From Cannabis sativa (taxonomy: Eukaryota > Streptophyta > Magnoliopsida > Rosales > Cannabaceae): a DNA stretch of 64,000 bases. The DNA lies in NCBI RefSeq assembly GCF_029168945.1, contig NC_083605.1, positions 7,261,280 through 7,325,279 on the forward strand. Direction: 5' to 3'. Below are positions 1 to 64,000 of this stretch, piece after piece; the first letter of the stretch is position 1, and the number at the start of each line of letters is the position of its first letter. Position numbers and translations under genes: made by a program. The notes beneath the pieces are model-generated. The model was not told where the DNA came from. It saw only the letters and a list, made by a program, of their open reading frames with translations, and ran no database searches.

Positions 1-1386
1 AGGAATATAAATGGTTGAATTAAAACTTTACAATTTTGTCATTATACCTTCTTATGAAACCACGGACGGAAAGTTTGCCTATGCAAGACATCGTGATTAC
101 CATTAGGATATTCATGCCTGATCTTGTCCAAATGTTCACTGTGAAGTATGATAATGTCAAGGTACGATAGAGGGAGATAGAGACTATCACACACATTCTT
201 CTCAACATGCATGACATCAAGGTTGTGTTTTAAAATATTCGTGCTCCAATACTCCAACTCGTAGAAAATACTTTTTTTTTCCTCCAATTACAAGTTTCTG
301 CAACTCTTCTACGTTTCACGCCCCCAAAATTTTCATGATGTCCGGGAATTTGGGGGTCGAGAGTATTAACTTGTGATAATATCTCTTCACAAGTAAATCG
401 TCTTGGAGGAGGTCTTCTTTCAACTTTACCATCAAATCGAGTATCCCTTCTCATTGCATGGTTACTTGGCAAGAACCTTCTATGACCAACATATGATGTC
501 TTCCCGATCACTCGAATGGACGTTTTGTCTTCATTACAAGTAGGGCAAGCTTTATAACCTTGACCACTCCACCCAGACAAGCTACTACGAGCAGAAAAAT
601 CATTCACTGTCCACAAAAGCGCAGCACGCATGGTGAACATCGAGTTGGTCGAACTATCTCTCGTTGGTACCCCATTATTCCACAACTCCTTTAATTCATC
701 CACCAACGGTCTTAAAAATATATCCATGTCTTTACTCGGAGATTTTGCACCAGGAATAAGGGTAGATAGCAAAAAATAATTATCTTTCATACATAACCAA
801 GGTGGTAGATTATAATTAGCCAACACCACTGGCCACATGCTGTATGCAAGACTCATGTTGCCAAATGGATTAAATCCATCAGCAGCTAACCCCAGTCGAA
901 CATTTCTCGGGTCCCTTGCAAACTCGGGATGTTTTGCATCAAAAGTTGAGAGACAAAATCCAATCACAACCGGGATACAATTCAGCTTCAATTTCCTCAA
1001 ATAAGTCATCAAATTGTGGGTTTGTGGTTGATTGTTCATCTTCTCCTTGTCGATCCTCTGTTGTCGAGGGAAAGAAGTCTTCTAGAATAGGAATCATTTC
1101 ATCCTCTGATTCAACATCGCCAACTGCTACATCATCGACGGCATCCTCAGGCTCCCCGTGATAAATCCACTTCTCATATCCTTGCATAAAACCTCGATCA
1201 AATACGTGTGCTCTAACCCTATCTATTTTTACAAACCTACTATTTATACATCTCACACAAGGACATCGAATTCTTCCATCACAATCCTTATGTTCTGATG
1301 CCATTGCTAAAAAGGCTTGTAGACCATTCAAAATTCATGGCAACCACGATTTCTGATTTTGGTCCAAGACTTATCGATTGTGCCAT
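1..1386 (-). pseudogene. TNP2-like CACTA transposase, twice internally deleted
   Basis: Read leftward from an ATG at 1386 that directly follows an acceptor-like TTGTAG. The protein resembles the transposase at 38063-41341: an N-terminal transposase-associated domain (about 1330-1130, with HKDCDGRI and CPCVRC), an acidic linker ending YPGCDW, then the TNP2 core (about 940-230, with FARDPRNVRLGLAADG, YNLPPWLCMK, GYKACPTCNED and SYVGHRRFLP). Compared with that copy, about 160 residues are missing at position 950, causing a frameshift. A second deletion near 140-195 joins HVEKNVCDS to the EHLDKI segment and removes the DUF4218 region. An extra base just after the start codon also breaks the frame. 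TNP2 proteins cut and rejoin CACTA ends; this copy cannot be functional. Confidence 0.9.
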
Positions 1387-1654
1387 CTACAATTTAGGCG
1401 ACAAATGAAGTATTAAATATTTGAATGATTTGTAAAGTGTTATGAAATTTTATGAGTACAAGTTATGCCATGTATAACCATCGCTCCTGTATATTACGAA
1501 AAAAGAGAAGAACAATTTTGTTCTAGATTTTATTTGCAACTATACAAAAGCTATGATATATTTTTAAATATAATTATAAATATGAAATATTGCTATATTC
1601 TTTTCGACCATTTATTATTGATTATAATTATAAAATTTATTATTGTATTCATTA

Positions 1655-2720
1655 AATTACTAACTTTTTAATTTTTAATTTTTGAGTTATTTATTATTTA
1701 TATAAAAATAAATTTATTTTCTAAATTTAAATAAATATAAAATAATTAGTTTTTAAATGAATTATTATTATTTAAAAACTTAAAATTAGTTATCAAAATT
1801 TAAACTAATTATATACTTAATTCCTAACTTTATATATTAATCTTTATAAAACAAATTTATTAAAAGTTACCATTTTCTAATTTATTCATTATTTTTAATT
1901 CTTTATACCACCTTAAAAATACAATAACAATTATTTTTTAAAAATTTTAAAAAAGTTTTATTCATTTAATTGAAATTTTATTTTAAATTAAACAATAAAT
2001 AAATTCTTCTAATTAATCTTTTTAATTTGTAATATTTAAATTATTTATTAAGCTATTAAAAAACTAAAAAATTACTATACTTTTTAATGAAAACAATTTT
2101 TATTATAAAAAATTTCATTTTACATATTACACTATAAAAATTAAAATAAAACAATTAAAATATATTTAAATAAAAATTTTATTTATTAATTTACTAATTT
2201 TTTAATTTTTAATTTTTAAATTTTTGAGTTATTTATTATTTATATAAAAATAAATTTATTTTCTAAATTTAAATAAATATAAAATAATTAGTTTTTAAAT
2301 GAATTATTATTATTTAAAAATTTTATATTAGTTATTAAATTTTATACTAATTATATGCTTAATTTCTAAATTTATATATTAATCTCTATAAAACAAATTT
2401 ATTAAAAGTTACCATTTTCTTATTTATTCATTATTTTAATTTTTATACCACCTTAAAAATACAATAACAATTATTTTTTAAAAATTTAAATAAAAGTTTT
2501 ATTCATTTAATTTAAATTTTAATTTTAATTAAAAAATAAATTAATTCTTCTAATTAATCTTTTTAATTTTTAATATTTATATTATTTATTAATCTACTAA
2601 AAAACTAACAAATTACTATACTTTGTACAATTTTATAAATATAAATTAATAATTTAATGAAAACAATTATTATTATTAAAAAGTTAATTTTATATATTAA
2701 ACTATAAACTAATATATTTC
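1655..2720. repeat. Two tandem copies of a ~540-bp AT-rich segment in CACTA 1
   Basis: The segment starting around GAGTTATTTATTATTTATAT at 1684 recurs at 2226, an offset of 542 bp. Similarity continues through both units (for example TTCTAATTAATCTTTTTAAT near 2006 and 2546) with small indels. It lies in the presumed 5' intron of the transposase gene and has no coding potential. Confidence 0.8.
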
Positions 2721-2836
2721 TTTTTCTAATTTTTTTTAAATTTTTTCATAATTCTAAATTTACTAAACTTACTTTTCAAATCTTTACTAAACTTAACAAC
2801 AAATTTATTTAATTTAAATAAAATCTAATATAAAAT

Positions 2837-2883
2837 AAACAAATACACATTATTTTTTTTGAAGGAAACAAATACACATTATT
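2837..2883 (-). mobile_element. Micro-retroposition scar (11-bp insert, 18-bp target duplication)
   Basis: AAACAAATACACATTATT occurs at 2837-2854 and again at 2866-2883, flanking only TTTTTTGAAGG. A long perfect direct repeat around a short T run is the footprint of target-primed reverse transcription by a LINE, here aborted after a few bases. Read on the minus strand the insert ends TTC followed by A's, like the 3' end of the LINE at 26563 (CTATTC then A's). Confidence 0.6.
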
Positions 2884-3029
2884 AAAAACATACATTTCAT
2901 AAAAAAACTTTTGTGTCCACTTTCTCCAAAGTGCTAAAAAATTTTCTTAATCTGAAAAACAAAAAGTATATCATATTATCAATTACTGAAATTAATTAAA
3001 AAAATCTACAAATAAGCACAATACAATAT

Positions 3030-3500
3030 ACATCACTACTACAATATATATAAATTATATACACATTAATATATACTATATATTTTATAAACACATATAT
3101 ATAAATAAAAAAAATATAAATCTTATATATATATATTTAAAACTTCTACACATTAATAATTGACATATATACATAAACAAAACATATATATATGCACAGA
3201 TTAATATATACAATATATATACTACACAATATGTTATATACAATATATATATAATATACAGTTTCTATATTTTATAAAATAATTCAATACAATACAATAT
3301 ATATAATAATTATATAAACAGATTATAATATATATACACACATAAAAAAAAATCAAAACTCATATATATACCCAATTGTATATACACAAATATATATAAA
3401 CAGATTTTTATATATAAATATACCCAATTTTATATAAAAAAATATATATATACACAGACTTTTATATATAAATACATACATTTATAAACTCAAAAATTAT
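3030..3500. repeat. TA-rich low-complexity tract
   Basis: Degenerate, loosely tandem TA-rich phrases (ATATACACAGATT, TATACCCAATT and similar) fill this part of the CACTA 1 intron. No coding or regulatory signal is visible. Confidence 0.6.
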
Positions 3501-3829
3501 TTAAAACCTAAAATATATAACATTCGAAATTTAAATACACATTATATATACCAATCTAAAACCTAAAACTATATAATATCAAATCCAAAATAAAAAAAAA
3601 TACTTACCAAAAATGACCGGTGGTAGTGTTCGGTGGTAGACCGTCGACTGTTCCGAGTGTGGTGGTGGTGCGTCGGGGTGGTGGTGCATCGGAGTGGTGG
3701 TGCGTCGGAGTGGTGGTGGGCAGCCAAGTGGGGAAAGTGAAGAAGAGAGGGGAGAGGCGGTTGGGGTTAGGGTTAGGGATTTGAAGTGAAGAAGGGAAAA
3801 AGTGGGAAAGAGGGGTCTGATGGGGTTTA

Positions 3830-4153
3830 TATAGTGCTATTAGCGGCGGGGTATTAGCGGCGGACCCCGTCGCTAATAGCAATAAATCTTTTTTTTTAAA
3901 TAAAATACTATTAGCGGCGGGGTCCGCCGCTAATACCCCGCCGCTAATAATTTGAAACACAACGTGCGGGATTTTTCCCGCCCACTCATTAGCGGCGAAC
4001 CCCGCCGTTAATAGTAATAGCGGCGGGCATTAGTGGCGGACAGCCCGCCGCTAATAAATTTTTGAAATTTTTTTTATTTCAGCCTTCCAATAGTGGCGGA
4101 AACAGGGTCCGCCGCTAATACCCCCGCCGCTATTGAGTGTAATTCTTGTAGTG
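3830..4153. repeat. Subterminal repeat array and terminal inverted repeat of CACTA 1
   Basis: Multiple copies in both orientations of TTAGCGGCGG occur between 3839 and 4135, including a palindromic pair around 3911-3936. The tract ends in the TIR at 4143-4153. In En/Spm elements such subterminal motifs bind the TNPA-type protein; that role here is inferred from position. A reading frame over 3604-3960 runs through these repeats and is not a gene. Confidence 0.85.
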
Positions 4154-4442
4154 GATTGAATGTAACACATTATGAAAATATTTGCTAATAGTCTCGTCTG
4201 ATCTCATAAATCGAAATCTAACGACTCTATTTTCACATGATAAACAATTACATGTAAAATATAGTCACTTGTTCATCTACTTGCTAATATTTATTAATCT
4301 ACTCCTAGTTTCAAACATTATGCATAGAGTGTTAGAATGCTTTCTTATACATCGTAAATTGATCAAAACAAATAACATCACTCTCATAAGCTATTTAATG
4401 CACAATTTGCCTATTAACAAAAATATCAAGTATGTATAATTA
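4154..4442. other. Non-coding sequence
   Basis: Between the CACTA 1 terminus and the TRIM element. An 85-codon open frame at 4182-4439 has no recognisable similarity and AT-driven composition; I see no gene here. Confidence 0.5.
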
Positions 4443-4447
4443 TCTTC

Positions 4448-4774
4448 AATTGAGCCATATATAAGAACATGGGCTACTTCACTCATTGCCAATTGGTCTT
4501 GAGATGGAACCCCATGATTCTCAACATGGTATCAGAGCCATATCCCTTGCGGACAAGTGATCATATCCGATCCGCACCTATACAGATAGTGACCATGTCC
4601 ACTCTGATACGGTTCAAGATTGATGAGCAAAAAAATAGCCATCATCTTGAGGGGGAATATTGTGGACAATGTCCCACATGGAATAAATGGTAGAGAATTG
4701 AGCTATATATAAGAACATGAGATACTCCACCCATTATCAATTGGTTTTGAGATGGAACCCCATAATTCTCAACA
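4448..4774 (+). mobile_element. TRIM-type miniature LTR retrotransposon
   Basis: Two short LTRs flank a 134-bp core. The core starts with TGGTATCAGAGC (4527-4538, the initiator-Met tRNA primer-binding site) and ends with a purine tract CTTGAGGGGGAATAT (4646-4660). The 3' LTR (4661-4774, 114 bp) runs from TGTGGACAATGTCCC to ATTCTCAACA. The 5' LTR matches only its last 79 bp (4448-4526). There is no coding capacity, as is usual for TRIMs, which depend on enzymes supplied by other elements. TCTTC occurs directly on both sides (4443-4447 and 4775-4779). Confidence 0.85.
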
Positions 4775-4779
4775 TCTTC

Positions 4780-5236
4780 TCAAAGAACTTGATTCAATAA
4801 TGCTCAATAGTTTTTTCTCATAATTTGAAAAATTATTACACTACATGCAACACATTCGTCCAATACATATAAGGAGTTATGATTTTCTTATTCTTTCTTA
4901 AAATTTATCTTTCACTGAACCATTAATTAAGCAAAAATTAGAGAATAACATTGCTTAAAATTCAGCTGTAAACAAAGATAAGTATTTTGCTTAGTTTGAC
5001 TCAATTCAAATAAATGAATAAAGAAGAATTAATATAATTACTATAACTATACAAGACACAAGATAGTGCATGTATAGCATAATTAAAAACAGTAAATAAT
5101 GATAGATTGCATAACTAGATATATAAAATTTGTGGTATTTAATTACCCATGAGCTATAGAAATATGTTCCGAAATTTAAACAAGTAGCCGATTATGTTAA
5201 TACTGAAAATGTGTGCCCATGTAGTTACCAATATTG
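4780..5236. other. Non-coding sequence
   Basis: AT-rich sequence without a supported gene, tRNA or recognisable repeat boundary. Confidence 0.4.
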
Positions 5237-7022
5237 ATTGGGATAATATGCTAACTCTTTCTTTTTTTTTTTTCAAAAATACTTTTAAGGCTGTATCTTT
5301 TACTTTTTTACTGTGTATTTTTATAAATTTATTACTGCAGTATACTGTGTTTATTTTTTAGTTTTTTTTAGTTTGTTTTAGTGTTGTTTTACGGTTGTTT
5401 TTCATAATTTATTTTTTTAACGTCGATTTCACTGTTCTTACTCCATCTTGCTGAAATTAATGATTATTTTCTGAGTGTTCTCGTGGTGCTGTAGTGGTTC
5501 TATCCGTAGGTGTGGAAGATGGAGACTATAAAATATATTTCTTCTTCCTTCTCTATGGTTATTTTGTGGTTATTTTTTGATTTTGGTTCTCCTAAAAATA
5601 CATTTGACGAGCTTACTAAAAAAAAAAATTTGAGGTGTGGTTCTTTTATGTTTTTCTAAGTGGTTATATCTAGGGCTGTTCATCCGATCCAATCCGCACT
5701 TTTTTGGTCAAACAACATCCAATCCGCACTAAGTGCGGATTTCATTTTTTGGATCCAATCCAATCCGCACAATAGCTCAAATCCAATCCAATCCAATCCG
5801 CAAAAGTGCGGATTGGATCGGTTACTTTGGATTGGTTACTTTTTAATATTAAATTATTTAATATTTATAAAAATATATATATATTTTTTTTCACATAACT
5901 AGCAACAAAATAAAACAAACTATAGTTATTTTATGTCTCCAACAACACATTAAATAAATAAAATAACACATAACAAATTCAAAAGAAGAAAAAAAAATTG
6001 TATATATAAAAAGAATATTTAATTTTATTTTAAATTGTATGTAGAAAAAAAATATATTAATATTAAATTATTTAATATTTTATTTTTTTTTACATAACTA
6101 GCAACAAAATAAAATAAACTATAGTTATTTTATGTCTTTAACAACACATTAAATAAATAAAATAACAAATAACAAATTCAAAAGAAGAAAAAAAAATTAT
6201 ATATATAAAAAAAATATTTAATTTATTTTAAATTGTATGTAGAAAAAAAAATATATAAGAATAGAATATACATTTTATCTATTAAGTTTTGCAATATAAT
6301 TGTATTATATATATTAGACTTTTTAATTATTATTTTATTTACATTAAAATGTTATTTGTATATATAATTTTTTTAATTTTGTTATAAATATGTGTGGATT
6401 GGATTGGATCGGTTACTTTTACATGTCAATCAACATCCAATCCGCACAAGTGCGGATTTTGAATTTTCCAATCCAATCCAATCCGCACAAGTGCGGATAT
6501 CCGCACTTTGCGGATTGGATTGGATTGGATCGTGCGGATTGGATTGGATCGGCTATTTTATGAACACCCCTAGTTATATCTGCTTATTGTTTTACATTTG
6601 TTTTTGTGTTGTTTTAGGAGTTATATTGGTCTGACTTTTTAAGATTGAGCTTGTAAATATAACTGTTATTGCATTGGGTATGGAGGTTGTGCAGAACATT
6701 TTTTAGTTTTTTTAATCATATTTTTTTTTTGTTTGATTTGTTTTAGTGTTGTTTTACAGTTGTTTTGTTATGATTATTTATTTGACGTCGATTTCACTTT
6801 TTTTTTCTCAATCTCATCGAAATTAATGGTTCTTTTCTGATTGTTTTGGTGTTCCTGTGGTGGTTCTATTCGTGGGTGTGGAAGATGGAAGCCTCATTTT
6901 TTTTTTGGGTGTTTACAATATAAAAGAAAAAAATTGGCCAAGACAGTATAAAAGTAATTTTTGCCATATGACAGTATTTTTGTAAAGATTTAGTTAAAAG
7001 TAAGTATTTTTGTAAATTTCCC
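5237..7022. mobile_element. AT-rich TIR element, split by a hAT element
   Basis: The right end (about 6960-7022) is TTTTTGTAAATTTCCC preceded by several GTATTTTTGTAAA phrases. The same ending closes the smaller element at 7830-8122. The left part starts near 5237 with CAAAAATACTTTTAAGGC, comparable to CAAAAATACTGCCAGGC at 7871. A block of about 190 bp (5351-5524) is repeated at 6702-6889 in the same orientation; both copies contain GACGTCGATTTCACT and GGTTCTATYCGTRGGTGTGG. The hAT element sits between them. I see no protein-coding gene. A Mutator-like affiliation is a guess. Confidence 0.5.
5671..6572. mobile_element. Non-autonomous hAT element with 8-bp target duplication
   Basis: Termini are TAGGGCTGTTCAT and its near-inverse ATGAACACCCCTA. 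The 8-bp direct repeat GTTATATC flanks them exactly (5663-5670 and 6573-6580), the hAT signature. Both subterminal regions carry dense GGATTGGAT/ATCCAATCC motifs interleaved with GTGCGGAT, probably transposase-binding sites. The interior is a two-copy tandem repeat of about 199 bp (CATAACTAGCAACAAAATA at 5894 and 6093). There is no transposase gene, so mobilisation would need one in trans. Confidence 0.9.
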
Positions 7023-7710
7023 TATTGGAAAATGTTGCATAAAATAATTTGAATTATCTAAATGATATATAGCTAAAACATGCCTCGTTCAGATTTAAAG
7101 AAAACTTGAAAAGGCAATATAATTAAAGGGAGTTTTATTATGAATACACATTAATGTGAGAAGAAAGAGATCACATCCACAACATAATTTCTTTTGATCT
7201 CTCAGCTTGTTTCTTACAACAAGTAAATTTTCTTCTAAAATAATAAAGAAACACCCCCTAGTCCTGATTCTAAAATTAAAAAAACAAAAAAAAGAAAATT
7301 ATTTAAAGAAAACAAAACTCTCAATTTACTTATTCTGAATTTGAAATCAATTAGCTAATTATTCTTACACATTCTCACCTTTTAATATTTCCCTTCTTTC
7401 CTTCCTCGTTAAGATTCTCTCTCTGTTTTTCTTTCTCTAATCTTAAATCATCATCCTCAGGTATACGTTACTACCCTCATTGAGTTTGGGTTCTTTTCTT
7501 ACTACAATTTTTCCTAATGCAATAGTACTCAAACTAACTAAAATCACAATAAAATTACAGCTTATTTAACCACTTTTTACTTTTCTCTTATTGAAAAACA
7601 AAAACTGAAATCAATATTACACTATAATAAAATTTGATTTGTTAAAAACTACATAACATTCAGCATACCAAATTCATATTGCAGATATTAATTTGACCCA
7701 CACAGCTATA
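7023..7710. other. Non-coding sequence
   Basis: AT-rich stretch with pyrimidine-rich patches (7380-7450). No exon structure or open frame I can support. Confidence 0.4.
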
Positions 7711-7823
7711 AAAAGACCCAAAAGAAAGTACAAAGCAACAATTGTCAAAAAAGACCCAAAGAAAATATATAGAAACAATTGTCAAAAAAGACCCAATGGA
7801 AATATATAGCAGCAATTATCAAA
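7711..7823. repeat. Three-copy minisatellite, period 37-38 bp
   Basis: Units begin at GACCCA (7715, 7753, 7790) and contain CAATTGTCAAAAAA. The third copy is the most diverged. The array abuts the TIR element that starts at 7830. Confidence 0.75.
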
Positions 7824-7829
7824 AGATAT

Positions 7830-8122
7830 GGGAAATTTACATGGTATACTAACTTTTGTCATTTTTTTACAAAAATACTGCCAGGCGGTATTTTTTACAT
7901 TTTTACTGTGTTTTTTTATAAGTTTAAATCTTTAACGTTATCTTATGTTAAGTTTTCACTGGTGTTCTACTGGTGTTTTACTGGTGTTCTACTGTTGTTT
8001 TGAGTTGTTCTGCTTTGTGTTTTACTGGTGTTTTATAAAAACACAGTATTTTTGTAAAAAAATTCATGTGACAGTATTTTTGTAAAAGTTAACCTAAATT
8101 CCAGTATTTTTGTAAATTTCCC
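7830..8122. mobile_element. ~293-bp TIR element (MITE-like)
   Basis: It starts GGGAAATTTACA and ends TGTAAATTTCCC, a perfect inverted pair. The inner right end carries three GTATTTTTGTAAA repeats, as in the larger relative ending at 7022. The flanks AAAAGATAT and AAAATATAT are similar but offset by one base, so a 9-bp target duplication (Mutator type) is possible but unproven. No coding capacity. Confidence 0.65.
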
Positions 8123-8123
8123 T

Positions 8124-9196
8124 AAAATATATATCATATAGCTAATTTAGTCACAATTAATTAAAAGAATAAATTAAAAAAATACATGTATACATCTACA
8201 GTGTCATATAAAACATAGAAATAAAAGCACCAAACAGCATAAATAATTCTAATGCCAAGATCGTTGTCATATATCATTATCCATAGCAAGAAAAAAGACA
8301 CAGAAAAAAAGCATCAAACCTAAATGAGTAAATATAATAATTAGTTAACTAAAAATAAAGGTTGTCTAGTCTCTACATCTGACCTTGTGAATGAGAGAAA
8401 AATTGAATTAGTCTAAAAATAGTGAATAGGGAAATTGACCTTGTAAGTGGTGAAGCTGATATTAGCTAAGAAGAAGCAACAAAGGAAAGTTGGCACTTGC
8501 AGTGTGAGTTGAGAAGAAGACCTTCACAATGGTCGATAGCAAGTTAAGCTAAAATGAGAAAAATAAAAGAGACAACAGTAAGTAGCTCTACTTCAGTTTT
8601 CTAGGACTAAGATTTGTTGGGCTTGGCCTGGCTAGAGTGGAAGAGAGAAAATTTGTGGATTTGCAAAATGAGAAAGAAGGGTAACTAGGGTATGAATTAG
8701 TAAGTAGTGGAATAGAATTATAATTCCACTAAATGAAAAATGGAAAAACAATTTCGTTAGTTTGGGGGAATAAGCATTACAATAGAATTCAATATCAAAT
8801 AATTTTTATTTCCAACCAAATAAAAGAATCAGGCCTATTAATATTCCATTCTATTCCTTTCTAGCCTATTACCATCAACCAAACGGCCTTTAAGGTGTTT
8901 GAGTTCAAACCCATGCCCTCCCTTTATTTTGAAACCACACTTACCGAAATGCATATTCAAATGTAAATACAACAAATCAACAAATTAACTAACCATATTG
9001 TGAGAAAATTACAACTAATCTGTAGAATCAAATCAAACTTAAAGATAAATGAACAAACAATTAGCAATGACAAGATTTATGAAATTGCAACTAAAGAATT
9101 GGAAAAATAACAGAGTAGAATAGAGTAATTAAAACAAAGCAAGAAAACAGTAAAAGCAATGCCAAGAATTATACTAGTTAAAGTCCTATAGACTGA
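8124..9196. other. Non-coding sequence, possible old MITE near 8730-8895
   Basis: The stretch ending ACCAAACGGCCTTTAA (about 8895) resembles a common plant MITE terminus (GGCCGTTTGGTT on the other strand). I could not find a convincing partner terminus. Nothing else is recognisable. Confidence 0.35.
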
Positions 9197-10200
9197 TGTG
9201 ATCTATGGCCCTACTCCAGTTCTGGAACACCACGAAACAGTCTTTATTGATTGAGCAAGAACAGGGGTACAATACATTTGTGAGGATTCTCTGCTTAGTT
9301 TCTCTTAAAGTGTTTATCTCTCTAACAATCTTGCCCAAGAAGCTTCTTCATACAAATCCTAAAGGCCAATCTCTGTCTTTTCTTTGTACCTCTCTCTCTA
9401 CCTCTCATTCTCACTCTCTAAATTATCTCACTTAATTCTATTTGTTGTAGATGAGGGTGGTTGTGTTTATAGGTTTGGGAAATGGATTCCAAAGTCGGTG
9501 GCTATAACAACTAAGTTGTTAAGTCAGTTACAACTTAATAAACTTAACAAACTCCTCGTAACAATATCTCCACGTCAGCTCACACGAGAGCCTCCGAATG
9601 AGCGGCACACTTCCTGGATGAAAGTTCCAGACAGAAGAAGCGTCTCTCTGGAGGGATGTTCCAGATAGATACAAAGCCCGCTAGAGCAAACTATCCAGAG
9701 CCCCTTTTTGGAGGGAACAACTAGCCTTCTGGAACTCTTTTCCAAAGGACAACTAGCTTCCGTGAAGGCTACATCTGAAATGCCCCAAGATTGGAACTCC
9801 TTTTTGGGCCACTTCTAGCTTTTCGCAAGACATTTTATTTTGAAGGAACTATACCACAAATTCCACCTAGTTCCTTTAAAAATAAAAGTGATGGTGATGA
9901 AGAAAGTATGCATGCATCATGGTTAGTGTTTTAGGAATCTCGGTATGCTAATTTCTAAGATTGATCAAGTTTAAGCATGTCTTGAACTTGTTGATTGTTA
10001 AGCCCGTAATCCTAACATCAACATGAATATCTTCTGATCTGACCTTTTTTTAATTCAACCAACCCTTATTCTATCTTGTCTCTAATCCAGTAGAGTCTTA
10101 TATCTATATGCTTACTTTCTTCATGATACATTAGGTTCTTCCAGAGATGGATGGATAATTGGTTGTCTAATTACACAATTGTTAACTCATAAATTTTCTG
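9197..10200 (-). mobile_element. Copia retrotransposon remnant 4 (3' end)
   Basis: On the minus strand: the end of a Copia RNase H frame, then a purine-rich GGTGGAATT, then an LTR at 9858-9197 (662 bp) beginning TGTGGTATAG and ending ATAGATCACA. The LTR has a TATA-like CCTATAAACACAACC (about 9475-9460) and AATAAAG (about 9250). Everything upstream of RNase H is missing and replaced by Gypsy-like sequence, so this is an old truncated copy. Confidence 0.75.
9950..10195 (-). pseudogene. Copia RNase H C-terminal fragment
   Basis: A minus-strand frame reads LMYHEESKHIDIRLYWIRDK, then after a stop VELKKVRSEDIHVDV and INKFKTCLNLINL. This matches the conserved Copia RNase H tail (H...KHIDIR..FIRD...V.S..N.AD). 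In-frame stops and shifts mark it as dead. RNase H removes the RNA strand during reverse transcription. Confidence 0.75.
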
Positions 10201-12245
10201 GTGATGTAGACATCAATATTTAACATGTGGTAAGAAAGAGAACATCTTAGAGTTGAGTAGTCCCAAGTCATAGCAGTCGACCTGGGAGGGGTCCCTAGCC
10301 CTACGCCCAAGTTGACTTTGGGAACTCCAGAATGGGTGTTTAGATTCTAAAATGTTGTTTCCAACTAAATATCTTTCAATAATACGTACCATGAAGAAAT
10401 GGAGCATCCAAGTCTAGGGTTTCATTCAACACCCAAGTTGACAACCTAACCAGGGTTTCAGTTTTTTGGACCGTCTTAGTGCAAATGGGTCAAACTTTAC
10501 ATTGGGACATGAACTAGACATCGCACGAACATATTTGAGAAATCAGTATCAAATTTAGAGAACTTTCATTTTTGAGCACCTAGAGCACCCGGTGCCTGGG
10601 CACCTAGCACCCAGGTTGACAATTTGTCAACCTAGGCCACTTCCAAGCATCAACCAAAAAATAGACTCGTGCATGTTCTTGGTCTTCATCAAAAATGGGG
10701 AAACATGTGTTTTTGGGGGAGAAACAGACCAACTTGGAGGCCAAAATAAGGGACCAGCACCCAGGTTGATATATTGTCAACCTTGGCTAATTTGAGGAGT
10801 TTTTTTTTATAAGGTTTAACTTTTTCTAGGGATCAAACAAAACTTCTAAGTGGCCTGAAATACGACCTAGCGCCCAAGTTGACACACGACACTGAGTCCA
10901 ACGCCCAGGTTTACATATTGTCAACCTTGGCTATTTCCAATAAGTATTCCAAAAAAGTATTTCGGGCATTATTCCGTCATCAGGAAATGAATATACAAGT
11001 GAACTCGGGTAGAAAAAAATAACTACAGAGGCTTCAAAACTGAGCCCAGTGCCCTGGTTGATCTGGTGCTGAGCTAGTACCCATGTTGACAATCAACCTA
11101 GTGTGCTGGTTTTAATCACTCAAATCAAAATTCTCCTCCAAGCATTCTCTCTGAAATGGTAAAAAATGGGGTAGGAGACCTCATCCTTAAGTTAAAGAAC
11201 CCTCGAAGTGTCAAAACGACATCCCGAAAGCTCTAAAAAGATCACCTAGTGCCCAAGTTGACATATAGTTTTTTGTGTTAGATTCTGTTTATTTGATTTT
11301 GATTCCATCCCGACCATTCATCTAGTTTTCCATAATAAATGAGAGCCATGAAGTCGAAAGAGTCCAATTCGCAACTTCATATTTTCGTTTTTCTAGCGAA
11401 GTGGCTTACTCAGAAATTGGGTAGTTTCGAATCTCTCATTTCCGCAGAACAATAACATCTCCAAGAACTAGTGACCAGCTTTGCCAAATATCACTTAGGA
11501 ATCAAAAATACATCCCTGACACATTTTCCTACTCACCCAACATTCAGGTTAATGTCACATGTTAACCTGGGCGTTGGATGTCAACCTGAGCACAGGGATG
11601 TCATCCTAGGCGCTGGGCCAGAATAACCTTCAGTAAAATAGCCATAACTCACTCAATATTTATCTGATTGATGGGATTCAACTTGAATTTAGAAGTTATT
11701 TCAATGCACTACCAAGTCATGTCTTAAACTCCAATCTCAATTCTAAAGTTACCAACTCCAAATTTCACCTCAAGGGAGTTACGAATTTAAGTTATAACTT
11801 ACCCGAAGCGGGTCCCATAGGTGCGACTCAAGCTCTGAAAATTGACGATCGACCTCCAGAGTCAATTAGATCATCATATACAGTCAAAAATAGCCTAATT
11901 TTTTTTTCCATATTTTTTGGATTATTTTGTTATCATTATAATAGGACATCATTCCCTATAAAAGGAGAGCTCCACAATCTCATTTTTTAAGTTCAAAAAA
12001 GTAGCCATAAGGTCAAAGAATCTCTCTCTAGACATTAGAGTATCTAGGCTTAGTCATTTTTCTGTAATCCATCTTGTGAGAAATAAAACTCGAAGTAGAC
12101 GTAACTCAATTACTATCGCGATATAAGGAGTGAACTACTATAAATCCTTATGTTTGTCATATTTATACTTAACTTATAATTCATTCTCGACAATCTAGCG
12201 AGCGGGTGTGGCCTGGAGATCTCTATCCAGATTTTTGTATCAACA
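10201..12245 (+). mobile_element. Gypsy-like LTR (start not resolved)
   Basis: The segment ends TTGTATCAACA at 12245, followed by TTTTGGTACTTTCATTGACA, a primer-site-like string typical of the start of many plant Gypsy internal regions. A TATA-like CCTATAAAAGGAGAG at about 11955 and an ATG at 12292 (MVATPPSSVERRS) fit LTR promoter, leader and gag start. No matching second LTR is in the window and the 5' edge is unclear. The internal region is cut by the LINE after about 250 bp. Confidence 0.6.
10290..11625. repeat. Irregular array of GGTTGACA/TGTCAACC palindromic units
   Basis: A phrase of the form GCRCCCAGGTTGACA, often followed at once by its inverse TGTCAACCTNGG, recurs near 10300, 10433, 10606, 10756, 10870, 10900, 11050, 11080, 11250 and 11545-11610. 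The best copy (10611-10633) is a near-perfect hairpin. Several spacings are 144-150 bp. It lies in the upstream part of the Gypsy-like LTR. Confidence 0.7.
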
Positions 12246-12265
12246 TTTTGGTACTTTCATTGACA
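12246..12265 (+). other. Putative Gypsy primer-binding region
   Basis: TTTTGGTACTTTCATTGACA directly follows the LTR end CAACA. The position is right for a primer-binding site; I did not assign the tRNA. Confidence 0.45.
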
Positions 12266-12578
12266 GCTAAAATCAAAGAATCACTTACAAGATGGTTGCA
12301 ACACCACCCTCAAGTGTTGAAAGAAGATCCACAACAACTGACCAACAGACTGAGGGCACACCAACACTCAAGCTGGTGATGGGAGTACGCTGACATCTCA
12401 GGTGCCAGGTGGAGGCCTCTGAACCAGCTCCATAGCTTGTCTCTCAAGGCCACCAACTGCTCTGGGTACTAAAACCAACAAGCATCTCCAAGAAAAACCT
12501 TATAGTCTGGAACTGAGAGCTTCGACACAAAGGCGGCAGACGACCTTTGGGGCACAGTGGCTTCGGCCTGGAGCGGCG

Positions 12579-12989
12579 GTGCGTGGGGAAATACGTCAAG
12601 ATCATCACGACAACAACTCAGATCAGAATGTTATTTTAATTCCTAGAAATTCGGAGGTAATGGGGGGATTGATTGGCATGATTCATGGTCCTGATATTAT
12701 TCCCAATCAGCCTCTTAACGAGAACCGTAGCAGTAGGATGGGGAATTTGGGAGTCAATGGTGAAGATTTGTCTTTAAATGTCAACAAAAATGGGAACTTT
12801 TTTGATTCCACATTTACTACTGTGGTTGACTCAAATAGGAGAAGGGCAGATAATGGATTGGGGGGCATCGTGGGCCCAGAGGAGAAATATTATAATGATG
12901 TTATGGATGTCATGGAGCAGGACATTGTGGGGGCTCCAAAAAATGGGTTTTTGGCAGTATCTGGTTTTCAGGCCCGCCCAGAGCCATGA
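12579..12989 (+). pseudogene. LINE ORF1, C-terminal part
   Basis: An open frame of about 136 codons, rich in Asn, Gly and Asp, that ends four bases after the endonuclease start codon (12986). Plant L1 elements have a poorly conserved, disordered ORF1 tail here. No zinc knuckle or RNA-binding domain is visible, so the N-terminal half seems lost. Assignment rests on position. Confidence 0.5.
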
Positions 12990-13916
12990 ATTGCATAAGT
13001 TGGAATTGTCGTGGGCTTGGGAACCCGCATGCCAAAAAAATTCATAGCAAACCTTGTGTCCCAAAAGAAGCCCAATTTGTTATTTCTTTGTGAAACTTTG
13101 TGTAGTAAGGTTAGTATGGAGAGAATTAGAGCCCATTTGGGTTTTGATAGTTATTTTGTGGTTGATACTCGGGGACACAATGGATGTTTGGCGTTGATGT
13201 GGAAGGTTGCGAGTGAAGTGATGATACAGAAGTTCTCTTTTAATCATATCGATGCTACTGTTCATCTTCAGAACTCTCCTCCTAGGCGTTTCACGGGTGT
13301 TTATGGCGAGCCAAAATGGGAGCTGCGGTTCAAGACTTGGGACCTTCTTCGTTCTCTTAAAAATGACAGCAATCTTCCATGGTGCATTATGGGAGACTTG
13401 AATAATTTGGGTTCTCAGTTGGAGAAGAGAGGAGGTAGGAATTACCCTGACCGTCTTATTGAGGGGTTTATTGGGGCTTTGAGCGATTGTAATTTGATTG
13501 ACTTGCCTCTTGTTGGCTATCCGTATACGTGGGAGAAAGGAAGAAATAGTGGGGACTTGATAGAAGAAAGGCTTGACAAAGCCTTGGTGACCAACGAGTG
13601 GCTGGCTTTGTATTCCCAACCGGTTCTTTACAACCTCGAGTTCTCTATGTCTGATCATTGTCCCATCTTTTTGGTCTTTAAAGGTTTGTTTCCGACTGCT
13701 TCCTTGCACTCTTTTCGTTTCGAAAACGCTTGGCTACGCGAGCCTTTGTGTAAGCAGCTATTTGAGGGCTGTTGGGAGGGCTCGGATTTAAATAGTATTC
13801 AAGGAAAATTACAAAGTGTTGTGAGGTGTTGGGGAAGTTGGGTCGTGAAATTACTGGGAATTTTTGAAAGCGTATTAATCAGTGTAAAAGTTAGATTTGA
13901 AATTCTAAATGGGTAG
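12986..13916 (+). pseudogene. LINE ORF2 endonuclease (EEP/APE type)
   Basis: It begins MNCISWNCRGLGNP, the hallmark start of plant L1 ORF2 (Asn and catalytic-site strand of the exonuclease-endonuclease-phosphatase fold). A one-base change near 13020-13040 moves the frame to NLLFLCETL, followed by RRFTGVYGEP, WCIMGDLNN, the YTWEKGR stretch and SDHCPIFL. GDLNN and SDH are the family's catalytic Asp/Asn and His motifs. The enzyme nicks target DNA to prime reverse transcription. The frame ends at 13916. Confidence 0.85.
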
Positions 13917-15695
13917 GGATCTAGTTTCAATTCAACAACATCAGGAAGGAAAGGCAAATTTGTCTGAGGTCTTAGCTCAACGAGAAGTTTCTGGAAACAA
14001 AGATCAAAACAGTTTTGGCTTAACTCTGGTGACAAAAATAGTAAATATTTCCACTCTGTTGCGAGCTTTAGGAAAAGAAACAACAGTATTAGCCAGCTTC
14101 AAGACAACAATGGTAGATGGCTTAACTGGGATTCGGGGTTGGAGCATGTTATTACTAGGTATTTCCAAGATCTGTTCCAAACATCCAATATGGACTTGGG
14201 TACGATTCTGAACGAAGTTCGTCCTTCTGTGTCTCGTGAGCAAAATGATGATCTCTTATTGCCTATTTCGGAGGATGAAGTTAGAAGTGCTTTATTTCAA
14301 ATGCATCCTAATAAGTCTCCGGGGCCCGATGGAATGACCCCGGCTTTTTACTAGAAGCATTGGAGTATTGTCGGCGCGGATGTGGTCCAATTTTTCACGA
14401 CTTTTTTGATACTGGTAAGTTTCTGGATTCAATTAATGATACCCACATTGTTTTAATCCCAAAGAAGAAAAACACGTCTCAAATGAGTGATATGAGGCCG
14501 ATTTCAGTATGTAATGTTTTATACAAAATTACCTCAAAGGTCATAACAAATCGAATGAAGGGAGTGCTGGATCAGGCTATTTCAGAAACTCAAAGTGCAT
14601 TTGTATCAGGAAGATTGATTTCAAACAATGTAATGGTGGCTTTCGAAGTAATGCAGTACTTGAAAAGGAAAACTAATGGTAGAACGGGATACATGGCGCT
14701 CAAGTTAGACATGAGCAAAGCCTATGACCGCATCGAGTGGAGGTTCTTGGAATCTGTCCTACGGGTGATGGGATTTAGTGAGCGTTGGATTGGACTAATT
14801 CTCAGTTGTGTGAACTCGGTTTGCTATTATGTCATCAATAGTTGTCAGAAAATGGGGCCAATCATTCCTACAAGAGGCATTTGTCAAGGTTGCCCTTTGT
14901 CTCCATACCTTTTTATTGTGTGTGCTGAAGGTCTATCCTCCTTGATTAAATTATAAAGCCAATAGACTCATCACGGGCTGGAAGGTTGCTAGGAGTGCGC
15001 CTACTATCTCCCATTTACTTTTCGCGGATGATAGTTATGTGTATTGCCAAGCATCGGAGGAAGAAGCCAATCATGTTCTCTCGTTACTACACACCTTTGA
15101 AGGAGCTTCGGGTCAAAAAGTCAATCTTCATAAGTCGTCGGCTTTCTTTAATTCCAACACTAGGATGGATATTAGGAGTCGTATTTGTGGATTGATGCAA
15201 ATTCAAGAAGCTGGGGTAGATAGTATGTATCTGGGGCTTCCAAGCATTGTTGGCTGCAACAAAAACGCTGTGTTGGGGTTTCTAAAAGAGAGAATGAGGA
15301 AGAAAATAAATGGGTGGGAGGGTAAGGTTCTCTCTCGGGATGGCAAAGAGGTGCTTATCAAGTCTGTGGTTCAATCGCTTCCTTCATATGCCATGAATAT
15401 TTTTCTTTTCCCAATTGGTCCCTGTAAAGAAATTGAGAGGATGATGGCAAGCTTTTGGTGGAAATCAACTAATTCTAATGGTAATGGGAGTGGCATTGTT
15501 TGGATGAATTGGGATAAAATGACCAAACACAAAGCTGAAGGCGATATGGGGTTTCAAAACTTAAGGGACTTTAATCTTGCAATGCTTGGAAAACAAGGTT
15601 ACGAAACAATTATTTGTCTGCTGATTTGGGGTCAAACCCGAGATTTATTTGGAGCAGTATTTTTGCTGCAAAGGACACTGTTAAACTCAGTTTAA
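13909..15695 (+). pseudogene. LINE ORF2 reverse transcriptase
   Basis: Motifs in order, spread over several frames: NKSPGPDGMTPAFY (ends in a TAG at 14352), FLDSINDTHIVLIPKK, RPISVCNVLYKI, ALKLDMSKAYDRIEW (first catalytic Asp), GICQGCPLSPYLF, and HLLFADD (15021-15032, catalytic Asp pair), then YLGLPS and SLPSYAMNIF of the thumb. Frameshifts lie near 14395, 14955 and 15600. The enzyme would copy LINE RNA at the target site. Clearly inactivated. Confidence 0.9.
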
Positions 15696-16223
15696 GAAAA
15701 AGAATTGGGTCTGGTTTGACCGTGCAGATTACATTAGACCCGTGGCTTCCTGTTATGGATAGACCCTCTCCATTTCTGCTTGTTCCTGGCCTCAAAAATT
15801 TCTCTGTTAGCAACTTGTTTCAAGTAGGTAATCAAAGTTGGGATGCTGATATAGTGTGTGATTTATTTTCTCCAACTGACGATGCTATCATACTTGGTAT
15901 CCCTATCCAACCATCGGGTGGGGATGACTCTTGGTACTGGCTAGCTGAGAAAAATGGGTTCTACTCTGTCCGTAGTGCGTACAAGCTGCTTCAAGATCAA
16001 AAGCATCACTCGGACAACCCCGAGGGCCATACATTTTGGAAGAAATTGTGGTCACTTAAGGTGCCTCCTAAGATGAAGGACCTGGTGTGGAGGGCGGCTT
16101 CTAATTGCCTTGCAACCAAGGTGAATCTTTGCATCAAAAAAGTTTTGGTTGATAACACTTGTCCTATGTGTGGTGTGTTTGCTGAATCGGAATTGCATAT
16201 CTTAGTTTCTTGTCAGTTTGCTT
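15600..16223 (+). pseudogene. LINE zinc-binding (zf-RVT) region, cut by Copia 1
   Basis: The frame at 15614 reads SNPRFIWSSIFAAKD, LDPWLP, FYSVRSAYKLLQ and WKKLWSLKVPPKMKDLVWRA, then CPMCGVFAESELHILVSC, the conserved C-x2-C...H-x4-C cluster downstream of plant L1 reverse transcriptases. At 16224 the frame runs into the Copia 1 LTR. Confidence 0.88.
16219..16223. repeat. Copia 1 target duplication (left), TGCTT
   Basis: TGCTT immediately precedes the LTR start TGTTAATTCC and is repeated at 25778-25782 after the other LTR. This defines a 5-bp duplication within the LINE zinc-binding region. Confidence 0.9.
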
Positions 16224-17505
16224 TGTTAATTCCATTTTTGGCATATTTAATTGACAAAAATATTTTATTATCTATTGTATATTTTTGGCTGGTATACATT
16301 AATATGGTTTCCTATTCGGTGTATTCAAACTTGAAAGGAAAGTTATCTAGCTTTCCTATTTTTGGAAAAAAGGTAAAAATGGTAAGTTTGGTTACCCATT
16401 TCGTTTTTATCTAACCAGCTGTGTAATCTGATCTTGTGTTGAGTTTCCCATTTTCTTAGATCAGGTTTCTTGAAGAGAAAACCGGAGCTAAACTTTCCTT
16501 TTCTATAAAAGGAAAGTTGTAGTTACTGCCCACGATTCTGTAGGTACAGAAACGGAAATTCCTGGACTGATTGAAGAATTATTTTAGGGAAGTTTCTAGT
16601 GGGTTGAGGTCTTGTTCAGACCGAATGTAAGCTGTCTATGAGATGTATATTCATTATAAATACATCTTATAGTAGCTAGGTTTTGTATCTCTTTCACACA
16701 CTTAGAATTATATTCATATCTTAAGGAAAGAGTGTCTTTGTTATGTTAACTCTTTTATTCACTTTCATATCATAAGAAAAGAGTGTCTTTGTTTTGTAGA
16801 GAAGAGTTGTTCTACTCTTACTCTGTTTATTTGTTGTTTGTATTGTCTTGAGTCTGTATTCAAGTCTACAACGAAGAAGAACATCAGTGCACCTTCGGGA
16901 GAAGGGTATTTACAAGCTTTCGGGAGATTGCTTTTGAAGTCTTGCATCGGGAGGATACAAGCACACCTTCGGGAGAAGGGTTTTTACAAGCTTTCGGGAG
17001 ATTGCTTTTGAAGTCTTGCATCGGGATGATACAAGCACACAACCTTCGGGAGATGGTTGTATAGGCTTTCGGGAGATAGCCTTTAAGCCTTGAATCGGGA
17101 GGATTCAAGCACTCTTCAAGGTGATCGAAGGGAGTTCGAGCTCTTGGAGTTTTATCAAGATTCGGTTAGTAGGTGGAATACATCAAGCTTGCGGCATACA
17201 ATAAGAGGGAGTCTATTTATGCATAAGTCAATTACTTTGTATTTTTGATACCGATCTAATGAATCTTATCTCTGGGCGTGGCCCCGTGGACTAGTAACAA
17301 TCTGAAAGGATTGTTGAAACCACGTACAAAAATCTTGTGTGTTTTTACTTTTATGCACTGTTTGTTTTTCTGGGTTTCTCTGGAGTTACAGAGTTGCATT
17401 CTGTAACTACAGAAAACTGTTTTCAGTACCAGTTTTATTATTCCGCATTTAATTAATCATTTAATTAAATAATCAAACTGGGAATATTAAAATACGGAAT
17501 TTCAA
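16224..17505 (+). repeat. 5' LTR of Copia 1
   Basis: 1282 bp from TGTTAATTCC to GGAATTTCAA. A TATA-like CATTATAAATACATC at about 16650 suggests transcription starts near 16680, so the hairpin-rich tandem repeats at 16890-17110 would be in the RNA leader. Confidence 0.95.
16890..17112 (+). repeat. 74-bp tandem repeat x3 with GGGA-loop hairpins (5' LTR)
   Basis: Three units, each with three predicted stem-loops whose apex is YTC-GGGA-GA: CCTTC-GGGA-GAAGG (16892), AGCTTTC-GGGA-GATTGCT (16915), then a CTTGNATC-GGGAG-GATNCAAG type. In unit 3 the stems become AACCTTC/GATGGTT (17041), GGCTTTC/GATAGCC (17064) and CTTGAATC/GATTCAAG. Stem bases change in pairs while the loop stays. The same array is in the 3' LTR (25161-25383). 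Confidence 0.8.
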
Positions 17506-17506
17506 T

Positions 17507-17518
17507 TGGTATCAGAGC
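17507..17518 (+). other. Copia 1 primer-binding site
   Basis: TGGTATCAGAGC, one base after the LTR end, is complementary to the 3' end of initiator methionine tRNA, the usual Copia minus-strand primer. Confidence 0.93.
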
Positions 17519-17577
17519 AAGTCACTAAATTCTTAGTGAGATCTTGAGGTTATTCCGTTTAACTTGTTTTGTGTGAG

Positions 17578-19096
17578 ATGTCTTTGTTTGCAGAAGGAAG
17601 TTCCATCTCTAGACCTCCTCTATTGAATGAGTCGAATTATCCTTATTGGAAGGTCAGGATGAGAGCTTTCATCAAATTGCAAGATGAGAAAGCATGGAGA
17701 GCTATTCTTACAGGTTGGTCTCAACCTACTGAAAATGATGAAAAAGGTAATACTCAGGTAAAATCTGAACTCAGTTGGACCACTGAAGATGAAAAGCCCG
17801 TTCTGGTTATAATAATAAGGCTTTACATGCTATTTTTAATGGTGTTGGTGAATGTTTTATTAAATTAATCTCATCTTGTGAATCTGCAAAAGAAGCATGG
17901 GAAATCCTTCAAATTCAATTTGAAGGTACTGCTGATGTAAAGAGATCACGATTTACCATGCTACAAACTAGATTTGATGAATTGAGAATGTCAGATACTG
18001 AAACTTTAAATGATTTCTATGAAAGATTATCTGATATTTCTAATGAGTTTTTTGCCTTGGGAGAAAAACTAGATGAATTTGTCTTGGTTCGAAAAATTGT
18101 TCGAGTTCTTCCTGACAGGTTTGATACAAAATTGGTTGCAATGGAAGAGGCAAAAGATTTTGGCAAGATGAAGGTTGAGGAACTCATGGGATCTTTAAGA
18201 ACCTTTGAGTTGAATCAACAAATCAAGAAAAAGAGTAAGCAAAATCTCTCGAATGAGAAAAGCAAAGGTATTGCCTTTAATGCTTCTGAAAATATTGTTT
18301 CTGATGATGAAAATGATGATGAAATGGTTCTATTGGCAAAAAATTTCCAAAAATTCATGAAATCTGGTGGAAATGAAAAGTTCTTTTCAAAGAACCCAAA
18401 AGGTAACATTTTTGGTAACATTCCCTCTAAACCTTTTTCATCTAACAATAAAAAAGGTATTAAATGCAGAGAATGTGAAGGTTTTGGTCACACTCAATCC
18501 GAATGTGCTAATACCTTAAAGAAAAATAAAAAGGGATTGAATGTTACTTGGAGTGATGATTCTGAGAGTAGTGAGGATGAAAAAGAAAAAGTTGTCCTAA
18601 CAAGTGTTTTGTCAAGAAATTTGCAGGAAAAAGGAAAAAGCATTTGCTTGAACAATATCCTGATCAATGACAACAAGGAAGAATCCAGATCCGAATCAGA
18701 TGAGTCAGAAATTGATGAGGATTCCATGGTTGAATCCTACAAGGTAATGTTTGGTAAGTGGTTGGAAACTAGTGCTGAAAATCGCTCCCTGGTTAAAGAT
18801 AATAAAATTTTGTGTAACAACATTAATGAGTTGGAAGATAAACTCAAATGTTGTGAATCTGAATTGTCTTTAAAAGAGTCAAAAATTATTTCTTTAACCA
18901 AGGAAATTGATAACATTAAAAAGAATGTTAAAATGTTAAATCCAGGTTCCACCATCTTTGAAAAAATTCAAAAATGTGGCCAAACCAATCATCTTGGTAC
19001 AAGGTTATGTTCCAAATCAACTTTTGTGTCTAATACCACTAATAGTTTTGTTTCGGAAGAAGTGTTTCTACCTCGCGGAGTTTCTGTTTCGGCTTG
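17578..19096 (+). pseudogene. Copia 1 gag
   Basis: Starts ATG at 17578 (MSLFAEGSSISRPPLLNES). The retrotransposon gag domain follows, with WKVRMRAF and DEKAWRAILTGW. A frameshift near 17795 (after TTEDEK) moves the frame to NNKALHAIFNGVG, then TRFDELRMSDTETL and ERLSDISNEFF. A C-x2-C-x4-H-x4-C knuckle (CRECEGFGHTQSEC) lies at about 18464-18505, followed by an acidic Ser-rich coiled stretch. Gag forms the particle that packages element RNA. A second frameshift near 19075-19090 separates gag from pol; the related Copia 2 reads through this point in one frame, so the break is a lesion here. Confidence 0.9.
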
Positions 19097-22000
19097 ACAA
19101 AGCACTCTGTTGTTACAGAAAAGAAGCAGCACGGTAAGTTTGACAATTTCAAAGGGAAAGGAAGACGTTTCATTCCTATTTGCCATTTTTGTGGAGTAAA
19201 AGGTCACATTCGACCTAAATGCATAACCATGCATAACATATTTAAATCTAATTACATTGGAAATAAACATGTTTTACAAAAACAAAAATGGGTTGTCAAA
19301 AACAAATGCTTGGTAGGTTCTACTTGTTTTAAAACTGTTGCTTCTAACATGTGGTATTTTGATAGTGGTTGTTCCAAACACATGACAGGTGAAAAAGAAT
19401 TTCTTGTGAACATAAGACCAATGCACTGTGGAGAAGTTACATTTGGTAACGGTCTTACTGGTAAAGTCATAGGAATGGGAACTCTCAAGTTCGAAGGGCT
19501 TCCTAAACTAAAGAATGTCATGTTGGTTGAAGGACTAAAAGCTAATCTACTTAGCATTAGTCAGATTTGTGATCAGGGTTATACTGTGAGCTTTGATAGC
19601 AATCATTGCTATGTATATAATATTCTTGATGAAATTGTGTTACAAGGGCTGCGATCTAGTGATAATTGTTATACACTCACTACGCATGCCACTTGTCATT
19701 CTGTCATTGAAAATGTTACTGACCTATGGCATGAAAAACTTGGTCACATTCACTTTAAAAATCTGAAAAAATTATCTGTTTCAGGGATTGTTCGAGGATT
19801 ACCTAAATTAGGTAAAGAGTCATTGGGAAAATGTGGTCCATGCCAGTTAGGTAAGCAACTGAAAATTTCTCACAAGAGTGTCCCAGATGTGAATACTTCT
19901 AGAGTTCTCGAACTCTTGCACATGGACTTAATGGGTCCAATCCAGGTAGAAAGCTTAAATGGTAAAAGGTATATTTTTGTTTGTGTTGATGATTTTTCTC
20001 GATTCTCATGGGTGGATTTTTTGAGAGAAAAATCTGATACTTTTGAAGCTTTCCAATCTCTGTGTTTGAAATTACGAGTTGAAAAAGATTGTAACATTGG
20101 CAAAATTGTTAGGATTAGGAGTGATCATGGTAAGGAATTTGAAAATACCGTATATGATGAATTTTGTAAAGCTAACGGTATTTCTCATGAATTTTCTGCT
20201 CCTAAAACTCCTCCACAAAATGGAGTGGTTGAAAGAAAGAATCGTACTCTAACAGAAATGGCTAGATTAATGTTGAATAGCAAGAAGCTCACAAAGCGCC
20301 TTTGGGCCGAAGCCATTAACACTGCTTGCTATACCATCAACAGAGTATTCTTGCGTCCAGGTACTCACAAAACACCATATGAAATCTGGAAAGGTAAGAA
20401 ATCAAATGTAAGCCACTTTCATGTGTTCGGATGTAAGTGTTATATTTTACGAGATCGTGATTACATTGGTAAATTTGATTCCAAAAGTGATGAAGGTGTT
20501 TTCTTAGGATATTCCACAAATAGTAGGGCATATCGTGTGTATAACATGAGAACCCAAACTGTTATGGAATCTGCTAATGTTGTTGTTGATGATCTAAAAG
20601 ATTTTTCTGAGTTTTCCACATAAGAACAGATTGAAGATTTGCTTGAAAAGCCTGCTGTTGAGGAAAAGGAACTTGACGAAGCTTCAGAAGCAGTCGTCGA
20701 GGTTACTGTGCAGGAATCTGTTGCTACAGAAAATCCAACAACAAAAGAATCTGAGTATCCTTTGAATTCAATCATTGATCCAATACAGAGGGAACCATCC
20801 TCCAGGGTTAAAAAGAATCATCCTTCAGATCTCATCCTCGAAAACTTGGATGAGAGCATGGTTACAAGAAGAAAATATGCCAATATAATTCAATTTTTAT
20901 GTTTTATTTCTTCTTTAGAACCTAAATCTGTAAAAGAAGCTTTAATGGATGAAGATTGGTTTTTAGCTATGCAGGATGAGCTTCATCTGTTTGTTCGAAA
21001 CAAAGTCTGGAAAATGATTCCTAGACCACCGTTTGTGAACATCATTGGAACCAAGTGGATCTTCAAAAATAAGAGTGATGAGTTTGGCACTATCATTCGA
21101 AACAAGGCAAGGTTGGTTGCCCAAGGATACACTCAAGTTGAGGGTGTTGACTTTGATGAAACATTTGCTCCAGTAGCTAGACTGGAATCGATCAGGTTAC
21201 TTCTTTCCATAGCTTGCATTCTTGGTATTAAATTGTATCAAATGGATGTCAAATCCGCTTTTTTGAATGGGCTGTTAAAAGAAGAAGTATATGTGGAACA
21301 ACCTAAAGGGTTTGAGGATCCACATTTTCCTGATCATGTATATAAGTTAGACAAGGCATGGTATGGTCTAAAACAAGCACCACGTGCTTGGTATGAGCGT
21401 CTAACTGATTTCTTGCTTTCTCATGATTACAAGAGAGGAAATGTTGATAAAACACTTTTCATCAAAAACATTAATTCTGATGTGATTGTTGCTCAAATAT
21501 ATGTTGATGATATTGTGTTTGGCTCTACCTCTAACTCTGAAGTGCAGGTTTTTGTTTCCCAAATGCAAAAGGAGTTCGAAATGAGTATGGTAGGTGAACT
21601 CACTTATTTTCTCGGTCTTCAAGTAAAGCAATCAGATGAGGGAACTTTTGTCACTCAAAGCAAGTATGCAAAGAACTTGGTGAAAAAGTTTGGTCTTGAG
21701 AAAGCCAAACATACCAACACTCCCATGAGCACAACTTTGAAATTAAGCAAAGATGAACAAGGAGTAAAGGTAGATCAAACTTTGTATCGAAGTATGATAG
21801 GAAGTTTGCTTTATCTTACTGCTAGTCGTCCTGACATTTGCTATAGTGTTGGTGTTTGTGCTCGTTATCAGGCAAATCCCATGGAATCCCATCTTTCTGC
21901 TGTGAAAAGAATCATTCGCTATGTAAATAGCACTATTGATTTTGGGATTTGGTTTTCAAAAGACACTAATTCTAACCTTGTTTGCTTTAGTGATGCTGAT

Positions 22001-22443
22001 TGGGCAGGTAATGCAGATGATAGAAAAAGTACTAGTGGTGGATGTTTCTATCTTGGAAACAATCTGGTTTCATGGCATAGCAAGAAGCAAAACTCAATCT
22101 CTCTGTCCACAACTGAGGCTGAGTACATTGCGGCGGGTAGTTGTTGTACCCAATTGTTATGGATGAAACAAATGATGGCTGATTATGGGTTTGATTTGAA
22201 AACTTTAACCATCTTCTGTGATAACAACCTGTTACTATAAACATTTCTAAGAATCCTGTTCAACACTCTCGCACAAAGCACATAGACATTCATCATCACT
22301 TTATTAGAGAGCTTGTGGAAAATAAAATTCTTGTCTTAGAATATGTTGAAACTAGCAAACAAATTGCAGATATTTTTACTAAAGCTCTTGACTCGATCCG
22401 ATTTATTTCTCTAAGGAAATCCTTAGGGGTTTGTACTGTTTAA
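19094..22443 (+). pseudogene. Copia 1 pol (protease, integrase, reverse transcriptase, RNase H)
   Basis: In order: second zinc knuckle CHFCGVKGHIRPKC; protease WYFDSGCSKHMTG; GAG-pre-integrase with WHEKLGHIHF and CGPCQLGK; integrase core with LLHMDLMG, RSDHGKEF and NGVVERKNRT carrying the D, D, E residues; RT with YQMDVKSAFLNG and YVDDIVFGST; RNase H with FSDADWAG, STTEAEY and QHSRTKHIDIHHHFIREL. Lesions: an in-frame TAA at 20621-20623 between integrase and RT, and a frameshift near 22237 in RNase H, after which the frame runs to the stop at 22441-22443. These enzymes would mature, copy and insert the element; this copy needs help in trans. Confidence 0.95.
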
Positions 22444-22457
22444 TGCTTTTGTTTTTC

Positions 22458-23161
22458 ATAATCCTTGATATTTGAGTTGTCTTAGAGTTCATAATGTCTT
22501 GTCTTTGTCCTAGAAGAAAATTTCAACCTTATAAGAATTTCAGTCATTATTTTATTGCTAATGTTGTAATGTTATGATGTCATACAGGTTTGTCAGGAAA
22601 ATTGTTCACTCCTCCCAGGAATATTCAGGTTCATCAAACAGTGTTGTGTAAGCTACCATTTTCGAATAATGCTGTTCAAAAACTGTGTGTTCAAGCTCCA
22701 TTGGATGAATAGAGCTACCTATCTCAATGTGTGAAAGCCATCTCTGAGTAAGTTGGAACTATGTAATTAGGAGTTATGTAGAAGATACGCTACCATTGAA
22801 AAGGGCTACCATTGAGATAGTGTGACAGCGTCTCCTATGGGTACAATTTATCAGAAAAAGTCTTTTTGACGAATTGGGCAATGTTCCATGCTTACACTTT
22901 CACACACTAATGCTTGACACAGTTTGTGGTAAAAATTTGTTTATTCTCGAAAATGGTGTTATAAAACTATTACATACTGTTTGATGTGCTTTAATATTCT
23001 TGGTGATGGAGTCAATTTTTCCTGTGAACTGGTATGACCTCATTCTATTACTTCATTAGTTTGAAAAAATAATTTCTGATTATTCTTATGAGTTTGATTT
23101 TTCATCAGGGACAAAGACAAATGGACATTGTGAATTCTAGTTGCAAAAATATCAAGGTTAT
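22458..23161. repeat. Long imperfect inverted repeat after pol (arms ~300 bp)
   Basis: The left arm (22458-22763) is complementary to the right arm (22881-23161) over almost its whole length, roughly 75% by eye. Anchors: CCTTGATATTT with AAATATCAAGG at the outer end, TTGTCTTTGTCC with GGACAAAGACAA, GTCATAC with GTATGAC, CATCAAACAGT (22632-22642) with ACTGTTTGATG (22976-22986), ACCATTTTCGA (22655-22665) with TCGAAAATGGT (22947-22957), AAACTGTGT with ACACAGTTT, and TGTGTGAAAG (22728-22737) with CTTTCACACA (22897-22906). The apex is about 117 nt. It starts 15 bp after the pol stop codon. Confidence 0.88.
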
Positions 23162-23910
23162 TTTATTTTTCTATATTTTAATAAAAAAATAAAAAAATAA
23201 AAAAATAATAAAATAAAATAAAAAAAAAGGGTTCGTGATCGAGTTGTCAAGTGAGCTTTGTTAAAAAATTTTTGTTATTTTTTTGTTATGTTTCATTATG
23301 TTCTTAGACACAATTTTTGCTCTTAAGTGGTGATTAGTGCTTTTTGTGTCTTGGTGTGTTCTCTTGTTCTTTATTTGCAATTTTTCTTTGGGGGGCATTT
23401 TTTGAAAAAATAAAAGAAAAAGGGGGGCATATTTTTTCTTTTCGAAATTTTTGTTTTCGAATCCTTGTACATTTTTTTTTCTTTCTTTTATTTTTTCATT
23501 TTATGGAAACATGTTTTAATTGTATTTATTTATTTAGAATGTTTCCTTTATTTTGTGGAGATTTTGTCTTTTTGGTGGCTATTTCGGTTTTGGTAAGGGT
23601 TTTTAAATTCTTAAATTTTGTGGGGATTTTTGGTTTCCTTTTTCCATTTAAGGAAACATTGACCAAATTTTGAAAAACCTTTTTTGGTTTCCTTTTTTCT
23701 CTCCACACGTGAGTCAAAGGTAAGGAGGTTACTTTCCTTTTCAATTATTTTTCTGATTTTGGGTAAGTAAAATCAAATGCTATATATGGTCAACTACCCA
23801 TTAACCCACGATCACCACTCTCTCTTCTCTTTCCATTTTTTTTCTCTCTCAAAGGTCTAACTTTTTTTCAAAGTGTAAGAGTGCTTGTGTTCTAGGATTT
23901 TCAAAGGAAA
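23162..23910. other. T-rich post-pol spacer of Copia 1
   Basis: Low-complexity A- and T-rich sequence. A long T-rich open frame (23344-23673) lacks an ATG start and encodes a Phe-rich string dictated by composition; I do not call it a gene. A TATA-like TATATATGG at about 23782 and a CT-rich tract (23815-23860) precede the small ORF at 23911. Confidence 0.5.
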
Positions 23911-24087
23911 ATGGCCAAAACTAAGAATGCCCAATCGTCCAAGAAGCCCTCTCGTGGCTCTGCTTCTGCTTCTACAGAAATGGGTGAATTCAACTTGTGT
24001 TTAGGGAGAATAGCGACAAGTCAAGCCTTGCTTCTCAGGAAGATGGACAACATCATGAAATACTTCCGACCCAATGATGATGAATAA
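23911..24087 (+). CDS. Small post-pol ORF of Copia 1 (58 aa, unknown function)
   Basis: ATG at 23911 in a good context (AAAATGGCC), ending TAA at 24085-24087. The N-terminal 22 residues are basic and Ser/Ala-rich (MAKTKNAQSSKKPSRG then SASAS). The rest is a short amphipathic stretch (GRIATSQALLLRKMDNIMKY) ending PNDDE. There is no membrane segment. SIRE-lineage elements often carry an extra, envelope-like or unknown ORF here; this could be a remnant or unrelated. Its composition is much less T-biased than its surroundings, and a TATA-like box and CT-rich leader lie upstream. Whether it is translated is unknown. Confidence 0.45.
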   Translation: MAKTKNAQSSKKPSRGSASASTEMGEFNLCLGRIATSQALLLRKMDNIMKYFRPNDDE

Positions 24088-24480
24088 GTGGTTCAATTCT
24101 CTATCTCTTGCTTTTTATTTGTGAATGCTTAAACTATTATGACCTTGTTCATGGTTTTTGCTATCTTTGGCTCCTTGATAGACAAAAAGGTGGAGTAGTA
24201 CTTATTTTTTTGGATTCATTGAACTCTTTGTTACAACTCTGGACCCTTGGTTTTAGGGGGAGTTGCTTGTTTGTGGTTTAACACTTTTCCGTTTAAAAAG
24301 TTGTGTTCTTCGGTTTGCAAGCTTTTCCGTCCAAAAAAAAGTTCTATGTTTTATGTGTTAGAGAGCTTTCATGCAGAGGGAGTATTTTCTATACTCTTGT
24401 ATCTTTAAAAAGCTATTTGCTTTGGTTTCTAACACTTGATGCAGGTTTTCTCATAATAAAATGTTTTGTCAATCAAAGTG

Positions 24481-24494
24481 CCAAAGGGGGAGAT
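24481..24494 (+). other. Polypurine tract of Copia 1
   Basis: CCAAAGGGGGAGAT directly precedes the 3' LTR start TGTTAATTCC; it is the expected plus-strand primer. Confidence 0.9.
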
Positions 24495-25777
24495 TGTTAA
24501 TTCCATTTTTGGCATTTTTAATTGACAAAAATATTTTATTATTTATTGTATATTTTCGGCTGGTATACATTAATATGGTTTCCTATTTGGTGTATTCAAA
24601 CTTGAAAGGAAAGTTATCTAGCTTTCCTATTTTTGGAAAAAAGGTAAAAATGGTAAGTTTGGTTACCCATTTCGTTTTTATCTAACCAGCTGTGTAATCT
24701 GATCTTGTGTTGAGTTTCCCATTTTCTTAGATTAGGTTTCTTGAAGAGAAAACCGGAGCTAAACTTTCTTTTTCTATAAAAGGAAAGTTGTAGTTACTAC
24801 CCACGATTCTGTAGGTACAGAAACGGAAATTCCTGGACTGATTGATGAATTATTTTAGGGAAGTTTCTAGTGGGTTGAGGTCTTGTTCAGACCGAATGTA
24901 AGCTGTCTATGAGATGTATATTCATTATAAATACATCTTATAGTAGCTAGGTTTTGTATCTCTTTCACACACTTAGAATTATATTCATATCTTAAGGAAG
25001 GAGTGTCTTTGTTATGTTAACTCTTTTATTCACTTTCATATCATAAGAAAAGAGTGTCTTTGTTTTGTAGAGAAGAGTTGTTCTACTCTTACTCTGTTTA
25101 TTTGTTGTTTGTATTGTCTTGAGTCTGTATTCAAGTCTACAACGAAGAAGAACATCAGTGCACCTTCGGGAGAAGGGTATTTACAAGCTTTCGGGAGATT
25201 GCTTTTGAAGTCTTGCATCGGGAGGATACAAGCACACCTTCGGGAGAAGGGTTTTTACAAGCTTTCGGGAGATTGCTTTTGAAGTCTTGCATCGGGATGA
25301 TACAAGCACACAACCTTCGGGAGATGGTTGTATAGGCTTTCGGGAGATAGCCTTTAAGCCTTGAATCGGGAGGATTCAAGCACTCTTCAAGGTGATCGAA
25401 GGGAGTTCGAGCTCTTGGAGTTTTATCAAGATTCGGTTAGTAGGTGGAATACATCAAGCTTGCGGCATACAATAAGAGGGAGTCTATTTATGCATAAGTC
25501 AATTACTTTGTATTTTTGATACCGATCTAATGAATCTTATCTCTGGGCGTGGCCCCGTGGACTAGTAACAATCTGAAAGGATTGTTGAAACCACGTACAA
25601 AAATCTTGTGTGTTTTTACTTTTATGCACTGTTTGTTTTTCTGGGTTTCTCTGGAGTTACAGAGTTGTATTCTGTAACTACGGAAAAACTGTTTTCAGTA
25701 CCAGTTTTATTATTCCGCATTTAATTAATCACTTAATTAAATAATCAAACTGGGAATATTAAAATACGGAATTTCAA
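24495..25777 (+). repeat. 3' LTR of Copia 1
   Basis: 1283 bp, nearly identical to the 5' LTR. Differences noted by eye include bases near 24515, 24543, 24557, 24735, 24770, 24799, 24846 and 24999, and an extra A near 25685. The target duplication TGCTT follows at 25778-25782. Confidence 0.95.
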
Positions 25778-25782
25778 TGCTT

Positions 25783-26562
25783 GGTCATGTTGGGAATTTT
25801 CTGGTTTTGCAGCTGTTGGCAGGGAGCCTTTGTCTCTGCTGATATGGCTAGAAGAGTCTGCAAGCCGTGTGGACAATGAGACTCTGTGCAAAATTGTGAT
25901 GTTGTGTTGGGCTCTATGGTCAACAAGGAATGATTTAATTTGGCAGCAGCATGTTCAAATAGTAAGGGATGTGGTTGTTTTTGCAAACTCGAGACTTGAT
26001 CAATATTTGAAAGCTCAAGGTAGGGGGAATATCCCTTTGCTGTCACCACTTAAAGAAGGTGATGGTTCAGAGCGGTGGATTAAACCGGATACATGTATCA
26101 AGCTCAATATTGATGCAACCACTTTTGATCGGGACTTTAAACATGGCTACGGGTGTGTGGTGAGAAATACCAATGGGGAGCTGGTCTCAGTTTTTTCTGG
26201 TTTTAAACATGGTAATGTTTCACCCGAATTAGCAGAAATAATGGGCATTAGAGAGGCACTAAGCTGGCTCAATTGTCACAACTACACACGGGCAGCCATT
26301 GAGACAGACAACTTGGTCTGTGTCGAAGCTATTTGGAGTGCAGAAAGTTTTGCTTCTGGTTTCGATTTGGTTGTTGAGAAGTGCAAGAACATTCTTAAAA
26401 ATTTGTTAAATGTTTCGTTATTTTTTGTTAAGCGTTCTGCGAATCGTGCCGTGCATTTCATTGCCCGGCATTCTATTTCTCTAGCTGAACGTATGTTTCT
26501 TATTAATAGTGTTCCTTTGGATTTGATGTCTATTCTAATGAGCGATTGCTACTTCTATTCAA
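25783..26562 (+). pseudogene. LINE ORF2 RNase H domain (after the Copia insertion)
   Basis: The frame resumes after the target duplication with VMLCWALWSTRNDLIW, the typical linker after the zinc-binding region. RNase H follows: KLNIDATTF (first Asp), GYGCVVRNTNGELV, ELAEIMGIREALSW (catalytic Glu), AIETDNLVCVEAI (Asp) and VKRSANRAVHFIAR (His/Asn region). Plant L1 elements often carry this domain at the ORF2 C-terminus. The frame stays open to the poly(A) tract. Confidence 0.9.
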
Positions 26563-26580
26563 AAAAAAAAAAAAAAAAAA
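26563..26580 (+). other. LINE poly(A) tail
   Basis: An uninterrupted A run after CTATTC, closing the LINE. Its length and purity suggest moderate age at most. Confidence 0.85.
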
Positions 26581-26948
26581 CAAATGAAAACTTTCATGTT
26601 AATTACTATTCTTGAAGAAGTATTAAGTTTACTTAGATCATTACTCATCATTATAATTGAAATTTCTTTTTTAATAAGTAATATATGTATATTTTTGTTT
26701 TCTGCCTGAAAATATAGTATAGGCATAATATTACTGTTATTACTTAACATAACAAAACCTTTTACAAAATAGAGCACACAAGTTGTTTTCTACATTATTA
26801 TTGGAACTACTAAACATAACAAGTTTACACTCATTCATCAAATGACATGCTCACAGGAACTACAAATAAATTTCTAAAAATTAATGAGTTCCTCACATGT
26901 CCAAATGATTTGAATTAAGTAAATATATATAGTCTAAGAACAGACTTC
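26581..26948. other. Region between LINE tail and anion-channel stop codon
   Basis: AT-rich; contains the presumed 3' UTR of the SLAH3-like gene on the minus strand. I see no other gene. The LINE and the channel gene are convergent here. Confidence 0.5.
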
Positions 26949-29156
26949 CTAAGGTTGTTCACCATCAGACCTCTGAACATTCTCAGAAGCTTCCAAGTCT
27001 TTTGCTTCAGAGTCTGTAAACTTCAAGAAGTTGTCAATGTCTTTTGAGTAATCTGAGCTCAAGTTCTTTATTAAAGGGAACCACTTCTTATGTTTAGGCT
27101 TTCTGTCACTAATGGCAATGGCAAGATCATTAGGAAAGAGGTCTCTGAACACAAAAGCATGCAAAATTGTGGAAACAAGAAGAGCTGAGACTGTGAGAGT
27201 TGAAGCCAATGAAAGAATGACTGCCAGAGATTGAGTTACAACATTAGTGACTTCATTTGAATATTTGATCGCTGCAATGGCAGCTCCAGTCATTGGGAAT
27301 GTATATGCCCACCATGCCAATGAAAATCTGTTCATTAAAGAAAAAAGACAAGTGTTAGAGAACTATGCCATCAAAAGGGGTAAGAGGTACTTTCATATCA
27401 GAGTTGTTTAGGCCATGACTTACTTGAATCCTCTAAAGAAATTGACCCGAACAGCCTGCGAAATGTCAAGAAAGAAGAGAAGGATTTAGTTAAGGAACAA
27501 ACAAGGAAATATGAACTAAGATTTCTTTGAAGTGTCAAGGAGACTAACCAGTGAGAAGTAGAGGAACAAGGCGATGAAGTAAGCTATTCGCGAACCATAA
27601 TCAAAGGAGCCTTGGAGCTTTGCCCAAGCCATGGAAGCTACACTAGGTGCTGCAACAAAAAGAAAGAAGACTGGATGCAGTTCCTTTGGGAGAGTTTCAT
27701 TTGTTGGAAGTCTCTGGTATAGTGTTACAAAAAGAACCATGTAGTGAGCCATTCCAATGGCGAAAAAGAAGATAGGACCTTCAACTAGTCCCATTGAGGC
27801 ACCTAATAAAGCCCCAACAAAGTTTCCAACAACTGAGAGATGGTTTGAAGGATTAGCCACTTTGGAGAGTCTTCTTTGGCCTCCTGACATCCACTGTCCA
27901 TAAATCTTAAGCTCAAGACAGAAGAATGGAGTCATCAAAATGTACCAAAGAGCAGGATGAAGGTACTTAGTAAGTGAAGGTGGAACTCCAATAGCTAAGA
28001 ACAAGAGTGAAATCCATGGTGCAAAGAAGAAGTTTACACGAATAGGATGATAGTATTCGCGACGAACTGCTTCGAAGTAGAGTAGACATTTCAAGGAATA
28101 GAAGAAGAAGACTAAAATGACAAGAGACACAGAAATGCACCACAGAATAAGGTTGATCATTAGGCTTATATGGAGAAATTTTGTGGAGGAAGAACTGGCC
28201 AAAGTTTTCCACAAAATGGCTTGGCTAGTCACACCAAGGCATATACCAAATGAAGAGATGGGAAACCTTAGAAGAAATGGCCATCTCTTGTCATCAGGAA
28301 GTAGTATTTCCTCTGAAGCCTGAGATTTTATCAATACAAAGAAAATTAGATAAAGAAAAAAACACCATAAGATGAGAAAAGAAGGAAAGAAAGAAAGTTA
28401 CCCTAAGAGTCTCAAGTTCTGGCCCTTCCAATGCATCGAAATATCGGTCAACTGGCAAATTATCAATCTCAGAACTCTTCAACACAACATCATCTGGCTG
28501 GCTTTCTCTTTGAGGCTTTCCACGCAGGTTTGTGATCTGCCTCTCCAGTTTTCCAGACCATGTTTTGAAAGAATCAAACCTCCTATCAATTGTTCTAGCA
28601 CTCGGGTTAACCGGCAGCATAGGCGCGGTTTTTATGTCCATTGGCTGGGAATGAAACTTAGCTGGTTTAGGCAACTCGCAGCTGGCACTCTTGGCTGCAC
28701 CATTTGAATCAGTCACTTCATCAAAGAGAACCTTCTTGGTGCTGTTCACATGAGCTTGAATAGGAGATGGTGGCATGCTTATTGAAACAGAGTGAATCCT
28801 TTTATGAGTTTGATTTGGCTCTAATTCAGGACTTGGGATTTCAACAATAGGAATTTCAATCTCCTGGTTTAAACAATTAAAGTTAAAGTGATAAATAAAT
28901 AATTAGAAAAAAAAAAGGATGATTCAATTCAAAGATTGAATTTTTGTTGCATTTAACTCACTTTAGATTGCAGATAATTAAGCTGTTCTTGTTGTGGATA
29001 TTGAACATTGCTTAACCGGCTTGGCTTATACGTAGTGTTATCAAAGCCAGAGACTTGGTTTGATGAAATGTATTTGATGAGTGATGGAGTTTCAGGGCTT
29101 TTTTGATCTGTAAATTCCTCCACAACATTCTTGTTGTTGTTGTTGTTGGGTTCCAT
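26949..29156 (-). CDS. SLAH3: S-type (slow) anion channel, SLAC1/SLAH family, SLAH3-like
   Basis: Five exons on the minus strand: 29156-28962, 28863-28402, 28319-27549, 27455-27424 and 27327-26949. All introns are GT-AG, and the 1839 nt give 612 residues without a stop. A long cytosolic N-terminus contains RRFDSFKTWSGKLERQ (159-174), a likely kinase-regulated region. The membrane domain starts at PDDKRWPFLLRFPISSFGICLG (about 227) and shows the family motifs YGQWMSGG (359-366), AHYMVLFVTLYQRLP and NFFRGFKFSLAWWAYTFP. F497 in that last motif aligns, as I recall the family, with the pore-gating Phe of SLAC1. Ten membrane helices are expected. Family members conduct chloride and nitrate at the plasma membrane, in guard cells and roots, activated by SnRK2 and CPK kinases. 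Length and long N-terminus fit SLAH3 better than SLAH1/4; SLAH2 is not excluded. It appears intact. Confidence 0.93.
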
Positions 29157-29186
29157 AATGAAAATTAAAAAACCAGCTTCTGATTC

Positions 29187-29522
29187 TGAAAACGCATCAA
29201 AGAAAACCAGAAGAGAAAAATGAGCACAAATGTTGAGATTTACTTTGATTTGTTATTATTCATAATCAGAAGAAGGAGAAAAAAATGGGACAAAGGCTAA
29301 TCAGCGCCGACAATTTCTGACTCATTTGAGTCAGTCAAATATCTGACAAACAAGTCAAATCAATAACATATTATTCATTGTAAAGTAACATTTTCTCATC
29401 ATTACCATTACATTGTATACATACTGTTGATTTTCTACAACCCCTTTTTCAAACTACTAATAACAAATCCAAACAACATTCCATTTTTCAACAACATTTT
29501 CGGAAAAAGAAAAAGAGCTAAC
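29187..29522 (-). other. Probable 5' UTR intron of the SLAH3-like gene
   Basis: On the minus strand a donor CTAAAG|GTTAGC at 29522 and an acceptor TTTTCAG at 29187 bracket 336 bp. This leaves a short UTR piece (29186-29157) before the ATG. Predicted from splice-site context only. Confidence 0.55.
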
Positions 29523-29649
29523 CTTTAGATGTTCAACAATGAAATTGATGAAAACCCAGATGAAAAAACAGAGTGGTATATTGAAGTGACAGACAGAGCA
29601 GAGGAAATAGAATTAATATGGTGAGAAAGAGAGAGAGAAGAAGATGATG

Positions 29650-29700
29650 AAAATAAGTCAAGGAGAGACACGTTATAGAGTTATAAAAACAGCTAATTTA
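29650..29700 (-). promoter_or_regulatory. Putative core promoter of the SLAH3-like gene
   Basis: On the minus strand TTTTTATAAC (about 29690-29681) is a TATA-like box. About 30 bp further the sequence becomes CT-rich (CTTCTTCTCTCTCTCTTTCTC, 29645-29620), typical of plant start regions and 5' UTRs. Confidence 0.45.
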
Positions 29701-29902
29701 TAGTCCCATGAGAAAAGACAGTGCAGTAGTTGACAAGGATTAATGTATTAAGATTTTTGATAATAATATTATTAGTGACTACGGCTACTTTACTTTAAGG
29801 TGACGCGTTCATGCAATGAGACACCGTAGACAACAATACTACTATGCATAAGTAAGCATGCAATTCTAGGATTCTTCCTCTTAAATTATGAATAATTTAA
29901 TT

Positions 29903-30079
29903 GAGAAATGCTAAAGGGTACCAGTGGTGTCTAGCACCTTCTTATGTGTAAGTATTGTTGTTGGTCCAATTAAATATCGGGTCTCACATAATTTAATATA
30001 ATAATTTTTAGGGAGTATCGTTAGCCAATCGTAACGTTACATGTCGAGAAAGTGTTAGACACGCCTAATAGTAATGCTC
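29903..30079. mobile_element. ~177-bp MITE
   Basis: Ends GAGAAATGCTAA and (inverse) GAGCATTACT are imperfect inverted repeats. A stronger inner pair is GTGTCTAGCACCTTCT (29927-29942) with AGAAAGTGTTAGACAC (30047-30062). TAATT flanks both sides (29898-29902, 30080-30084). Non-coding; superfamily not assigned. Confidence 0.6.
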
Positions 30080-30084
30080 TAATT

Positions 30085-32210
30085 AATTAGGTAGGTGTTT
30101 TTATATATCTATATATAAAATGTATGAACAAACACAAAAGTTAAAGACAGCTTTTTGTTTGATTTGTCATCTTCCTCTACCATTTTTTTTTTTCCATTTT
30201 CAATTCTTTGAGATAGGAAAATTAGGTTTGACTCTGTAAAAACTAATATATAAATTACAATAATCACATTTGTTTTATAAAAATATAAAGAAAAAAAGAA
30301 ATGGGATATCATGGTACAATACCTACTTTTTGATTCCTTATTTCTAAAAGAAAGTGCCTAGAATTTGGAAGAGAATAATCGAGCCCAGTAACACTCTGTC
30401 TTCTTCTTTTCTATCATAAAAAAAAATATTAATTCATTAAATAATGGCTGTCTAAATGCAAAATGATTAAAATTTTATTTAATAATAAATCATTTTTTGA
30501 AAAATAAAATTGAATTGAATGCTTTCTCTCAAAACAAAATTGAATTGAATGCAAGAATAAATAAATTTGTAAATAATGAATGTGATTGAAGAAATATTAA
30601 TTAATGGTCCAAATATATATGAAAGTGACACAACAAATTAAATTTTGAACATCAAAAGGAAAAGAAAAAAAACAATATCTCAAGGTTTAAAAATTAAAAT
30701 AATCACGCAGTCAATTTATTTTGATTTGTATGGAATCGTAACATTCATAAATATCATTAATTTTTTATTATTATTTTATTTTATTTTATTGTGATGATAC
30801 AAATGATAGATAAACTTGAATAGTTGTTAAACATATAAGAAAACAGCCGTACAAATATTAAAAACTATTAAAGTCAAAACGAAAAAAGAAATGTTTGGCA
30901 AAATAAACATAATATATATAATATATGGTAAGTCATAATCATATAATGCCAGCAAAATAACATGATTAATTAAGTCCAATTTTGATATGAAATTTTGAAT
31001 TGTTGTTCAACTAAAAAGTATATAGTAATTGCATAACAACAAAAGATATTGTAAAACAAAGATTAAATTCAACACTTTCTTTGTCATTACAAATCAAATA
31101 ACTTTGTCTCTTAATTTTAAAATTACCTAAAAGAAAAAATTATGTTGCTATCTAAACTTAAAATATATACATTTGAAACAAATGAAAACAAGCAAGTAGC
31201 ACACCTATTTTCTTCATATATTATTTTAACTTTATGATAGGATCGAATATGCTTATATATGAGTAAAAAATATTCAATAAAATTGAGATGATGTTGTAAT
31301 TTATTATATGTGGGATTTGAGTTTGGAAATAATGCCACCACCAGTGTGGAATATACTGAAAAATAAATAAATATATATAGGAGAAAATACATGTGATACA
31401 GAATTATTAGAAGTCAAATTAAAAATGAAAAATTGTACAATATATTATATAAAAATTGATTTTTGTTTGTAACTATTTGACAAGTTGCAGTACTATCGTG
31501 ATCGAGTCCCCACAAATACAGCTATGGCATTTATATGTACCATATTTATTCTTTATTTACACAATCAATTTTAGTACATCACGTCTCTCATGATTTTTTT
31601 TTTTATGTAAGAAAACAGTAAGATAGATTATTAAAACAAAAAACTAGTAAAATGCATCTTATTTCAATATCTTACCCAAATTTATGATAAAAAAATATAA
31701 TATAATAACTAAGACACACTTAAATTATATATATTATTATTTTAATAATCTCAACTAATCAATTAAGAGTAAAAAAAATGATATATCATCCCTATTGAAA
31801 AATATTAATGACTAATATTTAATATAATTACTCAAAATATATATACCTTAGCTTGCACTAATTTATAATAGAAAGCTCGCTGTAATATAGTATTTTTAAT
31901 TTTATTTTTTTATAAAAGACATAAAAAGAAAATACTATATTTAGCACCGCATTTAAATATAATATAATTATAAATTATAATGAAAAATAATATTGTAGAA
32001 TTTATATTTTTATAAATACATGTATACATATGGTATTTCTTCTATTATTATCGATCCAATAATATGCATGCAGGCTAGTTTCTGGGAATGTTCTCATCTC
32101 TTTTTAATCTAAACCATAATTGTCTCACAAATTCTATTTCTTTAAATTTAAGCCTTTGACAATAATAGTTCTGAGCATATAATTTCATGCATTTAAATAC
32201 TATATATATA
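30085..32210. other. AT-rich intergenic sequence
   Basis: No supported coding exon, RNA gene or element boundary. Open frames here (for example 30109-30312 and 31123-31392, minus) are short and follow AT composition. Confidence 0.5.
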
Positions 32211-32681
32211 TCTTTATATATTAAAAGTGCTTATTTAACGGCAATTCTTGGTTTAACAGAATATACTTAAAAATAAAAGAATATTCTGTTAAATTTAACG
32301 ATTAGGTTTGATCTCCCGTTAACAAATAAACCCAATAATTAAACCAAAAAATTAAACAATCTTTTAAATATTAATAATCTCTTTTTAAATTAAAAAAATC
32401 ATCTTAGCCACATATCTCTCTAACAAACATATCTTGGGAGAATATTAAAAAAAGAACTAAATAGAATAATTTACTACTCCAATAATAAATTTATTTACAA
32501 TTTTATAATTACACTAATATTATTTTTAATACATTATTAAATAATATTTCAAATATAAATATTTAATTTTTTCAAAAAAAAAAATTGTAATCTTTAAAAA
32601 TAAAATACATTCAAAATTTTAAAAAGACCAAAATCTTAAATAAAACTAGCAATACGTGGCTCGGCACGTACATTCACCTAG
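32211..32681 (+). mobile_element. Small non-autonomous Helitron
   Basis: Starts TCTTTATATATTAAAAGTGC and ends with a hairpin ACGTG-GCTCGG-CACGT (32654-32669), a short spacer and the terminal CTAG (32678-32681). It sits between A (32210) and T (32682) with no target duplication. These are the Helitron hallmarks: 5' TC, 3' hairpin about 10 nt before CTRR, and A/T insertion. The 471-bp interior is AT-rich and non-coding; Rep/helicase must come from elsewhere. Confidence 0.92.
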
Positions 32682-33553
32682 TATATATAAATGCATATAT
32701 TACTGGAGAATAATTAGGTAATACAGCCAGTATAGGAAAAGAACAAAAGAGTTATGGAAAGCTTGTGGGAACATCATGTACTTATTGGAAAATAATATCT
32801 CATCAGCCAAATCCATTATGTGGGAGACCATCCAAAACTATTTATATTTTCAAATTAAAATAACATGAATATAAATTCATCATCTAAAAAACCTAAACAG
32901 AGAAATGAAAATAAATAATAATTCATATCAAAGTGAAAAAATAATTAAGAAAGAAAAATAATAATACCTTGTTAATAATCTTCAGCCTTAATGCCCACAT
33001 TCTTGTTTGGAAAATTATTCTTGCATTTTCATAATTTAGACTATTTTAATTTTCTGGGTTTTGTTTTTCTCCTTTTTTATTATTTATTTAACAGAGAAAA
33101 AATTATCAAGCTAGCTTTTTATACTAAATTGATCTCTGTTTGTTAGTGTGTGTGTATATATATATGCATTACAGTTAAAGTCTTAAATTGGTAAATTAAT
33201 TAAGAGCTATTTTTGTAAGTATTAAGTTATATGTATATAATTGGGGTTTAATTCTGTTATAATTTGAAGCCGACTAGTTTGAACCTCCTTGACATTTTTA
33301 CTGAATAGAAATATAATGTTGAACAAAGCACCCAATATTGAAATCTGGTATAGAGACTATTCCTATTAATTCTAACTTTTTTACTTTTTACAATTTTAAT
33401 ATTAAAATAATAAAACTTCCTTCTAGCTACCCACCACCAATATCAATAAATATGTTATTTATATCAGCAACTTGGAAATACTATAAGAACCCCTCTAATC
33501 CATAAATTTTTATGCTAAATTTAGCTTAAAATATAAATTATATTTACCCTATA
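32682..33553. other. AT-rich sequence with a short LTR-end fragment
   Basis: No gene seen. At 32970-33004 TGTTAATAATCTTCAGCC and a following ACATTCTT match the outer end of the LTR at 34919, a 35-bp relic. A short TG/TA dinucleotide tract lies at 33147-33165. Confidence 0.5.
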
Positions 33554-33604
33554 TTTTATAATTATACTTTTTTTTTTTTTTGAAACAGTTTTATAATTAT
33601 ACTT
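33554..33604 (-). mobile_element. Micro-retroposition scar (19-bp insert, 16-bp target duplication)
   Basis: TTTTATAATTATACTT at 33554-33569 is repeated exactly at 33589-33604. The insert is twelve T's then GAAACAG, i.e. CTGTTTC plus poly(A) on the minus strand. This is the pattern of LINE-mediated insertion aborted almost at once. Confidence 0.7.
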
Positions 33605-34646
33605 CAATACACTAAAAGTAAAAGGAATTTTATTTTATAAAAAGATTTTAAAAAAATCAATAAAATATTAAATTTTTATTAAAGTTATAAATAAAAATTA
33701 TATTAAATATATAAATAAAAATATTAAAAGTTATTAATTAAGTGTTAAAACAGTAAATTACAAAAAATATATGTATTGTCCGGTAAAATTTGGTCTAATT
33801 ATTTTATATTAAATTTCACATAATTTTAAATTTAAATCATATTATACACTACCATAAAGTTCAATTTTATGAACATGCACAGACTAAAAGATATAGAGAG
33901 AATTATACGATATACTTACTTTTCATTTTTTATTTTAATTTTTATCTTTCTTTTATTACTCTTTAATTTATACTCAATTTTATGATCTCATTATGTGAGT
34001 TAAGAATTTTAATTTTAATAACTTATATGATGTTATATTTGGTACTTTGATTATAAAAGAGAATATTTATCAATTAAAATTATTTTATAATTATATTTAA
34101 TTAATGTGTAATAAAAATTAATAGTTCACAACTAATTCCAAAAATATATATATACACATCACATTTATAATACTCTATTATATTTTTTTTAATGGACCAT
34201 TATAATAAAATTTGAGAAGTGAATAATGGGATTATGACATAGAACCTAATTTTGTGACACTCTACTTTAATCAATAGTGATCAGAGAATTGAGTTTGTGG
34301 TTGTACGTGGTGGACTGTGATGTATTTGTTCCTGTGATATTAATGGAAAGTGTATCAATTCTCACGTTTAGGTTCAATACAAAATTTTCTATGAAAATGG
34401 CTTCTGACGTAAAAAATAAATAAATAAATAAATAAATAAACTACCAAAGTTAGGGTTCAACCCTTTGTCGTACAATAATAGAACAAATTAAATGTTGGTA
34501 GTTTTAGTATGTTCTCCCAACATTGCTTATTTATTCTTTGTTCAGTTATTTGTGACCTAAATATTAAAATTTATTTTCCAGTTACAGATTAATATTTAAG
34601 TAAATTTTGTAATAATAAAAATATTTTTCGTCAATATTTTATTATA
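33605..34646. other. AT-rich intergenic sequence
   Basis: No gene seen. Contains a pure AAAT microsatellite (seven units or more) at about 34411-34440. Confidence 0.5.
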
Positions 34647-34654
34647 AATGAGAT

Positions 34655-34897
34655 CATGGCCGTCCCTATGTGCAAAAATAAAAATTGGGGAGTGAGACTA
34701 TTGGGATTTATACTCTCGAGCTTTTAGTTATTAAACTAATCAAATTACCACTAGGTTATAATACATATTTAACATTAAAAGTATTATTATTTATTTTATT
34801 ACTAATTATATTTTAATTTTTTTTTTTCAAAATGGGGCCTTGAGCGGTGGGGGCCTAAGGCGGCCGCCTCCTTCGTCTCACCTCAAGGGCGGCCCTG
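34655..34897. mobile_element. hAT-type MITE with 8-bp target duplication
   Basis: Termini CATGGCCGTCC and GGGCGGCCCTG (inverse CAGGGCCGCCC) are flanked exactly by AATGAGAT (34647-34654 and 34898-34905). The right end (GGGGCCTTGAGCGG, GGGGGCCTAAGGCGGCC) resembles a widespread plant hAT MITE group with CAGGGCCGGCCC ends. 243 bp, non-coding. Confidence 0.92.
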
Positions 34898-34918
34898 AAT
34901 GAGATACGTTAATTTCTT

Positions 34919-35252
34919 AGTTAATAATCTTCAGCCTTTAACGTGTACATTCTTATGGAGAGAAACATAACCTTTTGCTTTAAGTGATAAAACTCAGCTC
35001 AAGTTGAGGTATTGGCCATCCTTTAATAGGAAAGATGCAGAGTACAAAAGGTAGAAGGAGGACACTTGTCTCTCGGATAGAGACTCTATGACCACATACA
35101 TGAAAAGATGGAATAACAGAATTGTCCAACGGACACACACACTCATGCTTGGGACCACATTACACAGCTACAAAGTGAAACAACCAATATAGAGCAAATA
35201 CAGAGTAATTAGTATACTAAGTAAATATTACTTAATGACAGGTTTCTTAACA
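34919..35252 (-). repeat. LTR of a short-LTR Copia element (Ale/Retrofit-like)
   Basis: On the minus strand it begins TGTTAAGAAACC directly after the purine tract of the RNase H frame (CGCTTGAGGGGTGG). It ends GATTATTAACT, a mutated TTAACA terminus; an intact version TGTTAATAATC is seen at 32970. Length 334 bp. Confidence 0.7.
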
Positions 35253-35660
35253 CCACCCCTCAAGCGAGAGGGTGATTGTGTTACACCAAGCTTGTCAACT
35301 AGAAACTGAAATCTTGAGTGAGATAATTCTTTGGTGAAGCAATCGACAATTTGATTTGAGGAAGGCACATATTGAATGTTGCGCTTTTTCTGCTGTACTC
35401 TGTCTCTTACAAAGTGAAGATCGAGTTCAGTTTTGTTCAAGCATGGTAAACTTGATTTGTAGCTAATGCACTTGCACTCATGTTATCACACCAAACCACA
35501 AAAGTTGCGGATAATGGAAACTTAATCTCACTGAGTAAAGACTCAAGCCAGATAATCTCAGCTGTTACATGAGCTAAAGCTCTATACTTTGACTTTGTGC
35601 TTAATCTCGAAACCACTGTCTGTTTCTTGGATGGCCAAGACACTAAAGTATCTCCAAAAC
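35228..35660 (-). pseudogene. Copia RNase H fragment (Ale/Retrofit-like lineage)
   Basis: Minus-strand frames read FGDTLVSWPSKKQTVVSRLSTKS (35655-35580), IIWLESLLSEI and VVWCDNMSASALA. After a shift come LDLHFVRDRVQQKK, VPSSNQIVDCFTKELS and SPSRLRGGV running into the LTR. This differs from Copia 1 RNase H, so it belongs to another lineage. It is degraded (stops at 35441-35436), and its upstream part is missing at 35660. Confidence 0.85.
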
Positions 35661-35664
35661 ATGA

Positions 35665-35940
35665 AGATCAGAAAATTACTCTAGCCATTTCTGTTAGAGT
35701 TCGATTCTTTCTTTCAACCACTCTATTTTGTTCACGAGTTTTAAGAGTAAAAAATTCATGAGAAATACCATTAGATTTACAAAACTCATCATAAACAGTA
35801 TTTTTAAAGTCTTTTCAATGATCAATCCTAATGCGAACAATCTTACCAATGTTGCAATCTCTTTCAACTCTTAATTTCAAACACAGATTTAAAGGCCTCA
35901 AAAGTATCAGATTTTTCTCTTAGAAAGTCTACCCATGAAA
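35665..35940 (-). pseudogene. Copia 2 integrase, second part
   Basis: On the minus strand the sequence continues the catalytic core broken at 43612: VDFLREKSDTFEAF-like, then the region matching RSDHGKEFENTVYDEFCK of Copia 1 (here with substitutions and a stop), and NGVVERKNRTLTEMAR-like ending at about 35680. It confirms that 35940 and 43612 were adjacent before CACTA 2 inserted. Confidence 0.88.
35938..35940. repeat. CACTA 2 target duplication, AAA
   Basis: AAA precedes the terminus CACTACAAGAA at 35941 and follows the opposite terminus at 43612-43614; 3 bp is the CACTA duplication length. Confidence 0.85.
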
Positions 35941-36009
35941 CACTACAAGAATTATGGGCAATACCAACGCCACTATTACCAACGCCTAAAAGTCATTATT
36001 AAAAATGAA

Positions 36010-36225
36010 GGTATCAATAACGACATTTTAATGTCGTTGGGAAAGCAATTCAATTTTTTTTTTTAAAAAAAAAATATTTATTAAAAACGACTCTTTTTTT
36101 CAATAACGACATTGTCGTTGGGAATGTGGGAGAGGTTTTTGAAAAGAAGCCGTTGAATTGGGCGGCAATTTTTCCCCCAAAACTGTCCCCAACGACATAG
36201 TCGTTGGAGGCATGTCGTTGGGGAC
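36010..36225. repeat. Left subterminal palindrome array of CACTA 2
   Basis: Examples: AACGACATTTTAATGTCGTT (about 36017), AACGACATTGTCGTT (about 36103) and AACGACATAGTCGTT (about 36191). The same motif fills the right subterminal region. Probable TNPA-type binding sites, inferred from position. Confidence 0.85.
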
Positions 36226-36442
36226 AACACTGTATAAAAAAAAATTGCAGCTGAAACCCTCATTTCATCTCGCCTCTCTTCCCCTAATCAGCTGAAACCC
36301 AATTTTCTGGGTTTTCACTCAGCCCTCTTCCCCTAATCAGTCAACCTCTCCGCCCATCCTCAGTCGCCCGTCGTCACCGGTCGTCGTCGTCGACTGGAGT
36401 GGAGCCGGACGTTCGACTACCACCACCACAACCTTCGACTGG

Positions 36443-38062
36443 TATTTTCTTTAAATTATTTTTAGTTTAAAAAGATTGAAAATATATATATATTATATCA
36501 TAAAGAAAAAAAGAAAAATAATCTATGTCATATACGGTTTTTTACAAAAAAAATAAATATATTATGTTTTTTAATTTTTTTAAACAGATTATGTTATTAT
36601 TTTTTTTATTTATTATTGTGAAGTTGTGATTATAATAAATTTTATGTGTTTGTTTGTGAATGTGGTGGCAGTCCGGCCACCTCCCTCTGCCTGAAGCCAC
36701 GCGCGTCAGCCCAACACCGTTCGTCAGCCCACCTCCGGCAGCCATTTTTGAGGTATACTCCATTTTAAATATGTATAGTTTGTTTTATATTTATATATGT
36801 GTTTATATGTTTAGATATAATTTTATTGTGTAAACATTTGTATTTATTTCAGATATATGCTTAAGTATATATGTATTTGTGATATATGTATGTATTTTTA
36901 ACAATGTATGTATTTTGTTGTTATAAGTGATTGTAACTTTTTTTTTTCTTTTTAATATTTATGTGAATAATCTGAATTTTTTTTTTAGATAATATTCCAA
37001 AAATAGTATGTGTGTTTATATGTGTTTTTTTTTTGTTATTTTTTGTATTGTAATAAATTTTTGATTTATTTTGAAAATTAGTAATATTTAAAAATTTGTA
37101 ATGTATTTAAAAGTTGTTGAGATTGTACAAATTAGGTTATTAAATTTTTGGGTATAGTTTAAAATATAAATGTTATTCTGCCCAAATTTTAACAAAATTT
37201 TGAGATAATAAAAAAAATTAGGTTAACTTAATAAATTTTAATAAATTAGTAATTTTTTTATAAAAAAATATTAAAGTGATATTTAGAAAGAAATATTATA
37301 AGTTAATAATTATTCATAAAAATTAATGAAATTAATGTTAAAATTAAGTAATTTAAGTAAATGAAATTTGTATTTTGTTTAAAAAATAATAATAAATAAT
37401 TAAATATTTAATAACTAATTTTTATTAGTTGAGAATAGATAATTAATAATTGAATAAGTAATGAATTTAATATTGAAAAAATTCTTACAATAAAAAATAT
37501 TAATAAATAATTATATTAATAAAAAAATATAATATTTTATTAAATAAAAATAATTTAAATAAAAGAATTTCGGGTAAAATTTTGAGATAATAAAAAAATT
37601 TTTATTTTAATAATTTATAATAAGTTAATAGTGTCTTATAAAACTAGTAACAAGTTATTTTTTAAATGGACAATTATTTAAATTAAAATTTATTTAACAA
37701 AATTAGTGAAATAAATCCTAAAATTAAGTAATTGAATTTAAAAGATTTTTTGTATATTCATAAAAAATAATAATAAATAATTAAATAATTATAAATAACT
37801 TTAATTAGTTGAATAAAAATAATTAATAATTGAATAAGTGATAAATTTTATAATTAATAAATCATTGTAATAAAAAAAATTAACAAATAATTTGATAAAT
37901 ACTATAATATTTAATGTAAGTATAGTTTAATATAAAAGTTAAAAAAAAGTTTCATAAAATGATATAAGATTAGCCTTAGTTCAACTACACAGTCAAAATT
38001 ACCAAATTCGTGTGACAGTAGTCAATTTGATTATAATGTAGTCAACGTAATTTTTTTGGTAG
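36443..38062 (+). other. Presumed 5' intron of CACTA 2
   Basis: About 1.6 kb of AT-rich DNA between a donor-like ACTG|GTATTT (36442/36443) and the acceptor TTGGTAG|ATG at 38062. No coding potential. CACTA 1 has the same arrangement. Confidence 0.6.
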
Positions 38063-41000
38063 ATGGCAATCGATAAGACTTGGGTGACCATGAGAAATCG
38101 TAAGGATCCAGCTTACTGGGAAGGTCTCCAAGTCTTTATGGAACTTGCGTCTAAACACAAGGATTGTGACGGAAGAATTTTCTGTCCTTGTGTTAAATGC
38201 AAGAATACTAGATTGCATCCTTTGAATACTGTGGAGGCACACATCTTTACAAAGGGTTTCGAGAGCAGCTATGAGAGGTGGATTTACCATGGGGAGCCAG
38301 ATGAACCTGTCGAGGCTAACATCAATGTCGATGCGGATGAGATGGCTGGTGTCATTGAAGATTTCTTCCCTCCTATAGATGACGACGAAAGAGCTGGTGA
38401 TGATGAAATGCAGAGGGGTCAGTATTATGATGACATGTTTGAGGAGATTGAGGCACAGTTGTATCCTGGTTGCGATTGGATATCCTCCCTCAACTTTATA
38501 GCAAAGTTGATGCACTTGAAAAATTTGGGAAAAATACCAAATTATATCTTTGATGAATTGTTGAAGTTGTTGAAGTTTGCATTTCCGAAGGAGAATAAAA
38601 TTCCTGCAACACACTATGAGGCGAAGAAGAAATTAGGAAAATTAGGATTAGGGTACAAATCAATCCACGTGTGCGTGAACAATTGTTGTTTGTTTCACAA
38701 TGAGCATGCCTCGAAAGATTTTTGCCCGGCGTGCGGGACCAGTAGATGGATTAATGAGGAGACAAGCAGAAAAAAAGTAGCGCATAAAGTGATGCGCTAC
38801 TTTTCGCTGACTCCTCGATTGAAAAGATTATACAGTTCAAGACATACATCCAAAGAGATGGTATGGCATCGTACTGGTCGTGTGAGAGAAAATGGTGTTA
38901 TGCGTCATCCTGTTGATTCTGCCGCGTGGAAAGACTTTGACTCCAGACATCCTGATTTTGCAAGAGATCCTCGGAATGTTCGCCTAGGCTTAGCTGCTGA
39001 TGGATTTAATCCTTTTGGCAACATGAGCCTCTCGTATAGTATGTGGCCTGTAGTGTTGGTGAATTACAATTTGCCACCTTGGATGTGTATGAAGGATAAC
39101 AATTTCATGTTGAGTCTCCTTATTCCCAGACCGAAGTCACCTGGTAAGGACATGGATGTCTTTTTAAGGCCATTGGTGGACGAGCTGAACGCATTGTGGA
39201 CTCAGGGTGTTGAAACAAGAGATGCTACAACCAACTCAATGTTCAACATGCGCGCAACTCTTCTTTGGACAATTAATGATTTTCCTGCCTGTAGTAGCTT
39301 GTCCGGATGGAGTGGACAGGGATATAAAGCCTGTCCTACATGCAACGAGGATACTACTTCTATTTGAGTGATTGGTAAGACATCTTATGTTGGTCATAGA
39401 CGTTTCTTGCCATGCAATCATCGTATGAGAAAAGACCGTGAATTTGATGGAAATGTTGAGAAGAGACCTCCGCCAAGACGATTTACTTGTTCTGAAATAT
39501 TAGAACAAGTGAATGCTCTATCTGAACGTGCTCCGGGGAAACGAAAAAGAGGCGAAACTGAAAATAACTGGAGGAAAAAAAGTATTTTTTATGAACTTGA
39601 GTATTGGAGTGCAAATGAGTTGAAACACAACATTGATGTTATGCATGTTGAGAAGAATGTTTGTGATAGTATCCTTGGCACTCTCTTGGATAATGACAAG
39701 TCTAAAGACACCACTAATGCAAGACAAGATTTGAAAAATATGAGAATTCGTCAATCCTTATGGATTTTCGAAGATGCTCGTAAAAGATTGCTAAAACCAC
39801 ATGCCCCTTATGTGTTAACTGCTAATGATAAGCAATTGTTTTGTAAATTTTTGAAGGACGTTAAATTGTCAGATGGATTTTGTTCGAACTTGAAGAAGAA
39901 AGTAACTAATGACAATATTGTTGGATTGAAATCCCATGATTGTCATGTCATAATGCAAAGGTTACTTCCAGTTTGTATTGGCAAGTTTTTGTCGAAGGAA
40001 GTATCAAGCACCATTATAGAATTGTGCAATTTTTTCAGAATTTTATGTTCAAGGACATTGAACGTAAAAGACATGGAGAAGGCCCAGGGAGACCTTATTC
40101 ACATTTTGTGCAAAATGGAGAGAATTTATCCTCTAGCGTTTTTTGATATCATGATACATTTGGTGATCCATTTACCCAAAAAAACAAAATTGGGCGGGCC
40201 AGTTTTTATGAGGTGGATGTACCCTTTTGAGAGGTATATGAAAAAGTTGAAAAATTATGTTAGGAACAAAGCAAGGCCGGAAGGATCTATTGCTGAAGGA
40301 TACGTTATAGATGAGGCTTTGACATTTTGTTCCATGTACTTCAAAGGTGTGCATACAAAATTCAACTGTCCTGAGCGCAATGAAGATGCTCCTAGTGTAT
40401 CTCGCTATTTAACAGTGTATAAATCTCAATGTCGTCCACTCGGTAAGCAAACAATAACAGCTCTCGATGAGAAGACTCGCAAAAGAGCTGAGTGGTACAT
40501 ATTGCAGAATTCTAGCGAGATCGACCCTTATATGACGTAAGTTAATCAAAATTATTACATAATGCTTAATGAATAATTTATATTATTCTATCTAGCTAAA
40601 TTTGTAATAATTTTTTTTCTTTTAATAGAGAGCACCTTGAAATAATCGCACAGAGGGACCCGAATGGCAACCATAATCTTTTACACAAAAAAGAATTTCC
40701 TTCGTGGTTTCATAAGAAGGTGTGCAAGTATTCCTTTTCGTACTATTTACTTAATCTAAATTATCAACTCTCTCAAATCTTGATTGTTATGCGTGTTTTT
40801 TCAGATTTTTGATTTGTATAAGCTCGGGTCTTTAGAACACAGTGATGAATTGCTAGCTTTAGCAGCTGGCTCTGATCTCGTTGTGTATTCATATCCGGCA
40901 TGTATAGTGAATGGAGTTCGATTTGTTGTACACAGTCGAGATAAAGACCGTAATACTCAAAATAGTGGGGTGTCCGTTGCAGGGACAGAAGGTTTTGACT

Positions 41001-41341
41001 ATTTTGGGGAACTTCAAGAAATATTGCATTTGTCCTTTAGTGGTGCATATTCAGTTGTATTATTTCGGTGTAAGTGGTTCGACACAGATCCGAGAAAGAA
41101 AAAAATCATTATCGAAAATAATATCACTAGCATAAATGTTAGTGGTGTATGGTACAAAGATGATCCATACATTCTTGCCAGTCAAGCTAAGCAAGTTTTC
41201 TTTGTGGATGATCTAGTTAGAGGTCGTAATTGGAGAGTTGTTCATAATGTCCATCACCGCCAAGTTTGGGAAAATATTTTGGATGCTTCTAATGAGAGAG
41301 ATGATGTTGATGTTGTACATGACACAAACTCATCAAAATAG
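38063..41341 (+). pseudogene. TNP2 transposase of CACTA 2, one nonsense codon
   Basis: Three exons, 38063-40536, 40629-40719 and 40805-41341, with GT-AG introns and a consistent phase; 1034 codons in total. Domains: transposase-associated (about residues 12-75, HKDCDGRIFCPC and YERWIYHGEP), TNP2 core (about 290-520, FARDPRNVRLGLAADG, YNLPPWMCMK, GYKACPTCNED), a DUF4218 region (GLKSHDCHVIMQRLLP, PLAFFDIMIHLVIHL, MRWMYPFERYMKKLK) and a DUF4216 region (GFDYFGELQEI, LFRCKWFD, LASQAKQVFFVDD). The only lesion seen is TGA at 39365-39367, where CACTA 1 has CGA (Arg), i.e. a C-to-T change at a CpG. TNP2 is the DDE-type enzyme that acts on the CACTA ends. Confidence 0.93.
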
Positions 41342-43002
41342 TAGGCTTGGAGAGTAAAGCTTTTCCTCGATTGGTAGGGCGAGAGGTTGCACTGCATGTG
41401 CCTGGACATCATCCAAGTTGGGCAAATGTCCCGAAGCAGTACGAACACCTCATCTTAACCAAGCTTCGGGTAAATAATTATTAATTTATCTACACTAATA
41501 AATGTGATTATTACCATGTTATTTTAATTTATTTTTGTCATATGCAACATTATTACCAGTTGGACAGTCATCCAAAGTTAGTAGCTATTTCGATAGCTGA
41601 GATGGCCGAAAAGTACAAAACACGAAAGAATATTAGATTGCAACACTTCAGAGAATATTACAAAAACCCAGAAGACTTTGAAAATGCAGTGAAGAACCCT
41701 CCCAATGAACTTAATGAAGACGAATGGCGAATAATATGTGAATTGTTCACAACTCCTGATTTCATTCAACGGTCGAAGCAAAACTCTATCAATCGACAGA
41801 AGATGAAATTCTCTTCAACAACAGGGTCGGTAACTATGGCTGAGATTCTTCGTCAAAAAGTAAGTTAATATATTAAATTTCTATTTTACAAAGTTTACTT
41901 TATATATAATTTTCTAACAAGTTATATTTATCAGCAAGGAAAGGGTTACATTGAGACTTGGAAAGAATGTCATACTAAGAAAGACACCAACACCTTCATC
42001 AATGAGGCTGCCAAAAATAAATATGTAAGATATATAAAATAATAACTTTTAAATATTTTCAAATAATTGTAACTTTGCTTGATTTCTAACTTATTTATAT
42101 TATAGGAAGAGATGTTGACAACTCGAAATAGTGCTCCTGAATCTTCACAAGTTTCAGAACTTGAGATTCTTCGGAAAACACTTGGAGAGAGGCGTGGCCA
42201 TCAACGAGGAGTGGGTCGCAAGTTGAAAGGCCAATCATCAGGACGACGCTCACAACCTGCAACTGCTGATCAACCGGACTTACGGGAAACAGTTGTTGAG
42301 TTACAGAAACAAATACAGACGTTGACTCAACAAATGTCACGTGAACGTCGGGAACCAATGGATGTTGAGATTAATGATGCAGCTCCAGCCCAACCCATAC
42401 GTCCTCAACCGTCTCGCTCTCAAATGGGTTTTAACCCAATGGGTTTTCAACAGCCGCATCAGACTCCTACTTCGTTTCAGCAACTGCTACAACAGCCTCT
42501 ACTACAACAACCTCTTGTTCCTTCGCCTGGAATGTTAAGTCCTGAGCAATTTCACAGTCAAATGTACCAGTCATACTTGCAGTTTGTGTTTCAGTCGCCA
42601 AACAATTCGCAAGTATTGTTGAATATGATGACGTAGTTGCCTCAGACGTCTCATGTGTCAGAGCCTCGGATGCCACAAATGTCACAGATGCCGCAAAATG
42701 TTCAGATGTCGACACAAGGGCAGCAATATCAGAACACATCGCAGACGATGCCGACACAACCATGGGAGCAGACATCTCAAATGATGCCGACACATCTAGG
42801 ACAACAGACTTCTCAGATGATGCCGACACAACAAGGGCAGCAGACATCTCAAATGATGCCGACACTACATGGGCAGCAGACATCTCAGATGATGACCAGC
42901 TCGCAAATGCCGCCATACTACTCACAGATGCCGGATGTTCCAGGGTCGGATGTTCCTCGAGATGCTAGTGATGAGGACGATGCTACTGCAAACTTCTTTT
43001 AG
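41341..43002 (+). pseudogene. TNPA-like protein of CACTA 2 (plant transposase Ptta/En/Spm type)
   Basis: Exons traced: up to 41469, 41560-41859, 41935-42024 and 42106-43002, all GT-AG; the start is unclear. The part with NELNEDEWRIICELF, FIQRSKQNSINRQKMKFSST and EAAKNKYEEM matches the plant transposase (Ptta/En/Spm) family. A coiled stretch DLRETVVELQKQIQTLTQQM follows, then Gln/Pro-rich tail repeats. TAG at 42634-42636 is in frame, 122 codons before the natural stop. TNPA-type proteins bind subterminal repeats and bring the ends together. Confidence 0.8.
42740..42900 (+). repeat. 36-bp coding minisatellite in the TNPA-like gene
   Basis: Four in-frame units encode variants of MPTxxxQQTSQM. 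Unit length keeps the frame, so copy number can vary without breaking the protein. Confidence 0.8.
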
Positions 43003-43315
43003 AATATCTATTTTAATTTTACGAACTATCGGTCTAATATGTTTGTTAATATTTTATGAACACTAATTTATATTTAGGTAGGCAGTACTATAATGTTTAT
43101 GACTTACTCTTATTGTAATATTAGTGACTCTAAATATTTTTTTTTTTAGTTAAATGATTTTATATCTTAATTAATTCAATAATTTTATATATTAATTAAT
43201 TAAATAATTAAAAAAAAATTAAAATTTAAATTAATAATTTTAATATAATAATATATATAAATAATTAATTACAAATAATTTTAATATAATTTTTTATTTT
43301 TTTTCGTAGAAGATC

Positions 43316-43611
43316 TTCAATAACGACATTGTCGTCATTGATAATAATATCAATAACGACAATGTCGTTGTTGATGCACTCAGATCTAAAAAAAAAAAAG
43401 AAAATAAATATTATTCCCAAAGACATTGTCGTTGTTGATAATTTTTATTCCCAACGACTTAAAAAGTCGTTGTTGATAATTGTTTTTTCCAACGAAGTAT
43501 TCCCAACGATTTTTTACCAACGAAATGTCCTCATTGATGCGCAATACTGACGAAAACAGGGGTTTTTACCAACGAAATTTGTCCTCAGTAATCCTCATTT
43601 TTCTTGTAGTG
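43316..43611. repeat. Right subterminal palindrome array and TIR of CACTA 2
   Basis: AACGACATTGTCGTC (43323), AACGACAATGTCGTT (43354), GACATTGTCGTT (43421) and AACGACTTAAAAAGTCGTT (about 43453), ending at TTCTTGTAGTG. Confidence 0.85.
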
Positions 43612-44950
43612 AAAAACAAGAAAAATCATCAACACACATAAAAATAAATCTCTTACCATACAAGCTTTCAACCTGGATTGGACCCATTAGATCCATGTGA
43701 AGAAGTTCGAGGACTCTGGAAGTATTCACATTAGGAACACTTTTGTGAGAAATTTTGAGTTGCTTACCAAGCTGACATGGTCCACATTTTCCCACATATT
43801 CCTTACCCAATTTAAGTAATCTTCGAACAATTCTTGCACTTGACAATCTTTTTAGATTTTTGAAATGAATATGACCAAGTTTTTCATGTCATAAATCAGT
43901 AGTATTATTAATGGTAGAATGACAAATAGCATAAGTGGTGAGAGTGTAACAATTGTCACTAGATCTGAGCCCTTGCAAGACAATTTCATCAAGAATATTA
44001 TAAACATAACAATCGTTACCATCAAAGCTAACAGTATAACCCTAATCACAAATTTGACTAATGCTAAGAAGATTAACTTTTAGTCCTTCAACCAATATGA
44101 CATTCTTCAGTCTAGGAAGACCTTCAAAATTAAGAGTCCCATTCATATGACTTTTTTAACAAGACCGTTACTGAAGGTAACTTCTCCACAATGCATTGGT
44201 CTAATGTTGTCAAGATAATCTTTTTCCCTTGTCATGTGTCTAGAACAACCACTGTCAAAATACCACAAGTGAGAAGTAGTAGTTTTAAAATATGAAAAGC
44301 CTACTAAGCATTAGGGGTGTTCATTGGATCACATCTAATGGATTTGGACCCATCCGATCCAATCCAATTGAATTGAGTCATCCGATCCGATCCGATCCAA
44401 TGGATGTATTGGATTGGATCGGTTCCATCCATTGGATGCTTTAACTGGTTTTTTATTAGATTGGATTGGATCCATCCAATGGATCCCATGGATGAATCCA
44501 ATCCATTTTAACCACTATTTAGGCTAATTTCATTAAAATATATATATATATGAAAAAATATAATTTAAAACCTAATAATCTAACATAGATAATAAAATAA
44601 TATATAAAATATTAAATAAAATAATTAAATATATATAAAATTATAAATATTAAAAATGATTGGATGGACATTCGATGATATTGGATTGGATTAGATCGGT
44701 TATCCATTGGATCGGATGTCTCATCCAATATCCGATCCGATCCAATTGGATTTTTAAAATTTGCATCCGATCCGATCCAATTATGATTGGATATCCGATT
44801 CTATTGGATCGGTTAGGATTGTATCGGTCGGTTGGAATTGGATTGGATGACTTTCTGCACACCCCTACTAAGCATTTATTTTTAACAACTCATTTTTGTT
44901 TTCGAGAAACATACTTATTTCCAAAATAATTAGATTTAAATATATTTTGT
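43612..44950 (-). pseudogene. Copia 2 pol, protease and first part of integrase
   Basis: On the minus strand: protease LWYFDSGCSRHMT (about 44275-44235), a decayed stretch with FGNGL-like sequence, then MKNLVIFISKI-type remnants of the HxxxH region. The last readable frame (43846-43595) has KCGPCQLGKQLKISHKS and LELLHMDLMGPIQVESL, the first catalytic Asp of integrase. Several frameshifts and stops. The hAT element at 44312-44867 sits just upstream of the protease motif. Confidence 0.85.
44312..44867. mobile_element. hAT element with 8-bp target duplication inside Copia 2 pol
   Basis: Termini TAGGGGTGTTC and GCACACCCCTA; the flanking duplication CTAAGCAT is exact (44304-44311 and 44868-44875). 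Both subterminal regions are packed with GGATTGGATCGG / CCGATCCAATCC motifs, like the element at 5671-6572 but with another interior. Non-coding, 556 bp. Confidence 0.92.
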
Positions 44951-45043
44951 ATAGTAACACATTCAGGTTAAATGTGGCCTTTTATTCTAAAAAAATGGCA
45001 AATAGAAGTGAATTCCCTTTAAAATTATAAAACTGATACCGTG

Positions 45044-46576
45044 CTATTTCTTTTCTGTATCAGCAGTACTGTCCTTTCTTGAATTAACAGATTCCTGTAA
45101 GGTAGAGACATAACTTCCAAAAACAAAAACATCAGATTTAACAAATTTGGTATTAGATGTTGATTGAGTCGAAACAAAACCTAAACTAGCATGACTCATT
45201 TGACTTGAATTTTGAATCTTTTCAAAAATATTGGAACTTGGATTTAGCATTTTGATATTTCTTTTAAGATTTTCGAGTTCCTCAATGAAAGAGATAATTT
45301 CATAATCTTTTAAAATCAAATCAGATTCACAACATTTATTTTTCTCTTCAAGATCTTTGATGTTGACATAAATCTTTATTCACTTAATCGAGGAACGATT
45401 TTCAGCACAAATTTCTAACCACTTACCAAACATTACCTTGTAAGATTCAGCCAAAGAGTTTTCATCAAGTTCTGACTCATCTAAATTTGATCCATCTTTT
45501 TTCCCTTTGTCATCAGTCAAAGTGTTATTCAAACATATGAACATTCCTTTTTCCTACAAACCACTTGACAAAACACTTGTTAAAGTAATTTTTTTCATTT
45601 TCATCCTCACTACTTTCAAAGTCATCACTCGAAGTAACATTAAAATCCTTTTTATTTTTCTTCAAGGTATTAGCACAATAAGATTAAATATGACCATACC
45701 CTTCACATTCTCTGCATTGAATACCTTTTTTATTGTTAGACAAAAGGTTTAGAAGGGTTGATACCTCTTGGAGTTTTTGAATAAATCCTTTTATTTCCAA
45801 CAGATTTCATGTATTTTTGAAAATTCTTTATCAACAAGGGCATTTCATCATCATAAATATTAATTTCAGAAACTTTAAAAGCAATACCTTTGCTTTTCTC
45901 ACTCGAGACGCTTTGCTTATTCTTTTTCTTGATTTGTTGATTTAACTCAAAAGTTCTTAAAGAACCCATGAGTTCTTCAACCTTCATTTTGCTAAAATCT
46001 TTGCCTCCTCCATAATAAGTAATTTTGTGTCAAATCTATCAGGAAGCACACGAATAATTTTCAGAACTTACACAGATTCATCTAATTTTTCTCCCAAGGC
46101 AAAAAAAACTCATTAGAGATATCAGATAATCTTTCATAAAATTCAGACAAAGTTTCAGTTTTTAACATTCTCAATTCATCAAAAATAGTTTGCAACATGG
46201 TAAAACATGGTCTTTTTACATCAGTGGTACCCTCAAACTGAGTTTGAAGGATTTCCCACTCGTCATTTGTAGATTCACAAGATGGTATTAATTTAATAAA
46301 GCCTTCACCAACACCATTAAAAATAGCATGTAAAGCGTTATTATTGTCACCATATAATTTTTCATCTTCAGTAGTCCAATTAAGTTCAGGTTTTACCTTA
46401 GTATTACTTTCATCGTCATTTTCAGTAGGTCGTGACCAACCTGTAAGTATAGCTCTCCAAGCCTTCTCATCTTGTGACTTAATGAATGCTCTCATTCTGA
46501 CCTTCCAATATGGATAATTCGAATCATTCAACAGAGGTGGTTGAGTAATGAAGCTTCCTTCTGTAAACAACGACAT
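45044..46576 (-). pseudogene. Copia 2 gag
   Basis: ATG at 46576 (MSLFTEGSFITQPPLLNDS). The gag domain is open to 46082 (NNALHAIFNGVGEGF, ERLSDISNEFF) without the frameshift seen in Copia 1. After a shift come MKVEELMGSLRTFELNQQIKKK (45987) and, further on, a decayed zinc-knuckle region and the coiled stretch IEELENLKRNIKMLNPSSNIFEKIQ (45319-45044). Useful as a reference for reading Copia 1. Confidence 0.88.
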
Positions 46577-46640
46577 CTCACATAAAACATATTATACGAA
46601 ATAAAATAATCTCAAGATCTCTCTAAGAGTTTAGTAACTC

Positions 46641-46655
46641 GCTCTGATCATACCA
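46641..46655 (-). other. Copia 2 primer-binding site, altered
   Basis: The minus strand reads TGGTATGATCAGAGC, the Met-tRNA site with two extra bases (GA) after TGGTAT, which would weaken priming. Confidence 0.75.
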
Positions 46656-46656
46656 A

Positions 46657-47292
46657 TTAAAATTCTTTATTTAATAGCAAAATAATAAAACTGGCACTAA
46701 AACAGCTTTTCTATAGCTACAACAGACAGCTCTGTAACTCTAGAATAAACCAAAAAAACAAACAGTGCATAAAAGTAAAAATAGACAAGGTTTTTGTACG
46801 TGATTTCAACAATCCTTCTAGATTGTTACTAGTCCACGGGGCCACACCCGAAAATAAGATTTATTAGATAGATCTCAAAAATATTATGTAATTGACTTAT
46901 GCATAAATAGACTCCCTCTTATTGTATGCCGCAAGCTTGATGTATTCCACCTTCTAATCGAATCTTGTTGAAACTTCAAGTGCTCAAACTCCCTTCGATC
47001 TCCTTGAAGAGTGCTTGCTTCCTCCTGAGGCAAGACTTGAAAAGTAATATCCCGAAAGTTTTGTAAAACCTTCTCCCGAAGGTAGCACTATTGTTCTTTT
47101 TTTTTTTTGCAGACTTGGATACAGATTCAACACTCTCTTCTCTACAAAACAAAGACACTCTTTTCTTAAGAAATGAATACAAGTCAAAGTGTATGAAAGA
47201 GATACATGACCTAGCTACTATATGGTATATTTATAATCAATATGCACCTTATTGACAGCTCATACATGGTCTGAACAAGACCACAACTCACT
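46657..47292 (-). repeat. Copia 2 5' LTR fragment
   Basis: 636 bp homologous to the last half of the Copia 1 LTR, including TATA-like ATTATAAATATACC (about 47230), GTGTCTTTGTTTTGTAGAGAAGAG, one copy of the hairpin unit (47090-47020) and the conserved GGCCCCGTGGACTAGTAACA. Its first part has been displaced by CACTA 3 at 47293. Confidence 0.88.
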
Positions 47293-47319
47293 CACTACAA
47301 CAAAAACCCCCTTTAGAGG

Positions 47320-47530
47320 CGGTTTTTAAGCCCTTTCAGCGTCGGTTTTTGCGAAATTCGCTACCGACGGTGATCAGGGCGACGCTAAAGGGTTTATATG
47401 AACCGACGCCATATGTACCCCTATGGCGTCGGTTATTAGCTGGGAACCGACGCCATAGGGGTACCTATGGCATCAATTCCTAGCCAATAAACGACGCCAT
47501 ATGTGGCGTAGCAACCGACGCCATAGGTAC
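47320..47530. repeat. Subterminal repeats of CACTA 3
   Basis: CGACGCCATA and its inverse TATGGCGTCG recur about six times within 200 bp, in both orientations; presumed protein-binding sites. This differs in sequence from the arrays of CACTA 1 and 2. Confidence 0.8.
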
Positions 47531-48011
47531 GCGAATTTCAGTTTTTTCATTTTTTTTAATTTAATTATATAATTTTAATTAAATTTTAATTATATATTTA
47601 TTAATTTATATATTATTTTATTTAATTTAAATTACATATTTATTTTTTAAAATGTAAATTAAATATTATTTAAATTTGGGTAAAATACATAATTTAATTT
47701 CATAAAAGTAATTAAATATTACACAAACACTAATGTAAAATTAGTTCAAAATATTAATAAGTTAATAAATCTAACTACAAGTTAATCTATAAAAATTACA
47801 TAATGAAGAAAAATTCTTCGACCTTTCAACCTCAATCGTCACCGTGAATCACCGCCATCAATTGTTCGATCCACTTTCGCTGTAGTGGTAATAATTCTGT
47901 TTTTGGATCGTATTGCTTCTTACCCCCAAACTGTTAAAAAAATTAAAAATTTATATTACTTTATGTATATGTATATTATATATTTGTTATTATAGAATTT
48001 ATATACTATAA
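47531..48011. other. AT-rich 3' part of CACTA 3
   Basis: Between the subterminal repeats and the last Ulp1 exon; a decayed tail or UTR. A frame-like stretch near 47930-47820 on the minus strand is not clear enough to call. Confidence 0.4.
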
Positions 48012-51000
48012 TCAATAATTAAAACTTAAAGCTTTTTGATCTTGTATGTAACGGCTGGGGTTGGCACGTGTGACGATGTCAGTGATATATTTCAAAACAT
48101 AAAAACCGCATTCTTGGCTTTTAGGTTGTCTTGGACAGTTTTCTTGGTTAATTCCTTGCCACGGGCCAAGATACTCATGTGCGTTCCCTATATACATGAA
48201 TGCCCTATTTTGGAAAATTATATTAGCATTTCAATTCGTTAGTTAATTTAAATTCGTTACATAAGAAGTCATTAAATTATTACCTTTCGATCATTTGTTC
48301 TATTACTTCGGGAATTGGGCGGCCACTTAAAGGGTTTAAATGGATAATTTTCCTTGGCGTAACCACCACTAGCGTCCAATGCATCCTAGAAAATTATATT
48401 GGAATATAAGTAAGATAGTATAAAAATAATTTGAAGACATAATATAGAAATGAACAATTAGCACTAAAGAATTTAATAAAGTTTACCCGATATTCCAAGG
48501 AATAAAGAACATTTGGTGGTTGTTGTTCATTAATGATAACCAATTAGCCAATCGTCTTGCCGCATCGTCAAAAGACTGACTCTTTTCTTCATCGTTGATC
48601 CCATGCACTATGAGAAGCTCTGGGTCGTAAAACTTGAAAAATTTTCTCAGACCGTTGATGCTCTCCCATATGTGCCTGCCAAAAAAAGTGTTAGTGTCTT
48701 ATAATAATTTAACTATAATTTGATATAAGGTTAATTAGATTAAAGAAGAGTATACATCATTCCAAACAGCATTCCCTGGTTGCCGATGTAGTCACACGTA
48801 GCAACCTGCTGCAAATCCTCTCCAGATAACGTGATATGGGTACGCGGTGCAATGAATCCTCGGGGGACAGGAATTGTGATTATATCACGTTTATCTTTGA
48901 GCCTCAGGAATTCATGAATCATCCATTTTAGCGAATTAGGGATCAACGCCATCTTCTCTTCCGTGAACAAGTCATCTTCCCGTGCACCACGGCCTTGTGG
49001 AGAAAGCATCGGAGCTTTCCCCTTTGACGCATCACGTCTTGAGGGCGGTTGAGCGAGTGGACCCTAAACAAAACAGAACATAATATATATATATCAAATT
49101 TTATCCAAATTCTACCGAAATTTCGGCAGCATAACGGTTGTAATTGAATGACCCCAAAAATTTTGAACATGGCTGTATAACGACAAATAACACATATATA
49201 ACAGTAGTTTGTTCATCCATCCCACCGCAACACATATATTCGCAGAACCTACTTCCCTACGGATGAATATTGAAGATATTCAAACTCCACTAATCATTAA
49301 TAATTAATTTAAGTTGAGAAGTTACCTCGGTTGTTAAAATTAAGTGCTTAGGCCAAGGAAGGAACATCTGGTATACGTCCCTAACATATCTGCACTCTTC
49401 AATTGGGACTGGGATTTCAGCGTCCTCTTGCAGGATTTCCGAAACCATAATTCGGGCATGTGAATCATCGTAGTTCTGGCAGTGAACTTGGATTATACCA
49501 ACATGCTCGTACAAATACCCTCGGGCCACAATGTTGTCGATGTTGTCAGAGCAGAGATGTACTTGCTGATTAAGGGCCGCATGGTCATCCAAATTGTACA
49601 GGATACCTTAGTCGTTGAGGGAAATAAACTCCTCAGCATAAGTTTGTGGTTGTACCTCATCCTGATGAGCGTATGGTTGTGGAACATACGCCTCACCAGC
49701 CACCTCTCCTTCTTCCTCTTGTTCGGCAGCGTTTCTCTGCAGCTTAAGGGATTGGACTTCGGCTTTTAATTTTTCAATCTCCTTCGCTTGCCGAGCCACA
49801 ACATCAGACACTTCCCTTTTCTTCCTGCCGAACAGTTGAGATGCCCTGGTCAGGAACCTACAAATCATAAAATGAAAATTAGCAACGATTTTATTTGTGT
49901 AACTAAATAAATAACATTTCAAGTAATAGCATACCCAGCAGCCCTGACACGTTCAGGATGCTCTGGTGTCCCGAGCGCCTGCGTCAGGATATCGTTTTGG
50001 CCCTGGACCTGAATTTGTCCCTGACTAAGCTTCTCCTCTAATTGAGCCTAATGCACGCATATATTCAAGCAATTAGTATATGAATTATATACACTAACTC
50101 ATGAGTAGAACTCAATTAAGGATTAATATATACTTACTATCTTCTCTGCAATTTCCTTGTGGTAATCCGTGACAAGTTTTCTACTCTTGGTGCGAGATTT
50201 AATCCAAACACGGTGGCGGGGGGGATCTGCAACTTCGAGGTCCTTTTTCTACATAACGTTATAACAATGAAATGAGTACCAATTAAATTGTATAGCACAT
50301 TATAGCACATTAAATTTTAAGCATTACTTACCACAACTTCCCGTACGTTCACCATTCCACTCCGACCACTTCGATGTCTGGATTGAATTTTTGAGGAACG
50401 TTCACGTTGCACCTTACTCAATTCCTACAATGCCAAAAAAATACATTAGATACATGTACTTGTATTTAAGAGTTTATCTTAGTGTTAATATAATTAGCGT
50501 ACCAAAAATTCAGGAGTTAGTCGACTTTCAACAAATTTGCACCAATCAGCAGCGTCGATCTCGGGGTCTTTTTCAGGGACTTGTGCCAGTCGTCCCAGAT
50601 CATTCTCTTTCAACGCGGGCATTATGATGTCTTTTGTCATCCTATTCTTGAAGTCTTTCATTAACTTCCCAGCTAGGATGAGACAATCATGTTTGAAGGA
50701 GTCCGGCACAATGAACCCCGTCTATTTTGAAGGAAAACAAACACTTGCCAGAGTCAACATTTGAAGTAATAGAAAAACAAATCAAAATTCTAACAAATAA
50801 CAGCTTACCTGTATGTCTTTCCAAACTTTATTTTTCAGAGTCGGGTTGACTTCTTTCCAGTTTTTATAGGCCAACCCTATTGTCTGCCGACATTTGACTC
50901 CTAGAGTGGATACGAGCTTCGCATAGCTTTTTCCACAGTATTGACCTTTGTCATTAACCTCGAGGGCCGCTCTTTTGCCCTGATCCATGAGTTTGGATAT

Positions 51001-51090
51001 TTCATTCATTTGCGTCGGCCCTCGTGTAGGTATTGTGGTTGGACACTCATTTTCTGCGCCCGAATGAGATCCTGATTCCGAGTTCGCCAT
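48012..51090 (-). CDS. TNPA-like / Ulp1-type (C48) cysteine protease gene of CACTA 3
   Basis: Many small exons on the minus strand, starting MANSESGSHSG at 51090. The N-terminal part (about 51090-50500) has TLGVKCRQTIGLAYKNWKEVNP and FKHDCLILAGKLMKDFKNRM, matching plant En/Spm TNPA-like proteins. A coiled segment at 49850-49750 (RQAKEIEKLKAEVQSLKLQ) follows. The 3' exons hold a Ulp1-type protease: NSLKWMIHEFLRLKD (48930), SLMNNNHQMFFIPWNI (48550-48500), MHWTLVVVTP with the catalytic HW (48388), then CPRQPKSQECGFYVLKYI (48145-48090) with the oxyanion Gln and catalytic Cys. The acidic triad position reads Asn (HLNPL) instead of the usual Asp. Ulp1 enzymes cleave SUMO-like proteins; the substrate here is unknown. 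Exon joins were inferred by eye, and intactness was not proven. Confidence 0.75.
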
Positions 51091-51236
51091 GTCTACACCA
51101 TTAACAAACAAACTTTAAAGTTAGCTATATATATAACAAGTAGTGTATATGAAATATTAAAAGCATAAACAAATTGTTAAGTTTTCAGGAGCATTCACAA
51201 CCACAATATAAAGTAAGCTATATATCAAGTTACCAA

Positions 51237-54200
51237 TTAGACATGTTTTCTTTTCTTTTTTTGTTTATGTTTGCCTGAATCACAATTGACCCATATTCCC
51301 TCATTGATATCGTTTATAATGTATTCAACGTCGTCTTCCTCAATGTTACAATCAATTCCCATAAGTTGCTCATGAATTGGTTGTCCAACAATGAAGTCAT
51401 CGTAACATAAGTCAGCATTCTCCTCATCCTCTTCAGTCTCTAAGAACCTCCTCTCTGGTGTCGATAAAACAATAGACCATTTATCATTAGTCGGATCAAA
51501 AATGTAAGAAACTTGAGCTGCTTGGCTAGCCATGATGAATGGATCATTCTTGCTTCCTCTCTTACTTAAATCAACCAAAGTAAAACCAAGCTTGTCAGTT
51601 TTTACTCCAACGTTGTTGTCAACCCAAGAACATTTAAAAAGTGGAATTCGGAACCCAAAATAATTGAGCTCCCATATTTCTTCAATGACCCCGTAATACG
51701 TCATATTACCTAAAACATGGTTTCTATCTTTTGCACTTGCAAAGTGCATAGTTTCTGCGACGATACGTATACCACTATTTTGAACCTCTCGAGCATCATC
51801 TCTTGACTTTGTATGAAAACGTTTACCCCTTACAATGTACGCTTCATGCTTTGCAACCGCAAAAGTTGGTCCAAGGGCAATACGACTCAACACATCAGAT
51901 ACTCCATGATTCGGTTCGTTCAACTTTGATATAATAGTATTCCTTAACCACCCAATGAAAGTTTGACGATGTTGGTCTGCAACCCATTTTTGTTTATTTT
52001 TTTGATTTCTTGGAACCATTGATTGTAACAGCTCCATATGGTCACTGTAAACAAGTAAGGTAAATCAAGTTATTGTTCATCGTGACTTAAGTAATGTTAA
52101 TAAAAAAAAAGGGTACTTACGTTATATATGGTTGAACCTCTGCGTTATTGTTCATCACGACTAATTGAGCTTGATCTAGGTCAAGCTTGGACACTATCAC
52201 CATTGTCCCTTTCCCCCTTAATCCTCTATCAACATCATCTGGGTCAGTTCTTGGTTTGCTAATTCCTATTGCCTCAACTCCAGCCATGTACTCTGAATAA
52301 AATTCCACAGCCTCTTCAGATATGTAGCACTCAACCATACATGCTTCTGGCCGATAGTGGTTACGCACATAACTTTTAAGTACCTTCATATTTCTTTCAA
52401 ATGGATACCTCCATCTCGCCCACACCGGCCCACACAGCCTTGCTTCTCTCACTAGATGAACCATTAAATGGATCATGATGTCGAAAAAAGATGGCGGAAA
52501 AAACTTTTCCAGGTTGCACAATGTTTTGACTACATGTTCATTTAATGCATCTAACTTATCCAATTCTAATTCCTTCCCGCACAGCCTATTAAAGAAAATG
52601 CAAACATGTGTCAAACACTCTCGAACATTTTTTGGCAAGACTGATCTAATGGCAATTGGAAGTAGATGTTGCATTAACGCATGACAATCATGTGATTTCA
52701 GACCCATTAGTTTCAATTCAGTCTCATTCACCAAAATTTTGATGTTAGACGAGTAACCATCGGGTACTTTCATATTTGCAAGTGATTTGCAAACTGTTTG
52801 TTTCTCTTTTTTGGACAAAGTGAAACAAGCAGGAGGCAAATATAATCGTTCACCTTTCTTCTCAGGTGCCGGAGATCGTCGTATACCCATTTCAACGAGA
52901 TCTAAACGACTATTTAGATCGTCCTTAGCTTTGCCGGGAATATCAAGTAAGGTACCAATAATACTCTCACACACATTTTTTTCAATATGCATGACATCCA
53001 AACAATGTCGAACTAGTAAACCTTTCCAATATGGAAGACGAAAGAAGATTGACTTTCTTTGAAAACAACCATTAGTTTTTTTTTTTATTTTTTTGCGTCT
53101 TTCCATACTTAAAATCTACAAGTTGAACTTGTTGGAGAATTTGTTCCCCAGACAGTGGCAAAGGAGCCATATCACCCTCTTCAGTACCATCGAATACTTT
53201 CTTCTTCCGTCTATCAAGATGATTTGCAGGCAAGTATCGTCTGTGACCCATATAACACATCTTGTGTCCATTTGCCAAGCGACAAGCCGATGTGTTAGTG
53301 CAACAAATCGGACAACCTTCGTAACCTTTTGTGCTTAAGCCTGATAAATTACTATAAGCAGGGAAATCACCGATACCCACAACAACACAGCTTTCAGATT
53401 AAAGAATTCTTTTTTAAAACCATCATAGACCTGAACCCCGTTCTCATACAATTCTATTAAATCGTCAATCAATGGTTCCAAATATACATCGATATTATGT
53501 CCAGGTTGTTGCGGGCCTGATATCATTAAAGAAAGCATGTTAAATTTCCTCTTCATCACTAACCAGGGAGGAAGATTGTACATAACTAGGAAGACAGGCC
53601 ATGAACTATGACGACTACTTAGAGATCTATGTGAATTTACTCCATCCGCAGACAGACCAAGATGAATGTGTCTTGGTTCAGATTTGAATTCAGGATTTGC
53701 AGGATGTCTGAGTTTTCCATATTTCACTCTCTTGGTCTCATGCCAAATCAAATTTTCAGAATGTTTTGCACTACGATATAATCGTTTCAGTCGCGGAATC
53801 AAAGGCATGTACCACATCACTTTTTGGGGGATAAGTTTCCTATTCTCCTTACTCTTGTTTACTTTATGGCGGGATAAACCGCAAGTCGGGCAATAATTCA
53901 TGTCTGCATATTCCTTACGATATAAAATGCAATCGTTCAGACATGCATGAATTTTTTCATACTTCAATCCTATAGAATTTAACGTTTTTTTCACTTCATA
54001 AGTAGATTCTGGGAAGCAGTTGGCAAATAGTAAGATATCTTTAAAAGCAGCTAAAAATTGAGTAAAACATTTATCGCTCACTCCATTTTCTGCTTTTATG
54101 TTGTAAAACTTTACCATTGTTGGTAATCTTAGTTTTTTACAACCATCGAACAGAGGTTTATCAGCATCACTAAGAAAATTATCGAATTTCTCAGGATCAT

Positions 54201-54540
54201 TAAGAAATTCCTCCTGTGCTTCGTTAAGCAAGTCCAATGGATAATCATCGAAATCATTACCCTCGATATCATCTACCCCCCGCTTTCCTAATGGATATGG
54301 ATCATTAGGTAAATGTTCGCCATGGTAATACCAATTAGTATAACTTCTATTGAAACCTCGTAAATACACATGGTCCTTAATCATTGTAATATTCCCTTTA
54401 GATACATTACAACAATCTACACACGGACAATGAATACGATCGTAATTTTTAGAATTCTTTAAGGCAAACTCTAAAACTGCATCGAACCCTACTTGAAATC
54501 GCAGTGTGTCTCTCTCCTCACGCATCCATGATTTATCCAT
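51237..54540 (-). pseudogene. TNP2 transposase of CACTA 3, two frameshifts
   Basis: Starts ATG at 54540 after an acceptor-like TTGGATAG. Domains: transposase-associated (YDRIHCPCVDCCN, NWYYHGE), TNP2 core (KSEPRHIHLGLSADGVN, YNLPPWLVMKRKFN, GYEGCPICCTN, YMGHRRYLP), DUF4218 region (VRHCLDVMHIEKNVC, GLKSHDCHALMQHLLP, FFDIMIHLMVHL, RWRYPFERNMKVLKSYVRN), exon end at 52121, intron, then DUF4216 exon 52044-51237 (MTYYGVIEEIWEL, FKCSWVD, MASQAAQVSY). Frameshifts near 53385 (after KAVLLW) and in the A/T homopolymer at about 53078-53095. It is distinctly diverged from the TNP2 of CACTA 1 and 2, i.e. another family. Confidence 0.92.
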
Positions 54541-54567
54541 AACAAAAATCCTATCCAAAAAAATTCA

Positions 54568-55070
54568 GTATTTAGTAACTAATTATAGCTAGTTACTAAT
54601 TACACAATGTAACTAACTAAGTTTCTCACAATTTATTCATATTAATTTATAAATTACTCAAATTCTCGTTTAGTTCATATTATTAGGTTGTTTTGTTGAT
54701 TAGAATGTTGGTAAAATGTTAAATATTTTTAATAAAAAAAGTTGAGGGGAAAAGTTTTTGGTAAAGCAATAAGGGTATTAACTAATATTTTCCCCTTTTA
54801 ATTAACTTTTGCTCTTTATTTTCTTTGAAAAATAAAAATCCACATTGAACCTCTCAAATGAAAGAAAAAAAAAATAAAAAAAGAAGGATTTTATATGTTT
54901 ATTTTGTTAATGTATTTAGTAACTAATTATAGCTAGTTACTAATTACACAATGTAACTAACTAAGTTTCTCACACAATTTATTCATATTAATTTATAAAT
55001 TACTCAAATTTTCGTTTTAGATTAGTTCATCATGTTATTAGGTTGTTTAGTTGATTAGAATGTTGGTAAA
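54568..55070. repeat. Direct duplication upstream of CACTA 3 TNP2
   Basis: About 150 bp starting TATTTAGTAACTAATTATAG at 54570 is repeated from 54914 with a few changes. The roughly 190-bp spacer has a short inverted pair AGGGGAAAA ... TTTTCCCCT (about 54744 and 54790). No gene. Confidence 0.75.
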
Positions 55071-55143
55071 ATTAAAAAGTTTACATAAATGTGAATATTA
55101 TTATTTTTTATGTGACCTAAATTCCTTATCACTATGTTATAAT

Positions 55144-57012
55144 TGTTGGAAGTTATTTTACCAGGATCTTAGATCTACTCACAAGTATGTTGATTTAACA
55201 ACCTAAATATGAACTTCTAAAACGATAGGAAATTAAACACATAAGAGTATCAGAAATCTTACAGTGATTGCAGCGGAATATATGTCTCCTCCCACTCAGA
55301 TCTCTAACCCTTGATTCCTTTCTGTAGCAGAGTATAATCAAGATCTGAGCCCGATAGTCCTTCTTTGTTATTTCTGAATTCTACACAGCCTTCCTCACTA
55401 TGATTGAGGTATTACTTGATGTGTGTGGGCACTACTCTAGCACTTATACTTTTCGAAACAGTGAAGGAAGAGAGAGAGAGAGAGGGTGGCGGCTCAGAGA
55501 GAATTTTCTGAGAGAAAATTCTTTCAGAATAATGTTGTGAAAAGGTTGTACAGTTCTGTTCAACTCTGAAGCCTTTGCCTTCTATTTATAGAAGACTACC
55601 CAGGGCTATGATTGACAATTGGAATTGAAAAAATCAAAGAGAAAAGGAAGCTAAGTGGCTGGCCTAGGCATCGTGGAAACAAGGCTTGCCACTTTTCCAA
55701 CTTTCCTTTTCCTACAGTGATAGTTTCCTGTTTTGTCAAAAACTGCCAATTCCTTTGTTCAACCACATAGATGTCAAATCTAATTATTTAATAATTAAAA
55801 TTAATTATCAAATAATATATTGTCATTTATTTTATTAATAAAGTTTCCTAATTAATAAATATGCCCTTCAAAATCTCTATTTACTGTTTTGCCCTTAATA
55901 AGTGATAAATTCTCAAATAGACAAGTCTATCTTGAGAATTTTTAATTGATTAATTAAAATCAATTAAATGAGTCTTACAAGTAATATCATCTCAACTAGT
56001 GAGGGGACCATGGGTCTATATATCCGAGCTTCCAATAAGCAGATCTAGAATTTACCACTTAAATTCACTGACTTATTAATTCTTCGTTAAATCCACACAT
56101 AGAACTCAGAATTGCACTCTCAGTATATAGAATGCTCTATATGTTCCACCATATAGACACATTATTAGTTATCCATTGTTATAATCCTAATGTGATCAAT
56201 GATCCTCTATATGGATGATTTACACTGTAAAGGGACTAAATTACCGTAACACCCTACAATGTATTTTATCCTTAAAACACTTAACCCTGTATAAATGATA
56301 TTTCAACTAAGTGAAATGAGTACTCAATCATTTATCTCGTTTGGTTAAGCTCGAAGGAAATCACCCTTTGCTTACTATTCGCCAGATAGAAGCTATAGAT
56401 TCCATATTTATGTTAGCGCTCCCACTCAATCGCACTACCGTGTTCCCAAAATGTATGTATTGCCCAGACTAAAGATTAGGCTTAACTAACAAATCAAAGA
56501 ACACGAATAATACTCTTGAAATTGAGCCTAACCATATCAGGATTTCGATCATGTGATCTAGGATCAACTTATGATATTGAATTGAATAGATATTTATGGT
56601 AAGTTTCAAAATCTAATTCAAAGTTCAATATCGGTCCATTCCAATGCATACTCCATGCATCCAACCTGAGCTTTACTTTAACCTATGTTCTGGAAAGAAC
56701 ATAACATTTCTCCAAATGTAAGTAAACTCTGTTGTAGATTGTCATATCAAGCAAAACCCAAAGGTTCTGATAAATCTAGGAATACTTTATTCACATAGTC
56801 ATGTTTACTTTCCACTGTGTTGACAACACAATAAACATGATCAAGTATGTGAAAAGGGGTTGGGATGAATTTATAAATCAAATAGACAAGTAATTGATTA
56901 AGTGAACCATAACATACACAAGTGAATGAAAAATTACTTCTGTTACTTTATTGTTATTGAATAATCTGGATTACATTGAAACAGAGTTTTATTTAGGGCA
57001 TAAAACCCAACA
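55144..57012 (-). repeat. 3' LTR of Copia 3
   Basis: 1869 bp; the minus strand begins TGTTGGGTTTTATGCCC (57012) and ends AACTTCCAACA (55144). It includes a GA microsatellite near 55470 and a TATA-like TCTATAAATAGAAGG (about 55590). Confidence 0.93.
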
Positions 57013-57032
57013 AACTCCCACTTGCACTAATA
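57013..57032 (-). other. Polypurine tract of Copia 3
   Basis: The minus strand reads AGTGGGAGTTTGT immediately before the LTR start TGTTGGG; it is the expected plus-strand primer region. Confidence 0.8.
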
Positions 57033-57041
57033 TAAAACAAA

Positions 57042-60000
57042 TCAGTACATTTCAATTAATCCTAAATTCTGACGGTGCTTTTCGAATGAAGTTACTGCCA
57101 AGACTTTGGTGAATGGATCAGCTAAGTTATCCTGCGTATCCACTTTCTCCACCAGTACATCCCCTCTTGCCACATATTCTCTGATAATATGATACTTTCT
57201 TTCTATATGCTTACTTCTCTTGTGGCTCCGAGGTTCCTTACTGTTGGCTATAGCTCCAGTGTTATCACAAAGCAGGACTAGAGGCCTTTCCATTCCAGGA
57301 ACTACACCGAGATTGGTGAAGAACTTCCTAAGCCAGACAACCTCTTTAGCTGCTTCAGCCGCAGCTATGTATTCTGCCTCCATGGTAGAATCCGAAATCG
57401 CAGTTTGTTTAGCACTTCTCCAAACCACTGCTCCACCCCCAAGAGTAAACACCATCCCAGATGTAGATTTCCTGTCTTCAAGACATCCCTGGAAATCTGA
57501 GTCTGTATAGCCTAAGGGATTTCAAAATATACTTAACAACATTCCAATGTACCCGTCCTGGATTTGACTGATACCTGCTCACGATTCCAACTGCATAGCA
57601 GATGTCAGGTCTAGTGCATAGCATAGCATACATTAGACTTCCAACTGCAGAAGCATAAGGAATTTTTGCCATGTCTTCTATCTCTTGAGGATCAGTAGGA
57701 CACTGTTCCTTAGATAGACAGATACCATGTCTAGAGGGCATGTTTGCTCCATTGGTATTGGTCATGGAAAATCTCTCTAGAACTTTGTCAATGTAAGCTG
57801 TTTGAGAGAGAGCAAGGGATCTGTTCTTTCGGTTTCTGACAATCTGAATACCAAGAACATAGGCTGCCTCACCCAAGTCTTTCATGTCGAATTGAGTGTC
57901 AAGCCATTCCTTGATGTGAGTCATTTTCTTGACATTGTTTCCAATGATCAAAATGTCATCAACATAAAGGACCAGGAATACTACTACTTGGTTTTCCTTG
58001 AGTTGGTAAACACAAGGTTCATCTTCATTCTGATGAAAGCCGTAGGTTTTGATGATCTCATCAAACCTTTTATTCCATGAGCGAGAAGCTTGCTTAAGTC
58101 CATATATGGACCTATTTAATTTGCAAACTTTATTCTCCTGCCCAGGAAAAACATAACCTTCTGGTTGCTCCATATAGATGGTTTCTTCAAGAAGCCCATT
58201 AAGAAAGGTTGTCTTGACATCCATTTGCCAAATTTTATAATCTAAAACGGCAGCTATGGAGAGAAGAATTCGGATGGATTTGAGCATGGCAACCAGACTA
58301 AAAGTTTCCTCATAGTCCACACCTTCTCTTTGGGTATAACCCTTGGCGACCAGTCTAGCTTTGAAAGTTTCGACTTTGCCTCCAGCACCTCTTTTCTTCT
58401 TGTAGACCCATTTACATCCAATTGGACGAAAATCATCAGGTGGTTCTACATATTCCCAGACTTTGTTCTTTTTCATGGAATCCATTTCTGAATCCATACC
58501 GGCTGACCATCGCTTCCGTTGCGGACTTGCCATTGTCTGTTTATAGGTTAATGGGTCGTCATCAATACCGTCACCAACGACCATATTGATTTCACCATCC
58601 AAGCCATAACGAGATGGTTTTGTAGAAACCCTCCCACTACGACGAGGAGCGGTGACCTTCTGAACAGGAGCTTTAGTAGTAGTTTTCTCAGTTGCTACAA
58701 CTGAGGGAGTGGGATGTTCCTCTTCTTGAGTAGAAGAAGATGGTACATTTGAAGGAACAGTATCTATGAGCATTTCCTCTAATACAATTTCACTTTTCGG
58801 TTTGTTGTCTTTCATATAGTTATCTTCAAGGAAAGTAGCATTTGTAGAAACAAACACTTTGTTATCCTTGTGACTATAGAACAGTCCACCCCTAGTCTCT
58901 TTAGAATTTCCGACAAACATGCAAACTTCAGTTCGCGATTCCAGTTTGCCTTCTTTCTTTCTTAAGACGTGAGCAGGGCACCCCCAAATCCTATAATGGC
59001 GCAAACTAGGTGTGCGACCATTCCATAGTTCAACGGGTGTCTTAGGGACTGCTTTAGATGGAACAACATTTACAATGTCGTTTGCCATTTGAATAGCATA
59101 TCCCCAGAAGGATGTAGACAGAGTTGAATAACTCAGCATAGACCTAACCATTTCTAAGAGAGTGCGATTTCTTCTTTCTGCAATTCCATTCTGCTGTGGA
59201 GTGCTTGGGGCAGTATATTGGGATTCAATTCCAAGTTCAATTAAATGATCTTTGAACTGCATATCCATATATTCTCCACCCCTATCAGTTCGCAAGATCT
59301 TTAATGTTTTACCTAATTGGTTTTGAGCCAAAGCATGAAATTCTTGAAACTTTTCAAACGTTTCAGATTTCTTTTGCATTAGGTAAAGAAAACTATATCT
59401 AGAGAAATCGTCAATGAAAGTGACGAAATACTCATAACCTCCTCTGGCTTTTACATTCAGCGGTCCGCAAACATCTGAATGTACTAACCCTAGGGGTTCT
59501 TTGGCACGCTCTCCCTTCGCAGAGAAAGAACGTTTGGTCATTTTTCCTTCTAGGCAAGACTCGCAGACTGGCGATTCTCCTAAGACGACATTTTTCAATG
59601 GACTGTCTTTGGTTAGCCTATTGAGTCTATCAAAACCTATATGACCTAAACGTAAATGCCATAGATAAGTTTGATCATCATTATCAATCTCTTTTCTCTT
59701 AAGGCTTCTAGGTTTAGCTACATTGAAAAGTTCAGTATTTAGTGAGATTTGAGTATCAGGTCTTAAAACATAAAGCCCTCGTTCCATGTTTGCAACACAT
59801 ATATGAAATCCATTACGAGAAATTGAACAATTTGAACTCGAAAAATTCAATCTATAAAATTGTGTCTGTAAACATGAAACGCTAATCAAGTTTCTACTAA
59901 AACTGGGAATATATAAAACATTCTCTAAAAGTAAAAACTTCTTAGAATTAAACTTGATTCGGGCTGTTCCTCTTGCTTTAATTGATACCAACTCGCCATT

Positions 60001-60072
60001 TCCAACTTTAAGCTTTAACTCATCTGGGTGAAGATTCTCCCAAGTTTCAAGCAAATTTGCAATGAAGAACAT
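57042..60072 (-). pseudogene. Copia 3 pol (integrase, RT, RNase H)
   Basis: Long frame 60072-57478: GAG-pre-integrase (LWHLRLGHIGFDRL, CESCLEGKM), integrase core (LVHSDVCGPLN, RTDRGGEYMD, QQNGIAERRNRTLLEM), RT (WQMDVKTTFLNG, YGLKQASRSW, LYVDDILIIGN, TRPDICYAVGIVSRYQ). Near 57520 about 20 residues are missing between YILK and GYTDSDF and the frame shifts. RNase H then continues (GYTDSDFQGCLEDRK) as frame 57455-57042 with STMEAEY, CDNTGAIA, KHIERKYHIIREY and the stop. The enzymes insert, copy and process element DNA. One deletion-frameshift and the gag defect disable it; the rest is well preserved. Confidence 0.94.
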
Positions 60073-60704
60073 ACATGGTTAGTAGATCCAGAATCAACAA
60101 TCCAGGAGGATTTGTCGTTCTCTAAAACACATGATTCAAATACAAAAGCATCACCTTCGTTTGAATTGTCTAGAAGCCTGGGACATTGTTCTTCTTTATG
60201 TCCCTTTCCATTACAATTCGCACATAGAACATGATGTCTGATAATTGTACTTGAAGAAGCAGCTTTGTTAGAGCCCTCATGCTTAATCTTCTTCCTCTGA
60301 TTAAAGCTTGCAATACCAGGAGGTCTCATTGCAATCAGATTCCGCTCATGGGCCCTTAACTCAGACTCGAGTTTGTCCATGTCGGAGGAGTTAGGATTGT
60401 TCAATAAATAATATAGAACAAAACTGTTATACTCCTGAGGAAGACTATAAAGTATGAGTCTTACCCATTGTTCCTTTGATAAATCAATTCCTAGTAGATT
60501 TGCCTTTTGGAATTTCAGATTCATCAACAATAGGTGCGAGTTAATGCAACTACCAGGATACATTTTCACACTATTGAGTTCTTTTGCAAAGATACTAACT
60601 AGGAGTGGATCGGGATGAGGGTTATTCATATTGGCACTACAACATATCAATAAACAGAAGTAAGGTTTTGGTTCTGTAAATTCATAGACAGGTTCAGAAA
60701 ACAA
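60015..60704 (-). pseudogene. Copia 3 gag (C-terminal part) and protease start
   Basis: Minus-strand frame with LILYSLPQEYNSF (end of the gag domain), a zinc knuckle CANCNGKGHKEEQC (about 60225-60180) and protease WIVDSGSTNHVCSS (about 60110-60070). A frameshift near 60050 separates it from pol. The first roughly 120 residues of gag (substrate-binding start and the DELARCYIL region of related elements) are missing. A short unrelated N-terminus replaces them. Confidence 0.85.
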
Positions 60705-63219
60705 GTAATCACATATGTTATAAAAATACTAAATCTAACATAGTTTATTTTCCAAGGTTTCCAACGAACTGATACAGTGTCCCGTTTAGGCGAGAGTCAA
60801 AGCATCATCCATTGAATAGAGTTGTCAATTCATCTAAAATGTCAAACATTCTAGCAACCTTTTATTCGATCAAGATTAGAATTCAGCGTTGTCCCGTTTA
60901 GGCGAGAGTCAAGGCAATTCTATCTTATGAGCTTCTACCATTGTTTCGCATTCTTGTAAGTCTTATACAGTCGCCACCATTAGGGTGGTCATGAACCATA
61001 TAAAAATAAACTTATAAGAATGCTTATCTTTCGAGATTAAACGGCGCTAACTTGCTAATGAACGTTCCTCCATTAGGGAGGATTACTCACTAAAACAATA
61101 GCTATGTAAAACCAACAATGGAGATCGAATTTCTCTTGATTAAAGCTCATTATTTAACAATGTATTTTGTTTAATCATTTATATTCCATATCTCAATAAT
61201 GAAATATTACAAATTAAAGTAAAAACTTTAATTAAATTTCAAAAATGGAATAATTTTGAAAAATATCTTATTTAAGTTGTTTAGAAAAATCTAAATACCC
61301 AACTCAAATATTCTTCAATCAATGACTTAATTAAATATTACCAATTAAGTAGTGACCACTTAATTTAGAAGATATTCCATTTTAAGTTCCCATATTTATA
61401 AAATATCAACTTAAAAAATATCTAAAGAATCTTAATAACCAATTCCTAAAATTCCTCAACTTAATTTATAATAGGAAATTCAAAAATATTCAAATCTAAG
61501 TTGATTTGATAGATTTAACTAAATCTCAACTTAAATAGGAATATTTAATGAAATTATAAAATTAAGATTCAGAAAGAATTTATATGGTTATAATTCCATA
61601 TTTAATTAAAAACAAGAAAAATACATATAGCTTTCCAGAATATAACTATTCAAACTATGTTTTTCTTAAATTAATTTCAAGGAAGAATGAAATTAATTAT
61701 GTTGCTAATCAATTTTTTATTAGGTCAAACTAATATAATTAACCTAGCACAGTTATCCAAATCAGGCAAATGGGCCTTCACAATTGGGGTTGTTCATGTG
61801 AGGGGGGCTGGGTCCAGTATGTCGTACCCACTTCTAAGGCTCCCAACTATCACACAAGGCCCAAAAGAGAGGAATTTAACCTTAAAATGAATAACTGTTA
61901 TTAATTGAATAGGCTCACTACTAAATGAGCCTAAATAAAATCTATCAGTTATGATATTTATTTAGCAACATCAACCTATATGTATCTATAATAGAAATTA
62001 AACATATAGGCTCACACAGGCATACACATTTGGATGGATCCTATCATGTTACTAGGTCATACACAGATGAAAGAAATTTGTAAAAATTACCTGTTACAAA
62101 TTATTTACTTGATCTATCATCAATTGAACCGTTGGTTAAAATTAGATCATAGGATCTATCATCAAGTTAACCAAGGCAATTTAGATCAAGCAATAATAGG
62201 TTTTAGAAAACTTACAAACAATCTAAAACACATACTCCTGCAACAAGGTTAGATTTGAATAGTTGGATGTAGGATTTATTTAATTTTAAACATTTATTTC
62301 GAAAATAAAATTAAAATTAAACCTACCATTTTGAAAAATTAGGTTTTGGGTAACCTAAATGTCATTTCAAAATTAAATTGCTAACTTTCCTTTTAAATTT
62401 CATGTTATTTAATAAATTAAATAATAAAATAGAAAATGGTAAATACATACCCTTTTCTTGTTTTACAATATAATTTAATTAAAAAAATAACAAAACTTAA
62501 AAGTTAACAAAATTACCTTATTTCCTCTTTTAAAATTATCATGATTATTTTGATCTTATTTTAATTAAGGTCAAGTTACCAAAAAAAAAAATTAATATCT
62601 GACCTTAAAAAAAATAAAATAATCAAATTTTAAAGGAAATAAGAAAAGAGGTAAGCAAAACTTGATTTTTCCTATTTTCAAAATCAAATTACACTAATAT
62701 CTAAAATTAATTTTTAAAAATAAAATTAATTTATTTCTGATAATTAGATTTGAAATTTGAAAAACAAAAATCAACATACAAAACTACACAAAAAATCGGA
62801 ATTATAGCATGAAAAATCAAAAAAATTGAAAAATTGGATGAACTGTACGGATGGCATGCCATGCATGCCCATCCGCGCTCGTTTCTGGGGTGCATGGCCG
62901 AGAAATCACGGCGCAGGAAGGCTGCAAGCAGCCATTCCGCGAGCGTGATGAGGTTGCTCGTCACCCCGATTTTTCCAATTTTCAAAAATTCATAACTAAT
63001 TCAAATTAAATCGAAATCGAGTTCTGTAAAAAAGTAAATTGCTTAGCATTTTCCAAACTATCTAACAAAAATAATTACAGAATCAGAACAGTACCATTTT
63101 TCCCAGAATTCACAAACAACAATCAAACATCAATATGACACTCAAAGCAACATGATACCATCCAAAAAATAAGCAAATCGTTTTAAGTCCAAATTTTTTG
63201 CAAGCAAATCAATTACCAT
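60705..63219 (-). other. Unusually long leader of Copia 3
   Basis: 2.5 kb between the primer site and the gag remnant, without a coding frame. It contains two copies of CCCGTTTAGGCGAGAGTCAA (60781-60800, 60893-60912). Two hairpins follow: CCACC-ATTAG-GGTGG (60974-60988) and CCTCC-ATTAG-GGAGG (61067-61081). The remainder is AT-rich with one GC-rich patch (62840-62970). Part may be sequence substituted for the missing gag start. Confidence 0.7.
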
Positions 63220-63232
63220 GGCTCTGGTGCCA
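63220..63232 (-). other. Copia 3 primer-binding site
   Basis: The minus strand reads TGGCACCAGAGCC, two changes from the Met-tRNA site TGGTATCAGAGCC, three bases from the LTR end. Confidence 0.8.
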
Positions 63233-63234
63233 GT

Positions 63235-64000
63235 TATTGGAAGTTATTTTACCAGGATCTTAGATCTACTCACAAGTATGTTGATTTAACAACCTAAATA
63301 TGAACTTCTAAAATGATAAGAAATTACACACATAAGAGTATCAGAAATCTTACAGTGATTGCAGCGGAATATATGTCTCCTCCCACTCAGATCTCTAACC
63401 CTTGATTCCTTTCTGTAGCAGAGTATAATCAAGATCTGAGCTCGATAGTCCTTCTTTGTTGTTTTTGAATTCTACACAGCCTTCCTCACTATGATTGAGG
63501 TATTACTTGATGTGTGTGGGCACTACTCTAGCACTTATACTTTTCGAAACAGTGAAGGAAGAGAGAGAGAGAGAGGGTGGCGCCTCAGAGAGAATTTTCT
63601 GAGAGAAAATTCTTTCAGAATAATGTTGTGAAAAGGTTGTACAGTTCTGTTCAACTCTGAAGCCTTTGCCTTCTATTTATAGAAGACCACCCAGGGCTAT
63701 GATTGACATTTGGAATTGAAAAAATCAAAGAGAAAAGGAAGCTAAGTGGCCGGCCTAGGCATTGTGGAAACAAGGCTTGCTACTTTTCCAACTTTCCTTT
63801 TCCTACACTGATAGTTTCCTGTTTTCTCAAAAACTGCCAATTCCTTTGTTCAACCACATAAATGTCAAATCTAATTATTTAATAATTAAAATTAATTATC
63901 AAATAATATATTGTCATTTATTTTATTAATAATGAAACTAATTAAAGTTTCCTAATTAATAAGTATGCCCTTCAAAATCTCTATTTACTGTTTTGCCCTT
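63235..64000 (-). repeat. 5' LTR of Copia 3, incomplete
   Basis: Matches 55144 onward of the other LTR (TTGGAAGTTATTTTACCAGG and following) with about 2% differences and an extra segment near 63930-63945. The end has TA in place of TG. It continues past the window. Confidence 0.92.

What the first reader, a model, noticed from the sequence alone, without database searches (positions are those of the whole stretch)
22458..23161. A 700-bp imperfect foldback sits directly behind the pol stop of a young SIRE-type retrotransposon
The two arms (22458-22763 and 22881-23161) can be aligned end to end in opposite orientation: nested perfect pairs of 9-12 bp are joined by diverged stretches, and all pairs share nearly the same centre (about 22808). 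Transcribed, this would fold into a hairpin of about 280 base pairs with a 117-nt apex. The arms are only about 75% complementary while the element's LTRs are about 99% identical, so the structure predates this insertion and was inherited by the family. Options: a structured packaging, translation or 3'-end signal; a source of small RNAs against the element; or an old foldback insertion. I know of no description of such a domain here.
Basis: partly seen in the sequence, partly recalled or inferred. Interest (0 to 1): 0.86.

Follow-up and report, generated by a model that had tools for sequence, protein, structure and literature searches.

The report
Maintained foldback behind retrotransposon pol
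A plant jumping gene carries, just after its polymerase gene, a 700-letter stretch that can fold back on itself; comparison of copies suggests that selection kept the pairing while the family spread, but what it does is not shown.

Summary
In a young Sirevirus-type Copia element (LTRs 99.0% identical) an inverted repeat spans about 22458-23161, 14 nt behind the pol stop. It far exceeds chance: arm score 125 against at most 33 in 1000 shuffles; fold energy -257 against -158 +/- 7. It is a family feature: the 40 best-scored genome hits carry it whole, one being the window itself, and 18 of 20 copies chosen by integrase carry all or part. Copies that lost part of RT keep it.

Against plain decay: along the transmitting lineage pairing shows no net loss, while neutral simulation expects 14 +/- 4 lost pairs (0 of 200 runs as low; eight variants agree). 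Inserted copies decay in neutral proportion.

Limits: covariation is not significant (p 0.06), swapping arms shows no co-evolution (p 0.15), G-U changes are not favoured. Action as RNA is inferred. Read-through into ORF3 is unlikely (16-33 stops per frame). Preferred mechanism: a stop-proximal RNA stability element (decay insulator) of the gag-pol mRNA. Packaging signal, DNA-level element, small-RNA source and relic remain open.

The parts
16224..17505 (+). 5' LTR of the host element (TSD TGCTT at 16219-16223)
17507..17518 (+). primer binding site TGGTATCAGAGC (initiator-Met tRNA type, recalled)
17958..19097 (+). gag ORF (Retrotran_gag_2)
19094..22443 (+). pol: integrase piece 19094-20623, RT piece 20639-22240, last codons in another frame; terminal TAA 22441-22443. 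The frame is broken near 22240 in this copy
22458..22763 (+). left arm of the foldback
22764..22880 (+). apex, the part with the fewest transmitted variants (shared/private 10/53)
22881..23161 (+). right arm of the foldback
23781..23788 (+). TATATATG: TATA-like site 123 bp before the ORF3 start; TATA-like in 6 of 6 aligned copies (exact in 4); candidate internal promoter
23911..24087 (+). ORF3 remnant of 58 aa; longer copies carry a PF20167 ORF here
24483..24494 (+). polypurine tract AAAGGGGGAGAT
24495..25777 (+). 3' LTR (TSD TGCTT at 25778-25782)

Best explanation
The foldback is a cis-acting domain of the element, kept by selection. Most likely it acts in the full-length gag-pol RNA as a structured element directly behind the pol stop codon that protects this mRNA, whose 3' UTR of more than 3 kb (spacer, ORF3 remnant, PPT, LTR) should invite nonsense-mediated decay, in the manner of the Rous sarcoma virus RNA stability element. 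Shown: the foldback, its presence through the family, its fixed place 14-15 nt behind the pol stop in the 6 copies read, and the absence of net pairing loss in the transmitting lineage. Inferred: that it works as RNA and that the work is protection of the message.
For: Strong foldback. Present whole in the 40 best-scored hits and wholly or partly in 18 of 20 integrase-chosen copies. Pol stop to foldback spacing conserved in 6 of 6 copies read, the window included. Tree of 51 foldbacks: on the trunk 7 pairs lost and 7 gained, neutral simulation 17.3 lost and 2.9 gained, net 14.4 +/- 3.9, 0 of 200 runs as low; 0 of 100 in each of eight variants of rooting and pair definition. Terminal branches lose and gain 188.5:29.5, neutral 241:40. 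Older copies are about as stable as young ones after 4-6% random decay; stability did not fall along the trunk. Transmitted variants are rarer relative to private ones in the apex (10/53) and paired arm sites (69/192) than in unpaired arm sites (35/64). 20 of 30 integrase-hit loci lack about 1.1 kb of pol (integrase end and first part of RT) but run on into the left arm. A stability element lies immediately behind the gag stop in Rous sarcoma virus (PMC2925335, abstract).
Against: No significant covariation: sum G 231 against 156 +/- 41, p 0.06; best single pair p 0.003 among 74; RNAalifold covariation term +0.69. No arm co-evolution (own 79.5, permuted 79.0 +/- 0.5, p 0.15). With pairs defined without the window copy, transmitted changes do not favour G-U over A-C (12:15 internal, 71:64 terminal), so RNA-level selection is not shown. 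Outer arms vary at about the rate of third codon positions. The tree and the test come from the same alignment, and recombination among copies was not modelled. Nothing here tests RNA decay.
Confidence: 0.35

Rival explanations
1. Genome-length RNA mark: the stem is a packaging or dimerisation signal, found only in full-length RNA and absent from an ORF3 mRNA made from an internal promoter or by splicing.
For: It lies between pol and ORF3 and is kept in copies that lost parts of pol or ORF3; ORF3 has a TATA-like site of its own behind the foldback; 23-30 ATGs lie between pol stop and ORF3, so ORF3 needs another RNA.
Against: Deleted copies keep many other sequences too. Fixed spacing to the pol stop is not needed for packaging. 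No RNA data.
Confidence: 0.2
2. DNA-level or primary-sequence element: the arms and above all the apex are conserved for bound proteins (enhancer, insulator or promoter part for ORF3), and pairing is kept as a by-product.
For: The apex, not the stem, has the fewest transmitted variants; no G-U preference; repeated GCTACCATT units in the apex; internal TATA-like site downstream. Palindromic repeats before ENV and in LTRs are described for Sireviruses (PMC2829016, passages).
Against: On the trunk, changes concentrate at unpaired partner columns (47% against 22% +/- 7% expected; p 0.000-0.060 over eight variants), as pairing selection would give.
Confidence: 0.2
3. Neutral relic: an old inverted duplication or foldback insertion that hitchhikes and decays.
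For: Arms only about 74% alike; no significant covariation; own arms pair no better than swapped arms; outer arms near third-codon rate.
Against: No net pairing loss on the trunk against 14 +/- 4 expected; slope of stability on trunk distance +197 to +310 kcal per unit where my estimate from the decay curve is about -900.
Confidence: 0.18
4. Hairpin source of small RNAs that silences the element or tunes its copy number.
For: Structured regions of maize Copia elements attract more small RNAs (PMC10760457, passages).
Against: Uninterrupted pairing is short; a silencing trigger should be lost, not kept, by the transmitting lineage (inference). No small-RNA data here.
Confidence: 0.07

Closest known systems
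Rous sarcoma virus RNA stability element (RSE)
   Same: Structured stretch immediately behind the stop codon of an ORF followed by a very long 3' UTR; retroelement full-length RNA
   Different: RSE follows gag and its minimal element is 155 nt (PMC2925335, abstract); here about 700 nt behind pol, a long foldback, a plant Copia element, no decay data
Sirevirus inverted repeats (PPT/3'LTR junction IR, gag-pol boundary IR, palindromic RM boxes)
   Same: Same retroelement genus type; inverted repeats in non-coding parts
   Different: Those are short and lie elsewhere (PMC2829016, passages and section 20); this one has arms of about 300 bp behind pol
miRNA-like structures of maize Copia elements
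   Same: Predicted folds in Copia RNA
   Different: Concentrated in LTRs (PMC10760457, passages), not behind pol
Foldback transposons / MITEs
   Same: Inverted-repeat shape
   Different: Always seen here inside the element at the same place; no target-site duplication recognised at its edges

Membership tests
Sirevirus (Ty1/copia) | Copia order integrase before RT, copia gag | tested here: met
   Retrotran_gag_2, gag_pre-integrs, rve, RVT_2 in this order
Sirevirus (Ty1/copia) | Env-like / third ORF between pol and 3' LTR in family members | tested here: met
   PF20167 ORF in L063; 364-aa ORF in L075 without Pfam match; 58-aa remnant in the window copy
Sirevirus (Ty1/copia) | Placement in the Sirevirus clade of an RT tree | not tested
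   No reference RT sequences were aligned
RSE-type stability element | Lies immediately behind the stop codon | tested here: met
   14-15 nt in 6 of 6 copies read
RSE-type stability element | Protects RNA from nonsense-mediated decay | not testable with these tools
   Needs reporter RNA half-lives
Functional RNA structure | Significant compensatory covariation | tested here: not met
   p 0.06 overall; 74 pairs vary on both sides, low power; 5 of 184 RNAalifold pairs with both-sided changes
Functional RNA structure | Pairing kept against neutral expectation | tested here: met
   net loss 0 against 14.4 +/- 3.9, eight variants
Functional RNA structure | G-U tolerated more than A-C on the RNA strand | tested here: not met
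   12:15 internal, 71:64 terminal, p 0.53
SIRE1-type stop read-through into ORF3 | Open frame from pol stop into ORF3 | tested here: not met
   16-33 stops in each frame, 6 of 6 copies
Foldback transposon / MITE | Target-site duplication at the edges and independent copies | tested here: inconclusive
   No duplication seen by eye at 22458/23161; copies outside the element were not looked for beyond capped hit lists
Curated RNA family (Rfam) | Match above gathering score | tested here: not met
   22300-23300: two matches, both below gathering

The most novel reading that the evidence does not exclude
A plant LTR retrotransposon lineage carries a selection-maintained stem of about 200 pairs directly behind its pol stop that acts as a decay insulator, or as the mark of genome-length RNA: a retrovirus-like stop-proximal RNA control element in a plant Copia lineage.
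Probability: 0.25. Interest if true: 0.75.

Novelty: new variant of a known kind. Interest (0 to 1): 0.5.

Why it matters
How plant retrotransposons keep a message with a 3-kb 3' UTR alive, and how they tell genome RNA from other RNA, is poorly known. A foldback with fixed place and kept pairing is a concrete candidate that a reporter test can settle. It also shows how a single genome separates transmitted from post-insertion change, giving a test for structure maintenance where covariation has too little power.

Tried and rejected
Read-through of the pol stop into ORF3: rejected, many stops. Chance: rejected. Rfam family: nothing above gathering. Relatives in viral contigs: 0 matches and 2 matches of 22 bases, chance. 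A G-U argument for RNA selection looked good with pairs taken from the window copy (private 45 of 185 against shared 35 of 68 variants keep pairing, p 6e-5; transitions only 40 of 75 against 31 of 42, p 0.03) but vanished with pairs defined from older copies; I do not use it. Low diversity of the foldback against its flanks in the 28 copies found by the foldback itself is biased by that choice; the integrase-chosen copies show a milder contrast. One third-ORF element of another lineage (L099, pol not matching ours) has no inverted repeat before ORF3 (best score 26): one copy only. A further search for sister families by ORF3 protein did not complete. Literature: searches gave no listed paper on such a domain; searches failed.

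Slip: the lists of older copies contain the window copy by a string comparison; searches are free of it and agree. In some searches the younger copies L064 and L075 are counted among the older.

Full report
What was checked. The foldback is real: arms 22458-22763 and 22881-23161, local score 125 against at most 33 in 1000 shuffles, MFE -256.8 against -158.1 +/- 7.2; the outer arms give E 3e-18. It is the strongest inverted repeat in a scan of the 64-kb window. 217 long-range pairs are predicted.

Where it lies. The host is a complete young Copia element: LTRs 16224-17505 and 24495-25777 (98.99% identical), target duplication TGCTT, PBS, PPT. Gag, integrase and RT match Pfam in Copia order. Pol ends with TAA at 22441-22443; its frame is broken near 22240 in this copy. 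The foldback starts 14 nt later; in 6 of 6 copies read this spacing is 14-15 nt. Behind it come a linker, a TATA-like site at 23781 (TATA-like in 6 of 6 copies aligned, exact in 4) and ORF3, which is a 58-aa remnant here but longer in other copies (L063 with PF20167, E 6e-18; L075 364 aa without Pfam match). 16-33 stops per frame and 23-30 ATGs lie between pol stop and ORF3, so neither read-through nor scanning reaches ORF3 easily.

How widespread it is. The genome search scored 40 of 1094 candidates; all 40 are full-length at 97-100%, one being the window. To avoid choosing by the foldback I took copies by an integrase query and fetched the downstream stretch for 20: 18 of 20 match the foldback, 5 with both arms, most of the others because the fetched stretch begins inside it. 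The two without a match come from loci whose homology breaks at 21321 and 22500. No clean joint of pol end to linker was seen. Of 30 loci, 20 lack about 1.1 kb (element 20226-21311; integrase end and first part of RT), in one measured case a net 1083 nt, a multiple of three; 19 of these 20 alignments run at least 140 nt into the left arm, one only to 22500. Partly defective copies thus keep the domain.

Is it maintained? I compared 51 foldbacks: the window, 27 near copies, 5 integrase-chosen and 18 older copies (L060 lacks much of the apex). The tree is a ladder of old copies with long private branches and a young crown; root to crown is 0.069 substitutions per site. With pair columns defined from 21 older copies only, the trunk shows 7.0 lost and 7.0 gained pairs; neutral simulation on the same tree from the same root states gives 17.3 and 2.9, net loss 14.4 +/- 3.9, and 0 of 200 runs are as low. 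Four rootings, Watson-Crick pairs only, and pairs taken from single copies give the same (0 of 100 each; eight variants). Changes on the trunk fall on unpaired partner columns in 47% against 22% expected (p 0.000-0.060). On terminal branches losses and gains (188.5:29.5) have the neutral ratio (241:40). In line with this, old copies (mean -215 kcal) look like young ones (-267) after about 4-6% random change, and stability corrected for private decay does not fall along the trunk (slopes +310, p 0.03, and +197, p 0.16). By class, shared to private variants are 10/53 in the apex, 69/192 at paired and 35/64 at unpaired arm sites; 0.24 at codon positions 1+2, 0.40 at position 3, 0.47 and 0.33 in the outer left and right arms and 0.79 in the linker.

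What speaks against RNA. A phylogenetic null for covariation gives p 0.06 over 74 varying pairs, the best single pair p 0.003, not significant after correction; seven pairs covary in register against 0-4 when slid; RNAalifold's covariation term is +0.69. Pairing within copies is no better than between copies (79.5 against 79.0 +/- 0.5, p 0.15, 31 sequences), which also speaks against gene conversion between arms. Transmitted changes do not favour G-U over A-C. So the pairing, or the sequence that carries it, was kept mainly by removal of harmful changes; whether RNA or DNA is selected is open.

Mechanism. The fixed place behind the pol stop and the long 3' UTR make a stop-proximal stability element the most economical idea; the Rous sarcoma virus RSE is the model (PMC2925335, abstract; PMC5580461 and PMC4764554 in the listing). 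That plant mRNAs with long 3' UTRs are decay targets is recalled. Packaging, DNA-level control and small-RNA production are the rivals. Sireviruses have other inverted repeats, at the PPT/3'LTR junction and the gag-pol boundary, and palindromic boxes near ENV and in LTRs (PMC2829016, passages and section 20); none is this one. Maize Copia structures attracting small RNAs lie in LTRs (PMC10760457, passages). I found no description of such a domain in the listings; four further searches failed.

Verdict. Observation confirmed; interpretation partly supported; a family-wide foldback whose pairing was probably kept by selection, function inferred. The host species is not known to me and deeper relatives could not be reached.

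Noticed in passing
L034-L058, element 20226-21311: 20 of 30 integrase-hit loci share nearly the same 1.1-kb deletion of the integrase end and first part of RT: an amplified, probably non-autonomous subfamily.
   Followed up: partly
window 23911-24087; L063, L075: ORF3 (PF20167 in L063) is deleted down to 58 aa in the window copy, with a TATA-like site and in 3 of 6 copies a CACGTG box upstream.
   Followed up: partly
window 22780-22815 (apex): A 16-bp unit around GCTACCATTGA varies in number among copies: fewer in L062 and L073, more in L083 than in the window.
   Followed up: no
window 47083-43610 and 35938-35672, minus strand: Older relative of the same family, interrupted; its homology to the element stops at 20274, so it does not show a foldback.
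   Followed up: no
window 55143-64000, minus strand: Another Copia element with LTRs 96% identical, pol only about 32% like ours, running to the window's end; no strong inverted repeat behind its pol in the scan.
   Followed up: partly
window 16890-17112 and 25161-25383: Tandem repeats of about 74 bp in the LTRs.
   Followed up: no
window 23179-23228: A-rich tract right behind the foldback, of very different length among copies.
   Followed up: no
L099: Element of another lineage with a PF20167 third ORF; its pol does not match ours and looks Ty3/Gypsy-like by recall; no foldback before the ORF.
   Followed up: partly
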